Under the pieces are notes generated by a model, which saw nothing but the letters and a program-made list of their open reading frames with translations, made no database searches and was not told the DNA's origin. DNA of 64,000 bases from Synechococcus sp. Cruz-7E5 (lineage in GTDB: Bacteria; Cyanobacteriota; Cyanobacteriia; PCC-6307; Cyanobiaceae). Below, piece after piece: positions 1-64,000 of this stretch (within the stretch, counting starts at the first letter, position 1; each line of letters begins with the position of its first letter). The stretch covers positions 124,001-188,000 of the forward strand of contig NZ_JAGQCE010000004.1 of NCBI RefSeq assembly GCF_024345995.1. The letters are read 5' to 3'. Both the position numbers and the translations under genes were made by a program.

Positions 1-493
1 GGTCCCAGCCCAGCAGGTGGAGCAGGCCGTGGCTGGCCAGCCAGTGAAGCTCCCGGGCCAGGCTCACGCCCGCCGTTTCAGCCTGGCGGGCAGCCGTCTC
101 CAGGGAGATCACGATGTCGCCCAGCTCCAGGGGCTCCTCTTGATCGGGCTCAGGCGCCGGCAGCTTCGGCATCGCCGGCGCCCCTGCCAGCCCCTCGTCC
201 TGGGCGGCGAAGGCCAGCACATCGGTGGGGCCTTCCTGACTCCGCCAGCTTTCGTTGAGCTCGGCCATTTCCCCGTCGCCCACCAGGCTCAGCCCCAGGC
301 TGTAGGCCCTCGCCCGCAGAGGTTCCGGCAACTCGGGCTGCATCTGCTCCAGCCAGGTTGCCAGCAGATCAAGCCACTGCCCATCGGCCCTGGCAGGGTC
401 TGCCAGGCGGCCAGCGGCCTTCAGTAACTCCGGGCTCAGCTGCTCGTCACAGCTGAAGGCCAGATCAAGGCCAGGGCGAAGAATCGAGGTCAC
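1..493 (-). CDS. ybeY: Endoribonuclease YbeY, partial (C-terminus beyond window)
   Basis: rRNA-maturation metalloprotein that takes part in 16S rRNA 3'-end processing and ribosome quality control. Reading the minus strand from a GTG at 491-493 gives an open frame to the window edge (164 codons). It shows the family core GPTDVLAF, a GDIVIS strand and, at the very edge, the zinc-binding start HGLLHLLGWD. The remaining zinc histidine and the C-terminus are outside the window. The GTG overlaps the TGA of the upstream small membrane gene (GTGA), so the two are probably translationally coupled. An acidic, proline-rich insertion (about residues 103-118) precedes GDIVIS. Confidence 0.9.
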   Translation of the reverse strand, partial: MTSILRPGLDLAFSCDEQLSPELLKAAGRLADPARADGQWLDLLATWLEQMQPELPEPLRARAYSLGLSLVGDGEMAELNESWRSQEGPTDVLAFAAQDEGLAGAPAMPKLPAPEPDQEEPLELGDIVISLETAARQAETAGVSLARELHWLASHGLLHLLGWD

Positions 494-717
494 TGGGGCA
501 GGCTGGGCCGGCCGAACCAGGCCAGCAGCAGCAGGACGGCGCTGAATCCCACGGCGGTGAGGCCGAAATGAAGCAGGCTCTGGCGGCCCTTGCGCACCAT
601 GTTGCGCATCGCCAGCTTCACGAAGCTGGGCGGTGGGCTGGCAGCTGCCTGCGTGGGAGTGGATTCCGAGAGGTTGGCTTCGGCTGGGCTGGTGTCTGGG
701 TTGCTGCTTTCAGTCAT
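490..717 (-). CDS. Small single-span membrane protein (DUF3285-like)
   Basis: 75-residue protein with a Ser/Pro/Thr-rich N-terminus (about 1-30), a basic stretch (AMRNMVRKGRQSL) and one hydrophobic segment near residues 52-68. This is the organisation of the short cyanobacterial DUF3285 proteins; the family name is from memory of that pattern. It lies between prfB and ybeY on the same strand, 17 bases after prfB and overlapping ybeY by 4 bases, so it probably belongs to the same transcript. Function unknown; the basic region followed by a helix suggests a membrane-anchored partner protein. Confidence 0.7.
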   Translation of the reverse strand: MTESSNPDTSPAEANLSESTPTQAAASPPPSFVKLAMRNMVRKGRQSLLHFGLTAVGFSAVLLLLAWFGRPSLPQ

Positions 718-734
718 TGGGGCATGCGCAGGGC

Positions 735-1860
735 TCAGGCGGCCACATCGGCGGCGATCTCCACACCCTGGCGCAGCAGCGCCTGGATGAAGGGATCCAG
801 GTCGCCATCCATCACCCCCTGCACATCGGTGGTTTCCACGGCGGTGCGCAGATCCTTGACCATCTGGTAGGGGTGAAACACATAGTTGCGGATCTGGTTG
901 CCCCAGGCGGCTTCAACGATGTCGCCGCGGATGTCGGCGATCTCGGAGGCGCGCTGCTCCTGGGCGATCACCATCAGCTTGGCCATCAGCAGAGCCATCG
1001 CCTTCTCCTTGTTCTGGAGCTGGGAGCGCTCCTGGGTGCAGCGCACCGCCAGGCCGGTGGGCACATGCAGGATGCGCACCGCTGTCTCCACCTTGTTGAC
1101 GTTCTGGCCGCCGGCTCCGCCGGAGCGGGAGGTGGTGATCTCCAGGTCCTTGTCGGGGATGTCGAGCTTGACCTCCTCATCGAGCTTGGGCATCACCTCG
1201 ACGCCGGCGAAGCTGGTCTGCCGTTTGTCGTTGGCGTTGAACGGCGAGATCCGCACCAGCCGGTGAGTGCCCTTCTCGTTGCGCAGGTAGCCGTAGGCGT
1301 AGCGGCCGTCGATCTCGATCGTGCAGCTCTTGATGCCCGCTTCCTCCCCTTCCGAGAGCTCATCCACGGACACCTTCATGCCATGGTCTTCGGCCCAGCG
1401 GGTGTACATCCGCATCAGCATCAGGGCCCAGTCCTGGGCGTCGGTGCCGCCGGCGCCGGCATTGATCGAGATCACGGCGCCCTCCTTGTCGTAGATGCCG
1501 CTCAGAAGTCGCTCCAGCTCCCAGCGATCGAGCTCGGCCTTGAGCTTCTGCAGGCCGCCATTGGCCTCAGCCAGCAGTTCTTCGTCGGGCTCCAGGTCGT
1601 AGAGCTCAAGGGTTGCGCGGGCATCCTCCACAGCGGTTCGCCACTGTTGCAACTGCTCCAGCTGCGCCTTCACCTCATCGAGCTGGCGCATCTGCTTCTG
1701 GGCCTGCTGCTGGTCGTCCCAGAAGTCGGGCTGGGAGGCCAGCTGCTCCAGGTCCTGCTGACGCGCGTTCAGGGCCGGTACGTCAAAGACAGTCCTGGGC
1801 ATGGCCCAGGCGGTCGGTGAGCTCGGAGAGGTCGCGCTTGAAGTCGGTGAGATCGAGCAC
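735..1860 (-). CDS. prfB: Peptide chain release factor 2, with programmed +1 frameshift
   Basis: Class I release factor for UGA and UAA stops. The gene is in two frames. Frame 0 starts at a GTG (1858-1860) and encodes 25 residues, beginning [17 protein letters not shown] and ending QDCL, before an in-frame TGA at 1783-1785. The sequence there reads CTT TGA C, the canonical prfB slippery site, with an AGGA Shine-Dalgarno-like element just upstream (CCCAGGACTGTCTTTGAC). Skipping the T at 1785 continues as [15 protein letters not shown] to the stop at 735, about 374 residues in all, a normal RF2 length. The second part has the SPF stop-recognition tripeptide and the catalytic [11 protein letters not shown] loop. 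The frame simply extended upstream to about 2219 is not used: it would overlap grxC and has no RF2 similarity. Confidence 0.95.
1782..1800 (-). promoter_or_regulatory. Programmed +1 ribosomal frameshift site of prfB
   Basis: Read on the minus strand this is GCCCAGGACTGTCTTTGAC: an internal AGGA, a four-base spacer, then CTT followed by an in-frame TGA and C. When RF2 is scarce the ribosome slips forward one base on CTTT and continues in the +1 frame. When RF2 is plentiful the UGA terminates a 25-residue peptide. This is the autoregulation known for bacterial prfB. Residue counts on both sides match the E. coli arrangement (25 codons before the stop). Confidence 0.92.
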
Positions 1861-1958
1861 TGGCTGCTGCCCAACGGTTTTCCCGACCGTATCAGCGGGA
1901 CTGGGCCACTGGAGAGGCTTCTAGGATCCCGCCATTGCCATGTAGTTGGTCGATTGTG

Positions 1959-2228
1959 GTGAACACACCGGCGAAGGTCGAGATCTACACCTGGCGGTTC
2001 TGCCCCTTCTGCGTCCGAGCCAAGGCCCTGCTCGATCGCAAGGGTGTGGCCTACGAGGAATACGCCATCGATGGCGATCAGGCGGCCCGTGCCGCCATGG
2101 CTCAGCGGGCTGAAGGCCGCTCCAGCCTCCCCCAGATCTTCATCGACGACCGGGGCATCGGCGGCTGCGATGAACTCCATTCCCTGGAGCGAGCTGGCCG
2201 GCTCGATCAGTTGCTGCAAGGGGCCTGA
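1959..2228 (+). CDS. grxC: Glutaredoxin 3
   Basis: Small glutathione-dependent thiol-disulfide oxidoreductase. The sequence after VEIYTWRF has the active-site CPFC (a Phe variant of the usual CPYC), followed by [13 protein letters not shown], the cis-proline segment SLPQIFIDD and the glutathione-contacting GGCDEL. The likely start is the GTG at 1959 ([10 protein letters not shown]), although an adjacent GTG at 1956 and a TTG at 1935 are in frame. It ends two bases before gshB, so the glutaredoxin and glutathione synthetase genes form one operon, divergent from prfB. Confidence 0.93.
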
Positions 2229-2230
2229 GG

Positions 2231-3244
2231 GTGCCGAGTCGCGCCGAGGCCGCCAGCCGCTCCCACCTCTTTCTCGTCGATCCGGTCCAGCGTCTGCGTC
2301 CGGGTAAGGATTCGAGCGTTGCCCTGATGCAGGCGGCCCAGCGTGCCGGCCATCAGGTCTGGATCTGCAGCCTGGCCGATCTGGCGGTGGAAGGGCAGCG
2401 AGCCGACGCCACTGAGCCGGGTCACCGCCCCACGGTGCTGGCCCAGCCCGCCCGCCTCGCCCAGATTCGCCCCACTGCAGCTGGTTGGGAGATTCCCGAG
2501 CCCTGGGTGGAGCTGGGGGAACCCGAGCGGATGCCGCTTGACGCCTTCCCCTGGGTATGGATGCGCAAGGATCCGCCCGTTGATGAGGCTTACCTCTACG
2601 CCACCCATCTGCTGGAGCTGGCCGAGCCAGCCGGGGTGAGGGTGCTCAACCGGCCGGCCTCCCTCCGGGCCTGGAACGAGAAGCTCGGCGCCCTGCGTTT
2701 CAGCCATCTGATGGCGCCCACCCTCGTGAGCGGCAACATCGATCAGCTCTCGGCTTTTGCCGCCGAGCACGGCGAGGTGGTGCTCAAGCCCCTCAGCGGA
2801 CGCGCCGGTCAGGGGGTGGTGCGCAGCGAGGCGCGGGCGCCGGGGTTGCGGGCCCTGCTGGAGCTGGTCACCAACCAGGGCCAGCTGCCGGTGATGGCCC
2901 AGGCCTTCCTGCCCGAGGTGGTGGCTGGCGACAAGCGCATCCTGCTGGTGAACGGCGAACCGCTCGGTGCCGTGAACCGCCGCCCCTTGCCCGGAGAGTT
3001 CCGCAGCAACCTGGCTGTGGGTGGGGAGCCCGAAGCCACCTCCCTCACCGACGCCGAGCGCCGCATCTGTGCCGAGCTGGCACCTGCCCTGCGCGAGGCT
3101 GGGCTTTTCTTCGTTGGCATCGATGTGATCGGCGACCGCCTCAGTGAGATCAACGTGACCAGCCCCACAGGCGTGCGTGAGATCGAGCGGCTGGGCGGGG
3201 TGCCCCTGGCTGATCTCACCATTGAGGCGCTGCTGGCGAGCTGA
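2231..3244 (+). CDS. gshB: Glutathione synthetase
   Basis: ATP-grasp ligase joining gamma-glutamylcysteine to glycine. 337 residues from a GTG start. The N-terminal domain holds [16 protein letters not shown] and [17 protein letters not shown], the usual prokaryotic GshB motif. The ATP-grasp part has [16 protein letters not shown] and the metal-binding C-terminal [14 protein letters not shown]-like segment (seen as [16 protein letters not shown]). Translated immediately after grxC; glutathione made here is the electron donor for that glutaredoxin. Confidence 0.95.
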
Positions 3245-3290
3245 CTGAAACTCGAACTACTCTGCGGTTCAAGCCTCCCCCGCGGGACCA

Positions 3291-4334
3291 ATGAGCTCCG
3301 ATTCCCATCCGCTCAACTCCCAGCAGAGCGACACTGTCACGAGCAACACCGTCACGAGCCGGGATGACGTCATGGAGGGGGCAAGTCGTCGGGCTGATCG
3401 GCTGATGACCGAAGAGATCGAGGATGCGGTTCAGCCCTTGTTCAAGGTGAATCGTGCCCTCGGCTGGGGCCGGCTGCTGCTGTTGCTGTTGCCGGCCCTT
3501 GCCTGCCTGGTCATGTATATCCGCGAGCCGTATCTGCCTTTGGCTGTTCTCTGGTTGCTGGCGGCGGCCGTGTTTTATGGCTTCGTGATGATCAGCACCC
3601 ACGACATCAGCCATGCCAGCCTGCTAGATCTCGGCAACGCTGAGCAGGCGTTGGGATGCGCCCTGAGCTGGCCCGTGGCATGGCCTTATCGCACGTACCG
3701 CAATCTCCATCAGCTTCACCACCGTATGAACGGGATGGATCTCCGCGATCCGGAACGACGTGAACCATCCGAAGAGGAACTGGCCAGGGCCGGTTGGTGG
3801 AGGCGGCTCCATTTCAGCCATCCTTTCTGGCTGAGCGTGCTGGTGCTCGGCGGCATCCAGTTGATTGGTTCCATGTTCTGGTTCGGCTGGAAGCTGCGCG
3901 ACAGCCATTCGAGACTGATTGGAGGCCTGGTCAGCGATGGGATCGGGATCCTGGTGGTGCAGGCCGCCATGTTCACTTGGGCGATCGGCCATGGCCAGCT
4001 GATCAAGTTGCTGTTGATGCTGGTGGTGGTGGAGCGGGTGGTGGGGGCTCTGATGCAGGTACGCGGAATGATTGAGCACCATGGAATCTGGAAGCGGTTT
4101 TCCACCTATGAGCTCACCCAGCTCTACAGCTCCCGCAACATTGAAGCCAGTCCTCTGGTGAATCTGCTGATGGGAGGTCTGCCCCATCACTCCCTTCACC
4201 ACGCCTACCCCTCCATCCCCTACGACAAGCTGCCCCAGGCCACACTTATCGCGGAAGAGGTGCTCAGTCGGAACGGTCATCCTCCCCTGCCGAAACTGAA
4301 CAGCTATGCGGAGGGCGTGGCTCTCCTGCTCTGA
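3291..4334 (+). CDS. Membrane fatty acid desaturase family protein
   Basis: 347-residue integral membrane di-iron enzyme. Three histidine boxes are visible: HDISH (104-108), HQLHH (140-144) and HHSLHH (299-304), with an additional IEHHG near 261-265. Hydrophobic segments lie at about 61-77, 83-101, 181-198 and 219-257. These place it in the desaturase/hydroxylase superfamily that uses O2 and reduced ferredoxin. The substrate (acyl lipid or carotenoid) cannot be assigned from sequence alone. The N-terminal 45 residues are polar and Ser/Thr-rich. It stands alone on the plus strand, 46 bases after gshB. Confidence 0.75.
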   Translation: MSSDSHPLNSQQSDTVTSNTVTSRDDVMEGASRRADRLMTEEIEDAVQPLFKVNRALGWGRLLLLLLPALACLVMYIREPYLPLAVLWLLAAAVFYGFVMISTHDISHASLLDLGNAEQALGCALSWPVAWPYRTYRNLHQLHHRMNGMDLRDPERREPSEEELARAGWWRRLHFSHPFWLSVLVLGGIQLIGSMFWFGWKLRDSHSRLIGGLVSDGIGILVVQAAMFTWAIGHGQLIKLLLMLVVVERVVGALMQVRGMIEHHGIWKRFSTYELTQLYSSRNIEASPLVNLLMGGLPHHSLHHAYPSIPYDKLPQATLIAEEVLSRNGHPPLPKLNSYAEGVALLL

Positions 4335-4378
4335 GCGTTGGTTAGCTCAAGTCCCAAGGGAGGTACCAAGGTGGCTGG

Positions 4379-4678
4379 TCAGTTTCCCCTGATGGCCTGC
4401 AGCCACCAACGCACACCCACCAGCAGAAAGCGAGGGTCGCCCAGAAATTCCGGCAGGGTTCCCTCCACCGCGTGACCGGCGAACTGCAAAGCCCATCCGG
4501 CCAGGAACAGCGCCGCGGCAGGGAAACCAAGTCCAGGCCACCAGATGGCCAGGGCCGCGGCCACCAGGGAGATCACTATCAAAGGGATGCCGATGAGATG
4601 GCAGAAGCGGTTCAGCGGGTGGCGATGGCTCCGCTCGTAGCGTTTGATCCATTCGCTCCAGGGTTGACCGTTCAGCAT
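4379..4678 (-). CDS. DUF962/Mpo1-like membrane protein
   Basis: 99 residues with the family signature near the N-terminus: WIKRYERSHRHPLNRFCHLIGIPL. This supplies the conserved histidines (SHRHPLN and CHLIG) that in the yeast relative Mpo1 bind iron for alpha-oxidation of 2-hydroxy fatty acids. A further HAVEG histidine lies after the second hydrophobic stretch. Two to three membrane segments (about 29-46, 50-68). It begins five bases after the patatin phospholipase stop on the same strand, which suggests a lipid-related pair. The catalytic role in bacteria is inferred. Confidence 0.75.
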   Translation of the reverse strand: MLNGQPWSEWIKRYERSHRHPLNRFCHLIGIPLIVISLVAAALAIWWPGLGFPAAALFLAGWALQFAGHAVEGTLPEFLGDPRFLLVGVRWWLQAIRGN

Positions 4679-4683
4679 CGTGA

Positions 4684-6420
4684 TCAGGACGTCGAATCCT
4701 GGGAGGGTGATTTGACTACCGCCTCATGGCCAGACCAGGAGGAGAGGTTCTCACGGGCATGCTTGTAACCGGCTTCGAAACTCTGGAGATAACTTTTCCA
4801 CTCCAGAAACGGAATGTGCCCAATCTCCGGCCTGAGCACAATATCGGCTAATCGTTCCTGGGAATGGGATGTGGAATGGGAGGCACACATCATCGCATTG
4901 ATGAGGGTTTTAGCCAGTGACGGGCGTCGTCGCTGGCGATCCGGACCGTAGTTATTGGCCGAATCAGGCTCCACATCCAGGGACACCGCAATGATCCGTC
5001 CGTCGGTGAGCGCACGGGCTGGAGCGATCGGCAGATTGCTCAGGATCCCTCCGTCCACATGCAGGTGTCCTGTGGCATCTTCCACGGGCGGGAAGATCCC
5101 TGGCACTGACATGCTGGCCAGCACGGCGGTGGGGATGTCGCCGCTGGTCCAGGCCTGCAGCTGATTGGTGGATAGGTTGGTGGAGAAGCACTGCAGCACC
5201 AGCCAGCTGTCTTCGATTTGCGAGGGGCCGAAGAAGGCCCTGAGTTCTCGTTCTGAATTGGCCAGGGAGAAGAGTGATTGCCGTGGAAGGGTCAGCGAGT
5301 AGGGCCGTGAACGGATGATCACCCGCTCAAGGTGGCCAAGAATCTCATCGGCCTTGAGATCGAATGCGGCCAGCGATGACACCAGCGCTCCGATGCTCAC
5401 CCCCATCACCATGTCGATGTCAAGGGCCTTGCACTCCTGCAGTGCGGCGATCGTTCCCACATGGGCAAATCCCCTGGCCCCACCCCCGCCGAGCACCAGC
5501 ACATTCTGACGACGCAGCACCGTTCGGGCCAGCCGCTGCAGATGGCTGCGCTGGCCGGATCGGACATTGAGCACAAAGGAGACGCGCCTGCCGCCGCCCC
5601 AGGGTTTCGTGCAGGGGCGCTCCTGATCGCTTGGCCAGAGCCGGACCAGGATGCACTCCGCTTTGGTCGGATCGGGAATCTGGATGTGATCGGCAGTCCC
5701 GTCCGTGAGAATCACCAGGCGGTCGAGAAGCTTCTGATTACGGGAGCTCAGCAGCTCTGGAGCCTGTGTGAGGAACACCCGGCTCAATCCCGCTCCGGTG
5801 GCCTGGGTCAGTGCCAGGTGGAGGTCGGCTTCATTGGTGAAGGGGCTGAGAAGTGGACCTTCGCCCAGTGAGATCTCACCGGCGCCAAGGCTGATCAGTT
5901 CTTCCGGCAAGCCCTCCAGGACCAGCTTGGTGAGGTGGGAGTATGGGCTGGCGTTGTGAATCAGGATCGTGCCCAGGGCAGATCGCCGCGGGTCACGTCC
6001 GATCGAGGCCGCATCAGCCAGGGTTGTGATCAGCAGCGATTGGAGCTCTTCTGAGAGGGAGAGCAGCTGGCGCAGATTCTCCAGGTTGAAGCCAAAAACG
6101 TTCAGATCGGTGAGTGCGATCGCCGATGCGGACCGTGGCTCATCGCCCAGCAGTCCGTATTCCCCCACCAGATCACCGCGCACCACTTTCCGGAACCAGG
6201 CCGTGCTTGGGCTCAGGGGGCCGTTGAACAGTCCGAGGATGCCCGACTCGATCACATAGGCGAGCTTGGCGGCGTCCCCTTCCTGGAAGAGCAGCTGCCC
6301 CTCCAAGAGGCTGAGCGGAAGTGGATTCAGGGCCTCGAGGCACTCTGGCGGGATGGTGCGGAACAGACGGGAGCTGGCAAACACCTGCTGGAGGCGCTCC
6401 TCTGGGGACGGGTCGCTCAT
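4684..6420 (-). CDS. Cyclic-nucleotide-binding domain plus patatin-like phospholipase
   Basis: About 578 residues with the architecture of NTE-type lysophospholipases. Residues about 20-140 form a cNMP-binding/CRP-like fold (GDLVGEYGLLGDEPRSASAIAL). The patatin domain from about 310 has the oxyanion loop LGGGGARGFAHVG, the nucleophile elbow GVSIG and the catalytic aspartate motif VDGG. The binding domain lacks the classical RTA cAMP signature (it reads RSASA), so its ligand is uncertain. Start chosen at the ATG at 6418-6420, which overlaps the menF stop as ATGA; a GTG two codons upstream is also possible. Likely hydrolyses membrane lysophospholipids; coupling to menF is positional only. Confidence 0.85.
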   Translation of the reverse strand: MSDPSPEERLQQVFASSRLFRTIPPECLEALNPLPLSLLEGQLLFQEGDAAKLAYVIESGILGLFNGPLSPSTAWFRKVVRGDLVGEYGLLGDEPRSASAIALTDLNVFGFNLENLRQLLSLSEELQSLLITTLADAASIGRDPRRSALGTILIHNASPYSHLTKLVLEGLPEELISLGAGEISLGEGPLLSPFTNEADLHLALTQATGAGLSRVFLTQAPELLSSRNQKLLDRLVILTDGTADHIQIPDPTKAECILVRLWPSDQERPCTKPWGGGRRVSFVLNVRSGQRSHLQRLARTVLRRQNVLVLGGGGARGFAHVGTIAALQECKALDIDMVMGVSIGALVSSLAAFDLKADEILGHLERVIIRSRPYSLTLPRQSLFSLANSERELRAFFGPSQIEDSWLVLQCFSTNLSTNQLQAWTSGDIPTAVLASMSVPGIFPPVEDATGHLHVDGGILSNLPIAPARALTDGRIIAVSLDVEPDSANNYGPDRQRRRPSLAKTLINAMMCASHSTSHSQERLADIVLRPEIGHIPFLEWKSYLQSFEAGYKHARENLSSWSGHEAVVKSPSQDSTS

Positions 6421-7850
6421 CCCCACCAGGACGCTCGCTCGCCCTGGGGTTGGCCGACCCGCTGGATTGGGGATTCGAGCGGAAGATTGAGCTGCTGCTG
6501 CAGCACCCCCAGCTTCAGGGCCACTTCCTGGAGTTCCCGCTCCGGCTCGGAACCGCGCACAAGACCGGCGCCGGCGGTGAGTTCCAGCTGGTGGCCCTGC
6601 AGGCGACCACTGCGGATCGCCACCCTCAGCTCGGCATCACCGGCACTGTCGATCCAGCCGATCGGTGCGGCGTAGTGGCCCCTCTCGAACGGTTCGAGGC
6701 TGCGCAACCAGGCCATCGCCTCCCGCCGCGGCAGCCCGGCCACCGCCGGGGTGGGATGCAGGGCCTCGGCCAGGGCCAGGGGCTGGTGCTCCATCAGGGC
6801 GGCGGTGATGGGGGTGTGCAGATGAACCAGCTTGCCGTGTCTGGCCAGTCTGGGGTGGCGGGGCCGCCGGGGCGTCAGTCCAGCCTCCGAGAGCACCCGG
6901 GTGATCGCCTCCACCACCAGTTCATGCTCGTGGCGGTCCTTGACCGAATGGGTGAGCTGCTCGGCCGGTGGTCCCAGGGAGGCTGTGCCTGCCAAGGCAT
7001 CGCAGCGCAGTTGCCCCTGCCGCACCGCCAGCAACCGCTCGGGCGACGCCCCGATCAGCGCATCGCCGGGTCGCTGCTGCCAGAGGAAGCGGCAGCTGCC
7101 CGGTTGGTGGCGGCGCAGGCGGGCCAGCAGCTCCAGGGGCTCGAGCGGCTGATCCAGTCCCACCTGCTGGCGTACCGCGACCACCAGTTTGCGCAGGGCG
7201 CCGCTTTCCACCAGGTCCAGGGCCTGACGCACCGCCTCGCGGTAGTCGCTCTCCCAGCAGGAGCGGCTGGTGATGCCCACCCCGCTGGTGCCTGGCAGAC
7301 CGCCTTCGCCTTCGGTCGGTAGCCGGCTCAGCAGCTGGGCCCGCTCCCAGAGCTCCTCGGCCACGCCACGGGGGGTGACCTCTCCGCCGAGGCAGCGCTG
7401 CAGCCGCAGCCAGCAATGGCGTCCCTGACGGCTCAGCTGCCAGCGGGGCAGCACGGCCTGCACGCCGGCAACGGAGCCGCTGCCCTCCTGCAGGGGACTG
7501 TCGAAAAAGGAGAAGGCCAGCAGCACCCTCGGCCTGGCCAGGGGCGGAACGTGCTGGGGCTGTTGCCCCAGACGGCTGAGGCTCATGGCGCTGAAGCGCT
7601 GGGCCAGCTCGAAGCGCCTCGGTCCGCTCAGCTCCAGGCGGTGGGTGCTGCCGCTGGCTGCCAGACAGAGCCCGGGCGCGCCGTCCCAGAGAAAGCGGAA
7701 GCGTCCCCCGTCATCGAGGTGGGGGAGCAGCGCCAGGGGATCCCGGCAGGGCATGGGCAGCGCCAGGCTGAGCACGCCCTCTTCCTCCAGCTGCCGTGCC
7801 CCCTGGGCGGCGGCGGCGAGCAGTTCGGTGAAGGAGGGAACGACCTGCAC
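6417..7850 (-). CDS. menF: Isochorismate synthase (MenF)
   Basis: First committed step toward phylloquinone (vitamin K1), the secondary electron acceptor of photosystem I: chorismate to isochorismate. 477 residues from a GTG start. The C-terminal chorismate-binding domain has GASPERLLAVRQGQLRCDALAGT, the KDRHEHELVVE active-site segment, HPTPAVAGLPR and the final ERGHYAAPIGW. The N-terminal half is divergent, as usual. It is divergent from menA (75 bases between starts) and overlaps the downstream patatin gene by 3 bases. Confidence 0.92.
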   Translation of the reverse strand: MQVVPSFTELLAAAAQGARQLEEEGVLSLALPMPCRDPLALLPHLDDGGRFRFLWDGAPGLCLAASGSTHRLELSGPRRFELAQRFSAMSLSRLGQQPQHVPPLARPRVLLAFSFFDSPLQEGSGSVAGVQAVLPRWQLSRQGRHCWLRLQRCLGGEVTPRGVAEELWERAQLLSRLPTEGEGGLPGTSGVGITSRSCWESDYREAVRQALDLVESGALRKLVVAVRQQVGLDQPLEPLELLARLRRHQPGSCRFLWQQRPGDALIGASPERLLAVRQGQLRCDALAGTASLGPPAEQLTHSVKDRHEHELVVEAITRVLSEAGLTPRRPRHPRLARHGKLVHLHTPITAALMEHQPLALAEALHPTPAVAGLPRREAMAWLRSLEPFERGHYAAPIGWIDSAGDAELRVAIRSGRLQGHQLELTAGAGLVRGSEPERELQEVALKLGVLQQQLNLPLESPIQRVGQPQGERASWWG

Positions 7851-7925
7851 CAGGACGATGGCGGCGGTGGCCAGGAAAGCTGCTCAAATGTATGGGTGCT
7901 TTCCGGTCCGCCGTCCCCGCTGCCC

Positions 7926-8945
7926 ATGTCCGACCCCCAGGTCGTCGCAAGCCGTTACGCCGATGGGAACTCCGCCGGCGACCTGTCGCCCTGGGACCGC
8001 TCCCACGACCCATCCCGCCGCCGCCTCTGGAAGGCGGCGATCAAATGGCCGATGTATTCGGTGGCGGTGATGCCGGTGCTGCTGGCTGCGGGTTGGTGGA
8101 CCGGCCGGGGCCAGGTGCCTCGCCTCGATCAACTGCTGGCTTTCCTCCTGGCGGCGGTGCTGCTGCTGGGCTGGGAGAACCTGGCCAACGATGTCTTCGA
8201 TGCTGATACCGGCGTGGACCGGCTCGGCAAGCCCCATTCCCTGGTGAATCTCACCGGCCGCCGCGACCGGGTGGCCCAGCTCGCCAATGGTTGCCTGGCG
8301 CTCGGATTGGCGCTGTTTGCCCTGGTGGCGGCCCGCAGCAACCCCTTGGTGCTGGCGCTGGTGCTGGGCTGCTGCGCGCTCGGCTACATCTACCAGGGAC
8401 CACCCCTGAGACTGGGCTACCGCGGCCTGGGTGAACCACTCTGCTGGCTCGCCTTCGGCCCGCTGGCAACCGCCGCCGCCCTGTTGGCGCTGGCGCCCTC
8501 GGCCGGCGCCGGGCTCGGTGACCTGGTTCCTGTCGCCGGTATCCCATGGAAGGCGGCCCTGCTGCTCGGCAGCGGACCCGCCCTGGCGACCACCCTGGTG
8601 CTGTTCTGCTCCCATTTCCATCAGGTGGAACAGGACGCCAGCCACGGCAAACGCTCGCCGGTGGTGAAGTTGGGCACGGCCGGCGCCGCTGCCCTGGTGC
8701 CCTGGTTCATCGCCCTGAGCCTGGCCCTGCAGTGGGCACCGGTGCTTCTGGGGCGCTGGCCCCTGACGGCCCTGCTGGGGATCGTGGGCCTGCCTTCAGC
8801 CAGGGGCCTGATCAAGCTGCTGCGCGATCACCACGACACACCTGAGCGGATCGCCGGCAGCAAGTTCCTGGCCCTGCGCTTCCAGGCTTTCAATGGTCTG
8901 GGCCTGGCGCTGGGCCTGGCGATCGGCCCCTGGCTGCCGCTGTGA
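7926..8945 (+). CDS. menA: 1,4-dihydroxy-2-naphthoate phytyltransferase (MenA)
   Basis: UbiA-family prenyltransferase that attaches the phytyl chain in phylloquinone synthesis. Starting at the ATG at 7926 it has 339 residues. The Mg-diphosphate motif is NDVFDADTGVDR and the second acidic motif is in the SHFHQVEQDASHGKRSP loop. About eight to nine hydrophobic helices follow. The frame is open far upstream, but that part is a shadow of menF. Stop overlaps the menC start region. Confidence 0.92.
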   Translation: MSDPQVVASRYADGNSAGDLSPWDRSHDPSRRRLWKAAIKWPMYSVAVMPVLLAAGWWTGRGQVPRLDQLLAFLLAAVLLLGWENLANDVFDADTGVDRLGKPHSLVNLTGRRDRVAQLANGCLALGLALFALVAARSNPLVLALVLGCCALGYIYQGPPLRLGYRGLGEPLCWLAFGPLATAAALLALAPSAGAGLGDLVPVAGIPWKAALLLGSGPALATTLVLFCSHFHQVEQDASHGKRSPVVKLGTAGAAALVPWFIALSLALQWAPVLLGRWPLTALLGIVGLPSARGLIKLLRDHHDTPERIAGSKFLALRFQAFNGLGLALGLAIGPWLPL

Positions 8946-10021
8946 TGACCCTGGGCCTGCACTGGCGGCCCTTTGAACTGGTTCTGCCCTCGCCTCTTGT
9001 CACCGGTCGGGGCACGCTGAGGAGCAAGCGCGGCTGGCTGCTCCGGCTCAAGGTGCTGGCTGGGGGAGGTAGGGGGCCTGCGCCGGTGCTCGATCAGGGC
9101 TGGGGGGAGGCGGCCCCGCTGTCGTCGGGCGCCGATCAAGGGGCTGAGGGCCCGGAGCTTGTCAGCATCGCCAGGGCCATGGAAGCCCTGGGTCCAACGA
9201 TCGAGTGCCAGGAGTTGGAGGCACGCCTGCCGGCCCTGCCGGCGGCGCTGGCCTTTGCCCTCGGTGCCGCCCTGGGCGAGATCCAGGGGCTGGTGGGGCC
9301 CGCCGCCGGGGGGTGGCTGCCGCCGCCGGTCTCTGCATGGCTGCTGCCGGCAGGACCGCCGCTGTTATCAGCCCTGGAGCGGATCCTGGATAGCCACCAG
9401 CAGAGCCAGCCAGCTCAGCCCGGCGCTCTCCCCCTCACGTTGAAGTGGAAAGTGGCGGCTACGGATGACCTTCAGGAGCGTCAGTTGCTGGAGCTGCTGC
9501 TGGAGCGCTTGCCGAGCGGGGCCAGACTCCGCCTGGATGCCAATGGGGGCTGGGCGCGCCCAACAGCTGCGGCCTGGGGCGCGCGGCTTGCCGCTGAGGC
9601 TCGCCTGGATTGGCTGGAGCAACCGCTGGCTCCCGCCGACCACGCCGGTCTGCTCGCCCTGGCGGCTGGCCCCCCGGCCCTTCCGGTGGCCCTGGATGAG
9701 TCGCTGGCGAAGCATCCGGGTCTGCGCCGCAGCTGGGGCGGTTGGCAGGTGCGACGGCCCTCCCAGGAGGGAGACCCCAGGCCCCTGCTGGCGCAGTTGC
9801 GGGCAGGGGTGCCCCGGCTGATGCTCAGCACGGGCTTCGAGACCGGCATCGGCCGCCGCTGGCTGAACCAGCTGGCCGCTCTCCAGGCAGGGGGACCGAC
9901 CCCCGCGGCGCCGGGTCTGGCCCCGGGCTGGGGCGCCAGCGGCGATCTGGCCAGTTCCGACCCCGAGCTGGTCTGGGCGGCGGCCGCCGGGCGTTGGCTG
10001 GAGCCGCCAGAGTTGGCGTGA
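8945..10021 (+). CDS. menC: o-Succinylbenzoate synthase (MenC)
   Basis: Enolase-superfamily dehydratase making o-succinylbenzoate for phylloquinone. The barrel carries the conserved lysine region LKWKVA, the metal ligand strand LRLDANGGW, the second acidic ligand in DWLEQPL and LDESLAKH. The final catalytic lysine region is VRRPSQEG rather than the more common IKP. About 358 residues. The ATG at 8945 overlaps the menA stop (TGATG); a GTG three bases earlier is also in frame. Confidence 0.88.
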   Translation: MTLGLHWRPFELVLPSPLVTGRGTLRSKRGWLLRLKVLAGGGRGPAPVLDQGWGEAAPLSSGADQGAEGPELVSIARAMEALGPTIECQELEARLPALPAALAFALGAALGEIQGLVGPAAGGWLPPPVSAWLLPAGPPLLSALERILDSHQQSQPAQPGALPLTLKWKVAATDDLQERQLLELLLERLPSGARLRLDANGGWARPTAAAWGARLAAEARLDWLEQPLAPADHAGLLALAAGPPALPVALDESLAKHPGLRRSWGGWQVRRPSQEGDPRPLLAQLRAGVPRLMLSTGFETGIGRRWLNQLAALQAGGPTPAAPGLAPGWGASGDLASSDPELVWAAAAGRWLEPPELA

Positions 10022-10344
10022 ACAAAACCGCCACCGCGATGAGCCTCAGCAAGCAGGACACCCTGGCGGCCTCGGCCCCCTGGGTGGCCGTGGTCCTCAA
10101 CCTGGTGCCGGGCCTGGGCACCGGTTACATCTATCAACGACGCTGGCGGGCCTACTGGATCACCTCGGCCTTGAGCACCGGCTGGTTTGTGCTCGGCCTG
10201 GTGCTCGGCCAGCGGGACGGAGTGGATCTGGGCTCCCAGGCCGATCCGCGGCAACAGCTTGTCGGTCTAATTGGCCTGCTGCTGCTCGCTGCTGTCACCG
10301 CTGTGGAGGCGGGGATCGCCGCCCGCCGCGCACGGCAGGACTGA
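10018..10344 (+). CDS. Small membrane protein of unknown function inside the men operon
   Basis: 101-108 residues depending on start: a GTG at 10018 overlaps the menC stop (GTGA) and an ATG lies at 10039. Three hydrophobic stretches are separated by a basic loop (YIYQRRWRAYW). The first carries the NLVPGLGTGYIYQ motif, which resembles the turn of small TM2-like membrane proteins. No catalytic motif is visible. It sits between menC and menE with overlap on one side and 17 bases on the other. Co-translation with the pathway makes a role near quinone synthesis or membrane assembly possible, but this is inference from position. Confidence 0.75.
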   Translation: MNKTATAMSLSKQDTLAASAPWVAVVLNLVPGLGTGYIYQRRWRAYWITSALSTGWFVLGLVLGQRDGVDLGSQADPRQQLVGLIGLLLLAAVTAVEAGIAARRARQD

Positions 10345-10361
10345 ACGCGGGATCGTTGCCG

Positions 10362-11648
10362 ATGGGTTCTCCTCTGCTGCTCACCAGCGCCGAGCCGGCC
10401 GAGGGGCTGGTGGCACGGCTTGAGCAGGCCTGGCGTGAGGAGCGGCTGGTGGGCCTCTGCGCGGAGCAGGAGCAGGACCTGCTCGGCGCCGCTTTGGCAG
10501 GGTCAGTCCTGAGCGGCGCAGCAGTGGTGGTGGGCAGTGGCGGCAGTGCCGGCGGCCGCCGTTGGTGCCTGCAGCCCCTGGCCAACCTGGAGGCCTCAGC
10601 GTGCGCCACTGGCCAGTGGTTGCAATCGATCGGGCTGGATCCCTCAGCGATGCTGCAGCTCAACCCCCTGCCGCTTCATCACGTCAGCGGTCTGCTGCCC
10701 CTGGTGCGGAGCCGGGTCTGGGGGACGTCCTGGCGCAGGCTGCCGCCGGAGCTGATGCGCCGGCCCCGGGATCTGGCGGCGGCGTTTCCCCTTTCAGCCG
10801 ACCGTCCAGCGCTGCTCTCCCTGGTTCCCATCCAGCTGGAGCGGCTGCTGGCCGCAGCGGAGGGCTGCGCCTGGCTGCGGGGCTGCGCCGTGGTCTGGGT
10901 GGGAGGCGCGGCGCTCTCCAGCGAGTTGGCCGCCCGGGCCCGGGCGGCTGAGATCCCGCTCTCTCCCTGTTATGGCGCCAGCGAAACCGCCGCGATGGTG
11001 GCGGCCCTGCCTCCGGAGCGTTTCCTGGAGGGGGATGGGGGGTGTGGCCGGGCGCTGTCCGACGTGGAGCTGCGGCTTGACCCCGATGGTGCCCTGCTGG
11101 TGCGCACGAAACGCCTCAGCCCGGGCTTGCTGGAGGCCGGGCAGCTGCAGCCCCTGGAGCTTCAGGAGGGTTGGTGGTGCAGTGGCGATGGGGCCCGCTT
11201 CGGCCCCGCTGGGCTGGAGATTATGGGGCGGTTGGATGGGGCGATCAGCAGCGGCGGCGAAACCGTCTTCCCTGAACAGGTGGAGGCTCGGCTGCTGGGC
11301 TGGGCCCGGGCGGAGGAGCTGCCCCTGGACCAGTTGCTGCTGTTGCCCTGCCGTGATCCCCTCTGGGGCGAGCGCCTGGTGGCCCTGGTGCGTCATGGCG
11401 GGGCCTCAGGGTCACCAGCGCCAGGGCCTGAGGCGTCCACCGCCACAACGGCGGCCCTCATCGCCCATTGCCAGCGGCTGGCCAAACGGCTTCCCCCTGC
11501 CCAGCGCCCCCAACATTGGCTGGCCTGCCCTGATCTGGCCCCCAATGTCCTGGGCAAGTGGGAGCGGGGGCGCTGGAGCCGCTGGCTGACGGCCCGGGAG
11601 TCGACGTCGGCCGATGGGCCGGCTGACGCCACTATTACGGATCCATGA
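10362..11648 (+). CDS. menE: o-Succinylbenzoate-CoA ligase (MenE), divergent
   Basis: ANL-superfamily acyl-CoA ligase of the phylloquinone pathway. About 428 residues from the ATG at 10362 (a TTG lies two codons earlier), at the short end for the family. Visible motifs: PLHHVSGL, the adenine-binding CYGASETAA, the hinge GRLDGAISSGGETVFPEQVE and the C-terminal lysine in NVLGKWERGRW. The phosphate-binding loop, normally TSGTTGxPK, reads VVGSGGSAGGRRW here, so the usual lysine is replaced by arginine. Position in the operon and the later motifs support the call. Confidence 0.85.
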   Translation: MGSPLLLTSAEPAEGLVARLEQAWREERLVGLCAEQEQDLLGAALAGSVLSGAAVVVGSGGSAGGRRWCLQPLANLEASACATGQWLQSIGLDPSAMLQLNPLPLHHVSGLLPLVRSRVWGTSWRRLPPELMRRPRDLAAAFPLSADRPALLSLVPIQLERLLAAAEGCAWLRGCAVVWVGGAALSSELAARARAAEIPLSPCYGASETAAMVAALPPERFLEGDGGCGRALSDVELRLDPDGALLVRTKRLSPGLLEAGQLQPLELQEGWWCSGDGARFGPAGLEIMGRLDGAISSGGETVFPEQVEARLLGWARAEELPLDQLLLLPCRDPLWGERLVALVRHGGASGSPAPGPEASTATTAALIAHCQRLAKRLPPAQRPQHWLACPDLAPNVLGKWERGRWSRWLTARESTSADGPADATITDP

Positions 11649-11808
11649 CAACGGCCCGGACCGCGGCTAGAAGCGGGGGGGCACCGGATCCGCCATGACC
11701 GTCAGCCATCTCACCGAAGTCAGAAACAAACAGCTGGCGGAAGCGCTGTCCTGCATCTTTCTGGAGACGTCGGCATCCACAAGTTCCTGCTGGGGGCCTA
11801 AAGCAGGC

Positions 11809-12691
11809 AGGAGATAAGAGGATGGAGCTTAAACTCTAATGATTGCTTGAATAAATCCTGACAACAACTCTGATTTTTTGATTTTATGGCTATCAAGACA
11901 GCTTTTCTGCAGCTCAGGACTTCCGAGCCAATCGAAGAAGTTGTAGAGGCTGTGCAGCTCTCTCTAAGAAGATTAGGAGGGCAAATTCTTGCAAGAAATA
12001 ACACTATAATCGTGACAGATGGCAGTCAAGGTGTAAGCCTTGGATTTCTGGCAAGGATTCAAGCGACTGTTACTGTCAGCCCTAGTAAACGCAAGGAAGG
12101 AGCTTATGATATTGATTGTCAAATCATTACAAAGCCTAGCGGTATTTTTTGGATTTGCTTGGCTTTAGGATTTTGTCTGATTATATCATGGGCTGGCAAT
12201 ATTGCCTACTTGTTTGTCGATCCAATCCCTGTGTATCAACAGGCGCTTGATCGTGTACAATATGAACTCCCTTAAGCTGCGCAAGGCTAACCTGTCATTG
12301 AGGGAATGCTTTCTGTCATTGATGCGATATCAATACTGTTCTTGTCACAGTTTTCCGCAAATGAACTATAATCACTTCCTGATTTATGCTTAGAGCGACG
12401 ATTGGCAATTCCAGTATGGACAACAATGGAATGACGAAAGCAATTTCCTGCATCATGGCTACTTTTAAGGGGCGTGCTTGAGCAATATAGACTTGTCGTT
12501 GATTGCGCTCCTTATGGCATGCTTGTTTGTTAGGCTTGCTGTCGCTCATCCCGACTTTGATTCTTGCCAGCTTTGTTGGATGCGATAATGGTTCGTGTGC
12601 CTTTGTCAAGGGTTGCCAAGTTTGCAGTTCATTCGCTCTTATTCTTTGGATGACTCAGTGGATTTTAGGAGTTTTAACGTGATCAGTATGA
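11809..12691. other. AT-rich insert splitting the TM2 gene
   Basis: Base composition changes sharply. Hand counts give 26 of 60 G+C at 12061-12120 and 21 of 60 at 12121-12180, against 43 of 60 in menE (10801-10860). The insert holds one convincing small gene (11886-12275). The last 410 bases have no supported gene and stops in most frames. No transposase, terminal inverted repeat or target duplication could be seen. Near the right edge two TGATCA palindromes (12680-12685, 12689-12694) lie three bases apart. Boundaries are approximate, set where TM2 similarity stops and resumes. Confidence 0.65.
11886..12275 (+). CDS. Hypothetical membrane-anchored protein in the AT-rich insert
   Basis: 129 residues, not recognised. 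The N-terminal 85 residues look like a compact alpha/beta domain (IEEVVEAVQLSLRRLGGQIL, then NNTIIVTDGSQGVSLGF and a strand-rich ATVTVSPSK region). A single hydrophobic helix follows at about 89-110 and a short tail (VDPIPVYQQALDRVQ). The reading frame and helix amphipathicity look like real coding sequence. Codon use is AT-leaning, unlike its neighbours, which supports recent acquisition. No Shine-Dalgarno is visible ahead of the ATG; the upstream bases are T-rich. Function unknown. Confidence 0.6.
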   Translation: MAIKTAFLQLRTSEPIEEVVEAVQLSLRRLGGQILARNNTIIVTDGSQGVSLGFLARIQATVTVSPSKRKEGAYDIDCQIITKPSGIFWICLALGFCLIISWAGNIAYLFVDPIPVYQQALDRVQYELP

Positions 12692-12771
12692 TCAAGGGGG
12701 ATCATCTATCTCAACAAAATCCCCGACGAGTTCAAGGCCACCTACATCGATGCCAAGAAGGAGTGGTTCTG

Positions 12772-13011
12772 ATGGCTGGCCGCGGCCCCACATCATCACC
12801 TAAGGCTGGAGCCCTCAATCTGCGGGCACCCGGGCTCTCCGGCCGTCTCGGCCTGACGCTCCTCATCGCCATGGCGGCCTCGGTGAGTTTCTCCCTGGCG
12901 GGGGTGGCGGTGGAGGATGGCTTCCATCCGCTCACCCTGGTGGCCAGCCTGCTCCCGTTGCAGCTGGCGGCCCTGCTCTGGGCGCTCTCCCGCCGGCCAC
13001 CAATCCTCTGA
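12772..13011 (+). CDS. Small two-span membrane protein downstream of the TM2 remnant
   Basis: 79 residues from the ATG at 12772, which overlaps the stop of the TM2 remnant (TGATG). A GGAG eight bases upstream is a good ribosome-binding site. Residues about 24-44 and 51-72 are hydrophobic; the N-terminus is Ser/Pro/Gly-rich. It is high in GC like the host genome, so it belongs to the original locus rather than to the insert. Originally co-translated with the TM2 protein; with that gene broken its expression must depend on another promoter. Function unknown. Confidence 0.65.
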   Translation: MAGRGPTSSPKAGALNLRAPGLSGRLGLTLLIAMAASVSFSLAGVAVEDGFHPLTLVASLLPLQLAALLWALSRRPPIL

Positions 13012-13035
13012 CTGGATCGTTAAGCGTCGGCTCCA

Positions 13036-13578
13036 TCACCCCTGCTCTTCCGGAGTTGAGGGAGGAGACTCCCAGCCGGCTGAGGCCTCCAGCCAGCGCT
13101 CGATCGGCTCCGGCAGCCCGCAGCGCCGCCGGCTGGTGGCCTCGATGGCCACGTGGTGGGTGAGGCCACGGGCCACTAGGCGGCTGGGGACATCGAGGCA
13201 CGTGAAGTTGTAGCTCACCTCAAAACTTCCGGACGTGAGCCGTCGTGGTGCGAGGCCGATTGCCAGCGGATCGCCGCACACCAGGGGTGCCAGGAAGTCG
13301 GCATGACAATGCACGATCGGAAGAGCCACCTTCGGCGGGCAGGGGTCGTCTGTGTCATGGGTCTCAGGGGTCCGGCCGGGGGTGGGAAAGATCGCAGCGG
13401 CTGAAATCCCGAAGGCTTCGAGGCTCTCCTCATAGGCCTCATGGCACCAACGCAGCAGTTGGTGGAAGTGCATCACGCCGGCGGCATCGGTCTCGCCGAA
13501 ACGCACCCTTCGGTGGAGCAGCAACCACCCGGAGGGATCGATTGGGGCCGTCCCGCTGCCGAGGAGGTCGCTGGTCAT
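13036..13578 (-). CDS. menI: 1,4-dihydroxy-2-naphthoyl-CoA thioesterase (hotdog fold)
   Basis: 180-residue 4HBT-type thioesterase with the family signature VRFGETDAAGVMHFHQLLRW followed by CHEAYEESL. The aspartate and glutamate of this region are the catalytic residues in DHNA-CoA hydrolases. A second segment, IVHCHADFLAPLVCGDPL, is the hotdog central strand. It releases DHNA from its CoA ester, the step before MenA. It is convergent with the small membrane gene and lies 1.4 kb from menE, separated from it only by the disrupted TM2 locus, so it is part of the men cluster. The C-terminal 20 residues are variable. Confidence 0.88.
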   Translation of the reverse strand: MTSDLLGSGTAPIDPSGWLLLHRRVRFGETDAAGVMHFHQLLRWCHEAYEESLEAFGISAAAIFPTPGRTPETHDTDDPCPPKVALPIVHCHADFLAPLVCGDPLAIGLAPRRLTSGSFEVSYNFTCLDVPSRLVARGLTHHVAIEATSRRRCGLPEPIERWLEASAGWESPPSTPEEQG

Positions 13579-13912
13579 GTTGTTGCCGCTCGATTCAATC
13601 TTGGCTTGCCTTGAACTTGGGTCTCCCGTTATGTCCTGCCCATATAGATGATCCCACCTCCCCGCCGCGCCTGGTGACCAGGCTGGTGGTGGAGATCGGC
13701 ATCCCAGCCAGCAAGGATCCGTCCAGGTGATGGTCAGACAGATGATGACAGAAAATGTCGTTTTCCTGTCTTGCTGGTCAAGGCGGCTTTTGAGAGCAAT
13801 GCTTTGAACACGAGTTGAGTGGCGGCGAGGGCGTCAAGGGGTTCCAGGCGCACAACTCATGCTTTCCCCGGCAGAGGTCGGTCTTCCAGTCCTGCTTTTT
13901 GGGTGTTCACTG
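13579..13912. other. Intergenic region between the thioesterase and the methyltransferase
   Basis: No supported gene. It presumably holds the divergent promoters of both neighbours, but no clear -35/-10 pair could be assigned. A 13-base palindrome, CCTGGTGACCAGG, lies at 13670-13682. The plus frame around 13657-13730 reads RLVTRLVVEIGIPASKDPSR before a stop and could be a decayed gene end, but nothing confirms it. If the methyltransferase uses the ATG at 13859, the region is shorter. Confidence 0.5.
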
Positions 13913-15052
13913 ATGGCACGTTCGATCGTTGATCTATCTGGAGCCCTGTCGGCGGCTTCGGCCGAGCCCCGGTCCAGGGAAGCCAGTCACTCCCTGGGGT
14001 ATAGGGGGACCCGTCTGATGGCAGGAGCCTTCAACCAGGCCCAGATGGCCATGGCGGAGGCCTACATCAATGGTCTGGAAATTCCTGACTCTCTCTTCCG
14101 AGGGATGATCCACGCCTCCATGCCCATCCTGTTTCGCCACTTCCCTGGTCTGTTGGCGCCATACGAATGGGTGCTGGAGGAATCTGATCAGATTGCGGAA
14201 TCATCCAGGGAGCTGATGGAGATTCAGTATGATCGCCCCCAGGAAATGCTGAACCGAATGCTGGGTGATTGGGAGCCTATCTATCCAAAATACAGCACTG
14301 GATACTGGGAGCATGGCGCCAGAGATCTGGAGGAATCGCAACGGCACATGATTGATCAGATGATTGAGCGTCTAGGCATTGTGGATGGAGACAATCTCCT
14401 TGATTTTGGTTGTGGGTGGGGCTGCGTTCCCAATTACATCCTTTCAAAGTTCCCCAACCTGCGCTGCACGGGGGTCAACCTGAGCCGGCAGCAATGTGCG
14501 TACATGCGTGGGAAGATGAATGATCCTCGTAGTCACCTGAGCTCTGGCAGGTTCACCCTCGTGGAGGGTGACATCAACGAGGTGGTGTTCCCGGAAAAAT
14601 TCAACAAGATCATCTCGGTTGGCGTGTTCTGCCATGTGGGCAATCTCACCAAGGCCTTCGCCAGGCTGGCTTCCCTGCTGGAGCCCCAGGGGAAGGTCCT
14701 GATTCATATCATCACCGTGCGAATCCCGAACAACATGTCGTCGGGCTTCACCCACAAGTATATTTTCCCGCATGGGAGATACTGGAATCATGACGCCGTT
14801 CCCGGCCACGATCGCGACCTGAGAACCATTGAAAGATGGTATATGAATGGAACCAACTATCACCAGACTCTCGCTGCCTGGCTGAATCGATTTGATGCCT
14901 GCCAGGATGTGGCCAGGCAATTGAACTATGGCATGGGCTATGCAAGATTTCGGCGAATATGGCGCTTTTATCTCCTGTTGCTTGGGACAATCTTCAGCAG
15001 CTGTGATGGCGAATTCAATGGCAACGGCCAGTATCTGTTGACCCATGCCTGA
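13859..15052 (+). CDS. Cyclopropane-fatty-acid synthase-like SAM methyltransferase
   Basis: 397 residues from the ATG at 13859 (a second ATG at 13913 gives 379). An N-terminal helical part (about 40-120) is followed by a Rossmann methyltransferase domain with motif I LLDFGCGWGCVP, then VNLSRQQCAYM, VEGDINEVVF and the ISVGVFCHVGN loop. The arrangement resembles CFA/mycolic-acid methyltransferases, where the region YSTGYWEHG precedes the domain. The substrate may be an acyl chain or another small molecule. GC is lower than nearby (30 of 60 at 14161-14220), which hints at horizontal origin. It lies just beyond the disrupted TM2 locus. Confidence 0.75.
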   Translation: MLSPAEVGLPVLLFGCSLMARSIVDLSGALSAASAEPRSREASHSLGYRGTRLMAGAFNQAQMAMAEAYINGLEIPDSLFRGMIHASMPILFRHFPGLLAPYEWVLEESDQIAESSRELMEIQYDRPQEMLNRMLGDWEPIYPKYSTGYWEHGARDLEESQRHMIDQMIERLGIVDGDNLLDFGCGWGCVPNYILSKFPNLRCTGVNLSRQQCAYMRGKMNDPRSHLSSGRFTLVEGDINEVVFPEKFNKIISVGVFCHVGNLTKAFARLASLLEPQGKVLIHIITVRIPNNMSSGFTHKYIFPHGRYWNHDAVPGHDRDLRTIERWYMNGTNYHQTLAAWLNRFDACQDVARQLNYGMGYARFRRIWRFYLLLLGTIFSSCDGEFNGNGQYLLTHA

Positions 15053-15069
15053 GCCCTGCTGAGTCGGTT

Positions 15070-15483
15070 CTAGGTGTCTGGAAAGACGGCAATGCCGACT
15101 CCATAGGTGAGCCCCATCCGTCCAGCCCAGTAGAGCAGCAGCAGCAGCGTCGCCAGGGCCAGGTGGGTGTCCTTCAGCCCCTTGGGCATCAGCCGCCGGG
15201 TCCAGAGAGCCTGCGCCGACCACGCCAGCAGGGCGACAGCGGCGATCGGCCCGAAGGCGTGCAGGTCCACCGACTCCGTGAAGCGGCCATGCAGGGCCGC
15301 GGCCGTGGACCTGGTCAGGAAGCAGGTGGGGCATGGAAGACCCGTGAGTGCCCGCAGTGGACAACTCAGTCCAGGCAGAGCCGGATGCCAGCCCTTCAGC
15401 CAGAGGTAGCCGGTGAGCAGCGCAGGCAAAGCGATGCCGCACCGGCGCAACTGATCGAGCCAGCGGCCTCTCCGACCACGCAC
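15070..15483 (-). CDS. DUF2752 membrane protein
   Basis: 137 residues with two to three hydrophobic helices and the DUF2752 signature CPLRALTGLPCPTCFLTRS. In most members the motif ends in CPxCGxTR; here the glycine is replaced by Phe. Both cysteines of the CPTC pair are kept. The family is uncharacterised, widespread in cyanobacteria and other bacteria, and the cysteines suggest metal binding or redox activity. Located 23 bases after the ndhH stop on the same strand, so it may be its read-through neighbour. Confidence 0.8.
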   Translation of the reverse strand: MRGRRGRWLDQLRRCGIALPALLTGYLWLKGWHPALPGLSCPLRALTGLPCPTCFLTRSTAAALHGRFTESVDLHAFGPIAAVALLAWSAQALWTRRLMPKGLKDTHLALATLLLLLYWAGRMGLTYGVGIAVFPDT

Positions 15484-15506
15484 CCGCCACTGGCTGCCGC
15501 CGGCGT

Positions 15507-16691
15507 TCAGCGGTCCACCGAACCCATGATCACGTCGATCGAGCCCAGGATCGCCATGATGTCGGCCACCTTGGCCCCGGTGAGGATGTGGGGCAGGATC
15601 TGCAGGTTGTTGAAATCAGCGGCTCGGATCTTCCAGCGCCAGGGGGTCACATCGTCGTTGCCCATGATGAACACCCCCAGTTCACCCTTGCCTGATTCCA
15701 CCCGGGCGTAGAGCTCACCACTGGGAATCTTGAAGGTCGGCGCCACCTTCTTGGCTACATACTGATAATCGAAGCCGTACCACTCGCTCTTCTTGCCTTC
15801 GCTCATGCGGCGGGCTTCGAGGTTTTCGGTGGGGCCGCCGGGGATGGCTGTGCAGGCCTGGCGCAGGATCTTCAGCGACTGGCGCATCTCCTCGATCCGC
15901 ACCCGATAGCGGGCGTAGCAATCACCTTCCTGCTCCGTGGCCACGTCCCACTCGAAGTCGTCGTAACACTCGTACTTGTCAACCTTGCGCAGATCCCACG
16001 GGACCCCGGAGGCGCGCAACATCGGACCCGACAGGCTCCAGTTGATCGCCATCTCCCGACTGATCACCCCCAGTCCCTCGATGCGACGCTTGAAGATGGG
16101 GTTATTGGTGATCAGCTTCTCATATTCGTCTATCTTCGGGCCGAAGTAATCGCAGAAGTCGAGGCATTTCTCCAGCCAGCCGTAGGGCAGATCAGCCGCC
16201 ACGCCACCAATGCGGAAATAATTGTTGTTGATCAGCCGCTGACCGGTGGCCGCTTCCCAGAGGTCGTAGATCATCTCCCGCTCGCGGAAGATGTAGAAGA
16301 AGGGAGTCTGGGCGCCCACATCCGCGAGAAAAGGACCAAGCCAGAGGAGATGGTTGGCGATGCGGTTCAGCTCCAGCATCAGCACCCGGATGTAGCTGGC
16401 GCGTTTCGGCACCTGAATGCTGGCCAGTTTCTCGGGAGCGTTGACCGTGATCGCCTCGTTGAACATCCCGGCCGCGTAGTCCCAGCGGCTCACATAGGGG
16501 ACGAACATCACGTTCGTACGATTTTCGGCGATCTTCTCCATGCCGCGGTGCAGATAGCCGATCACCGGCTCGCAATCCACCACGTCTTCACCGTCGAGGG
16601 TCACCACCAGGCGCAACACCCCGTGCATCGACGGGTGGTGCGGCCCGAAGTTGACCACCATCGGCTCCGTGCGCGTTTCCAGTTGCGTCAT
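15507..16691 (-). CDS. ndhH: NAD(P)H-quinone oxidoreductase subunit H
   Basis: 394-residue 49-kDa-type subunit of the photosynthetic NDH-1 complex, in the peripheral arm at the quinone site. It starts [20 protein letters not shown] and has the conserved [23 protein letters not shown] and the C-terminal DVIMGSVDR. Full length for cyanobacteria. Its role is cyclic electron flow and respiration in the thylakoid membrane. Divergent from rsmH across a 47-base gap. Confidence 0.97.
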
Positions 16692-16738
16692 GGGCCCGTG
16701 GACTCGAAGGCGAACTCGGGGATCTTAGGAAGGAACCC

Positions 16739-17638
16739 ATGCAGCAGACGTTCGACCACCAGCCGGTTCTCGCCGCCGCCGTGGTGGCTGGTTTTGCCGA
16801 GATCCAGGGCGAGGGAACCCTGCTTGATGCCACCGTGGGCGGCGGCGGCCACAGCGCCCTGTTGCTCGCCGCCCATCCCGGTCTGCGCCTGATCGGCCTG
16901 GATCAGGATCCCTCGGCCCTGGCGGCTGCAGCTGAGCGGCTGGCTCCCTTCGCCGATCGGGTTCGCCTGCTGCCATGCAACTTCGCCGACTACTCCCCGA
17001 AGGAGCCCCTGGTGGGGGTGCTGGCTGATCTTGGAGTTAGCAGTCCCCAGCTGGACCGGCCTGAGCGGGGGTTCAGCTTTCGAACGGATGGTCCCCTCGA
17101 CATGCGCATGAACACCGCCGGCGGTGAGACGGTCGCCGAGCTGATCGACCGGCTGGAGGAAACGGAACTGGCTGATCTCATCTATGCCTACGGCGAAGAG
17201 AGGCTGTCTCGGCGGATTGCGCGCCGCATCGTGGAAGCCCGGCCGTGGACCGGCTCCAGTCGCGGCACGGCGGCCCTGGCCTATCTGGTGGCCGGCTGCT
17301 ATCCCCCCAAGGCCCGCCATGGCCGCATCCATGCCGCCACCCGCACCTTCCAGGCCCTGCGCATCGCCGTGAACGACGAACTCGGGGCGCTGGAGCGCCT
17401 GCTTCACAAGGCCCCCGACTGGCTGATGCCGGGAGGCCTGTTCGGGGTGATCAGCTTTCACTCCCTCGAAGACCGGCGGGTGAAGGAGGCGTTTCTGGGC
17501 GATGGCCGCCTTGAGCGCCTGACCCGCAAGCCTGTGGTGGCCGTCGATGAAGAACTGGAGCGGAATCCCCGCAGCCGATCGGCAAAGTTCAGGATGGCCC
17601 GGCGGCGTTGGACGGATCTCTCGCTGGAGGACCGCTGA
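16739..17638 (+). CDS. rsmH: 16S rRNA m4C1402 methyltransferase
   Basis: 299 residues with the MraW signatures HQPVLAAAV, the SAM loop [16 protein letters not shown] (seen as [13 protein letters not shown]), [19 protein letters not shown] and DGPLDMRMN. The C-terminal [15 protein letters not shown] completes the family pattern. It methylates C1402 in the decoding centre of 16S rRNA. The stop overlaps the ATG of the downstream DUF456 gene by one base (TGATG), so translation is coupled. Confidence 0.97.
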
Positions 17639-18186
17639 TGGATCGCGCTGACCTGTTCTGGTGTATCGCCTTCACCATCCAGCTGATGGCGATCCCGGGC
17701 ACACTGCTGCCCGTGTTGCCTGGGCTCGTCCTGCTGCCGTTGGGGGCGGCGGTCTGGGTCTGGGCCGAGGGCTGGGCGGGCACCTGGCCGGAGTTTCTGC
17801 TGGCTGCCCTGATCCTGCTCCTTGGCTGGGGAGCGGATGTACTCGGCGTGACGCTCGGAGCAGCCAGACTGCAGGCCACCCGCTGGGCCTATCTCGGCGC
17901 TGGCCTGGGCTTACTGGTGGGTCTGCTGGGGCTGTTGCCGGCGCTGCCGGTGGGGGGACCGCTGCTCGGGGCCCTGCTCGGTCCTTTGCTTGGAGCATCG
18001 CTGGGTGAGCTGCTCACGGCCCCCACCTCGCTCGGGCCCCTGGGCTTGCTCCGACTTCGCCGCTCCCTGCTGGTGGGGCTGGCCGTGGTCACCGGGATGC
18101 TCGTGAGCCGGGTGGCTCAGTTTCTTCTCGCCCTTCTCGGAGTGCTGGGTTTCGTGCTGCTCAGTCGGGTGCTGCTGCCGGGTTGA
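17638..18186 (+). CDS. DUF456 membrane protein
   Basis: 182 residues, almost entirely hydrophobic, with five to six glycine-rich helices. It has the family-like PGTLLPVLPGLVLLPLGA start and an internal glycine zipper (GGPLLGALLGPLLGASLGEL), typical of DUF456. Function unknown in the family. Begins at the ATG overlapping the rsmH stop. No soluble domain and no catalytic residues visible. Confidence 0.8.
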   Translation: MDRADLFWCIAFTIQLMAIPGTLLPVLPGLVLLPLGAAVWVWAEGWAGTWPEFLLAALILLLGWGADVLGVTLGAARLQATRWAYLGAGLGLLVGLLGLLPALPVGGPLLGALLGPLLGASLGELLTAPTSLGPLGLLRLRRSLLVGLAVVTGMLVSRVAQFLLALLGVLGFVLLSRVLLPG

Positions 18187-18193
18187 GCAGGGT

Positions 18194-19189
18194 CTAAGCA
18201 GGCCTGGCCCAGCGGAGGTAACAGCGGCCGGCATGCAGCAGCACACCCAGGGAAAAGAAGGCTTCAGCAACCTCCTGGTCGCGGGTCACCAGCACAGGGA
18301 TAGCCACATCGTGCTTGATCAGCGCCACCGGCACGTAGAGGAGGGCCGCAAACAGGAAGTAGCCCAGCAATGTGGAGTGCGGCAGAACCACATCGGCCAG
18401 GGAGCGCGGGATTAGGTGTCCTCTTGCCTCCAGGGCACGACGCACAGCCACCAGCAGGGTTGCCCCCACGCACACCGCCGCCGTGATGGTCCAGATCCGG
18501 TCCTGAATCAGCGCCAGGTTGTGCAGGTTCGTTTCCTTCTGGGCATTGGCGGTGACGAACAGCTCAGGTGTTTCCCAGTTGAAGATGGTCTGCCCCCAGC
18601 TCATCTCCTCGAAGCCGATCAGAAGGTTGACAACGCCCAGGGCGATGAAGAGCGCACCGAGACCCAGCCGTCCCTTGGCCCTGTCCGTCACCCATTCCCC
18701 TCTCCCAGTGAGCAGGAAGAGGCATCCGGCGGCAATAAAGAACAGGAACGTCAGCCACTCCACCACGCTCCCTTCCGACACCAGAACCTTGTAGGCCTCC
18801 ACGTCGCTGACTCCGAGCCTGTAGATGGCAAACAAGGCCATGGCGCCGAAGGGAAACCAGCCCACCACGCGTTCAAGCTGCCTCTGCCCTTTGGGCGTGG
18901 CAGTTGCTTCCAGCAGCCCGCGGCCGAGTCGGCGCCAGCCGGCCGTGAGCAGCAGCAGTCCGAGCCCCGCCACCACGGCCTGCACGAACGTGGGTCGACT
19001 GCCACCGATACCGGCGATCCTCCCGGCCGCCGAGAGCACCAGGGCCGCGCCAAAGGCTCCCAGCAATCCGTCAATCGTCCCGGCAAGGAAGCGCTCCCGC
19101 TGCCGCCGCTGCGTCGTTGTTCCCAATGGCGGCAGGCTCTGTTCCCCTGCAGCCAGTTCGGAGGCACGGATCGAGATGGACCTCGGCAA
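18194..19189 (-). CDS. Multi-span membrane protein with EEMSWGQ motif
   Basis: About 331 residues with seven or eight hydrophobic helices. A conserved-looking core follows the helix VVEWLTFLFFIAAG: IGFEEMSWGQTIFNWETPE and then NAQKETNLHNL. This pairing (EExSWGQ...NxQxExNLHN) is seen in an uncharacterised family of bacterial membrane proteins; the acidic pair and histidine could bind a metal or substrate. The upstream end is uncertain, since the longest frame starts with TTG at 19187-19189. Encoded 93 bases after the cysteine desulfurase on the same strand, convergent with the DUF456 gene. Confidence 0.65.
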   Translation of the reverse strand: MPRSISIRASELAAGEQSLPPLGTTTQRRQRERFLAGTIDGLLGAFGAALVLSAAGRIAGIGGSRPTFVQAVVAGLGLLLLTAGWRRLGRGLLEATATPKGQRQLERVVGWFPFGAMALFAIYRLGVSDVEAYKVLVSEGSVVEWLTFLFFIAAGCLFLLTGRGEWVTDRAKGRLGLGALFIALGVVNLLIGFEEMSWGQTIFNWETPELFVTANAQKETNLHNLALIQDRIWTITAAVCVGATLLVAVRRALEARGHLIPRSLADVVLPHSTLLGYFLFAALLYVPVALIKHDVAIPVLVTRDQEVAEAFFSLGVLLHAGRCYLRWARPA

Positions 19190-19282
19190 GGCAAGCCTCC
19201 GCAGCGGACTGTCGTTGGTTAAGGATTAACCATGATTCATTCAAGGTTGAGGAAAGGTGGCCTTTAAGGCAAGAATCTTTCA

Positions 19283-20419
19283 TCAGCCCCGCAGCTCGTT
19301 CAGGGCCGCCGCCACCACCACCACGGCCTGGTCGATCTCCGCGGCTGTGGTGGTGCGTCCGAGCCCGAACCGGATTGAGGCCGCCGCTTCCGCCGGACTC
19401 AACCCCAGGGCGGCCAGCACATGGGAGGGGCTGCCGCTGCTGCAGGCGGAGCCACCGCTCACGGCCAGCTGCCGGCGCAGGGCCCGGTACAGCTGGGTGC
19501 CATCCACCCCATCCACCTGAACATTGAGGTTGTGGGCCAGGCGGTGCTCCAGGCTGCCGTTCACCCGCACCCCTCCCAGCTCCAGCAGACCCGCCAGCAG
19601 CCGATCTCGCAGCCCGCCCAGGCGCTGCTGCCGTGCCTCCCAGTCGTCGCAGGCCAGCTCTGCCGCCCGCTGCAGCCCCACGATCAGGGGAACCGGCAGA
19701 GTTCCCCCTCTCAAGCCCCCTTCCTGGCCGCCGCCATGCTGCTGGGGTGCCAGGACCATCCCCTCAGCGAGCACCAGGGCGCCGATGCCCTTGGGCCCGT
19801 AGATCTTGTGCCCACTGAGGCTGAACAGGTCGAGGCCCAGCTCGCCCGGGCTGCAGGGGCGGTTTCCGAAGATCTGGGCTCCATCGCTGTGCAGGGCGAT
19901 GCCCCGCTCGCGGCAGAGCGCTCCGATCGCGGCGAGGGGTTGCAGCACGCCGATCTCGTTGTTGGCGGCCATCACGCTCACCAGCAGGGTGTCGTCGCGC
20001 AGGGCCTCGCTGAACCGGTTCAGGTCCACCAGGCCGTCACGCTGCACCGGCAGCACGGTGAGCTCATAGCCGTGGCTCGCCAGATAGCGCAGGGGTTCCA
20101 GCACCGCCCGGTGCTCCGTGGCCAGGGTCAGCAGGTGTCTGCCCCGCTGGCGACGGGCTTCCACAAGCCCTTTGATCGCCAGGTTGTTGGCCTCCGTGGC
20201 CCCACTGGTGAACACCACCTGCTCAGCGACCACACCCAGCTGCTGGGCCAGGTTGCTGCGGGCCAGATCCACGGCCGCCGCCGCCTCCAGGCCAGGGCGG
20301 TGGGAGCGGCTGGAGGGGTTGGCGAACCGTTCGCTCCAGTAGGGAGCCATCGCCGCCACCACGGCTGGATCACAGGGGGTGGTGGCCTGGTGGTCCAGAT
20401 AGATGGAGATGGTGGCCAT
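19283..20419 (-). CDS. iscS: Cysteine desulfurase (IscS/NifS type)
   Basis: PLP enzyme that takes sulfur from cysteine for iron-sulfur clusters, lipoate and thio-cofactors. 378 residues from the ATG at 20417-20419 (MATISIYLDHQATTP). The PLP lysine is in LSGHKIYGPKG and the catalytic cysteine in SGGSACSSGSPSHVL. The Ser-Ser after the cysteine marks the IscS-like class. The longer frame adding 24 residues upstream is not similar to the family. Divergent from the exported protein gene over 62 bases. Confidence 0.95.
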   Translation of the reverse strand: MATISIYLDHQATTPCDPAVVAAMAPYWSERFANPSSRSHRPGLEAAAAVDLARSNLAQQLGVVAEQVVFTSGATEANNLAIKGLVEARRQRGRHLLTLATEHRAVLEPLRYLASHGYELTVLPVQRDGLVDLNRFSEALRDDTLLVSVMAANNEIGVLQPLAAIGALCRERGIALHSDGAQIFGNRPCSPGELGLDLFSLSGHKIYGPKGIGALVLAEGMVLAPQQHGGGQEGGLRGGTLPVPLIVGLQRAAELACDDWEARQQRLGGLRDRLLAGLLELGGVRVNGSLEHRLAHNLNVQVDGVDGTQLYRALRRQLAVSGGSACSSGSPSHVLAALGLSPAEAAASIRFGLGRTTTAAEIDQAVVVVAAALNELRG

Positions 20420-20481
20420 CCCTCCTTCCCATCCCCGCGGAACCGTTCCATGCTGACAACCCAGCCGCCCCGAACCAGCCG

Positions 20482-21006
20482 ATGGCTTCACCCTCGCGAT
20501 TGCGGCTCCTGGCTGCTGCCCTCTCCGGCCTGGCGACGGCGGTGCTGACCTCCATCCCCTCGGCCGGTGCCCAGAGCGTTTTCTTGCGCCCGGATCAGAA
20601 CCGCCCCAAGGGGCTGGCCCTGTTACTGGAGCGGGACATCGCCGACGGCAAGCAGGCCCTGGGGGTGTTCGGCATCACCGCCGATCCCGTCCAGCCCCAG
20701 GTCTGGCGGATCAAGGTGTGGGAGGAGCTGCCCAACGACGTCAAGGTCCGCTCCGAGACTGTCCAGTGCTCGCCCACGGCGCCGCTACGGGTCACCAACG
20801 ACGGCCGCAACCTGATCCTGCGGGAACTCAACCCCGGCGGGGTGGTGACGCCGGCCAACCGCATCGATCATCTGGTCTGGTGGGCCACCTGCTTCCCCGA
20901 GCAGGCCGGCAAGGACCCCAACAGCCTGCGCAGTCTGGCCCTTCAGCACGGCTACAGCGGTAACCGGGTGGAACGGGAGCAGGTGGTGCCTGCCGGCAAC
21001 CTCTGA
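20482..21006 (+). CDS. Exported hypothetical protein
   Basis: 174 residues with a clear Sec signal peptide: a basic start (PSRLRL), a hydrophobic stretch to about residue 24 and an SAGAQS cleavage region near 28-31. The mature part is about 143 residues with two cysteines (VQCSPT and ATCFPE) that could form a disulfide. No known domain recognised. The mature protein probably acts in the periplasm or thylakoid lumen. It precedes the response regulator by 45 bases on the same strand. Confidence 0.75.
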   Translation: MASPSRLRLLAAALSGLATAVLTSIPSAGAQSVFLRPDQNRPKGLALLLERDIADGKQALGVFGITADPVQPQVWRIKVWEELPNDVKVRSETVQCSPTAPLRVTNDGRNLILRELNPGGVVTPANRIDHLVWWATCFPEQAGKDPNSLRSLALQHGYSGNRVEREQVVPAGNL

Positions 21007-21051
21007 CCGCCGCGGGGGCCTGGATAGATTCCTCTCAACGCCAGCCGGTTC

Positions 21052-21813
21052 ATGAGCCAGATCGAGTCCACTACCAGGCCGGAAGAGGAGAACAGCGGCG
21101 AGGACACCCCGATCAGCCCACCGGCTCCGGCCCGGCTGTTGTTGGTTGACGATGAACCGGGCCTGCGCACTGCTGTGCAGGCCTACCTGGAGGATGAGGG
21201 TTTTGATGTCACCACCGCCAACGACGGCGAGGAGGGCTGGACTGCGGCGCAGGAGCTCATTCCCGACCTGGTGATCACCGACGTGATGATGCCGCGCCTG
21301 GATGGTTACGGCCTGCTCAAGCGCCTGAGGGGCGACGAGCGCCTGGGGGGCACACCGGTCATCTTCCTCACCGCCAAGGGCATGACGGCCGACCGGATCG
21401 AGGGCTTCCAGGCCGGGGTCGACGACTACATCCCCAAGCCCTTCGACCCGGATGAGCTGGTGGCGCGGGTGCGCAATGTGGTGCGCCGTCAGGAGCGGCT
21501 GCTGGCCGAGGCGGCCCGCTATGCCGATGCGGACATCGGCCAGATGGCGAGGCAGATCACCGAGATCCGCTCCCTGCTGCAGCAGACCGGCTCCCACAAG
21601 AGCGCCACACCGGCCACCCATTCCTTCACTCCCCGCGAGGCGAGTGTTCTCCAGCTGGTGGCCGAGGGGTTGATGAACAAGGAGATTGCCCGCCGCCTGG
21701 AAACCTCGATCCGCAATGTCGAGAAGTACGTGAGCCGCCTGTTCACCAAGACCGGCACCACCAGCCGCACCGAACTGGTGCGCTACGCCCTCGAGAACGG
21801 CCTGGTTGACTGA
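21052..21813 (+). CDS. Response regulator, receiver plus LuxR-type HTH
   Basis: 253 residues. After a 26-residue acidic, Pro-rich N-terminus comes a receiver domain with the acidic pocket VDDEPG, phospho-acceptor in VITDVMMPRLDG, FLTAKG and the KPF lysine. A short coiled linker (about 145-185) leads to a LuxR/NarL HTH: FTPREASVLQLVAEGLMNKE followed by IARRLETSIRNVEKY. Resembles the Ycf29/NblR-like regulators of cyanobacteria but the exact orthologue cannot be fixed here. No kinase gene is adjacent. Confidence 0.9.
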   Translation: MSQIESTTRPEEENSGEDTPISPPAPARLLLVDDEPGLRTAVQAYLEDEGFDVTTANDGEEGWTAAQELIPDLVITDVMMPRLDGYGLLKRLRGDERLGGTPVIFLTAKGMTADRIEGFQAGVDDYIPKPFDPDELVARVRNVVRRQERLLAEAARYADADIGQMARQITEIRSLLQQTGSHKSATPATHSFTPREASVLQLVAEGLMNKEIARRLETSIRNVEKYVSRLFTKTGTTSRTELVRYALENGLVD

Positions 21814-22840
21814 GCCGCTGCCGCCGGGCTGGCTGCCGGCCCGGCTCAACCAGGGCTGGACCTACAGCGAGCGGGTGAACCAGGCTCAGGCGCCGGTTCT
21901 GATCAGTGTGTTCCTGGCTGATCGCTACCGCCATTCCGAGGCCTCCCTCTGGAGAGCGCGCCTGCAGGAGGGCGAAATCCTGCTGAATGGCCGTCGGCTC
22001 GATGGCGATGGGTTGCTCAGCGCCGGCGATCGGCTCCAGTGGCAACGCCCCCCCTGGCGAGAGGAGGCCGTGCCGGCGAGCTGGCGGCTGATCCACGACG
22101 ACGGCGATCTCTACGTGATCGACAAGCCCAGCGGCCTGCCCGTGCTCCCCGCCGGTGGATTTCTGGACCACACCGTGTTGCGCTTGCTGGAGCGATCCTT
22201 CCCGGGTCACGGGCCTGAAGGGGGCGAGGCGTTTCCGGCACTGCCGCGGCCTGTGCACCGGCTCGGGCGCCACACATCGGGGCTGCTGGTCTGTGCCCGC
22301 CGGCCCCAGAGTCGTGCCTGGCTGAGCGCCAGGCTGCGCGAGAGCACCGCCGAGCTCCACCCCCAGGCCCGGCCTGATGTCCACTCCGCTCCCACTGCCG
22401 CTGCTTGCCGCAAGGTGTACCGGGCTCTGACCGTGCCGGCCCCGCTGCAGCTGGGCCTGGGTGAGTCCCTGGCGATCACCACCCCGATCGGCCTGCGCCC
22501 CCATGCCGTGCTTGGTCAGATATGGGCCGCCGCTGCCGGGCCCGATGACCCTGGAGCCCTGCCCGCCTGGAGCGAATTGCGACTGCTGGAGCGCCGTTCC
22601 CAGGGACACCTGGTGGAGGTGACGATCCGCACGGGTCGTCCGCATCAGATCCGCATCCATCTGGCCAGTTTGGGGATTCCTCTGCTGGGCGATCCCCTCT
22701 ATGGACCGGGGGGGGAGCCCCTGCCCGGAGCCCTGCCGGGCGACGGCGGCTACCGGCTGCATGCCCACCGGCTGCGCCTGCCGCTGCCGGCTGGGGACTG
22801 GCTCGATCTGGAGGCCCCGGCGCCTGGGGAACTCTGCTGA
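21806..22840 (+). CDS. RluA-family pseudouridine synthase with Gly in place of the catalytic Asp
   Basis: 344 residues. An S4-like N-terminal region (LWRARLQEGEILLNGRRLDG) precedes the synthase fold: motif I DLYVIDKPSGLPVLPAGG, motif II RPVHRLGRHTSGLLVCAR and motif III TGRPHQIRIHLASLGIPLLG plus DPLYG. In RluA enzymes motif II is HRLDxxTSG and the aspartate is essential; here the codon is GGG, so the residue is Gly. Everything else is intact. The start is a TTG at 21806 overlapping the response-regulator stop, and no ATG lies in the early region. Either a naturally different subfamily or a protein that binds RNA without isomerising uridine. Confidence 0.8.
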   Translation: MTEPLPPGWLPARLNQGWTYSERVNQAQAPVLISVFLADRYRHSEASLWRARLQEGEILLNGRRLDGDGLLSAGDRLQWQRPPWREEAVPASWRLIHDDGDLYVIDKPSGLPVLPAGGFLDHTVLRLLERSFPGHGPEGGEAFPALPRPVHRLGRHTSGLLVCARRPQSRAWLSARLRESTAELHPQARPDVHSAPTAAACRKVYRALTVPAPLQLGLGESLAITTPIGLRPHAVLGQIWAAAAGPDDPGALPAWSELRLLERRSQGHLVEVTIRTGRPHQIRIHLASLGIPLLGDPLYGPGGEPLPGALPGDGGYRLHAHRLRLPLPAGDWLDLEAPAPGELC

Positions 22841-22848
22841 GCGCTGCC

Positions 22849-23733
22849 TCAGCGGGGATGTTGTCGCATCAGCCGTTGCACCTCCCCGGCGTGGTAGCTG
22901 CTGCGGGTGAGGGGGCTGCTCACCACCTGCAGGAAGCCCAGCTCTTCCTCGCCGGTGGCTTTGAAGCCAGCGAACTGCCCGGGGGTCACGAAGCGCTGCA
23001 CCGGCAGATGCCTGGGTCCGGGCGAGAGGTACTGGCCGATGGTCACGATGTCGACCCGGTGGGCCCGCAGGTCCCCAAGCACCGCCACCACCTCGGCGTC
23101 GGTTTCCCCAAGCCCCACCATCAATCCCGATTTGGTGTAGGTGCGCGGCCAGCCATTCCGCACCCGCTGCAGCAACTCCAGCGAGCGGCCGTACATCCCC
23201 TGGGGTCGTACCTGCCGGTAGAGCCTCGGCACGGTTTCGATGTTGTGGTTCAGCACCTCGGGCGCCCCCTCCATCACCGCGGCCAGGGCCTGCCAGTTGC
23301 CGCAGAAATCGGGGATCAGCAGCTCGATGGTGGTGCCGGGTGAGCGGCGACGCACCTCGGCGATGCAGGCCACGAACTGGCTGGCTCCGCCGTCGTCGAG
23401 GTCGTCGCGGTTCACCGAGGTGATAACGACGTGTGAGAGGCCCATGCGGGCCACCGCTTCTCCCAGCCGCTCCGGTTCAGTGGGGTCAAGCGCCCTCACG
23501 CTCTTGTCGAAGTCGATGTCGCAGTAGGGGCAGGCCCGCGTGCAGCCCGGCCCCATGATCAGGAAGGTGGCGGTTCCACCGGCGAAGCACTCGCCGATGT
23601 TCGGACAGCTCGCCTCCTGACAGACCGTGTTCAGCTTCAGGTCCACCAGCAGATCGGCAACCGCACCTATCCGCTCCCGCTGGGGGGCCTTGACGCGTAA
23701 CCAGTCGGGCTTGAGCAGGGCGTCGGGAGCCAT
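22849..23733 (-). CDS. lipA: Lipoyl synthase
   Basis: Radical SAM enzyme inserting two sulfurs into protein-bound octanoyl groups. About 294 residues from the ATG at 23731-23733 (a GTG precedes it). The auxiliary cluster ligands are in [12 protein letters not shown] and the radical SAM cluster in [11 protein letters not shown]. Other family segments: [29 protein letters not shown] and the C-terminal SSYHAGE. Convergent with the pseudouridine synthase gene, with an 8-base gap. Confidence 0.96.
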
Positions 23734-23801
23734 CACTGCCTAATCCTGGAGCCGGGAGTCTAGAAACCCGGCCCGGGGGTGATCCCGTAAACTGCCAGAG
23801 G

Positions 23802-23875
23802 CGGGATGTGGCGCAGCTTGGTAGCGCACTTCGTTCGGGACGAAGGGGCCGCAGGTTCGAATCCTGTCATCCCGA
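23802..23875 (+). tRNA. tRNA-Pro (anticodon CGG)
   Basis: 74 bases folding as a full cloverleaf. The acceptor stem pairs CGGGATG (23802-23808) with CATCCCG (23868-23874), with discriminator A at 23875. The anticodon arm CTTCG-TTCGGGA-CGAAG puts CGG at the anticodon, reading CCG proline codons. The T-arm contains GGTTCGAATCC. The 3' CCA is not encoded. Confidence 0.96.
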
Positions 23876-23882
23876 TCTCTGA

Positions 23883-23914
23883 GCTCCGGGCCCGATGGCC
23901 GCCCGGAGCCTTTC
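23883..23914. terminator. Hairpin between tRNA-Pro and the cbiG-cbiH gene
   Basis: GCTCCGGG (23883-23890) pairs with CCCGGAGC (23902-23909) across an 11-base loop, followed on the plus strand by CTTTC. It lies just after tRNA-Pro and just after the stop of the opposing CbiG-CbiH gene. The poly-T is short, so termination efficiency is uncertain. Confidence 0.55.
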
Positions 23915-25685
23915 AGCTGAGTTCGGCGCCCGGGTAGCCCCTGGGTGTCACCATCACCCCGTCCTGCTGGCGAGAAGTGCTGTTGCCCACCAGCACCAGG
24001 CTGAGCATGTCCACCTGTTCCAGGGGCAACTCCCCGAGGGTGTGCAGCTGCACACTCTCCTCTGCCCGGCCCAGTTGCCGTGCCAGCACCACCGGAGTGT
24101 CGGCGCTGCGCCCCTCGAGCAGCAACTCCCGGGCCCTGCCCAGCTGCCAGTCGCGGCCAAGGGATCGGGGGTTGTAGAGCGCCACCACGAAATCCCCGCT
24201 GGCGGCGGCCCGCAGCCGTTTCTCGATCGTCGGCCAGGGGGTGAGCCGGTCGCTCAGGCTGATCGTGCAGAAGTCATGCATCAGGGGCGCGCCGGCCCTG
24301 GCCGCGGCCACCTGCAGGGCGGAGAGGCCGGGATGGACCGAGAAGGCAGGCCTGGTCTGGGGTTCATGCTCAAGCCAGAGCTCCAGGGCCAGCCCCGCCA
24401 TGCCGTAGATGCCACTGTCACCCGACGACACCAGGGCCACGCTCAGTCCGGTATCGGCCAGCTCCAGGGCCAGCCGGCAGCGGTCGCGCTCCTGGGTGAG
24501 CTGGCCGTCGCGTCGTAGTTGGTCGGGGCGCCGCAGGGGCTCCAGCAGATCCAGATAGAGGCCATAGCCCACCCAGACCGTGCTCTCGGCCAGGGCGAGG
24601 CGAGCTTCGGGGGTGAGCAGGTCGAGCTGTCCTGGACCGCTGCCCACCAGATGGAGTTTCCCCCGCTGCGGGGCCCACTGCCCGGCGGTCAGGGCCACCG
24701 CCAGGGTGGCGGCCCCCCGCTCCCCGGGCTGGGCCCGCTCGATGCGCTTCTCCAGCAGCAGCTCCGAGTGTGGGGATGAGGCCAGCAGGGCTGCCGCTTC
24801 AGCCACGCTTGCGGTTCCCATTTCCTTCAACACCGCCTGCGATGGGCTGGGCACCTGCACCGCCGCCAGGGCCTCGGCACTGAACAGTCGCAGCGGCCAC
24901 TGATGGCGCCGGGCCAGTTCCAGCAGGGCCGGCTCATCGCCTTTGCGGTCGATGCTCGCCAGTCCGGCGACGGCGTCCGGGGCCAGTTGGGCGCCATCGA
25001 GGGCCTGCTCCAGCAAACGCTCCAGCAGGCTGAGGCTGGTGTCACGCTCGCAGCCGAAGCCCAGCCAGAGGCTGGGTGGATGCCAGCGGCAGCCGGGGCC
25101 CAGGCGTGGGCTGATCACCATCTGCTCAGGCGGGTTGTCTGCGGGGAGCTGAAGCAGCGTTGCGGCGGCCTCCAGGCCCTGCCAGTCGGGACAACCGCTC
25201 TCCTGCTGCACGGCGATCCGCTCGCCACGGGCCGCGGCTTTCACCAGGCCATCCCAGTCGCCCATGCCCTTCCGCCAGCCCCAGGCCAGCCCGAAGCTGT
25301 CAAGGGCCAGGCTGCCGCCGCCACTGCTCGCGCCCGTGAGCACCGCTTCACCCCCCAGCAGGGCGGCCACGCGCTGGCTGAGCTGCTCGGCTCCCGCCCC
25401 GTGCCCCCCCAGCAGGGGGATGGCGAAGCGCCCCTGGGGATCCACCACCACCACGGCCGGGTCGTGCTCCTTGCCCTGGAGCAGTGGGGCCACCAGCCGG
25501 GTCACCGCCCCGCAGGCTCCCACCACCACAAAGGCCGACGCCCGCTTCCAGTGTTGGCTGAGCAGCTCGGCGGCACCGGCGCCGGGCTCCGCTCGGGCCT
25601 CCACCAGCCCGCCCTGATCCAGGCGCTCGAGCACGGGGGCACCGGCCCTGCTCAGGGCCAGTCCCCAGCAGATCAAATCACTCAT
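23913..25685 (-). CDS. cobJ: CbiG - precorrin-3B C17-methyltransferase (CbiH/CobJ) fusion
   Basis: 590-residue two-domain cobalamin (B12) synthesis protein. Residues about 1-330 are CbiG-like: FVVVGACGAVTRLVAPLL and VVVDPQGRFAIPLLGGHG match the N-terminal CbiG domain, and LGFGCERDTS is the C-terminal CbiG motif; this part opens the ring lactone. Residues about 340-590 are the SAM methyltransferase: LHLVGSGPGQLDLLTPEA, then SSGDSGIYGMAG, VHPGLSALQVAAARAGAPL and VALYNPRSLGRDW. The fusion joins two consecutive steps of the pathway in one chain. The start ATG overlaps the upstream gene's stop (ATGA). Confidence 0.93.
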   Translation of the reverse strand: MSDLICWGLALSRAGAPVLERLDQGGLVEARAEPGAGAAELLSQHWKRASAFVVVGACGAVTRLVAPLLQGKEHDPAVVVVDPQGRFAIPLLGGHGAGAEQLSQRVAALLGGEAVLTGASSGGGSLALDSFGLAWGWRKGMGDWDGLVKAAARGERIAVQQESGCPDWQGLEAAATLLQLPADNPPEQMVISPRLGPGCRWHPPSLWLGFGCERDTSLSLLERLLEQALDGAQLAPDAVAGLASIDRKGDEPALLELARRHQWPLRLFSAEALAAVQVPSPSQAVLKEMGTASVAEAAALLASSPHSELLLEKRIERAQPGERGAATLAVALTAGQWAPQRGKLHLVGSGPGQLDLLTPEARLALAESTVWVGYGLYLDLLEPLRRPDQLRRDGQLTQERDRCRLALELADTGLSVALVSSGDSGIYGMAGLALELWLEHEPQTRPAFSVHPGLSALQVAAARAGAPLMHDFCTISLSDRLTPWPTIEKRLRAAASGDFVVALYNPRSLGRDWQLGRARELLLEGRSADTPVVLARQLGRAEESVQLHTLGELPLEQVDMLSLVLVGNSTSRQQDGVMVTPRGYPGAELS

Positions 25686-27094
25686 CCCCCGAACCTGGCA
25701 CGCAGCCGATCCAGCGACGATGCCGCCGCTTCAGGCAGCATCACAGTCTTTGACACCGGCTCCTCTGATGGCTCTCTCAAAGGAGCTGAGCCAAGCGCTT
25801 CGGGCTGGGTCCGCGGTTCGGTTGATTCGGGCGGTGCCAGCAACGCCGCAGGGTCTGGGGAGTCCACCCCCTCCACGGACTCCCCCGACTCGACAGGCTC
25901 CGGCATCGCTGGTACCGGCTCCAGTGCGCTCCTGTCTTCACCTGCCTCAGGTTCTGTCGCTGCCTCAGGTTCAGGCGCCGTCTCAGATGCAGTGGCCTCC
26001 TCCTCAAGCGGTTGCTCAGTGCTCGCGGTTGTCAATGACCTGGCGGCTTCGTCGCGGTCGGTGGCCATCCCCTCAGCCTGAGGGTCCCGCTCCGTGCTGG
26101 GTTTCGATTCCTGCTCAGCGGCCTCGACGGGCTGCGGTGATGGTGTGCTCTCACCTGCGGGCGCGCTCGGCCGCTCGCCCAGCAGACGCTTCAGATCCTC
26201 GGCGGAGATGGATGCCGTCTGCCAGGGACGGGGGGCCTCGGGACGCATGACCAGGTCCTGCACCTGGCTGTTGAAGGGTGGATTCAACGGTTCCCCCAGC
26301 CCGTCGAGCAGCTCCAGTTGCAGGGGGTTGCTGCCGGAGTTCAGCCCTGTGAGCCAGATCGGCTCCTGCCGGTCCACCTGGAAACTGTCGCCATTGAGGG
26401 TCACCCGCAGCCGCCAGTTCGAACCGTCTCCGTCGAGGGGCTGAAGGGGCGCGTCGATCAGCAGCCAGTCGATCAGCACGGGTTCGTGATGAATCAGATC
26501 GCTGGGGGTGCTGCTCACCAGCTGGGGGGTTCCCCGCAGAGGCTGGCTGAGGGGGTTGGCGGCCAGGCCGTGGAGGCGGATCTGCACGGCGGCGCCGGGA
26601 TCCTTCACTGCTTCGCCCCAGGGCCTGGCCGCATAGACAGTCAGGCGGTGGCTGCCTGGGCTGAGCGGCGCCATGGCCACGCTCAGCCGGGTGTCCTTGC
26701 TGGTTGGCGCCATGGGGTCTTTGGGGCCCAGTCGCAGGGGTGCGTGGTCATCGAGCTGCACCACTAGGTGGGCGCCAAGGCCCAGGGCGCCTGCATCGGC
26801 CAAGGGCCAGTCCTCGAGCGACAGATCCAGCGACCAGGGGGTCATGGGGAGCACGGTGTCGTCGGCTGGAGCCAGGATCTGCAGCCGGGGCTGATGCTCT
26901 GCCAGGCGCAGACGCAAGGCCTGGCTGGCCTTGGGTGGGGGGATCTCCCGCAGGCGCCCGGATGGGGCCGGGTGGCTACTTGCGGCTGGCGGCTCCTGGG
27001 GCCTGGGCCGCAGGCTCCAGCCTCCGCTCAGCAGCACAGCCAGGCAGAGCAGCACCGCCCCCAGGCCCCGAAGCCCCGCTGCCAACATGCGCAT
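25682..27094 (-). CDS. N-terminally anchored protein with acidic low-complexity tail
   Basis: About 470 residues from the ATG at 27092-27094. A single hydrophobic helix (about 7-29) anchors a Pro-rich linker. Residues about 70-300 form a strand-rich region with two similar-looking parts beginning PRLQILAPADDTVLPMTPWS and EPVLIDWLLIDAPLQPL, like tandem Ig-type folds. The C-terminal third (about 320-440) is Glu/Pro/Ser/Thr-rich and highly acidic. No enzyme motif recognised. The longer open frame up to 27709 overlaps psaA and is a shadow. It overlaps the CbiG-CbiH start by 4 bases; divergent from psaA. Function unknown. Confidence 0.7.
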   Translation of the reverse strand: MRMLAAGLRGLGAVLLCLAVLLSGGWSLRPRPQEPPAASSHPAPSGRLREIPPPKASQALRLRLAEHQPRLQILAPADDTVLPMTPWSLDLSLEDWPLADAGALGLGAHLVVQLDDHAPLRLGPKDPMAPTSKDTRLSVAMAPLSPGSHRLTVYAARPWGEAVKDPGAAVQIRLHGLAANPLSQPLRGTPQLVSSTPSDLIHHEPVLIDWLLIDAPLQPLDGDGSNWRLRVTLNGDSFQVDRQEPIWLTGLNSGSNPLQLELLDGLGEPLNPPFNSQVQDLVMRPEAPRPWQTASISAEDLKRLLGERPSAPAGESTPSPQPVEAAEQESKPSTERDPQAEGMATDRDEAARSLTTASTEQPLEEEATASETAPEPEAATEPEAGEDRSALEPVPAMPEPVESGESVEGVDSPDPAALLAPPESTEPRTQPEALGSAPLREPSEEPVSKTVMLPEAAASSLDRLRARFGG

Positions 27095-27548
27095 CGCTCC
27101 TGATCGAAGTCGGCCCGCGGCCTTGGTGCCGGAACCCAGGCAACAGTTTGCCGAGAGTGCCTCGGGCCCGTAGAAAAATGATGCCGAATGTAGCCCCAGA
27201 TCCGCTGGGAATTGGATAAAGAAAGCGCGCCATCGCGTCGTCGATGAGTGATAGGGAGCCTGGGTCAGAGCCCTGTTCCAGACAGGGGTGGTGGCGGATT
27301 GAACCTTTGTTACTGACCCCCCAAGGGGCCTGAAACTCGCCCTTATACTTCCGCCAGCGGTCCCCTCATCGGGGCCCCAGCTCCAGTGGTGGCAGCGGCT
27401 TTCGGTCTTTTCCGGAGCCACTCCGCACTGGTGCCCATGGTTCCAAGGGTCTCGATCCGCGGAACCGTGAGGCCCACCGGCCTGGCCTTTCGGCCCGGTC
27501 CGGAGGGGTGGACCTCCACCTCGACTCCGTCCCTCGAGGAACGTCTCG
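27095..27548. other. Divergent intergenic region and psaA leader
   Basis: 454 bases without a supported gene. Candidate plus-strand -10 element TATACT lies at 27344-27349, giving a leader of about 190 bases. The leader contains likely stems: CCCC-TCAT-CGGGG near 27363 and GGTGGA-CC-TCCACC near 27506. A long structured leader fits the light-regulated expression of psaA known in cyanobacteria, but no clear HLR1 pair (RpaB site) was found; TTGTTACTGA at 27307-27316 is the only half-like match. GAGGA about 10 bases before the ATG serves as ribosome-binding site. Confidence 0.4.
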
Positions 27549-29852
27549 ATGACCATCAGCCCACCAGAGCGTGGGAAAACGGCGAAGGCCATGGTTGACC
27601 GGAATCCTGTTCCCGTCGACTTCGATGTTCTCGGCAAGCCCGGGCACTTCGATCGCACCCTCGCCAAAGGTCCCAAAACCACCACCTGGGTTTGGAACCT
27701 CCACGCCAACGCTCACGATTTCGACAGCCACACGAGCGATCTCGAAGAGGTCTCCCGGAAGATCTTCAGCGCTCACTTCGGCCACTTGGCCGTCATCTTC
27801 ATCTGGCTGAGCGGCGCCTTCTATCACGGTGCTCGCTTCTCCAACTACACCGGCTGGCTGGCCGACCCCCTGCACGTCAAGCCGAGTGCTCAGGTGGTCT
27901 GGCCTATTTTCGGCCAGGAAATTCTCAACGCCGATGTGGGTGCCGGCTTCCATGGCATCCAGATCACCTCAGGTCTCTTCCATGTGTGGAGAGCCTGGGG
28001 TTTCACCAGTGAGTTCCAGCTGCTCTGCACGGCCATCGGTGCCCTGGTGATGGCTGGCCTGATGCTGAATGCCGGCGTTTTCCACTATCACAAGGCAGCT
28101 CCCAAGCTCGAGTGGTTCCAGAACGTTGAGTCCATGCTCAACCACCACCTTGCTGGCCTTCTGGGCCTGGGCTCCCTGTCCTGGACAGGACACCTGCTGC
28201 ACGTGTCCCTGCCGACCACCGCCTTGATGGATGCCATCGATGCCGGCAAGCCGCTGGTGCTCGATGGCAAGACCATCGCTTCGGTGGCGGACATCCCCCT
28301 GCCCCATGAATTCCTGAACCTGGATCTGCTGACCCAGCTGTACCCAGGATTCGGTGCCGGTCTCTCCGCTTTCTTCACCGGCAACTGGGCCGCCTACAGC
28401 GATTTCCTCACCTTCAAGGGTGGGCTGAATCCTGTCACCGGCAGCCTCTGGATGACCGACATCGCCCATCACCATCTGGCGATCGCGGTGCTGTTCATCG
28501 TGGCCGGCCACCAGTACCGCACCAACTGGGGCATCGGTCACAGCATCAAGGAAATTCTTGAAGGACAGAAGGGAGATCCCCTGCTGTTCCCGGCTCCGAA
28601 GGGTCACGATGGCCTGTTCGAGTTCATGACCACTTCCTGGCATGCCCAGTTGGCCGTGAACCTGGCGCTGCTCGGTTCGTTGACCATCATCGTGGCGCAT
28701 CACATGTATGCGATGCCGCCCTATCCCTACATCGGGATCGATTACCCAACGCAGGTGTCGCTGTTCACCCACCACATGTGGATCGGTGGCTTCATCATCG
28801 TTGGCGCCGGTGCCCATGCGGCCATTGCGCTCATCCGCGATTACGACCCAGCCCTGCACGTGGACAACGTGCTGGATCGGGTACTCAAAGCCCGTGATGC
28901 TCTGATCAGCCACCTCAACTGGGTGTGCATTTTTCTGGGCTTCCACAGCTTCGGGCTATACATCCACAACGACACCATGCGTGCCCTGGGGCGTCCCCAG
29001 GACATGTTCAGCGACTCCGCAATTCAGTTGCAGCCCGTCTTCGCTCAGTGGATTCAGGGTCTGCACGCCGCTGCTGCCGGCACCACCGCTCCAAATGCGT
29101 TGGCCGGTGTCAGTGAGGTGTTCAATGGCGCCGTCGTCGCCGTTGGCGGCAAGGTCGCTGCCGGTCCGATCCCCCTAGGAACGGCCGACTTCATGGTCCA
29201 CCACATTCACGCCTTCACGATCCACGTCACCGTGCTGATCCTGCTGAAGGGTGTTCTCTACAGCCGCAGCTCCAGGCTTGTGCCCGACAAGGCGAACCTG
29301 GGCTTCCGCTTCCCCTGCGACGGCCCCGGCCGTGGCGGTACCTGCCAGGTTTCGGCTTGGGACCACGTGTTCCTTGGCCTCTTCTGGATGTACAACTCCA
29401 TCTCGATTGTGATCTTCCACTTCAGCTGGAAGATGCAGAGCGATGTGTGGGGAACCGTGAATGCGGACGGCAGCGTCCAGCACATCACGAATGGGAACTT
29501 TGCGCAGAGCGCCATCACCATTAATGGCTGGCTGCGTGATTTCCTCTGGGCTCAGGCCGCGCAGGTGATCAACAGCTACGGCTCGTCCTCCAGTGCTTAT
29601 GGCCTGATGTTCCTTGGTGCCCACTTCGTCTGGGCCTTCAGCCTGATGTTCCTGTTCAGCGGCCGCGGCTACTGGCAGGAGCTGATTGAGTCCATCGTCT
29701 GGGCTCACAACAAGCTGAAAGTGGCTCCGGCCATCCAGCCCCGTGCGCTGAGCATCACCCAGGGCCGTGCCGTAGGCGTTGCCCACTATCTCCTGGGCGG
29801 TATCGCCACCACCTGGGCCTTCTTCCTGTCCCGACTCATCGCGGTCGGCTGA
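27549..29852 (+). CDS. psaA: Photosystem I P700 apoprotein A1
   Basis: 767-residue core subunit with eleven helices, binding P700, the A0 chlorophylls, phylloquinone and, with PsaB, the FX iron-sulfur cluster. The FX loop is seen as [19 protein letters not shown]. Family landmarks: [26 protein letters not shown] and the C-terminal [19 protein letters not shown]. Start [18 protein letters not shown] is normal for cyanobacteria. Cotranscribed with psaB 21 bases downstream. Confidence 0.98.
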
Positions 29853-29873
29853 CCTCACACCTGACCTTTCCCA

Positions 29874-32093
29874 ATGGCAACGAAATTTCCTTCGTTCAGC
29901 CAGGGTCTGGCACAGGACCCGACAACCCGCCGTATTTGGTACGGCATCGCCACGGCTCACGACTTCGAGAGCCACGACGGGATGACGGAGGAGAAGCTTT
30001 ACCAAAAGCTCTTCTCCACCCATTTCGGTCATCTGGCGATCATCGGCCTCTGGGTTTCGGGCAACCTGTTCCATATCGCCTGGCAGGGCAACTTTGAGCA
30101 GTGGGTCGCCGATCCGCTGCATGTCCGTCCCATCGCACATGCGATCTGGGATCCCCACTTCGGCCAGGGGGCCATCACCGCCTTCACCCAGGCGGGAGCA
30201 ACCTCCCCGGTGAACATCGCTTATTCAGGTCTGTACCACTGGTGGTACACGATCGGAATGAAGACCAACGCCGAGCTGTACCAGGGTTCCATCTTCATGA
30301 TGATCCTGTCGGCCTGGGCCCTCTTCGCCGGCTGGCTCCACCTTCAGCCCAAGTTCCGGCCTTCACTGGCATGGTTCAAGAACGCTGAATCCCGCCTCAA
30401 CCATCACCTCGCCGTCCTCTTCGGCTTCAGTTCAATCGCCTGGACCGGTCACCTGGTTCACGTGGCCATCCCTGAAGCCCGTGGCCAGCACGTTGGTTGG
30501 GACAACTTCCTGAATGTCCTGCCCCATCCCGCCGGTCTGGCTCCGTTCTTCACCGGCAACTGGGGCGTTTACGCCGAAAATCCCGACACCCTTAACCAGG
30601 TGTTCGGCACCTCCGAAGGCTCCGGTACAGCGATCCTCACCTTCCTGGGCGGCTTCCACCCCCAGACCGAGGCGCTCTGGCTCACCGACATCGCCCATCA
30701 CCACCTGGCGATTGGCTGCATCTTCGTGATTGCCGGCCACATGTACCGGACCAACTTCGGGATCGGTCACTCGATCCGGGAGATTCTGGAGGCTCACAAC
30801 CCCCCTAAGGGAACTCCTTTCGGAGGTGCGCTCGGTGCAGGCCACAAGGGTCTCTACGACACGATCAACAACTCCCTGCACTTCCAGCTGGGTCTGGCCC
30901 TGGCCAGCCTGGGAGTGATCACCAGCCTGGTTGCGCAGCACATGTATGCGCTGCCGTCCTATGCGTTCATCGCAAAGGACTACACAACACAAGCTGCGCT
31001 CTACACCCACCACCAGTACATCGCCATCTTCCTGATGTGCGGTGCCTTCGCTCATGGTGCGATCTTCTTCATCCGTGACTACGACCCCGAAGCCAACAAG
31101 AACAATGTTCTGGCTCGGATGCTCGAGCACAAAGAAGCGATCATCAGCCACCTGAGCTGGGTGTCCCTGTTCCTCGGCTTCCACACCCTTGGCCTTTACG
31201 TCCACAACGATGTGGTCGTTGCCTTTGGTACTCCCGAGAAGCAGATCCTGATCGAGCCTGTCTTTGCCCAGTTCGTGCAAGCGGCGAGTGGTAAGGCCAT
31301 CTACGGCTTCGACGTGCTGCTCTCCAACCCGACGAGTGCCGCCAGCCTGGCTTCGGCCAATATCCCTGGCGATCACTTCTGGCTGGATGCCATCAATGGC
31401 AACACCGATGTGTTCCTGCAGATCGGCCCTGGTGACTTCCTTGTTCACCACGCCATTGCCCTCGGACTGCACACCACCACCTTGATCCTGGTGAAGGGTG
31501 CCCTTGATGCCCGGGGTTCCAAGCTGATGCCCGACAAAAAGGACTTCGGCTACTCCTTCCCCTGTGATGGCCCCGGACGTGGTGGCACCTGTGACATCTC
31601 GGCCTGGGATGCCTTCTACCTGTCAGTGTTCTGGGCCCTGAACACTGTTGGTTGGGTCACCTTCTACTGGCATTGGAAGCACCTCGCCATCTGGCAGGGC
31701 AACGTGGCCCAGTTCAATGAATCCAGTACCTATCTCATGGGCTGGTTCCGCGACTACCTCTGGCTGAACAGCTCCCAGCTGATCAACGGTTACAACCCGT
31801 TCGGTTCGAACAACCTTGCCGTCTGGGCCTGGATGTTCCTGTTCGGTCACCTGGTTTGGGCTACCGGTTTCATGTTCCTCATCTCCTGGCGCGGTTATTG
31901 GCAGGAGCTGATTGAAACCATCGTCTGGGCTCACCAGCGCACCCCGCTTGCCAACCTGGTTGGCTGGCGCGACAAGCCGGTGGCTCTGTCGATCGTTCAG
32001 GCCCGTGTAGTTGGTCTGGCTCACTTCACAGTGGGATACATCCTCACTTACGGCGCCTTCCTGATCGCCTCCACTTCAGGCAAGTTCGGCTGA
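29874..32093 (+). CDS. psaB: Photosystem I P700 apoprotein A2
   Basis: 739 residues, the partner of PsaA in the PSI heterodimer. It starts [20 protein letters not shown] as in other cyanobacteria. The second half of the FX site is [19 protein letters not shown]. The phylloquinone-binding region near the C-terminus ([17 protein letters not shown]) is intact. Full length. The transcript ends at the hairpin at 32137-32166. Confidence 0.98.
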
Positions 32094-32136
32094 TCCAAGC
32101 GATCAGTCACCCCGAGGGACGCACCTCCAACAACCA

Positions 32137-32166
32137 ACCCTCGGGGAATATCTCCGAGGGTTTTTT
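32137..32166 (+). terminator. Rho-independent terminator after psaB
   Basis: ACCCTCGG (32137-32144) pairs with CCGAGGGT (32154-32161), loop of nine bases, directly followed by TTTTTT (32161-32166). Located 44 bases after the psaB stop. The T-run also forms the end of the opposing RND gene's stop codon region, so the two convergent genes are packed tightly. Confidence 0.88.
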
Positions 32167-35100
32167 CATGACCTTTTTGCCTGGGGCCACCAGCGACGGC
32201 CTTCCAGCAGTTTCACCTCCAGGTACACCACAGGCACCACGAACAGCGTCAGTCCGGTTGATACCAGCAACCCGAAGAACACCACCGTGCCGATGCTGAT
32301 CCGGCTGGCTGCCCCCGCTCCGGTGGCCAGCAGCAGCGGCAGGAATCCGGCCAGGGACGAGAGTGCTGTGAGCAGAATCGGGCGAAGGCGACTGATGGCA
32401 GCCTCTTCCACGGCCTCCCGTAAGCCCAGACCTTCCTTAAGGCGCTGGTTGGCGAACTCAACGATCAGGATGCCGTTTTTGGCGGCCAGGCTCACCAGAA
32501 CGAGCATGCCCACCTGGGCATAGATATCAAGAAAGAGCCCACGGCCGGCCAGGCCCAGCAGGGCGCCGAGCAGGGCCATCGGCACCGTGATCAAGATGAT
32601 CAGTGGATCGAGAAAGCTCTCATAGAGGCCGGCCAGAACCAAGTAAACCACCGCCATCCCAAGGACGAACAGTTGCCAGGTGCGCCCTCCCGCCTGACGC
32701 TCCTCCTTGGCCAGCCCCACCCATTCCAGGGCGATCACTGGATTGGCCAGTTCTTGCTTCACCTCCTCCAACCGTTCGATCGCCTTGCCTGTGCTGAGTC
32801 CCGCTTTGGGCAGTGCCTGGATGGTGATCGAGCGTGCCAGGCGGCTGTGGTTGATCACCGTCGGCCCACTGTCCTGCTCAAGGGTCATCAGTTCGCGGAG
32901 AGGAACCAGGTTCCCTTCCCGGCTGCGCACCTGAAGCGAAAGCACATCTGCGGCTGTGCGCCGGAAGGCCCCATCCAGTTGCACGATCACCCGCCTCACC
33001 CGTTCGCCTTCGAAGGTGTCGTTGACATAGCTGCTGCCGAAGCTGGCACCGAGGGTGCTCACCACCGTGTCGAGGTCCACCCCCAGTGACGCCATGCGCA
33101 GCCGGTCGGGCTTCAGACGCAGTTGCGGTGAATCGGCACTGAAGCGAGTGCCCACCCTCTCAAAGTCCCCCGTGGCGTTGGCGGCGGCGATGAATTCGCG
33201 GGTGGCTTGCTCGAACTCGCTCAGGCTGAGTCGTCCGCCGCTGAGATCGAGCAGCTCCAGTTCCAGTCCCCCCTCACTGCTGAAGCCCCTCACGACCGGT
33301 GGAACGCTGACCTGCACGGTGGCCTCGCTGACGGAGCTGCGCATCCGTTTGGAGAGTCGTTCGGCAACAGCTTCACTGCTGTCCTCAGCACGGGAGCCGC
33401 GCTCCTGAAGCGGCAGCAGGCGCAAAAAGAAGATGCCCCGGTTCGGGGCACTGTCGCCAAAGGAGCGGCCTGCGTAGAAGTTGCCAACCCGCACCAGGGG
33501 CTCGTTCGCCACCTGCTCCCGGACCTGCTCCATCACCGCTTCGGTGCGCTGGATCGAGGCCCCCCCAGGCAACACCACCACGCCGCGAATCTGACTGTCG
33601 TCTTCCTGGGGAATGAAGGCTGTGGGCAGTTGCCCCAGGCCCCAGCCCGCCAGGATTAGGCTGCCCAGCAAGCCAAGCAGGATGCTCCGCCGCCAGCGAA
33701 AACTGCGATCCAGGGCACGGCCGTAGTCCTCTCCGAGCCGGTGGATCCAGCGCTGGGGCCGATCCAGCAGCCGGCGCATCCAGTGTGGTTCCGTCCAGCC
33801 ATGCTGCAGGAGCCAGCTGGAGGCCACCGGCGTGAAGGTGAGCGCATTGATGGTGGAGAAAAGGATCGTGGCGCTGATCGTGATTGCGATCGGCTGGTAG
33901 AGGCGGCCCACACTGCCGGGCATCGCCAGCACCGGCAGAAACACCACCACCAGCACCAGGGAAGTGGCGATCACGGCACTGCCCAGCTCCTGCATGGCGT
34001 TACGGGCGGCCTGCCAGGGGGGTTCCCCCTGCTCGAGCCTGCGGCCGATGTCTTCGCTTACCACGATGGCGTCATCCACCACCAGGCCTGTGGCCAGCAC
34101 CATGCCGAACAGGCTGAGGGTGTTGATCGAACTGTCCGTCAGCCGCAGGATCGTGAAGCTGCCCACCAGGGCCACGGGCACCGCGACGGCAGTGATCGCC
34201 GCCAGGCGACTGTTGCCAAGCGCCAGCAGCAGCACAAGCAGCACCAGCAGCACTGCGTCGCGCAGGCTGACCCAGGTGAGCTGGATGCTCTCGCGCACAC
34301 TGTCGGCCACATCGACGATGCGCTGCAGCTCCACCCCCGGCGGGAAATCGGGCTCCAGGCGGCTCAGCGCTGAGTTGACAGCCTCGCTCACCTCGAGGGC
34401 GTTGCTGCCGTCGCGCTGGAAGATCAGCACGGCCAAGGTGGGTTGTCCTGCCAGGTTCATGGCGGTGCTCTCGAAACTCTCGTCATCGAGCACGACCCGC
34501 CCCACGTCCTTGAGCTGGACCACACCGCCGTTGCTGGCCCGGCTCACCACCAGACCCTCCAGTTCGGCGGGGGTGCGCAGCCGACCCTCCATCTCAAGGG
34601 GCAGGGTGATCTCCTGACCGGTTGGGCTGGGGGCATCGCCCACCTGGCCCAGAGCGGCGAGAACGTTCTGCTCCTCCAACGCATCTTCGATGTCGGCGAT
34701 GGTGAGGCTTCGCTGCTCAAGGGCCACCGGATCCAGCCAGACCCGGAACGCCAGTTCACTGCCGCCGGCAACGGCCACGTTGCCGACCCCGGGCACCCGC
34801 TGCAGCTCATCCCTGAGGCGCTGGTCAAGCCAGCCGCTGAGGAAGGCGTCGCTGTACATCCACTTCGGAGTGCTGAAGCTGATCACCATCAGCAGGTCGT
34901 CGGAGCTGCGGCGCACCTGCACGCCCAGGCGGGCCACCTCCGGCGGCAGTCTGCGGTTCACCAGAACGGCTTCGTTCTGGGCATTGATCTGGTTGAGCTC
35001 GGGATTGCCTCCCTCAAAGGTGAGGGTGATCGAGCTGCCGTTGGCGGAACTGGTGGAGCGGATGCTCTCCAGCCGATCCAGCCCGTTCAGCTGCCGCTCC

Positions 35101-35300
35101 AGCGGAGTGGTGACCCCCTGCTCCACCGCCAGGGCCCCGCCCCCGGGATAGGTGGCGCGAACGTTCACCCGCACAGGCGCGATCGGGGGCAGGTTTTCCA
35201 CCTGCAGGCCCGGCAGGCTCAGCAGGCCGGCCATCACGATCAGCAGGCTCACCACCAGGGTGAGCACAGGCCGACGCAGGAATGGATCGGAGACTGACAT
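32166..35300 (-). CDS. RND-family multidrug efflux transporter (HAE1/AcrB type)
   Basis: 1044 residues, the normal length for a trimeric inner-membrane proton-driven exporter. It begins with the typical FLRRPVLTLVVSLLIVMAGL helix. The proton-relay Asp pair is in GLVVDDAIVVSED of TM4, and the large periplasmic loops follow TM1 and TM7. The second half starts at about residue 520 (RRSILLGLLGSLILAGWGLG). No adaptor (MFP) or outer-membrane channel gene is adjacent: the flanks are psaB and psaL/psaI. Substrate unknown. Confidence 0.92.
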   Translation of the reverse strand: MSVSDPFLRRPVLTLVVSLLIVMAGLLSLPGLQVENLPPIAPVRVNVRATYPGGGALAVEQGVTTPLERQLNGLDRLESIRSTSSANGSSITLTFEGGNPELNQINAQNEAVLVNRRLPPEVARLGVQVRRSSDDLLMVISFSTPKWMYSDAFLSGWLDQRLRDELQRVPGVGNVAVAGGSELAFRVWLDPVALEQRSLTIADIEDALEEQNVLAALGQVGDAPSPTGQEITLPLEMEGRLRTPAELEGLVVSRASNGGVVQLKDVGRVVLDDESFESTAMNLAGQPTLAVLIFQRDGSNALEVSEAVNSALSRLEPDFPPGVELQRIVDVADSVRESIQLTWVSLRDAVLLVLLVLLLALGNSRLAAITAVAVPVALVGSFTILRLTDSSINTLSLFGMVLATGLVVDDAIVVSEDIGRRLEQGEPPWQAARNAMQELGSAVIATSLVLVVVFLPVLAMPGSVGRLYQPIAITISATILFSTINALTFTPVASSWLLQHGWTEPHWMRRLLDRPQRWIHRLGEDYGRALDRSFRWRRSILLGLLGSLILAGWGLGQLPTAFIPQEDDSQIRGVVVLPGGASIQRTEAVMEQVREQVANEPLVRVGNFYAGRSFGDSAPNRGIFFLRLLPLQERGSRAEDSSEAVAERLSKRMRSSVSEATVQVSVPPVVRGFSSEGGLELELLDLSGGRLSLSEFEQATREFIAAANATGDFERVGTRFSADSPQLRLKPDRLRMASLGVDLDTVVSTLGASFGSSYVNDTFEGERVRRVIVQLDGAFRRTAADVLSLQVRSREGNLVPLRELMTLEQDSGPTVINHSRLARSITIQALPKAGLSTGKAIERLEEVKQELANPVIALEWVGLAKEERQAGGRTWQLFVLGMAVVYLVLAGLYESFLDPLIILITVPMALLGALLGLAGRGLFLDIYAQVGMLVLVSLAAKNGILIVEFANQRLKEGLGLREAVEEAAISRLRPILLTALSSLAGFLPLLLATGAGAASRISIGTVVFFGLLVSTGLTLFVVPVVYLEVKLLEGRRWWPQAKRS

Positions 35301-35396
35301 CGAAACGGCTGCTCAGGGCACGCCGCAAGAGTCTGCCTGCCCTGCCCCACTGGCGTTGAGCCCCCTGGCCCGAGCAGGGGGGGATCCCCGGCCATG

Positions 35397-35420
35397 AAAA
35401 AGCCCCGCATTAGCGGGGCC
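35397..35420 (-). terminator. Terminator after psaL
   Basis: On the minus strand GCCCCGC-TAAT-GCGGGGC is followed by TTTTT (complement of 35397-35401). Seven perfect GC-rich pairs and a U-tract. It lies 61 bases past the psaL stop and closes the psaI-psaL transcript before the RND gene's upstream region. Confidence 0.88.
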
Positions 35421-35480
35421 TGGCGCAACGCTGAAGTTGCACTTTCCGGATTCTGAGATCAGCTCGGTGCGGCGTGCGCC

Positions 35481-35972
35481 TCAGCCGGCGCTCCAGCCGC
35501 CGCCGACGAGGTCGACCAGGGGGGAAACCAGCGCCGTGCTGGCCAGGAACCAGGCGAAGGCGGCACCACCGCAGCCACCCAGCCAGAAACCGCTGGCGAA
35601 TTCGGCCCAGCCGGCCTTGGTGAACAGATCAGCGGGCGGGTTGTCGATCGTGGCGTCGGGGGGCTGCACGTTGGGGCCTGTGCCGGCGGTGCCGTAGATC
35701 GACAGGCAGATCGTGAGGATTGTCACCAGGCCGATCGTGGCCAGCAGGCCAGCGGTGGTGGCGTACTCCGTGTGCCGCAGGGGGCCGGTGAGGGCGAACG
35801 GGCCGTAGAGGAGGTACCCGTGGGCCATTCCCACTTCCAGGCCGCGGCGGTTGGGGGAAAGAGCCGGGCGATAAGCGGGCAGAGCGTTCAGGAACGCTTT
35901 GGTGAAGTAACTGCTGTTAATGGGGGTGGCGAGGTTGCCGACGGTGGGGTCGGCCACGGGATGCACGGTCAT
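35481..35972 (-). CDS. psaL: Photosystem I reaction centre subunit XI
   Basis: 163-residue membrane subunit needed for PSI trimer formation. The ATG at 35970-35972 gives [20 protein letters not shown], followed by [20 protein letters not shown] and [20 protein letters not shown], all family hallmarks. Three helices follow. The longer upstream frame is not PsaL-like. Downstream of psaI on the same strand, 47 bases apart. Confidence 0.97.
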
Positions 35973-36019
35973 GGGCGGGCTCGTGGTGGGAACGAAAGGC
36001 AGAAGAACGGGCGAGGCGC

Positions 36020-36136
36020 TCAGTCGCGCGCTTCGATCACGTTGAACAGCAGGGCCATGGCCACGGCAGGGCCGAGGATCCCCACCACGGGGACCAACAA
36101 CGAGGGCAGCCAGGCGGCAGCGAATTCTCCAGTCAT
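36020..36136 (-). CDS. psaI: Photosystem I subunit VIII
   Basis: 38-residue single-span protein: [20 protein letters not shown] then [18 protein letters not shown]. PsaI contacts PsaL and PsaM at the trimer interface. Start at the ATG at 36134-36136; the 26 residues of open frame upstream are not part of the family. Transcribed together with psaL. Confidence 0.95.
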
Positions 36137-36228
36137 GGCGCGGGCCAATACAGCAACCGCCGATACTGTAAAGATCACTGCAGGGCAGGCCTTGTCGCCC
36201 TGCCGTTGCGACATAAAAATTCAATCCG
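36137..36228. promoter_or_regulatory. Divergent promoter region of psaI-psaL and a hypothetical gene
   Basis: 92 bases between two divergent starts. It contains a 7-base inverted repeat, GCAGGGC (36180-36186) and GCCCTGC (36197-36203). On the minus strand CTTTACAG (36170-36177) resembles one half of an HLR1 site for RpaB, but the second half is not evident. The plus side near the start is A/T-rich (CATAAAAATTCAATCCG). Confidence 0.35.
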
Positions 36229-36759
36229 ATGCAGCAGGCCCTCCCCGCCGCCGCGGCTCTCCTGGTGATGGTCTTGCTTGTGCGCCGCAGCAGGCTGCCC
36301 CTGCTATCCGGCGATGACGGCAGTGCAGTGGCCGCCGTCAACAGGGCGCAGCTCGAACGGGTCGTGACCCCGGCCACTTCATCAGCGGCCTCATCAGCCC
36401 CCTCTGCGGTGGCGATCTCCGCGTCTCCTGCGCTCAAGCCCTCGAAGCTGTTGCCGGAAGCCCTGGCCTCAATGGCGCCAGGCACGCACCGGGATCCTCG
36501 CTGGCGCCGGCAGGTCCTCGCTGAGCTTCGCGCAGCTGCCACAGGCGGCGAAGACGAGCGTCTGGCGGCCGTGGCCGCCTGCCTGGTCTGGGGAGATCGG
36601 GCCAGCCTGCCGCTGCTGAAGCGGGCTCGCTTCGATCCCGACCCTTGCGTGGCAGCCCTGGCCGCCGAGGGGATTGCGGCGTTCCGTGGTCGGACGGCCG
36701 TTCAGGCCAGCCGCACTCAGCCTGCAAGGCTGCCGCGCAATGTGCTGCGTACCCGGTAG
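36229..36759 (+). CDS. Hypothetical protein with N-terminal helix and HEAT-like end
   Basis: 176 residues. A hydrophobic N-terminal helix (about 4-18) precedes an Ala/Ser/Pro-rich linker. The C-terminal half has helical alternation ([58 protein letters not shown]) like a pair of HEAT-type repeats. No known family assigned. Its last 43 bases overlap the 3' end of the opposing glycosyltransferase gene. Divergent from psaI. Confidence 0.6.
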
Positions 36760-37688
36760 ATCGGCCGGCCCTGGCTTTCGTGGTAAGTGCGCATCTGCAG
36801 CTCCGCCAGCAGCCCGAAGCAGAACAGCTGGATGCCGGCCATGATTGCAAGCACAGCCACCATCAGCAGCGGCCGGTCGCCCACGTCGGCGTTGATAAAA
36901 ACCTTCTCGCCGAGCAGCACGAGCCCCAGCACCAGGCCGATCGCCAGGCAGGCCAGGCCACCGAAACCAAACACATGCATCGGCCGGGTCAGAAAGCGCT
37001 TCATGAACCAGACCGTGAGCAGATCCATCAGCACCCGGAAGGTGCGATCAATGCCGTACTTGCTCTGACCAAAGCGGCGGGCGTGATGGTTCACCTTCAC
37101 CTCGCTGATGCGGGCTCCTTCGATGAAGGCGAGCGCCGGCAGGAAGCGGTGCAGTTCGCCGTACAGGTTCATGTCAGCCACCACTTCGCGGCGGTAGGCC
37201 TTGAGCGAGCAGCCGTAGTCGTGCAGGCGCACCCCGGTGACCCTGGCGATCAGACGGTTGGCGATCTTGGAGGGCAGCAGGCGCTGCAGTGCAGCATCCT
37301 GGCGCTGGTGGCGCCAGCCGCTCACCAGGTCATAGCCCTGCTCAAGCCGGTCCAGCAGCAGGGGGATGTCGGCGGGATCGTTCTGCAGATCGCCATCAAG
37401 GGTGACGATCACGGCACCGTGGCTGGCATCGAAGCCAGCGGCCATGGCGGCGGTCTGGCCGTAGTTGCGACGCAGCAGCACCGCCACCAGCTCAGGGGTC
37501 GTTGCGGCGAGCTCCTCAAGCCGGCTCGCGGTCCCGTCGCTGGAGCCGTCGTCGACCAGAACCAGCTCGAAGCGGCGACCCAGGGGCCTGAGGCTGGCGA
37601 GAACCTTCTCCACCAGTGGACCGAGGCTTTCCTCCTCGTTGTACAGAGGGATCACGACCGAGAGCTCTGGGCCGTGCGACGCGGTCAT
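36717..37688 (-). CDS. Family 2 glycosyltransferase (dolichol-phosphate-mannose-synthase type)
   Basis: 323 residues. Soluble GT-A domain with VVIPLYNEEESLGPLV, VDDGSSDGT and the metal site TLDGDLQNDPADIP. After about residue 225 come two transmembrane helices (VFGFGGLACLAIGLVLGLVL and LLMVAVLAIMAGIQLFC). This matches the polyprenyl-phosphate glycosyltransferases (GtrB/ArnC/DPM1) that charge undecaprenyl phosphate with a sugar for cell-surface glycans. The sugar cannot be read from sequence. Confidence 0.9.
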   Translation of the reverse strand: MTASHGPELSVVIPLYNEEESLGPLVEKVLASLRPLGRRFELVLVDDGSSDGTASRLEELAATTPELVAVLLRRNYGQTAAMAAGFDASHGAVIVTLDGDLQNDPADIPLLLDRLEQGYDLVSGWRHQRQDAALQRLLPSKIANRLIARVTGVRLHDYGCSLKAYRREVVADMNLYGELHRFLPALAFIEGARISEVKVNHHARRFGQSKYGIDRTFRVLMDLLTVWFMKRFLTRPMHVFGFGGLACLAIGLVLGLVLLGEKVFINADVGDRPLLMVAVLAIMAGIQLFCFGLLAELQMRTYHESQGRPIYRVRSTLRGSLAG

Positions 37689-37731
37689 GGCGGCTGGGCT
37701 GTGTCGAGCTGCAACCTACGGGAGTCCCGGG

Positions 37732-38463
37732 TCAGGCCAGGGTGCTGCCGTCATGGCAACGCACCACCCGTCCGGCTCCGCGCAGTTCACTGCGGTAGTG
37801 GCACGAAACGGGGTGGTCGGCTTCGGGGCTGAGCTGGTCGATGCCGAGGCCATCCCGGCCGTGCTCCTTGCCGGAGCTGTGCAGATAGTGGCCCGCGCCC
37901 AGATACAGCCCCACATGGCTGCAGCGTTGGGGACGGCCGAAAAAGATCAGATCCCCTGGCTGCAGCAGCGCGAAGACTCCCGGCCGTACGGCCACCGGCT
38001 GACAGAAGAGCTCCTGCTGGTAGGCATCGCGAGGGATCCAGATCCCGGCGCTGGCGAAGGCGCTCTGGACGAACCCTGAACAGTCGAAGTCGGGGCCGAG
38101 GCTGCCGCCCCAGAGGTATCGGTTGGGCTGCTCCCGGGCCCGCTCGGCGAAGCTCAGCACATCTGGCAGGCGAGCGGCGATGCTGCTCGGCCCCAGTGGG
38201 AGCGACCGGCTGGGCTGGGCGGGGATGGCCCGCTCAAGCAGCTGGCTGATCTCCAGCCAGCAGGGGTAGCCATCCTCCAGCAGTCGGGCCCGCAGCCGGG
38301 TCCCCTCGCGCTGGCCTAGCAGCTGCAGCATGCGGCCGCGGCGTGCCTGGGTGGCCAGCCCCGGCCCGCTGGAGCGGGCGTGGCCGTCGATGTCGGCGTT
38401 AAGACGCCAGCAGCGGCCGGCCTCCAGCCCAGCGGTGTTCTCCCCGGTTCCTAGGCTCTCCAC
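37732..38463 (-). CDS. NlpC/P60 peptidoglycan endopeptidase
   Basis: 243 residues. The C-terminal NlpC/P60 domain has the catalytic cysteine at about 128 in FDCSGFVQSAF, the histidine at 183 in CSHVGLYLG and the third polar residue His 195 in HYLHSSG. An N-terminal SH3-like domain (about 10-80) ends in CWLEISQLLE. No signal peptide visible. Such enzymes cleave gamma-D-Glu-diamino acid bonds in stem peptides. GTG start at 38461-38463, only 17 bases from the divergent serine-hydrolase gene. Confidence 0.88.
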   Translation of the reverse strand: MESLGTGENTAGLEAGRCWRLNADIDGHARSSGPGLATQARRGRMLQLLGQREGTRLRARLLEDGYPCWLEISQLLERAIPAQPSRSLPLGPSSIAARLPDVLSFAERAREQPNRYLWGGSLGPDFDCSGFVQSAFASAGIWIPRDAYQQELFCQPVAVRPGVFALLQPGDLIFFGRPQRCSHVGLYLGAGHYLHSSGKEHGRDGLGIDQLSPEADHPVSCHYRSELRGAGRVVRCHDGSTLA

Positions 38464-38480
38464 GGTAGACAGCGGTACCG

Positions 38481-39413
38481 ATGGCGTTCTACAGCCCCGA
38501 TGCGGCGATGGGAGCGATTCTCGAGGACCACCTCCATTCCCTGGAGCTGCAGGGCCGCCCCGGTCTGGCCTCCCAGGTCTCTATCACCTGGTTGCGCTAT
38601 CAGCGCAGCCTGATCGGCGCGGCCGAGGCGAGTGAGTCGTTGAGGCCATGGCTGGAGCCAGTGGCCGGTGCTGCCTGGGCCGGCTCCACGGCCCGCTATC
38701 CGGCCAGTGTGGTCAAGCTCTTCTACCTGGCGGCCACCGAAGCCTGGCTCCAGCGCCAGCTGCTCGAAGACGGCCCCGAGTTGCGCCGGGCGATGACCGA
38801 CATGATCCGCGACTCAAGCAACGATGCCACCGCCGTGCTGGTGGATTGGCTCACGGGCACCACCAGCGGCCCCGACCTGCCGGAGCGGCCGCTGCGGGCC
38901 TGGATCGAGGCCCGCCAGCTGGTGAACCAGTGGTACGCCTCCCAAGGCTGGCCCGAATTCGAGGGCTGCAACGTCTGCCAGAAAACCTGGGGGGATGGCC
39001 CCTACGGACGAGAGCGGCAGTTCTACGGACCGGAGCTGGAGAATCGCAACCGCCTCAGCACTGATGCCACGGCCCGGCTCCTGCACGTGATCATGGCCGG
39101 CGCCCTCGTGTCTCCCCCCGCCTGCACCCGGATGCGGGAGCTGCTGGGCCGCTCTCTTGACCCTGAGCTGAGGGCGGCGGATCCGGAGAACCAGGTGGAT
39201 GGTTTCATCGGCGCGGGTCTGCCAGCCGATGCCCGGCTGTGGAGCAAGGCTGGCTGGATGAGCCAGGCTCGCCATGACGCTGCCTATGTGGAGATCGAGG
39301 GACGGTCTCCTTTCCTGTTGGTGATCTTCAGCGAAGGGGCGGAGCGGGCCGCCGATGAAAAGCTCCTTCCAGAGCTGAGCCGGCTGCTCAGCGAGGCTTG
39401 TTCAACGAGCTGA
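38481..39413 (+). CDS. Class A beta-lactamase-like serine hydrolase
   Basis: 310 residues. The active-site tetrad SVVK (Ser 76, Lys 79) in YPASVVKLF is followed by SSN (112-114) in RDSSNDAT, an SxN motif. The third motif, normally KTG, reads WSKAGWM near the C-terminus. These place it in the beta-lactamase/DD-peptidase fold. No signal peptide is seen, so an intracellular or unusual target is possible; beta-lactam resistance is not implied. Divergent from the NlpC/P60 gene, suggesting shared regulation. Confidence 0.8.
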   Translation: MAFYSPDAAMGAILEDHLHSLELQGRPGLASQVSITWLRYQRSLIGAAEASESLRPWLEPVAGAAWAGSTARYPASVVKLFYLAATEAWLQRQLLEDGPELRRAMTDMIRDSSNDATAVLVDWLTGTTSGPDLPERPLRAWIEARQLVNQWYASQGWPEFEGCNVCQKTWGDGPYGRERQFYGPELENRNRLSTDATARLLHVIMAGALVSPPACTRMRELLGRSLDPELRAADPENQVDGFIGAGLPADARLWSKAGWMSQARHDAAYVEIEGRSPFLLVIFSEGAERAADEKLLPELSRLLSEACSTS

Positions 39414-39483
39414 CCGCCATTGGCCGTAAAGCTTCGCCAGAGTGTGCCAAGGCGAAGATGCTGCTGGAGCCAGGGTCTTGGAA

Positions 39484-39572
39484 CGGAGAGGGAGGGATTC
39501 GAACCCTCGACAGAAGTTGCCTCCTGTAACTCCTTAGCAGGGAGCCGCTTTCAACCACTCAGCCACCTCTCC
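39484..39572 (-). tRNA. tRNA-Ser (anticodon GCT)
   Basis: Class II tRNA of 89 bases with a long variable arm. The acceptor pairs GGAGAGG with CCTCTCC, discriminator G. The anticodon arm CTCCCTGCTAAGGAG puts GCT in the anticodon, reading AGC/AGU codons. T-arm GGTTCGAATCC. Encoded between the serine-hydrolase gene and alr. Confidence 0.95.
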
Positions 39573-39590
39573 AGGGGCCAGATGAGCTTA

Positions 39591-40802
39591 TCAGCGATCG
39601 CGCTCGGCCTCGCCAAGGTGCAGGCGGGGCAGACGGTGCTTGAAGCCACAGACAATCTCCCAGGGGATCGTGCCAGTGGCCTGGGCCCAATCCTGGGGGG
39701 CGATGCGCTCACCTCCTTCGTCACCCAGCAGGGTGACCACCGAGCCCACCTCCAGCTGGGGCGCCTCGGTGGCATCGATCAGCAGCTGATCCATGGTGAT
39801 CGCCCCCACCTGGGCCAGCCGGCGCCCTGCGAACAGCACCTCCAGCTGGTTGCTGAGCAGCCTTGGCACCCCATCGGCGTAGCCGATCGTGACCACCGCC
39901 AGCCTGGTTGGGCGCCGGGTGCGGTAGCGATGGCCGTAACTCACTCCAACTCCGGCAGGTACCTCGCGGATCAGGCAGACCCTTGCCCGCACGCTCATGG
40001 CGGGCTGCAGGGACACTGTGTGGCTCAGGTGCTCGGCGGGTGCCTGGCCGTAAAGCGCCAGGCCCACACGCACCAGGTCGTAGTGGAGCCGGCGGCAGCG
40101 CAGGGTGCCGGCGGAATTGGCCAGATGACGCACTCCGGTGGGCAGCCCCAGCTCAGCGGCGCCGCTCAGCACCCTCTCGAAGCGCTGCTGCTGGATGGCG
40201 GTCAGTCCCCCACCTCCCGGGTCGGGTGAGTCGGCATCGGCCAGGTGGGAGTAGACCCCAGCCAGCTGTACCGCCTCCAGACCATGGATGGCCTGCAGCA
40301 GCCTCACCCCATCGCTCCAGTCCACTCCGAGCCGGGCCATGCCGGTGTCCAGCTTGAGGTGCAGCGCCATGGATCGGCCGCTGCCACTGGCCAGATTCTG
40401 GCAAAGCAGAGCTTCGCGCATGCCGCTGATGGTGGGCATCAATTCCCACTCCAGGCAGCTGCGCAGCTCATCGGGGTGGATCAGATTCCCCATCACCAGC
40501 ACAGGCTCCTTCAGGCCCGCCTGGCGCAACTCGATGCCTTCCTGCAGGGTGGCCACCCCCAGTGAGGTTGCGCCACCGGCCATGGCCGCGCGAGCAACCG
40601 GTGCGGCGCCGTGGCCGTAGCCATCAGCCTTGACCACAGCCATCAGCGACGACCCCGGAGCCAGCCACCGGCCCAGCGCCCTGGCGTTGTGCTCGATCGC
40701 TGTCTCATCAACCTCCACCCAGGCCCTCTGCCGCGGGTGCAGCCCGGGTGCCCCGAACTGCTGGGGATCCTCAACTGGCAGTTGTTGGCAGGGCTGGGGC
40801 AT
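39591..40802 (-). CDS. alr: Alanine racemase
   Basis: PLP enzyme producing D-alanine for peptidoglycan. About 403 residues from the ATG at 40800-40802; an in-frame start 12 codons earlier is less likely. The PLP lysine is in MAVVKADGYGHGA and the opposing catalytic tyrosine in GVGVSYGHRYRT. Other motifs: LKLDTGMARLG and the YGQAPAEHL region. Adjacent to the tRNA-Ser gene on the same strand; divergent from the HNH gene. Confidence 0.95.
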   Translation of the reverse strand: MPQPCQQLPVEDPQQFGAPGLHPRQRAWVEVDETAIEHNARALGRWLAPGSSLMAVVKADGYGHGAAPVARAAMAGGATSLGVATLQEGIELRQAGLKEPVLVMGNLIHPDELRSCLEWELMPTISGMREALLCQNLASGSGRSMALHLKLDTGMARLGVDWSDGVRLLQAIHGLEAVQLAGVYSHLADADSPDPGGGGLTAIQQQRFERVLSGAAELGLPTGVRHLANSAGTLRCRRLHYDLVRVGLALYGQAPAEHLSHTVSLQPAMSVRARVCLIREVPAGVGVSYGHRYRTRRPTRLAVVTIGYADGVPRLLSNQLEVLFAGRRLAQVGAITMDQLLIDATEAPQLEVGSVVTLLGDEGGERIAPQDWAQATGTIPWEIVCGFKHRLPRLHLGEAERDR

Positions 40803-40938
40803 CTGTGCAATCTCAGACCGGCATCGCAGCAGAGTCAATCTGATGTGATCCGTGAGTCCAATCTCGTGCCTGATGACTCAGACCCATTAGCATGGCGGCC
40901 ATCTGGGGATCTGGCACCCCTTCCGTGGACCATGCGCC

Positions 40939-41436
40939 GTGAGCCAGGTTCTGGTCCTTAATGCGTCTTATGAGCCGTTGAACATCACCAGTTGGCGTAG
41001 AGCCACGGTGATGCTGCTGAAGGGCAAAGCCGAAGGCCTTGAGCACGATTCTCAGCATCCCATCCGTGGCGAGATGCTGCTGCCGTCGGTGATCCGTCTG
41101 CGCCAGTTCGTGCGGGTGCCCTTCAAGCAGTTGCCGCTGACCCGACGCAACGTCTTCCAGCGTGATGGCCATAGCTGCCAATACTGCGGCTACCAGGGGG
41201 AGCAACTCTCGATCGACCATGTGATCCCCCGCAGCCGCGGCGGAACTGACACCTGGGAGAACGTCACCACCGCCTGCCTGCGCTGCAATGTGCGCAAGGG
41301 CAGCCGTACGCCCAGGGAAGCGGCCATGCCCCTGGCCAGGGTGCCGAGGCGGCCGGTGAGCACCCTTTACTTCGAGGCCACCCGCCACATCCGCTCCGGT
41401 CGCCAGGAGTGGGCCAAGTACGTGATCGGAGCTTGA
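40939..41436 (+). CDS. HNH endonuclease family protein
   Basis: 165 residues from a GTG start. The HNH fold is clear: RDGHSCQYCGYQGEQLSIDH, then VIPRSRGGTDTWENVTTACL and RCNVRKGSRT, supplying two CxxC zinc pairs and the H-N-H residues. The N-terminus VLVLNASYEPLNITSWRRA is the conserved start of the housekeeping HNH proteins found widely in cyanobacteria. The biological target is unknown; the strong conservation argues against a selfish element. Confidence 0.88.
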   Translation: MSQVLVLNASYEPLNITSWRRATVMLLKGKAEGLEHDSQHPIRGEMLLPSVIRLRQFVRVPFKQLPLTRRNVFQRDGHSCQYCGYQGEQLSIDHVIPRSRGGTDTWENVTTACLRCNVRKGSRTPREAAMPLARVPRRPVSTLYFEATRHIRSGRQEWAKYVIGA

Positions 41437-41469
41437 GGCACCCTTTCAGGACGCCCCTCATCTTGGACA

Positions 41470-42573
41470 TCAGTCCGCGCCTGCGCCCTCGGCCACCAGC
41501 TGCTCCAGACGAGTCTTCTGTTCCGCCGCCACGCAGGCGCCGATCATTTCGGCGAGCTGGCCCTGCAGCACCGGCTCAAGGGCGAAGTTGCGCCCCAGGC
41601 GGTGGTCGGTGACCCGGTTGTCCTTGGCGTTGTAGGTGCGGATCTTTTCGCTGCGTTCGCCGCTGCCCACCTGGGCACGGCGGGCAGAACTCTCGGCGGC
41701 AGCGGCCTCAGCCAGCTCCCTCTCCAGCAGCTTCGCCCTCAGGATCTCCAGAGCCCGCTCACGGTTCTGCAGCTGCGAGCGCTCCTGAGTGCAGAACACC
41801 CTGATGCCCGTTGGTTTATGCAGCAGGTCCACGGCCGTTTCCACCTTGTTGACGTTCTGCCCGCCGGCTCCGCCGGAGCGGGCCGTGCTGATGTCGAGAT
41901 CAGCGGGATCAAGCTGGACCTCGACCGGATCGGCCTCTGGCATAATCGCCACGGTCGCGGTAGAGGTGTGCACCCGTCCCTGGGACTCGGTTGCAGGCAC
42001 CCGCTGGACCCGGTGAACGCCGGCCTCGTACTTGAGCTGGCTATAGACGCCATCGCCGCGGATCGCCAGGATCAGCTCCTTGAAGCCGCCCAGGTCGGAT
42101 TCCGAAGCACTGAGGGGCTGAACGCTCCAGCCCACGGCCTGGGCGAAGCGCTCGTACATCCGGGCGAGATCACCGGCCCAAAGTGCCGCTTCATCCCCCC
42201 CAGTGCCGGCGCGGATCTCCAGCATCACACTGCGCTCATCACGGGGGTCACTGGGGAGCAGGGCAAGGGTGAGTTGCTGCTCGAGTGCATCGATCTGACC
42301 TCCCAGCTGGCTGAGCTCGTCCTGGATCAGGGCCTCCATTTCGGGATCCCCCTTGCTCTGGCGCGCCAGTTGCTGAGCGTCCTTCAGTTGCTGCTGCAGG
42401 CTCTGCCAATGGCTGAGGCCCGTGGCCAGGGGCTCAAGCCGGGCCCGTTCCTTGGAGAGACGGCGTAATTCAGAGGGGTCGGCTGCCACGGCGGGATCTG
42501 CCAGCTGACGCTCGAGCGCGTGGAAGGTGCGATCGGCAGCCTCAAGGCGCTCACGCAGCAAGGATGAATCCAT
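41470..42573 (-). CDS. prfA: Peptide chain release factor 1
   Basis: 367 residues, recognising UAA and UAG. It shows the PAT tripeptide ([14 protein letters not shown]) of RF1 and the catalytic GGQ in [20 protein letters not shown]. Unlike prfB it is one continuous frame. It lies after a strong terminator that closes the ribosomal operon, so it needs read-through or its own promoter. Confidence 0.96.
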
Positions 42574-42598
42574 GGGGGCAGGTGAGCAGACAGCACAA

Positions 42599-42623
42599 AG
42601 CCGGACACTCGTGAGTGTCCGGC
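42599..42623 (-). terminator. Hairpin closing the ribosomal superoperon
   Basis: A perfect 11-base stem: GCCGGACACTC (42600-42610) with GAGTGTCCGGC (42613-42623). Read on the minus strand it is followed by TTTGTGCT. It lies 22 bases after the rpmE stop and before prfA. The short T-tract suggests partial termination, allowing some expression of prfA. Confidence 0.75.
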
Positions 42624-42645
42624 CTCTGAAGCAGATCTCGAGCGA

Positions 42646-42918
42646 TCAGGCCTCGACCTCTACCTCCACCTTGGGCTCTTCGCTGCTGGGCTTGGTACTG
42701 GCTGTATCGGCGCTGCCCATGCCGTACTTGCGCATGAAGCGGTCCACGCGCCCCTCGGTGTCGAGGATCTTCTGGGTACCGGTGTAGAAGGGGTGGTTGC
42801 CACTCCACACATCGACGTGGAGCTCTGGCTGGGTGGAGCCGGTGGTCATCACCACCTCTCCGTTGCAGATCACCTTGGCGTCGGGATACCAGGTGGGATG
42901 GATGTCGGCCTTGGGCAT
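42646..42918 (-). CDS. rpmE: 50S ribosomal protein L31
   Basis: 90 residues starting MPKADIHPTWYPDAKVICNG. Only one cysteine is present, so this is the zinc-free form. WSGNHPFYTGTQKILDTEGR is the family core. The last 20 residues form an acidic tail rich in Glu. Last gene of the long ribosomal cluster, before the hairpin at 42600-42623. Confidence 0.95.
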   Translation of the reverse strand: MPKADIHPTWYPDAKVICNGEVVMTTGSTQPELHVDVWSGNHPFYTGTQKILDTEGRVDRFMRKYGMGSADTASTKPSSEEPKVEVEVEA

Positions 42919-42950
42919 GGCTGGAGTGGGCTGAATACGGAAGGGAAGGA

Positions 42951-43358
42951 TCAGCGCTTGGAGAACTGGGGCGCTTTGCGGGCTTTCTTCAGGCCGTACT
43001 TGCGCCGTTCCTTGGCCCGGGGATCCCGGCTGAGGTGGCCTTCGGTCTTGAGAGGTTTCCGGTTATCCGGGGAGAGCTCACAGAGGGCCCGGGCAGCTCC
43101 CTGCTTGATGGCATCGGCCTGACCAGTCAGACCGCCGCCTTTGACGTTGACCAGCAGGTCGTACTCGGTGGAGAGCCCGAGGGTGTCCAGGGGCGCCTTC
43201 ACGGCACTGAGGTAGCTGGGGTTGTAGTTGAGGTAGTTGTCGCCGGGGCGGCCATTGATCGTGATCGAGCCGGTGCCGGGAACGACACGCACGCGGGCGA
43301 CGGCCGTTTTACGGCGGCCGGTGCCCCAGTAGACGACGCGGTTGGAAGCGTTGCTCAT
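42951..43358 (-). CDS. rpsI: 30S ribosomal protein S9
   Basis: 135 residues with [39 protein letters not shown] and the basic end [12 protein letters not shown] whose last arginine reaches the P-site tRNA. The ATG overlaps the rplM stop (ATGA), giving translational coupling with L13. Confidence 0.97.
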
Positions 43359-43813
43359 TGGGCGGTGGCGGAGGGATCGAGAGCCAGAACCAGAACCTGG
43401 GGCTGCTGGGCGGTGTGGGGATGCTCGGCACCCTTGTACACCTTCAGCTTGCGGAACAACTGACGGCCGAGGGCGTTGTGAGGAAGCATGCCCTTGATGG
43501 CCTTCTCGACAATCCTCTCGGGCAGGCGAGCCTGCAGTGCCTCAAAGGTTTCGGTCTTCATGCCGCCAGGACGACCGGAATGGCGGCGGTAGATCTTCTG
43601 GCTGGCCTTGTTGCCGCTGATGCGGATCTTGTCGGCGTTAATGATGACCACGAAGTCACCGGTGTCCAGGTGGGGGGTGAAGGTTGGCTTGTTCTTGCCG
43701 CGCAGCACACTGGCCACCTCGCTGGCCAGACGGCCGAGGGTCTGATTCTCGGCGTCCACCAGAAACCACTGGCGGTCGAGGGAATCAAGAGAGGGAACGG
43801 AGGTCTTGTTCAT
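43355..43813 (-). CDS. rplM: 50S ribosomal protein L13
   Basis: 152 residues from the ATG at 43811-43813 ([16 protein letters not shown]). Motifs: [40 protein letters not shown] and [19 protein letters not shown]. The 19 residues of open frame before this ATG are not L13-like. Overlaps rpsI by 4 bases. Confidence 0.97.
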
Positions 43814-43928
43814 CGCACCGGCAGGCCGGATCGGAGTAGGGCGCCATCCGAAGAGGATGGGGCTGGACATGGGGCGGAAGGGCGGCGTCGAAGGGTGACC
43901 CCATCAGCACGACGCGCAAGTCCTGAGC

Positions 43929-44879
43929 CTAACCTGTGGCCCATTGGCCCGTTTCCGGGTCTCCGCTGGATACATGATCCAGTGGCGAACACGCCTTGAG
44001 GCTGGTGAACAGCGGAGGCGGGCTCAGGGAAGGAAGCTCAGGCGGATCCTGGCATTCCAGCCAGTGCCGCGGCTGGCAATCATACCAGGCAGACAGTGGG
44101 AAAGGAGAGGCGGGGTAGCCAACCCGCAGCAGGGAGAGTCCGTGGGCAGGGGCTGCCTCCTTGACCTCCGAGCGGGTCCGCTGCCGCCAGCGCCCCTCAA
44201 AGCCGGCCAGGCTCAGCTGGCCTTCCCCCACAGCCACCAGCTGACCCATGATCAGGCGAACCATCCCGTAGAGAAAGCCGCTCGCCTGGATCTCGGCCAC
44301 GACCAGGTCGCCGTGACGCTCCAGACTCACGGCCTGCACCTTGGTGCGGGCATGGGCGCGTCGGCTGCCTGCCCTTTGGAAGGCGCTGAAATCATGGAAT
44401 CCCAGTAATCCGCGCAGGGCGGCCGCCATGGCGCGCTCATCGAGGCGCTGCCGGTAGCGGTGCCAGCTCCAGGGGGAGAGAAACAGGTTGGGCTTGCGGC
44501 CGTTGTACAGCGTGTAGCGGTAGCGGCGGTAGCTTGCGGTGAAGCAGGCATGCCAGCTGGAGGGCACCGAGGCAGCGGCCCTGACCCGGATTGAGGCCGG
44601 CAGGCGGCCGTTGAGGGCAGCAGCCCAGCGTTGGGCGGGAATCGGACCGCTGGCCTCGAAATGCACCACCTGGCCCGCCGCGTGAACACCGCTGTCCGTA
44701 CGCCCTGCGGCCGTGGCCCGAAGGGGGCGATGAGGATCGAGCGTGGCGATGGCCTGCTCCAGAGTCTGCTGAACACTGGGCTGATGTGGCTGGCGTTGCC
44801 AGCCACAGAATGAGGAGCCTTCGTACTGCAGGCAGAGGGCGATCCGCTGGACCGGTCTCTGGTCTGGGGACGAAGGCAA
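43929..44879 (-). CDS. truA: tRNA pseudouridine(38-40) synthase TruA
   Basis: 316 residues. The catalytic aspartate is in [19 protein letters not shown]-terminal [20 protein letters not shown] and the [13 protein letters not shown] segment are family hallmarks. The C-terminal 40 residues extend beyond typical TruA and are Pro/Ser-rich. It lies between rplQ and rplM, the usual cyanobacterial order. Confidence 0.95.
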
Positions 44880-44899
44880 GATCGCTTTGGCTTGGAGTG

Positions 44900-45250
44900 T
44901 CAGACCAGCTCGATGATGGCCATTTCGGCGTTGTCACCCCGGCGTGGGACGGTGCGGATAATCCTGGTATATCCCCCGCTGCGCTCGCCGTATCGCTCCT
45001 GTGCCTTGTCGAACAGGGAGTGAACCAGCTGCTTGTCGAAGATGTAGCCGATGGCTCGACGGCGGGCGGCCAGGCTGCCGTCCTTGGCAAGGGTGATCAT
45101 CCGCTCGGCTTCATCACGCAGGGCCTTGGCACGGGCCTTGGTGGTGGTGACGCGGCCTTCGCGGATCAACTGAGTGGTGAGACCACGCAGGAGGGCCTTG
45201 CGTTGGTCGGCGGGTCGTCCGAGCAGAGGGACGCGGCACTGGTGTCGCAT
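44900..45250 (-). CDS. rplQ: 50S ribosomal protein L17
   Basis: 116 residues with [20 protein letters not shown], the [20 protein letters not shown] core and the end [14 protein letters not shown]. Full length. It follows rpoA by 43 bases and precedes truA. Confidence 0.97.
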
Positions 45251-45293
45251 GGTTCCGGGGGATGAGAAAGGGGAAGGGAGGAAACGGTGCCGC

Positions 45294-46232
45294 TCAGGCT
45301 GTGGTGCGACTCTGGGGCAGAGAGATGCCGATCCTCTCGAGAGCTTCGATCACCTCATCAGCTGACTTCGAGCCGAAGTTCTTGATCTCGAGGAGATCCT
45401 CGTAGCTGAAGCCCATCAGGTCGGAGACCGAATTGACCTGGGCCCGCTTCAGGCAGTTGTAGGCCCGAACCGACAGGTTCAGCTCCTCCAGGGGGATCTG
45501 GCTCTCGGCCGAGGGCTCGGGTTCCAGGCCAGGCTCCTCGACCATGGTCAGAGTGGCCAGGGGCTGGAAGAGCTGGATCAGCTGATTGGCGGCCTGGGCC
45601 ATGGCGTCGTCGGGTGTGATCGAGCCACTGGTGACGATCTCCAGGCGAAGCCGCTCACGGGCTGAACCGCCTTCGCCGACGGCCGTTTCATCGACCGTGT
45701 AGTTCACCCGTCGCACTGGCATGAACACCGCATCGATCTGGAGCAGATCGATCGCGCTGGTGTCCTCGTGATGACGATCCACCGGCCGGTAGCCGACGCC
45801 CCGCTCGACGTGAACTTCAAGCTCCAGGGAGTGACCTTCAGCCACGGTGGCGATCGGGCGATCGAAATCGATCACCTGAACCTGGGAGGAGAACTGCAGG
45901 TCGGCAGCTGTGACGCTGGCGGGGCCGTTTACGATCAGTCGTCCGATTTCCTGATCGCGATTGCGGCTGTTGACGACGACTTCCTTGCAGTTCAGCAGGA
46001 TGTCGAGCACGTCTTCGCGCACCCCGGGAATGGTGGCGTATTCATGGTTGACGCCGGCGATGCGCACGGCGGTGATGGCACTGCCCTCCATGCCGCCCAT
46101 CAGCACCCGACGCAGGGCATTGCCGAGGGTGATGGCCTGACCGCGGTCCAGGGGCCCGATCACGAACACACCGGTCTGGGAGCGGTCGTCGGCAATGTGA
46201 TGCTCGACCCGATCGATCTGATACTGATGCAC
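45294..46232 (-). CDS. rpoA: RNA polymerase alpha subunit
   Basis: 312 residues. The N-terminal dimerisation domain has [20 protein letters not shown] and [16 protein letters not shown]. The C-terminal domain (about 230-312) includes [20 protein letters not shown] and [20 protein letters not shown], the DNA- and activator-binding part. Full length; follows rpsK in the superoperon. Confidence 0.98.
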
Positions 46233-46282
46233 GGCCTGATGGTGGTGAAGAGGAACGCCGAAGAGCGGCTGGGAGCGGATGT

Positions 46283-46675
46283 TCAGACCCGGCGGCGCTT
46301 GGAGCGGCGGCAGCCGTTGTGGGGCAAGGGTGTGACATCCCGGATCAGGGTGATCTCGAGGCCGGCCACCTGCAGAGCTCGGATGGCGGTTTCGCGCCCG
46401 GAGCCCGGGCCGCGCACCAGCACCTCGATCTGACGCATCCCCTGCTCCAGGGCCCGGCGGCCGGCGGCCTCAGCGGCAGTCTGGGCGGCGAAAGGGGTGC
46501 CCTTGCGAGCTCCCTTGAAGCCGCTCGCGCCGGCCGACGACCAAGAAATCACCTCGCCGGCCGTGTCGGTGATTGACACGATGGTGTTGTTGAAGGTGCT
46601 CTGAATGTGCGCAACACCGTTGGGCACATTGCGCTTGGTTTTTTTCGCGCCGGATTTCTTGGCTGGCTTCGCCAT
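46283..46675 (-). CDS. rpsK: 30S ribosomal protein S11
   Basis: 130 residues with [40 protein letters not shown] and the ending [18 protein letters not shown], all typical. Placed between rpsM and rpoA as in other bacteria. Confidence 0.97.
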
Positions 46676-46742
46676 GGACGGGGGCCTGGTGGGGTGATGG
46701 GGTGGTGAGACTGAGCGGCGGAGCCGTGGTCAGACGGACGGG

Positions 46743-47108
46743 TTACTTCTTCTTGCCAGCCACGGTCTTGCGGGCGCCGCGGCGGGTACGGGCATTGGTG
46801 CGGGTGCGTTGACCGCGCACGGGAAGACCCATGCGATGGCGGCGGCCTCTGAGACAGCCGATGTCCTGCAGGCGCTTGAGGGCCATGCCCTCCTGACGGC
46901 GCAGATCACCCTCGAGGGTGAAGGTTTCGGCAGCTGCCCGCAATTTCTGGACATCACCGTCGTCGAGGTCCTTGACGCGGATGTTGGGATTGACGCCGGC
47001 CTTGGACAGGATCTTCTGGGCGCGGTTGAGCCCGATCCCGTAGACGTACGTGAGAGAAATCTCAACCCTCTTGTCGCGAGGGATATCGACACCGGCAATC
47101 CGAGCCAC
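46743..47108 (-). CDS. rpsM: 30S ribosomal protein S13
   Basis: 121 residues from the GTG at 47106-47108 ([20 protein letters not shown]). Other motifs: [40 protein letters not shown] and the basic end RKTVAGKKK. The longer frame upstream overlaps rpmJ spacing and is not S13-like. Confidence 0.96.
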
Positions 47109-47202
47109 GAAAAAACGATTCAGTTGGGCAGAGGGAGCCCGGCCGGCAAGGGCAGGGCGGTGCGCCCCGAAGGGCACTTGGGAAGGAAGAACGCGGCGCA
47201 GG

Positions 47203-47316
47203 TCAGCCCTGGCGTTGCTTGTGCTTGGGATTGGTGCAGATGACCATCACCCGGCCGTGGCGACGAATCACGCGGCACTTGTCGCACATCTTCTTGACTG
47301 AGGCACGCACCTTCAT
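47203..47316 (-). CDS. rpmJ: 50S ribosomal protein L36
   Basis: 37 residues, too short for a usual ORF cutoff: [20 protein letters not shown] then [17 protein letters not shown]. The zinc ligands are Cys 11, Cys 14, Cys 27 and His 32, so this is the zinc-binding form. ATG at 47314-47316, stop at 47203-47205. Placed between adk and rpsM; infA, often found here, is absent. Confidence 0.95.
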
Positions 47317-47361
47317 GGGCGGTGGCTCTCCATTTTGCAAACAGCTAACCTATCACATGAG

Positions 47362-47910
47362 TCAACCAAGTCCATCCACGATCCGTTTAGCCACCGTTTC
47401 CACAGCTCCCTCCGCTTCCACTTCCCGGATCAGGCCCAGCTGTCGGTAGAAGGCGATCAGGGGTGCTGTCTGCTCGCGGTAGACCTCCAGGCGGTTGCGG
47501 ATCACCGCTTCGTTGTCGTCGTCCCGCCCGCGGCTGAGCAGCCTCTGCAGCAGGATGCCGTCGTCGAGCTGAAGAAGCACGACACACTCGATCGGCTGGT
47601 TCAGCTCCTCGAGCAGCTCACTGAGTGCTTCTGCCTGGGCGAGGTTGCGGGGGAAGCCATCCAGCAACCAGCCGCCCTCATGGCTGATCAGGCGGTCCCG
47701 CACGATCGCCAGCACCAAGGCGTCGCTCACCAGTTCGCCCCGAGCCATGACGGCCTGGGCTTCCGCACCCAGCTCCGTACCTGCCTCAACTTCGGCCCGC
47801 AACAGCTCGCCGGTGGATAGATGGAGAAGATCGCGTTCAGCGGCCAGCAGTTGGGCCTGGGTGCCTTTGCCGGCTCCTGGGGGGCCGAGGAAAAGAAGGC
47901 GGTTGGACAT
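47362..47910 (-). CDS. adk: Adenylate kinase
   Basis: 182 residues with P-loop FLGPPGAGKGTQAQLLA, the LSTGELLRAEVEAGTELG helix, the GFPRNLAQAEAL loop and RDDDNEAVIRNRLEVY. The short LID (no zinc cysteines) marks the short bacterial/cyanobacterial form. Balances ATP, ADP and AMP. Located between secY and rpmJ as usual. Confidence 0.97.
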   Translation of the reverse strand: MSNRLLFLGPPGAGKGTQAQLLAAERDLLHLSTGELLRAEVEAGTELGAEAQAVMARGELVSDALVLAIVRDRLISHEGGWLLDGFPRNLAQAEALSELLEELNQPIECVVLLQLDDGILLQRLLSRGRDDDNEAVIRNRLEVYREQTAPLIAFYRQLGLIREVEAEGAVETVAKRIVDGLG

Positions 47911-47958
47911 GGCGGGAGGGGTGACTGGAATGGAAAGGTGGCTTTGGGCTGGGGTGGA

Positions 47959-49275
47959 TCACTCCCGCACCAGTCCTTCGTAGCGCTGAGAGATCACGTA
48001 GGTCTGAACCTGCTTGGCGGTGTCGATGGCGACGCCAACCAGGATCAGCAGGGAGGTGGCGCCCAGGCCCTGGAAGGTGCGCACCTGGGTCGCCCCTTCA
48101 ACCGCGGAGGGAATGATCGCCACCGCTCCGAGGAACAGCCCCCCCAGCAGGGTGAGCCGGTTCTGCACGCCGCTCAGGTACTGGGCTGTGGCCGAGCCGG
48201 GCCGTACACCGGGAATGGCCACCCCCCCCCGCTTGAGGTTGGTGGCGATGTCGATCGGATTGATCGTTAGCGATGCGTAGAAGAGAGAGAAGCCACAGAT
48301 CAGCGCGAAGAAGATCAGGGCGTAGAGCCAGGGGGTGCTGCTGTTGGGATTGAGGTAGCCGGCCAGCTGGATCAGCCAGGGGGCCCTGGTGATGTTGGCA
48401 ATCGTCAGGGGCAGGAAGACCACCGCCGACGCGAAGATGATCGGCATCACCCCGCCGGCGTTCAGCTTCAGCGGCAGGTAGCTCTGGCGGCTGGCGAGAC
48501 TGGCCTGACCCACCTGGCGCTTGGCGCTCACGATCGGGATGCGCCGGCTGCCCTCCTGCACGAAGATGATGCCCACGATCGTGACCAGGAAGATCAGCAC
48601 CAGGATCACGATTCCCCCGATGGTGGCCCGATCGCCGCTTTCAGCCAGCTTCACCGTGGAGCCGAGCGCCCTCGGAAGGGTGGCCACGATGTTCACGAAG
48701 ATCACCAGCGAGGCGCCTTGGCCGATCCCCCGTTCGGTGATCACCTCGCTGATCCACATCACCACCATCGCGCCGGTGACCAACGCCAGGGTGGTCTGGA
48801 TCACGAACACCGGGACGGGAATGCCAGGTAGGGCGTACTGGCGCAGGATCAGCGCGAATACGGTGCTTTGCAGCAAGCCCCAGCCCAGGGCCACATAGCG
48901 GGTGATCTGGGCGATCTTGCGCCTGCCGGCCTCTCCTTCGTTCTTCTGGAGGTCTTCCAGCTGGGGCAGGGCCGCGGTCAGCAGCTGCAGGATGATCGAG
49001 GCGTTGATGAACGGCAGGATTCCCAGGGCGAACACTCCCAGGGTGGAGATGCCACCGCCGGTGAAGATGTCGAGGAAGCCGAGCAGTTGGCCGCCCTGCT
49101 GGATGAACTGCTGGAAGGCCACTCGATCGATGCCCGGGACGGGGATGTATATCCCCAGACGCACGAGCAACAACAGGCCCAGGGTGGTGAGAACCCGATC
49201 CCTCAGTCCCTTGGACTGGATCACCTGGGTGATGATTTCCGCGGCACTGGGGTTGCGGCCCCGGCTGACGAGCAT
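47959..49275 (-). CDS. secY: Protein translocase subunit SecY
   Basis: 438 residues with ten helices, the protein-conducting channel in the cytoplasmic or thylakoid membrane. Start ATG at 49273-49275 (MLVSRGRNPSAAEIITQVIQ). Hallmarks: RLGIYIPVPGIDRVAF, GGISTLGVFALGILPFINAS and NAGGVMPIIFASAV. The 24 residues of open frame before this start are not SecY-like. Confidence 0.97.
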   Translation of the reverse strand: MLVSRGRNPSAAEIITQVIQSKGLRDRVLTTLGLLLLVRLGIYIPVPGIDRVAFQQFIQQGGQLLGFLDIFTGGGISTLGVFALGILPFINASIILQLLTAALPQLEDLQKNEGEAGRRKIAQITRYVALGWGLLQSTVFALILRQYALPGIPVPVFVIQTTLALVTGAMVVMWISEVITERGIGQGASLVIFVNIVATLPRALGSTVKLAESGDRATIGGIVILVLIFLVTIVGIIFVQEGSRRIPIVSAKRQVGQASLASRQSYLPLKLNAGGVMPIIFASAVVFLPLTIANITRAPWLIQLAGYLNPNSSTPWLYALIFFALICGFSLFYASLTINPIDIATNLKRGGVAIPGVRPGSATAQYLSGVQNRLTLLGGLFLGAVAIIPSAVEGATQVRTFQGLGATSLLILVGVAIDTAKQVQTYVISQRYEGLVRE

Positions 49276-49408
49276 GGCGAGAAGGGACGAGGGACGTACT
49301 GGCGGAACAGGGGCAACGATGGCAAAGCCGCCTGCCTGTCCGATCAACGGCGGCAGACGGCTGGTTGCCTGGCGGACCCCTGACGATCAGGGGTCGGGTA
49401 TTGGCCGA

Positions 49409-49861
49409 TCAGGGGATCAGCTCGCAGGTTCCACCGGCTGCCTCGATCTTGGCGCGAGCCGAGGCTGTGAAGGCGGTGGCTTCGACCTTGAGCTTGACGC
49501 CCAGCTCACCACTGCCGAGGATCTTCAGAGGGTGCTTGGGGCTTGTGACCAGGCCAGCGGCCTCCAGGGAATCGAGGGTGACTGTGCTGCCAGCCTCAAG
49601 ATCGGCCAGTTTGCCCACGTTCAGCACGGTGAAGTGCTTGGGGTTCACAAGCGGGAAATGCTTGAGCTTGGGGAGGCGCCGGTAAAGGGGCATCTGACCG
49701 CCCTCGAAGCCAGGGCGGGTCGGACGGCCCGAGCGGGACTTCTGGCCGCGCATGCCGAAACCGCAGCTGGCGCCCTGGCCGGCGGCGATGCCCCGGCCTT
49801 TGCGCAGTTTGCGGCGGCGGGCACCGGTCTGGGGAGTGAGGGTGCTGAGAGAGAGGGTCAT
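49409..49861 (-). CDS. rplO: 50S ribosomal protein L15
   Basis: 150 residues: [20 protein letters not shown] near the N-terminus, [20 protein letters not shown], then a typical C-terminal domain ending [18 protein letters not shown]. Follows rpsE by 5 bases; precedes secY. Confidence 0.97.
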
Positions 49862-49866
49862 GGGTC

Positions 49867-50532
49867 TCAGGAGTAGATCTGCTCGAGGGAGATGCCCCTT
49901 TCCTTGGCCGTCTCTTTGTGGGTGCGGAGAGACTGCAGCGCCTGGATGGTGGCGCGGGCGTTGTTGAGGGGAGTTTTACTGCCGAGGCGCTTGGCCAGGA
50001 CGTTCTTGATACCGGCCAGCTCGAGCACCGTGCGGATCGAGCCCCCCGCGATCACACCGGTACCCGGGGCCGCGGGCCTCATCAGGATGCTGGCGGCGCC
50101 GTCGACACCACGGCCGTCGGTGGGGATTGAGCTGGTGCGGGTCAGGGGCACCTTGACCAGATGCTTCTTCCCATCGGCAACGCCCTTGCGCACGGCGCCG
50201 ATCACATCACCGGCCTTGCCAACGCCCACACCGACCTGGCCGCGCTCATTGCCGACCACGACGATGGCGCGGAAGCTCATCTTCTTGCCGCCTTTGACGG
50301 TCTTGGAGACCCGGCGGATCTGTACCACCCGCTCCTGCCATTCGGAGTCGCGCTCCTGGCCGCGGCGGTTGTCGCCTCGGCGTCCGCCGCCACCGCCGCC
50401 ACGGCGATCACCACCGCCGCCGCCGCGGTTGCCGCCGCCGCGACGCTCCTGCTGGCCTTCAGTGGCGGCAGGAACGCCGACGGCCGCGGAGGGCACGTCG
50501 CTGGATCTGGTCTGTTCGTTGGTTTCGGTCAT
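49867..50532 (-). CDS. rpsE: 30S ribosomal protein S5 with Gly/Arg-rich N-terminal extension
   Basis: 221 residues from the ATG at 50530-50532, about 55 longer than E. coli S5. The core has [40 protein letters not shown] and [20 protein letters not shown]. The first 60 residues are a low-complexity RGG-like region ([20 protein letters not shown], then [12 protein letters not shown]). Similar extensions occur in other picocyanobacterial S5 proteins, as I recall. rpmD (L30), often next, is absent. Confidence 0.95.
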
Positions 50533-50545
50533 GGTTGGAGGCGGT

Positions 50546-50911
50546 TCAGAACTGAAGGCCCGCTTCCCGGGCGGCATCGGCGAGGGCCTTGACCCGGCCG
50601 TGGTACAGATTGCCACCGCGGTCGAAGACCACCTGCTGGATGCCCTTGGCGATGGCACGGGTGGCCAGCAGCTGACCTACGGCGACGGAGGCGTCACAGG
50701 AGGCGCTGGACTCGAGGCTGCTGCGCAGATCCTTGTCGAGGGTCGATGCCGCACAGAGGGTGGTCTGGGCAGCGTCGTCGATGACCTGGGCGTAGATGTG
50801 ATTGTTGGAGCGGAACACCGCCAACCGCGGACGGTCGGAGGTTCCGTTGAGATGGCGACGCAGACGGCGATGACGCTTCTGGGTCTGCTGTTTTCTGGAA
50901 AGGGTGGACAT
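50546..50911 (-). CDS. rplR: 50S ribosomal protein L18
   Basis: 121 residues; basic N-terminus [20 protein letters not shown], then [20 protein letters not shown] and the C-terminal [28 protein letters not shown] ending. Binds 5S rRNA. Full length and in the normal place after rplF. Confidence 0.97.
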
Positions 50912-50943
50912 GGCAGTACAGGGTGGGAACGCTCAGGCAGGCC

Positions 50944-51483
50944 TCATTTCTTACCGGTCTTGCCGGCCTTGCGCAGGATGCGCTCTCCCGCGTACTTGAT
51001 GCCCTTGCCCTTGTAGGGCTCAGGCGGCCGGATGGCTCGGATCTTGGCGGCTTCGTTGCCCACCAGCTCCTTGTCGGCCCCGGACACCATCACCTGGGTG
51101 GTGCCTTCGACCGTGAAGCTCACGCCTTCGGGGGGGTTGACCTCCACAGGATGGCTGTAGCCGGCGCTGACCACAAGCTTTCGGCCCTGGACCTGGGCGC
51201 GGTAGCCCACGCCGATGATCTCGAGCTTGCGGGTGAAGCCCTGACTGACGCCCTCGACCATGTTGGCGACGAGGGTGCGGCAGAGGCCGTGACGCTCCCG
51301 GGAGCGGCGGCTTCCGTTGGAAGGGGTGACCACCAGGGTGTTCTCCTGCTGGCTGACCGCCACACCATCGGGGAGGGTGCGGCTGAGCTCACCCTTGGGG
51401 CCTTTGACCGTGACCGCCAGACCAGCCAAGGTGATGTTCACCTTGTCGGGGATGGGGATCGGCGCTTTACCAATACGTGACAT
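50944..51483 (-). CDS. rplF: 50S ribosomal protein L6
   Basis: 179 residues: [36 protein letters not shown] and the C-terminal [20 protein letters not shown] before KAGKTGKK. Located between rpsH and rplR, 15 bases after rpsH. Confidence 0.97.
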
Positions 51484-51498
51484 GGATCAACTCCCAGA

Positions 51499-51900
51499 TC
51501 AATAGATGTAGCAAAGCACTTCACCGCCAACGCCCTGCTTGCGGGCATCACGGTCGCTCATCACCCCTTTTGAAGTGGAGATGATCGCCACGCCGAGGCC
51601 GCCGAGGACCTTGGGAAGCTGACGGGTGTTCTTGTAGATGCGCAGGCCAGGCTTGCTGACCCGCTGCACCGAGCGGATTGTGGGCTGACGATGCTTGCCG
51701 CTGTACTTCAGCTCGAGAACGAGGAAGCGTTCGACGCCTTCTCCCTCCTCGCTGATCTGAGCGATGAAGCCTTCATGCTGCAGCACCTTGGCGATGCTGT
51801 GGGAAAGGCGTGAAGCGGGCACCTTGGTGGTCTGGTGCTTCTTTTCACTCGCATTGCGGATGCGGGTGAGCATGTCGGAAATCGGGTCGTGATTGGCCAT
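51499..51900 (-). CDS. rpsH: 30S ribosomal protein S8
   Basis: 133 residues: [20 protein letters not shown] at the start and the C-terminal [20 protein letters not shown]. Follows rplE directly; rpsN (S14), which lies between them in many bacteria, is absent as in cyanobacteria generally. Confidence 0.97.
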
Positions 51901-51920
51901 GGTTGGGATCCGAGGAGGGC

Positions 51921-52460
51921 TCAGTTGCTGCGGAACGGCATTCCCATCTCGCGGAGGAGGGCCCGGCCCTCTTCGTCGTTGCGGGCGCTGGTCACGATGG
52001 TGATGTCCATGCCACGAATGGCGTCGATCTTGTCGTAGGAAATTTCGGGGAAGATGATCTGCTCCCGCACCCCCAGGGTGTAATTTCCCCGCCCGTCGAA
52101 GCTCTTGGGGCTGACCCCGCGAAAGTCGCGGATGCGCGGCAGGGCCAGGCTGATCAGGCGCTCCAGGAAGGCATACATCCGGTCTCCCCGCAGGGTGACA
52201 ACCACGCCGATCGGCATGCCCTGGCGAATCTTGAAGCCGGCGATGGCTTTCTTTGCGCGCGTCACCACCACCTTCTGTCCGGTGATCGTGGCCAGCTCGC
52301 TGATCGAGGCTTCAAGAGCCTTGGCGTTCTGGGCGGCTTCGCCAAGACCCCTGTTGACGGTGACCTTCACCACCTTGGGGACTTCATGGATGTTCGAGAG
52401 GGTCAGATCCTTGAGCAACTTGGGCTGGATCGTCTCCCGATAGCGCTGTTTGAGTGACAT
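51921..52460 (-). CDS. rplE: 50S ribosomal protein L5
   Basis: 179 residues with [40 protein letters not shown] and [20 protein letters not shown]. Contacts 5S rRNA and P-site tRNA. Separated from rplX by 84 bases, the largest gap within this part of the cluster. Confidence 0.97.
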
Positions 52461-52544
52461 GGCGGGGGTAGGGGAATGCGCTTCTGGGCTTTGTCAGAAA
52501 GCGGACGGGGTTGCGTTCAGCGGTGGGAGCGGTCGTCCTTGCAC

Positions 52545-52901
52545 TCAGGCAAGAACTTCACCCGTCTTCTTGAGGCGGCGCTTCTTGGTGCCGTCGGTAT
52601 CGACGACTAGCTCCACCCGGCTGGGGACGTTGTTGGCGGTTGAAAACACCATCACGTTGGACGCGTGGATGGAGGCCTCCTCGGTGAGGATGCGGCCTGA
52701 TTCGCCTTCTTGAGTGGGCTTCATGTGGCGGGTGCGCAGGTTGATGCCCTGCACGACCACACGGTTCTCATCGGGAAGGGTGCGCAGGACCTCACCGGTC
52801 TTGCCCTTGTCCTTGCCGGCAATGATCTTGACTGTGTCACCCTTGCGGATGCGCATCTTGACCCTGTGAACGGGCCTGGGTTTTGGGGTGGCTGTGGCCA
52901 T
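52545..52901 (-). CDS. rplX: 50S ribosomal protein L24
   Basis: 118 residues: [20 protein letters not shown] with the KOW motif, then [20 protein letters not shown]. Initiator of 50S assembly. Follows rplN by one base. Confidence 0.97.
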
Positions 52902-52902
52902 C

Positions 52903-53268
52903 TCAGATCACCTCCGGGGCGAGAGACACGATTTTGGTGAAGTTGCGCTCCCGCAGTTCCCGGGCCACGGGTCCGAACACCCGGGTGCCTTTGGGGTTGT
53001 TGTCGGTGCCCAGGATCACGGCGGCATTGTCGTCGAAGCGAATCGCATTGCCGGTGTCCCGGCGCAGGGTGGCCCTGGTGCGAACCACCACGGCCTTGAC
53101 CACATCCGACTTCTTGACGCCCATGTTGGGCATCGCATCTTTGACGGCGGCCACGATCACATCGCCCACGTGGGCATAGCGACGATTGGTGCCCAGCACC
53201 CGAATGCACTGGATACGCTTCGCACCGCTGTTGTCAGCGACGTTGAGATAAGTTTCCTGCTGAATCAT
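52903..53268 (-). CDS. rplN: 50S ribosomal protein L14
   Basis: 121 residues: [40 protein letters not shown] and the ending [19 protein letters not shown]. Typical length and motifs. Directly upstream of rplX. Confidence 0.97.
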
Positions 53269-53280
53269 GGTGGGATCTTC

Positions 53281-53532
53281 TCAGCTCGCGCCGGATGTGG
53301 TGAAAACTTCGGCTACTGCCCAGCGCTTGGTACGGCTGAGGGGGCGAGTTTCGGTGATGCGGACCCGATCCCCCACGCGACAACGATTGTCCTCGTCGTG
53401 GGCTTTGTAACGGGTGGTGCGGCTGACGGTCTTCTGGTAGATGGGATGGGGGAAGCGGTTTTCAACCGCCACCACCACAGTTTTGTCCATCTTGTCGCTG
53501 ACGACGACGCCGACCCTTTCCTTGAGTGCCAT
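53281..53532 (-). CDS. rpsQ: 30S ribosomal protein S17
   Basis: 83 residues: [40 protein letters not shown] and [13 protein letters not shown]. Full length; between rpmC and rplN. Confidence 0.97.
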
Positions 53533-53549
53533 GGGTGGTGTGGGGGGGA

Positions 53550-53765
53550 TCAGGAGGCGGAGGGGGCGGAGCTCTGACGCTCCTTCTGCACCGTCAGCAG
53601 GTGGGCCAGCTTGATGCGGCTTTCCTTGAAGCGGTGGGGTTGTTCCAGACGGCGGGTGGCCTGCTGGAAGCGCAGATCGAATAGATCGCGGCGGCAGCCA
53701 TTGATCTGTTCGCTGATTTCGGCGTCGGTGAGTTTGCGCACCTCGGCGATGTCAGGACGGGCCAT
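53550..53765 (-). CDS. rpmC: 50S ribosomal protein L29
   Basis: 71 residues from the ATG at 53763-53765 ([20 protein letters not shown]), continuing with [20 protein letters not shown]. The larger open frame upstream overlaps rplP and is a shadow. Binds near the exit tunnel. Confidence 0.95.
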
Positions 53766-53769
53766 GGGT

Positions 53770-54231
53770 TCAGGACTCCACAGGAACGGTGGTCTCCGGT
53801 TCGACCGCGCTCGCCTGCTCCTCAAGGGCCAGGAACTTGGTCTTGATGGGGAGCTTGTACTGAGCCAGGCGCATGGCCTCCTTGGCAATGGCTTCGGTGA
53901 TTTCGGGACCGCCCATTTCAAAGAGAATGCGACCTGGCTTGATGACAGCCACCCAGAACTCGGGGTTGCCCTTACCAGAACCCATTCGGGTTTCAGCAGG
54001 GCGCATGGTGACGGGCTTGTCAGGGAAGATCCGGATCCAGATCTTTCCGCCCCGCTTGACGTAGCGGGTCATGGCCCGGCGGCTGGCCTCAATCTGTCGG
54101 GAGGTGATCCACCCGCATTCCTGGGCCTGCAGCGCAAACTGACCGAAGGCAATGGTGTTGCCCCGGCTGGCGACACCGCACATGCGGCCTCGCTGTTGTT
54201 TGCGGAATTTGACGCGACGTGGACTCAGCAT
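53770..54231 (-). CDS. rplP: 50S ribosomal protein L16
   Basis: 153 residues: [40 protein letters not shown] and [20 protein letters not shown]. The C-terminus has an acidic tail ([13 protein letters not shown]) beyond the usual end. Between rpsC and rpmC. Confidence 0.97.
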
Positions 54232-54247
54232 GGTTCAGGCTTCCTGC

Positions 54248-54976
54248 TCACTCCTCGTTGGAGCGGTCTTCGAACTGTTGGGGCCGGCGATTGGCGCGGC
54301 GCCGTGGTGCTGCCCCGACGGGGAGTTTTTCCTGTTGACCAGGAAGCACTTCTCCTTTGAACACCCACACCTTGATTCCCAGCACCCCATAGGTGGTGGA
54401 GGCCACCTTGGTGGCGTAGTCGATGTCGGCGCGGAGGGTATGCAGCGGAACCCGGCCTTCCCGGGTCCATTCGGTCCTGGCGATTTCGGCGCCGTTGAGG
54501 CGTCCGCTCACCTGGATTTTGAGGCCGAGCACGCCTGCCCGTTGGGCACGCTGCACGGTCATGCGCATGACCCGGCGGAACGCAACCCGCTTCTCCAGTT
54601 GCTGGGCGATGTATTCGGCCAGCAGGAAAGCATCGGCGTCAACCCGCTCCACTTCCACCACGTTGATGCGCACCTGGCGGTTGCGATCACCGACGGTTTT
54701 CTGGATGCCGGCGCGCAGTTCTTCGATGCCGCTGCCCTGGCGTCCCACCAGCACACCAGGCCGGGCTGTCTTGAGCTCGACCTCCAGCTGATCGGCCTTG
54801 CGGGCGATCAGCACATCGCTGATTCCGGCTGAGGCGTACTTCTTATGAATGAAGCAGCGGATCCGGTCATCTTCCTGGAGGAGGATCGGGTAGGTCTTGC
54901 TGGGGGCGTACCAACGGGAGCGGTGGTCCTGGGTGATCCCCAGGCGCAGGCCGGTTGGATGGATCTTGTGTCCCAT
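54248..54976 (-). CDS. rpsC: 30S ribosomal protein S3
   Basis: 242 residues from the ATG at 54974-54976 ([20 protein letters not shown]). KH domain [17 protein letters not shown], then [20 protein letters not shown] and [13 protein letters not shown]. The 27 residues of open frame upstream belong to rplV sequence in another frame. Forms part of the mRNA entry helicase. Confidence 0.96.
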
Positions 54977-54995
54977 CGGGCGGTGTCCTCGGGGG

Positions 54996-55355
54996 TCAGG
55001 CGGAAGGAGCCACAGCAATGCTGATGTGGCAGGTTTGCTTTTTGATGGCGTAAGCACGGCCCTGGGCCCGTGGCCGGAAGCGCTTCAGGGAGGGACCCAT
55101 ATCGGCGATGGCGGTGCTGATCACGAGCGAGGCCGGATCGAGCCCCATGTTGTGCTCGGCGTTGGCCACGGCAGAACGGAGCACCTTGGTGATCGGTCCG
55201 GTGGAGCGGTAGGGCATGAACTCGAGCAGGATCAGCGCTTCGCGGTAGGTGCGGCCGCGGATCTGATCGAGCACCCGGCGCACCTTGGACACGGAACCGC
55301 GGATGTAGCGGCCGTGGGCGCGGGCTTCTTGACTGGGGGTGGTGGTGTTGGCCAT
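54996..55355 (-). CDS. rplV: 50S ribosomal protein L22
   Basis: 119 residues from the ATG at 55353-55355 ([20 protein letters not shown]). [20 protein letters not shown] and the extended hairpin [20 protein letters not shown] are characteristic. Follows rpsS. Confidence 0.96.
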
Positions 55356-55368
55356 GGTGATTCGCTCC

Positions 55369-55644
55369 TTAACGGGCACCTTTTTTATCTTTGATGTGGC
55401 CCCGGAAGGTGCGGGTGGGGGCGAATTCCCCCAGCTTGTGGCCCACCATCTGCTCGGTCACGTAGACCGGCACATGGCTTTTGCCGTTGTGGACGGCAAT
55501 GGTGTGGCCGATCATCATCGGCAGGATGGTGGAGGCCCGTGACCAGGTCTTGATCACGGTCTTGTCGCCAGCGCTGTTCTGCGCTTCGACCTTGCGCAGC
55601 AGATGGTCGGCGACGAAAGGGCCTTTTTTGAGTGAACGTCCCAT
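55369..55644 (-). CDS. rpsS: 30S ribosomal protein S19
   Basis: 91 residues: [40 protein letters not shown] and [20 protein letters not shown]. Follows rplB by 35 bases. Confidence 0.97.
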
Positions 55645-55679
55645 AGCGAATCAGGCAGACAGCAGTGCGGTGTTGAGCA

Positions 55680-56543
55680 TCAGGAATCCCGTCCGCCACG
55701 GCTCCGCTTGGAGGTGCGGCGACGCTTCCGCAGCACAAACCGATTGCTGGGCTTGTTGCGTTTGCGGGTTTTCAGGCCCAGGGCAGGTTTGCCCCAGGGT
55801 GTGACAGGACCGGAGCGGCCGATCGGAGCCCGGCCTTCACCACCACCGTGGGGGTGATCGCACGGGTTCATCACACTGCCGCGCACCTGGGGACGGCGCC
55901 CGAGCCAGCGGGTGCGACCGGCCTTGCCGAGGCTGGTGTTGCGCACTTCAGCGTTGCCCACTTCGCCAAGAGTGGCGAAGCACTCACGGCGAACCAGCCG
56001 AACCTCGGTGGAGGGCAGCTTGAGGGCGACGTAGTCGCCTTCCTTTGCCATCACCTGGGCGCTGGCACCGGCGGTACGCACCATCTGACCGCCACGCCCT
56101 GCATAGAGCTCGACGTTGTGGACGCTGGATCCGAGAGGAATGGCCGAGAGCGGCAGGGCGTTGCCCACTTCGATCGGGGCTTCGGGGCCCGATACGACCG
56201 TCTGGCCCACTGATATTCCGGCGGGAGCCAGGATGTATCGCTTCTCACCGTCGGTGTAGAAGAGCAGCGCCAGCCGCGCGTTGCGGTGGGGGTCGTAGTG
56301 GATGGCGGCCACCCGGGCGACCACGCCGGTTTTGTCACGGCGGAAGTCAACGAGGCGGTAGAGGCGCTTGTGGCCGCCACCCCGATGGCGACAGGTGATC
56401 ACACCGCGGTTGTTGCGACCTTTCTGGCGGTGTTTGGCCACCACGAGCGAACGCTCGGGACGCCGCTCAGTGACTTCGCTGAAGTCGCTGGAGGAGCGGC
56501 CGCGGGTGCCGGGGGTGTAGGGGCGGTAATTGCGGATTGCCAT
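55680..56543 (-). CDS. rplB: 50S ribosomal protein L2
   Basis: 287 residues: [40 protein letters not shown] and the catalytic-site-adjacent [20 protein letters not shown]. The His of the HPHGGGEG loop, needed for peptidyl transferase, is present. Full length. Confidence 0.98.
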
Positions 56544-56558
56544 AACGATTCAGACCCC

Positions 56559-56861
56559 TCAGGCCTCTGGGAACAACTGGATGGCATCGCCAGGGGCGAG
56601 GCGCACCACGGCTTTCTTCACCTGGGCACGCTTGCCGGCGAAGCGCCCGACCCGCCGGCTGCGGCGAGGGGGATTCATGGTGCTCACCCCGACCACGTGC
56701 ACATCAAAGAGATGTTCGACGGCAGCCTTGATGTCGGGCTTGGCGGCCCGGGGATCCACCTCAAATGTGTACTGGTTGAGTTCCAGGGCACGGGTGGCTT
56801 TTTCGGTGATCAGCGGCTTGCGGATCACATCCGCCAGCCGGCCATTGAAACGTTCAGTCAT
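56559..56861 (-). CDS. rplW: 50S ribosomal protein L23
   Basis: 100 residues: [40 protein letters not shown]. Its start overlaps the end of rplD by 8 bases. Binding platform for trigger factor and SRP at the tunnel exit. Confidence 0.97.
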
Positions 56862-57489
56862 CGCCGTAGATCTCCTGAATCTTCGCCAGTGCCTCTTCGC
56901 TCAACACCAGCACATTGGCGTGGAGCAGGTCGAACACGTTGAGCTGATCAGCGGCGATCAGCTTCACCTTCTCAAGGTTGCGCACCGAGCGGCGAACCAC
57001 GTCGCTGGGGGCATCGATCACGAGCAGCACCTTGCTGCCCGCCGGCACCTGCCAGCGCTCCAGGGCCGCCACGATCTCCTTGGTTTTGGGAACCTCAAGA
57101 TCGGCAGCGAAGCCTTTGACCACCAGGATGTCTGCGGCGCGGCTGATCAGGGCCGTGCGCAGAGCCAGACGACGTTCCTTGCGGTTCATCGCCAGGGTGT
57201 AGCTACGTGGCTTGGGCCCGAAGATCACACCACCACCAGGGCGCAGGGGGGTGCGAATCGAGCCCTGCCTGGCCCGGCCCGTGCCCTTCTGCTTATAGGG
57301 CTTGCGTCCACCACCACGGACCTCCGCCCTGGTGAGGGTGCTGGCGGTGCCCTGACGGGCATTGGCCAGCTGCCTGACCACCGCCCTGTGCACCAGGTCG
57401 GCTGCGGATGATTTCTTGGCGACTTTCAGATCAAGGCTGGCCTCGCCGGCCTCCTTTCCCTGCCAGTCGCGAATAACACAATTCACCAT
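56854..57489 (-). CDS. rplD: 50S ribosomal protein L4
   Basis: 211 residues: [40 protein letters not shown] and [21 protein letters not shown] good Shine-Dalgarno (AGGAG) precedes the ATG. In some bacteria L4 autoregulates the S10 operon. Overlaps rplW. Confidence 0.97.
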
Positions 57490-57500
57490 CTGATTTCTCC

Positions 57501-58148
57501 TCAGTTCGCGGCCTTAGCGCCGACCCGCAGGGCGGGACGGATGCTGAGCAGGGCGCCGGGCTTGCCGGGCACCGAACCCTTCACCACCAGCAGGTTGCGC
57601 TCATGGTCCACCTTGAGAATGGTGAGGCCGCGGGTGGTGATCTGCTTGCCGCCGTAGCGGCCCGCCATGCGTTTGCCCGGATAAACCCGACCCGGCGTGG
57701 TGCCGGCGCCGGTGGATCCGGGTTCGCGATGGTTCTTGGAGCCGTGGCTCATCGGACCCCGACTGAAGCCATGGCGTTTCTGGTAACCGGAAAAGCCCCG
57801 GCCGACCGTGTCGCCGCTGACGTCCACCTTCTGTCCGGCTTCGAAGGCCTCGACTGTGATGGAGGCGCCAAGCTCGAGGCCGTCAAGGGACTCCAGCCGG
57901 TATTCCTGCAGGTGACGCAGCAGCTCGTCGCCTGACTTGGCCAGGTGACCGGCCGCAGGTTTGTTGACGAGCTTCTCGCGGATCTCACCAAAACCGATCT
58001 GAGCGGCGCTGTAGCCGTCGGTGGCAAGAGTTTTGAGTTGGGTGATGCGGCAAGGACCAGCCTCGATCACGGTGACCGGGATGGATTTGCCGTTGGGGTC
58101 GAAAAACTGAGACATGCCCAGTTTCTTCCCAAGGATGCCGAAGGACAT
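57501..58148 (-). CDS. rplC: 50S ribosomal protein L3
   Basis: 215 residues from the ATG at 58146-58148 ([20 protein letters not shown]). Hallmarks: [34 protein letters not shown] region and [19 protein letters not shown]. First gene of the superoperon here; rpsJ is not upstream. The bases before the ATG are pyrimidine-rich (TTTCTCCCTCCT), with no Shine-Dalgarno, so initiation may depend on leader structure or the 412-base upstream region. Confidence 0.96.
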
Positions 58149-58560
58149 AGGAGGGAGAAACGCCAGCAGGACAGTGGCGCGCACAGGTGCGAACCACTTG
58201 GTACTGAATCGTGCAGTCGCGCTTGGCCAGAAACCTGGACCCTGAGCCGCTGGGAAGCGGGAGATCCGGGGCGGTTTCGGCTGGGCTAGCGGTTGGCGAA
58301 ACAGTTGGCTGGGACTTGTCCGCGCCTGCTGGGCAAGGCGGCAGTATCCCGGCGGTCAGGCATTGCGCGGAGCAAACCGGCAAGCCTGGCCGCACTGGCC
58401 AGAAGAGATCGTCGCCAGCGACGATCCCGCGCACAGATCCGGAGGCCCGGCTAGCGGTCGGGCGCAGATCAGATGCACAAGCGAACACCATACTGCATGG
58501 CTCGAGGCCAGAGCCTTCTCTCCCCTGTCAGACTTCCGCTAACAGTTCTGAAGCTGCCCC
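58149..58560. promoter_or_regulatory. Divergent leader/promoter region of rplC operon and ndhN
   Basis: 412 bases without a supported gene. It contains a perfect 8-base inverted repeat GATCGTCG-CCAG-CGACGATC at 58407-58426, a stem CCGCT-GGGA-AGCGG near 58248, and a repeated GGCTAGCGGT (58284-58293 and 58449-58458). This amount of structure is consistent with a 5' leader that controls the ribosomal superoperon, but the transcription start and binding partner cannot be read from sequence. Confidence 0.5.
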
Positions 58561-59022
58561 ATGCCTCTGCTGCTCTCAGGTCGCCGCTTCCGTCAGGACC
58601 TGGAGAAGGCCGGCGCCCTCGCCCTTTATGCACCCCTGGAAGGAGGTGCTGAAACCCGACTGCTTCGCCGCCTGCGCGCAGCAGGCTACGGCGCTCAGAT
58701 CACTTCGGCCCGGGGCCTGGGCGACCCCGAGGTCTTCCTGTTCCAGAGTCATGGGGTTCGGCCGCCCCACCTCGGTCATCAAAGCGTTGGCCGCGGGGCC
58801 GCCGTGGGTGAGGTGCAGCGGGTGATGCCCCAGTTGGGGGCCTTGCTGGAGGGCATCAAGCCCATGGTGTTGTGGTTGCTGGAGGCTCAAGTGCTCTCCT
58901 CGGCGGAGCTGCAGTCGCTCTGTGCGCTTACCCGGCGCGAGCCCCGGCTGAAGATCGTGGCGGAGCTGGGCGGCTCCCGCAGTCTGCGCTGGACGCCCCT
59001 GGAGGAGATGGTTGCCGCCTGA
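58561..59022 (+). CDS. ndhN: NAD(P)H-quinone oxidoreductase subunit N
   Basis: 153 residues, an oxygenic-photosynthesis-specific NDH-1 subunit in the stromal/cytoplasmic arm. Family hallmarks: [51 protein letters not shown] and [15 protein letters not shown]. Full length. The stop overlaps the ldpA start, so both are probably co-translated. Confidence 0.96.
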
Positions 59023-60067
59023 GCAGGCTCTGGCCTGCGGTCGCTGGGTCAAGTTGATCTGCGGGGCCAGCAATCAGGATCTCGCTTCCATCGAAGACCT
59101 CTGCGGGCTCTACGCCCTTGCTGGGGTTCACTGCATTGACGTGGCCGCTGATGAAGCCGTGGTGGCTGCCGCCCGCCGGGGCCTGCGCTGGGCTCGTGAG
59201 CAGCGGCCTGAGCTGAGTACCCCCTGGCTGATGCTCAGCCTCAGCGACGGCGACGATCCCCACTTCCGCAAGGCATGGTTCGATCCCAGCCGTTGTCCGA
59301 CCGACTGCCCCAGGCCCTGCGCCCGTGTCTGCCCGGCAGAGGCGATCCCGACCGGGGCCGGTGTGACCAGGGAGCGCTGCTACGGCTGTGGCCGCTGCTT
59401 GCCCGCCTGTCCCCACGGACTGATCGAGGCCCAGAGTCATGGGCTCGAAGCATCGGCAGTGCCGGAGCTCCTGGCTCGCCTGCGCCCGGATGCGGTGGAG
59501 ATCCACACCTGCCTGGGCCGGGGAGAGGCCTTCGCCCGGCGCCTGGAGCAGGTGGCGGCCTCGGGCCTGCCCTTGCGGCGGCTGGCCGTGAGTTGTGGTC
59601 TTGAGGCCGGTGCGGCTGCCACTGGCGCCCCCCCTGACGCCAGCCCGGCGACCCTGGCCAGCGAGCTCTGGCAGCGGTTCGGCCTGCTGCGACGCCATCG
59701 CTTCAAGCCCCTCTGGCAACTCGATGGCCGCCCGATGAGTGGCGATGTGGGCGATGGCACGGCCCATGCCGCCGTCAACCTGCTGCTCGCCCTGCGCCGG
59801 CTGGCGCCCCCGGGGCCTCTGCAGCTCGCGGGCGGAACCAACGGCCGCAGCCTGCCCCTGCTGCGCCAGCGCAGCGGTGGCGCTCAGGCCGCCCGGACTG
59901 CCGCCGCCGGGGTGGCCTTCGGTGGTCTGGCCCGCCGGCTGCTCTCTCCGCTGGTACTGGAGGCGGAGCGCCGTGGCCGGCGTCTGCTCGATGAGCCTGC
60001 CCTCTGGCCCCAGGCCCTGGAGCTGGCGCAGGAGCTTGTCTCCCCCTGGCTGGCCGCCGATGGCTAG
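59012..60067 (+). CDS. ldpA: Light-dependent period protein LdpA (iron-sulfur, clock input)
   Basis: 351 residues from a TTG start that lies inside the end of ndhN. LdpA senses redox state and adjusts the circadian period in Synechococcus elongatus. Two ferredoxin-like cluster motifs are visible: [13 protein letters not shown] (about 97-109) and [11 protein letters not shown] (about 124-134). The N-terminal [20 protein letters not shown] and [16 protein letters not shown] match the family. Two [4Fe-4S] clusters are expected. Coupling to ndhN fits a redox-linked role. Confidence 0.92.
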
Positions 60068-60093
60068 AACGTCGATTCAGATGGGCCGTGTCC

Positions 60094-61791
60094 ATGCCCA
60101 GTCCAAGCGTTGCTGCCATTGCCGCGGCTGCCCGGCCAATCACCCCGCAGCGGATCACTGACGATCTCGACCGCCTGCTGGAGGTGTTGCCCGAGCGTGT
60201 CGCTGAAGCGCTGGCGAGCCCGATCAGCCGTGATCAGTTGCTGGAGGTGGTGCTCGACCTGGGCCGTGTACCCGAAGCTCGCTATCCGGGCCGAGCCCAG
60301 CTGCTGGATCATCGGCCGATCGAGCGGTCCGATCTTGCGGCGGTGGTGCAGCGGCTCGGGTCCTTCGGTGGCGACAACCGGGCCGGTATCGAGCGCACCC
60401 TGCATCGAATCAGTGCGATCCGCAACCGGGGTGGGGAGGTGGTCGGGCTCACCTGCCGGGTGGGCCGGGCTGTGTTCGGCACGGTGGCGATGGTGCGCGA
60501 CCTGCTGGACAGTGGCCAGTCGTTGCTGCTGATGGGACGGCCCGGTGTGGGCAAGACCACGGCCCTGCGGGAGATCGCCCGGGTGCTGGCCGACGACCTG
60601 GAGCGGCGGGTGGTGGTGATCGACACCAGCAATGAGATCGCCGGCGACGGAGACATTCCCCATCCCGCCATCGGCCGGGCCAGACGCATGCAGGTGGCGA
60701 GGCCTGAGCAACAGCATCAGGTGATGATCGAGGCGGTGGAAAACCACATGCCCGAGGTGATCGTGATCGATGAGATCGGCACAGAACTCGAGGCCCAGGC
60801 TGCCCGCACCATTGCCGAGCGTGGCGTGATGCTGGTGGCCACAGCCCACGGCAACGAGCTGGCCAACCTGATCAAGAACCCCACCCTGGCCGATCTGATC
60901 GGGGGCATTCAGTCGGTCACCCTGGGGGATGAGGAGGCCCGCCGGCGTGGTTCCCAGAAGACGGTGCTCGAGCGCTGCGCCGACCCCACCTTCCCCCTGG
61001 CGGTGGAGATGCACAGCCGCAGCCGCTGGCTGGTACACCGCGACGTGGCCCGCACCGTTGACCAGCAGCTGCGTGGGCAGCCGGTCCGTCCCCAGGTTCG
61101 TGAGCTGGGCAGCGACGGCCTGCTGCGCCTCGATGATCCCGATCCCGGTCTTCGCTCTCCCCCCCGGATGCCGCGGCGTGGCCCGCTTCTGGCTGGGGAC
61201 CGCGCAGCCCCAAGTCCATCCCTGGCACCCGTGCCCCTGCCCGATCCGGAGCTGCTCCCGCCCCATCGCCGCTCGACACCACCCTCCCCTGCGTCCCCTC
61301 CCCTGCGCCTCTACTGCTGCGGGGTCAGCCCTCAGTTGCTGGAGCAGGTGGTGCGCAGCCGTCAGTTGCCCGTGCAGCGCGTCAGCCAGGTGGAGGATGC
61401 CGATGCGGTGCTCAGCCTGCGCCAGCAGCTGGGTCGCGAACCCCAGGTACGCAGCCAGGCCCTTGAGCGTCATGTGCCGATCCTGGTGATCAAGGCCGAC
61501 ACCCTTCCCCAGATCCAACGCGGTGTGGAGAGGCTGTTGCGCCGTCGCGGCGGAGACGGGGCGGCAGCATCGACGAGCCCTGCCAGCGCCCCTGATGACG
61601 CCCATGGCGCCATGGAGGAATGCCGTCTGGCGGTGGAGCAGGTGGTGCTTCCCCATGGCCGGCCGGTGGAGCTGTTGCCCCGAAGTCCTTCAGTGCGCCT
61701 CATCCAGGCCGATCAGGTGAATGGTTACGGCCTGCGCAGTGCCGAATTCGGCAGCGGCGACCTGCGGCGGCTGCGGGTCTTCCCTCCATGA
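60094..61791 (+). CDS. Ycf45-type AAA ATPase with C-terminal R3H-like region
   Basis: About 565 residues from the ATG at 60094 (a GTG lies two codons earlier). P-loop [20 protein letters not shown], Walker [15 protein letters not shown] and the SpoIIIAA-like [27 protein letters not shown] region define the family known in plastid genomes as Ycf45. A Pro-rich linker (about 350-405) precedes a C-terminal part that ends in [20 protein letters not shown], like an R3H nucleic-acid-binding domain, although the Arg-x3-His signature is not intact. Function unknown. Confidence 0.85.
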
Positions 61792-61948
61792 AACGGCCGG
61801 GCTGCGGTAGGCAGGTTCGCCGCCGGCATTCAGAGATTGACGAAGGACGGCCCGCTGTGGGTAACTAACAGGGCAACCGGTAAAGCGACCGACCAACCTG
61901 TATCCATCCACATGGATCGATTGGATTGGAAGGCCGCCACTGGAGCTT

Positions 61949-62020
61949 TGGGCCGTCGCCAAGTGGTAAGGCAGCGGGTTTTGGTCCCGCCATTCCTAGG
62001 TTCGAATCCTAGCGGCCCAG
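61949..62020 (+). tRNA. tRNA-Gln (anticodon TTG)
   Basis: 72 bases. Acceptor TGGGCCG pairs with CGGCCCA, discriminator G at 62020. Anticodon arm GCGGG-TTTTGGT-CCCGC puts TTG at the anticodon, reading CAA and CAG. T-arm AGGTTCGAATCCT. The 3' CCA is not encoded. Confidence 0.96.
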
Positions 62021-62037
62021 TTCTGAGAGATCCCTGC

Positions 62038-62787
62038 GTGACCCCCGGCCCGCTGCTGGTGTTCGATTTCGATGGCGTCCTCGTCGACGGCATGGCGGAG
62101 TACTGGTGGGCAGCTCGCCAGGCGGCCCTGAGGCTGCGGCCGGACCTCACCCTTCCCGAGCAGGCTCCCGTTGCCTTCGCCCGGCTGCGCCCGCTGATCC
62201 ACAAGGGCTGGGAGATGGTGCTGGTGGCCGCGGAGCTGTCCCGCAGCTCCAGCGACCTCACCGCCCCGGGTGCGGCCTACGACCAGGCCCTGGCTCCAGC
62301 GCTGGCCCACTGGGGCTGGAGCCCCGAGATCTTGCAGACGGCCCTCGAAGAGGTGCGCCGGCAGGCCATTGAGGCCGATCGTCTTCATTGGCTGGCGCTG
62401 CACCGGCCCTACCCCGGAGTGCCGCAGCGGCTGCGGGCCCTGGCGGCGGAGGCGGCCGACTGGGCCGTGCTCACCACCAAGGGCGGCGCCTTCGCCCGGG
62501 AGCTGCTGACGGCCCACGACCTCGTTCCCCTGTACACCTTCGGCCACGAGGACGGCAGCAAGCCCGAGGTGCTGCTGCGCCTGCGCACGCTGCAGCGGCC
62601 GCTCTGGTTCATCGAGGACCGCCGGTCCACGCTCGAGGCGGTGCGCTCCACCGCTGGACTGGAGGCGGTGCGCTGCTTCCTGGTGAGCTGGGGTTACCTG
62701 GGGCCCCACGATCTGATTGCTTTGCCCGAGGGGCTGGCGGTGCTGGAGCCTGCGGCCTTCGCGGCCCCCTTGGCTACGTGGCCCTGA
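62038..62787 (+). CDS. HAD-superfamily hydrolase
   Basis: 249 residues from the GTG at 62038, just after tRNA-Gln. Motif I is [15 protein letters not shown] (nucleophile Asp), motif II is VLTTKGGAF, the catalytic lysine is in GSKPEVLL and motif III is [12 protein letters not shown]. The first Asp-x-Asp is intact, so it is probably an active phosphatase of unknown substrate. Cyanobacterial members of this group sit near recA in several genomes, as I recall. Upstream codons in the same frame are part of the tRNA gene. Confidence 0.85.
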
Positions 62788-62795
62788 TCCGCTAG

Positions 62796-62809
62796 CGTAC
62801 GCCTGTACT
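62796..62809 (+). promoter_or_regulatory. Putative LexA (SOS) box upstream of recA
   Basis: CGTACGCCTGTACT: GTAC-N4-GTAC with the cyanobacterial LexA consensus right half TGTACT intact. It lies 157 bases before the recA ATG. The published cyanobacterial box is approximately AGTACWNWTGTACT (from memory); the first base and the two W positions differ here. Position and symmetry support a LexA site; affinity is uncertain. Confidence 0.5.
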
Positions 62810-62965
62810 AATTTGAGTTACCCGGCGTCAGGGGCCTGCTGCCGCTGTTTTGCCACCGCCTTGATACATCCATCGGCTTTGGTGGCACCTGTAGCTGTGA
62901 GGCCGCACGGCGACATCCCCCAGGGTCCGTCCCTTTCCGGCCCGTTCCTTCGTTTTCTTCTGACC

Positions 62966-64000
62966 ATGCCTGTCGACCCCAAGAGCACCGACCTCAGGTC
63001 GGCCCAGCCCCGCTCCTCAAGCGCGTCAGCGGCCGGCGCAGCTGAGCGCGACAAGGCCCTCAACCTGGTGCTCGGCCAGATCGAGCGCAACTTCGGCAAG
63101 GGCTCGATCATGCGCCTGGGGGATGCCTCCCGGATGCGGGTTGAAACGATGTCCACCGGTGCCCTCACTCTCGATCTTGCCCTGGGCGGCGGGTATCCCA
63201 AGGGCCGGGTGGTGGAGGTCTATGGGCCAGAGAGTTCCGGCAAGACCACCCTCACCCTCCATGCCATCGCCGAAGCGCAGCGCCGTGGCGGGGTGGCCGC
63301 CTTTGTGGATGCGGAGCATGCGCTCGACCCGGTTTATGCCGCTGCCCTGGGTGTTGATATTGAAAATCTGCTGGTGTCCCAGCCCGATACGGGTGAAATG
63401 GCACTGGAGATCGTCGATCAGCTGGTGCGCTCCGCCGCCGTCGATATCGTTGTTGTCGACTCGGTGGCTGCTCTCACTCCGCGGGCTGAGATTGAGGGTG
63501 AAATGGGTGATCTTGCCGTCGGCAGCCAGGCCCGCCTGATGAGCCAGGCGATGCGCAAGATCACCGGCAACATCGGCAAGTCGGGTTGCACGGTGATCTT
63601 TCTCAACCAGCTGCGCCAGAAGATCGGCGTCACCTACGGCAACCCTGAAACCACCACCGGCGGCAACGCCCTCAAGTTCTATGCCTCGGTGCGGCTCGAT
63701 ATCCGTCGCATCCAGACCCTCAAGCGCGGCACGGAGGAATACGGCATCCGCGCCAAGGTGAAGGTGGCCAAGAACAAGGTGGCGCCCCCGTTCCGAATCG
63801 CCGAGTTCGACATTCTCTTCGGCCGTGGCATCAGCACCCTGGGCTGTGTGCTTGACCTGGCCGAGGAAACCGGTGTGGTGGTCCGCAAGGGTGCCTGGTA
63901 CAGCTACGGCGGTGACAACATCGGTCAGGGCCGCGACAACACCATCACCTGGTTGGAGCAGAACCCGGAGCAGAAGGAGCTGATCGAGGCCGAGGTCCGG
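62966..64000 (+). CDS. recA: Recombinase RecA, partial (C-terminus beyond window)
   Basis: 345 residues seen from the ATG at 62966; the gene continues past the window end. P-loop [20 protein letters not shown], catalytic [18 protein letters not shown] and the L1/L2 loops ([40 protein letters not shown]) are all intact. The N-terminus carries a 25-residue Ser/Ala-rich extension before [20 protein letters not shown]. Leader of about 150 bases; a GCCACC...GGTGGC inverted repeat lies in it (about 62852-62886). Confidence 0.97.

Follow-up and report, generated by a model that had tools for sequence, protein, structure and literature searches.

The TM2-domain gene that follows menE in Synechococcus sp. 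Cruz-7E5 is probably a destroyed mosaic allele, recombined in from a cyanobacterium outside the strain's own close group. TM2 is described, in the excerpt of PMC3581485, as a short transmembrane helix pair of unknown function. Relatives hold an intact TM2 gene at this place. In Cruz-7E5 the sequence type changes at an edge at 11588, positions 11589 to 11794 are of other-genus type, 85 bp of the gene are missing and the DNA between its two remnants has an odd base composition. All positions refer to the stretch of 64,000 nucleotides that was analysed, here called the window (G000:C26:124001-188000 in a 3.16-Mb genome).

The locus lies among vitamin K1 genes. Before it come menF (minus strand), menA, menC, a small ORF and menE, and after the TM2 pieces a 79-aa ORF and a thioesterase gene (minus strand); the names menF, menA, menC and menI are presumed from gene order and appearance. 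The menE-like o-succinylbenzoate-CoA ligase gene (10356..11648, plus strand) is of the genus type up to 11588 and of another type beyond. Its profile matches to menE models are all under the curated cut-offs, and that to AMP-binding is over the cut-off. In a protein tree, the product up to 11588 clusters with those of genomes G001 and G002 (98% SH-aLRT), its identity to the former being 95%. The 79-aa ORF (12772..13011, plus strand), whose start overlaps the TM2 stop, shows 94% identity to its counterpart in G001. The thioesterase gene (13036..13578, minus strand) matches 4HBT_2 over the cut-off and, by its position, is presumably menI. Its best relative lies in G003 (87%) and the identity to G001 is merely 63%, although the menE genes of the window and G001 are 96% identical; the mosaic seems to continue downstream into this gene. 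A lower-G+C gene for a cyclopropane-synthase-like methyltransferase (13859-15052; CMAS, 118 bits) adjoins menI. CMAS-like genes occur next to menI in G002, G003, G004, G005 and G007, and none was seen there in G001, G006 and G008; the position is apparently a second variable slot. The small ORF between menC and menE (10024-10344) matches DUF6677 weakly (18 bits; cut-off 24.3), and genomes of the genus retain it with 80-96% identity.

The TM2 gene survives as a 5' piece (11695..11794, plus strand), with a one-base slip near 11762 and a reading frame that ends at 11817, and as a 3' tail with the stop codon (12679..12772, plus strand), with one extra base near 12696. The two lie on the same strand and, for most relatives compared, are 884 bp apart: on the 5' side, 14 of the 16 relatives align as far as 11794 and the remaining two as far as 11807 and 11808, and on the 3' side alignment begins between 12678 and 12682 in all 16. 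Near 11762 the 5' piece is one base short of each of the 21 relatives aligned to it, and the stop of the tail overlaps the start of the next gene (12770-12774). An earlier note, made from the letters of the window, had described two such pieces 0.88 kb apart, a base missing near 11762 and a C-terminal tail keeping both its stop and its overlap; every one of these features is there.

One intact TM2 gene, in the order menE-TM2-small ORF-menI, is present in seven of eight same-genus genomes, G006 being the one without it. This comparison of the menE-menI interval bears out the claim that a TM2 gene is broken here. The two pieces evidently descend from a TM2 gene that stood at this position, and their arrangement is not due to chance, because seven of the eight genomes hold a single intact gene in the same order. 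No second TM2 gene was found elsewhere in this genome at E 0.01. Against the Pfam TM2 profile (PF05154; cut-off 27.9 bits), three intact homologues scored 39.8, 44.7 and 49.2 bits. A profile search gave a more divided answer on the pieces themselves: the 5' piece alone reached 14.3 bits (E 0.049), below the cut-off, and neither the 24-residue tail nor a query of the two pieces joined by X residues gave a match, yet both pieces match the intact TM2 genes of relatives.

Between the pieces lies an AT-rich filler of 884 bp (11795..12678, plus strand); relative to the G001 TM2 gene it replaces 85 bp. With 42.4% G+C versus 65.3% for the window, it is as foreign-looking as had been supposed, and the window's lowest 884-base stretches fall there. 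The earlier note had left the choice between insertion and replacement open; the missing 85 bp show that it was a replacement and no simple insertion. The genome has one copy of the filler. When 400 family genomes were searched at the DNA level, no match reached past 11808, and a genome with the same filler was not found among those searched.

Several identities for the filler were considered and set aside. It is not a diverged TM2 middle, since a profile built from 29 TM2 proteins and run against all six frames gave a best full score of -1.2 bits. A 23-base direct repeat (11735 and 12432, 78%) had raised the possibility of a second TM2 copy and is taken as chance, because the same six-frame profile showed no TM2 signal. 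An insertion sequence or other transposable element was rejected: the ends of the filler carry no pair of repeats, there is no transposase in the ORFs scanned (two with Pfam, four with PHROGs, three with NCBIfam) and no further copy, and 85 bp of the target are lost. Nor is there a phage gene (best PHROGs E 0.37, for a 129-aa ORF; best phage tblastn E 0.2), a match to near-identical plasmid or phage DNA or, between 11500 and 13000, a known RNA family at E up to 1.

The largest ORF of the filler encodes 129 aa (11886..12275, plus strand), with one hydrophobic stretch near residues 80-111. No family in Pfam, PHROGs or NCBIfam matches it convincingly, and its single-sequence AlphaFold model is poor (mean pLDDT 54). 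Among 388 genomes of the class, plasmid pA of the filamentous cyanobacterium Kovacikia minuta matches its 45 C-terminal residues at 69% identity (E 6e-19), in a plasmid frame that is truncated. Of the 49 bases at which the two sequences differ, 16 fall on first, 6 on second and 27 on third codon positions; 17 of the 31 differing codons are synonymous. Because of this spread over codon positions and these synonymous codons, we read the protein as having been under selection. The Kovacikia relative (L078, 10534-10668) is truncated too: next to it lie ORFs that we take to be an IS21-type transposase pair, and its N-terminal half was not found in the 25 kb examined.

No second convincing relative of the ORF was found. 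The sole hit in the 400 family genomes (G034, E 0.004) is doubtful and was taken as noise, as were hits in 13 further class and family genomes (E 0.001-0.05) and in nine of 386 phylum genomes (E 0.0015-0.0087), among which five had internal stop codons. Matches to viral contigs L065 and L066, at 35% over some 50 residues, depend on a single common peptide and were not trusted; another viral scan returned no relative. Two genome-contig scans confirmed none either, though they missed the Kovacikia sequence as well, and their negative result is thus not proof of absence.

A mosaic origin is indicated by the segment of other-genus type that covers the menE tail, the spacer and the TM2 5' part (11589..11794, plus strand). 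Under strict scoring, all seven genus relatives with TM2 cease to match at 11587-11588, and G113, G081, G176 and G212 match through to 11794. The edge at 11588 is in part the end of menE conservation, because three other-genus genomes (G017, G031 and G013) stop there too. Under laxer scoring, all 16 relatives align within the segment, with scores of 30-38 for the genus versus 58-78 for G113, G176, G212 and G081. In the 400-genome DNA search, which scored two candidates per genome, the best matches to the segment were G176 (group g10; 74% over 152 bases) and G113 (group g74; 75% over 131); in three genus genomes the match spanned about 70 bases. At 26 diagnostic sites, all seven genus genomes share a base that is not found in G176, G212, G113 or G081. 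The window follows the other genera at 23 of these sites, its own genus at one and neither at two, a count favoured by the choice of those four genomes as best matches. An AU test rejects placement of the 5' segment beside the nearest relatives, G001 and G002 (p 0.00117; 0.019 for the TM2-coding part alone). At the other end, 66-69 of 76 bases of the 3' tail agree with genus genomes and 70 of 76 with G081, figures too close to assign the tail to either type. The right joint lies somewhere between 12678 and about 12697, and no micro-homology of 3-10 bp could be fixed there.

A second exchange at about the same point is found in the sister genome G006. Its menE is genus-like up to about the same place (TGGCT) and then changes, and the bases right after TGGCT seem nearer to groups g54 or g6 than to its own genus, over a very short stretch. 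Its TM2 gene is gone save for the last four or five codons. The interval of about 2.2 kb contains a PspC-domain ORF (33.4 bits, over the cut-off of 25) within AT-rich DNA, as well as a DDE_3 transposase gene and additional AT-rich sequence. Both fillers encode N-x-SLRECFLSL, with synonymous codon differences inside SLRECFLSL (12295..12321 in the window, plus strand, in one frame). One of 200 simulated pairs reached the score of this match, two parts of the G006 filler having been compared. A degenerate pattern for SLRECFLSL occurs in two of 99 genomes, solely at the window and G006 loci. On this thin evidence, part of the two fillers may share ancestry.

How the 5' piece came to differ from the genus can be accounted for in other ways. 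The earlier note proposed that the 5' half is resident and decayed after the gene was destroyed, and foreign DNA, such as a decayed mobile element, may be imagined to have been inserted into a resident TM2 gene in this manner. The foreign look of the filler would fit, as would the frame slip and long end branch of the 5' piece, and some decay of that piece did occur (branch length 0.42). Decay, however, cannot give 23 of 26 sites the base of another genus; the other-genus type begins at 11589, within menE, and placement with G001 and G002 is rejected (p-AU 0.001). Moreover, 85 bp of the target are missing, and the filler has no end repeats, no second genome copy and no transposase in its scanned ORFs. 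We regard decay of a resident half as improbable. Somewhat less improbable, but still unlikely, is a within-genus exchange: an unsampled branch of the genus would have supplied the 5' piece, as an old divergent allele native to the genus, and the filler alone would be foreign. The AU test does not reject the 5' piece as sister to the whole genus (p 0.199; 0.15 for the TM2 part), in keeping with this proposal; the free tree, in contrast, sets the window outside the genus branch (96/96), and at 23 of 26 diagnostic sites it has the base of g10 and g74.

An artefact of assembly or binning, with the filler or its joints absent from the real chromosome, might also produce abrupt shifts in base composition and sequence type such as those seen here. 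Yet the locus lies in the middle of a 224-kb contig of an assembly that is 99.99% complete and 0.35% contaminated, the flanking genes belong to the genus, and the separate assembly of G006 has a filler with the same rare stretch at the same locus. An artefact is accordingly the least credible of these accounts, and we give it very little weight.

Import of a mosaic allele from outside the close group remains the account that we prefer. DNA would have been taken up from a cyanobacterium beyond that group and recombined into the chromosome, with the left edge in the conserved 3' end of menE (11588) and the right edge within, or just before, the conserved 3' end of TM2. The incoming stretch would have carried the menE tail and TM2 5' part of another lineage together with unrelated AT-rich DNA; we infer one event, along with its route and this donor. 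Two routes can be envisaged. In one, the left side would have paired by homology and the right side been joined illegitimately, with insertion and partial TM2 deletion in a single event. Alternatively, an allele already broken in the donor could have been imported whole, by ordinary recombination at both edges. No analysis separates the two, and we lean slightly toward the second because of the long end branch of the 5' piece (0.42) and the frame slips in both pieces. On the best reading, known kinds of genome exchange suffice to explain the locus as imported DNA in a small plastic slot.

To place the locus in the family, the stretch behind menE was surveyed in 74 genomes: 30 loci, 40 of the 94 other matching genomes (taken by rank, hence non-random) and G001, G004, G005 and G006. 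A full TM2 gene was present in 39 and a partial one in two (the window and G116); 33 had none, including G135, G126, G160 and G093, in which only short stretches behind menE were available. TM2 thus seems dispensable at this place in the family. Where measurable, the menE-menI interval ranges from 12 bp to about 2.5 kb, and its content is, judging from these genomes, variable across the family. In G116 (L111), a partial TM2 match of 32 bits lies in an interval of 324 bp and is perhaps another broken gene. Other intervals hold ORFs that we take, by resemblance, to be of assorted kinds: nucleotidyltransferase- and HEPN-like in G109 (L146), resembling toxin-antitoxin pairs, a nucleotidyltransferase-like ORF similar to it in G074, an SDR-like ORF beside TM2 in G084, a DUF305-like ORF in G110 and a lysozyme-like ORF in G063.

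A bolder extension, possible but doubtful, is that the interval is an exchange slot in which TM2 has repeatedly been swapped for unrelated small membrane proteins, such as the 129-aa ORF and the PspC-domain ORF of G006. The AT-rich alleles would be co-ancestral, as SLRECFLSL might indicate, and would move between genera by way of the conserved menE and TM2 3' ends; the 129-aa ORF would function as a gene, co-expressed with the men genes and belonging to a cyanobacterial family that is hardly described. Should the preferred account of mosaic import be right, the menE-menI interval could serve as a test site for inter-genus recombination in these cyanobacteria, and the filler ORF would give entry to a near-orphan protein family. 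On that account the locus itself provides a readable case in which a conserved small gene was lost through chimaeric import at a conserved gene end and not through simple decay. Among the matches listed in our literature search, none treated TM2 genes beside men genes.

Three known systems come closest to the locus. The pieces match both ends of relatives' intact TM2 domain genes (PF05154), whose products pass the cut-off; here, in contrast, the frame has slipped, 85 bp are absent, 884 bp of other DNA stand between and no TM2 domain is formed. The differing content of the menE-menI interval across the family recalls the chromosomal hotspots of gene turnover treated in the excerpt of PMC5635113, but this slot is very small (12 bp to about 2.5 kb). 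Homology-facilitated illegitimate recombination, the insertion-deletion process of DNA uptake to which the first route corresponds, joins foreign DNA to one homologous side, as the excerpt of PMC3240628 presents it; the deletion is usually about the size of the insertion, and the process was found to be very rare in conjugating E. coli. The present locus shares with it the homologous side, the foreign side and the loss of resident DNA, a likeness that equally fits import of an already-broken allele; it differs in that 884 bp came in and 85 bp went out, whereas the sizes given in that excerpt are similar.
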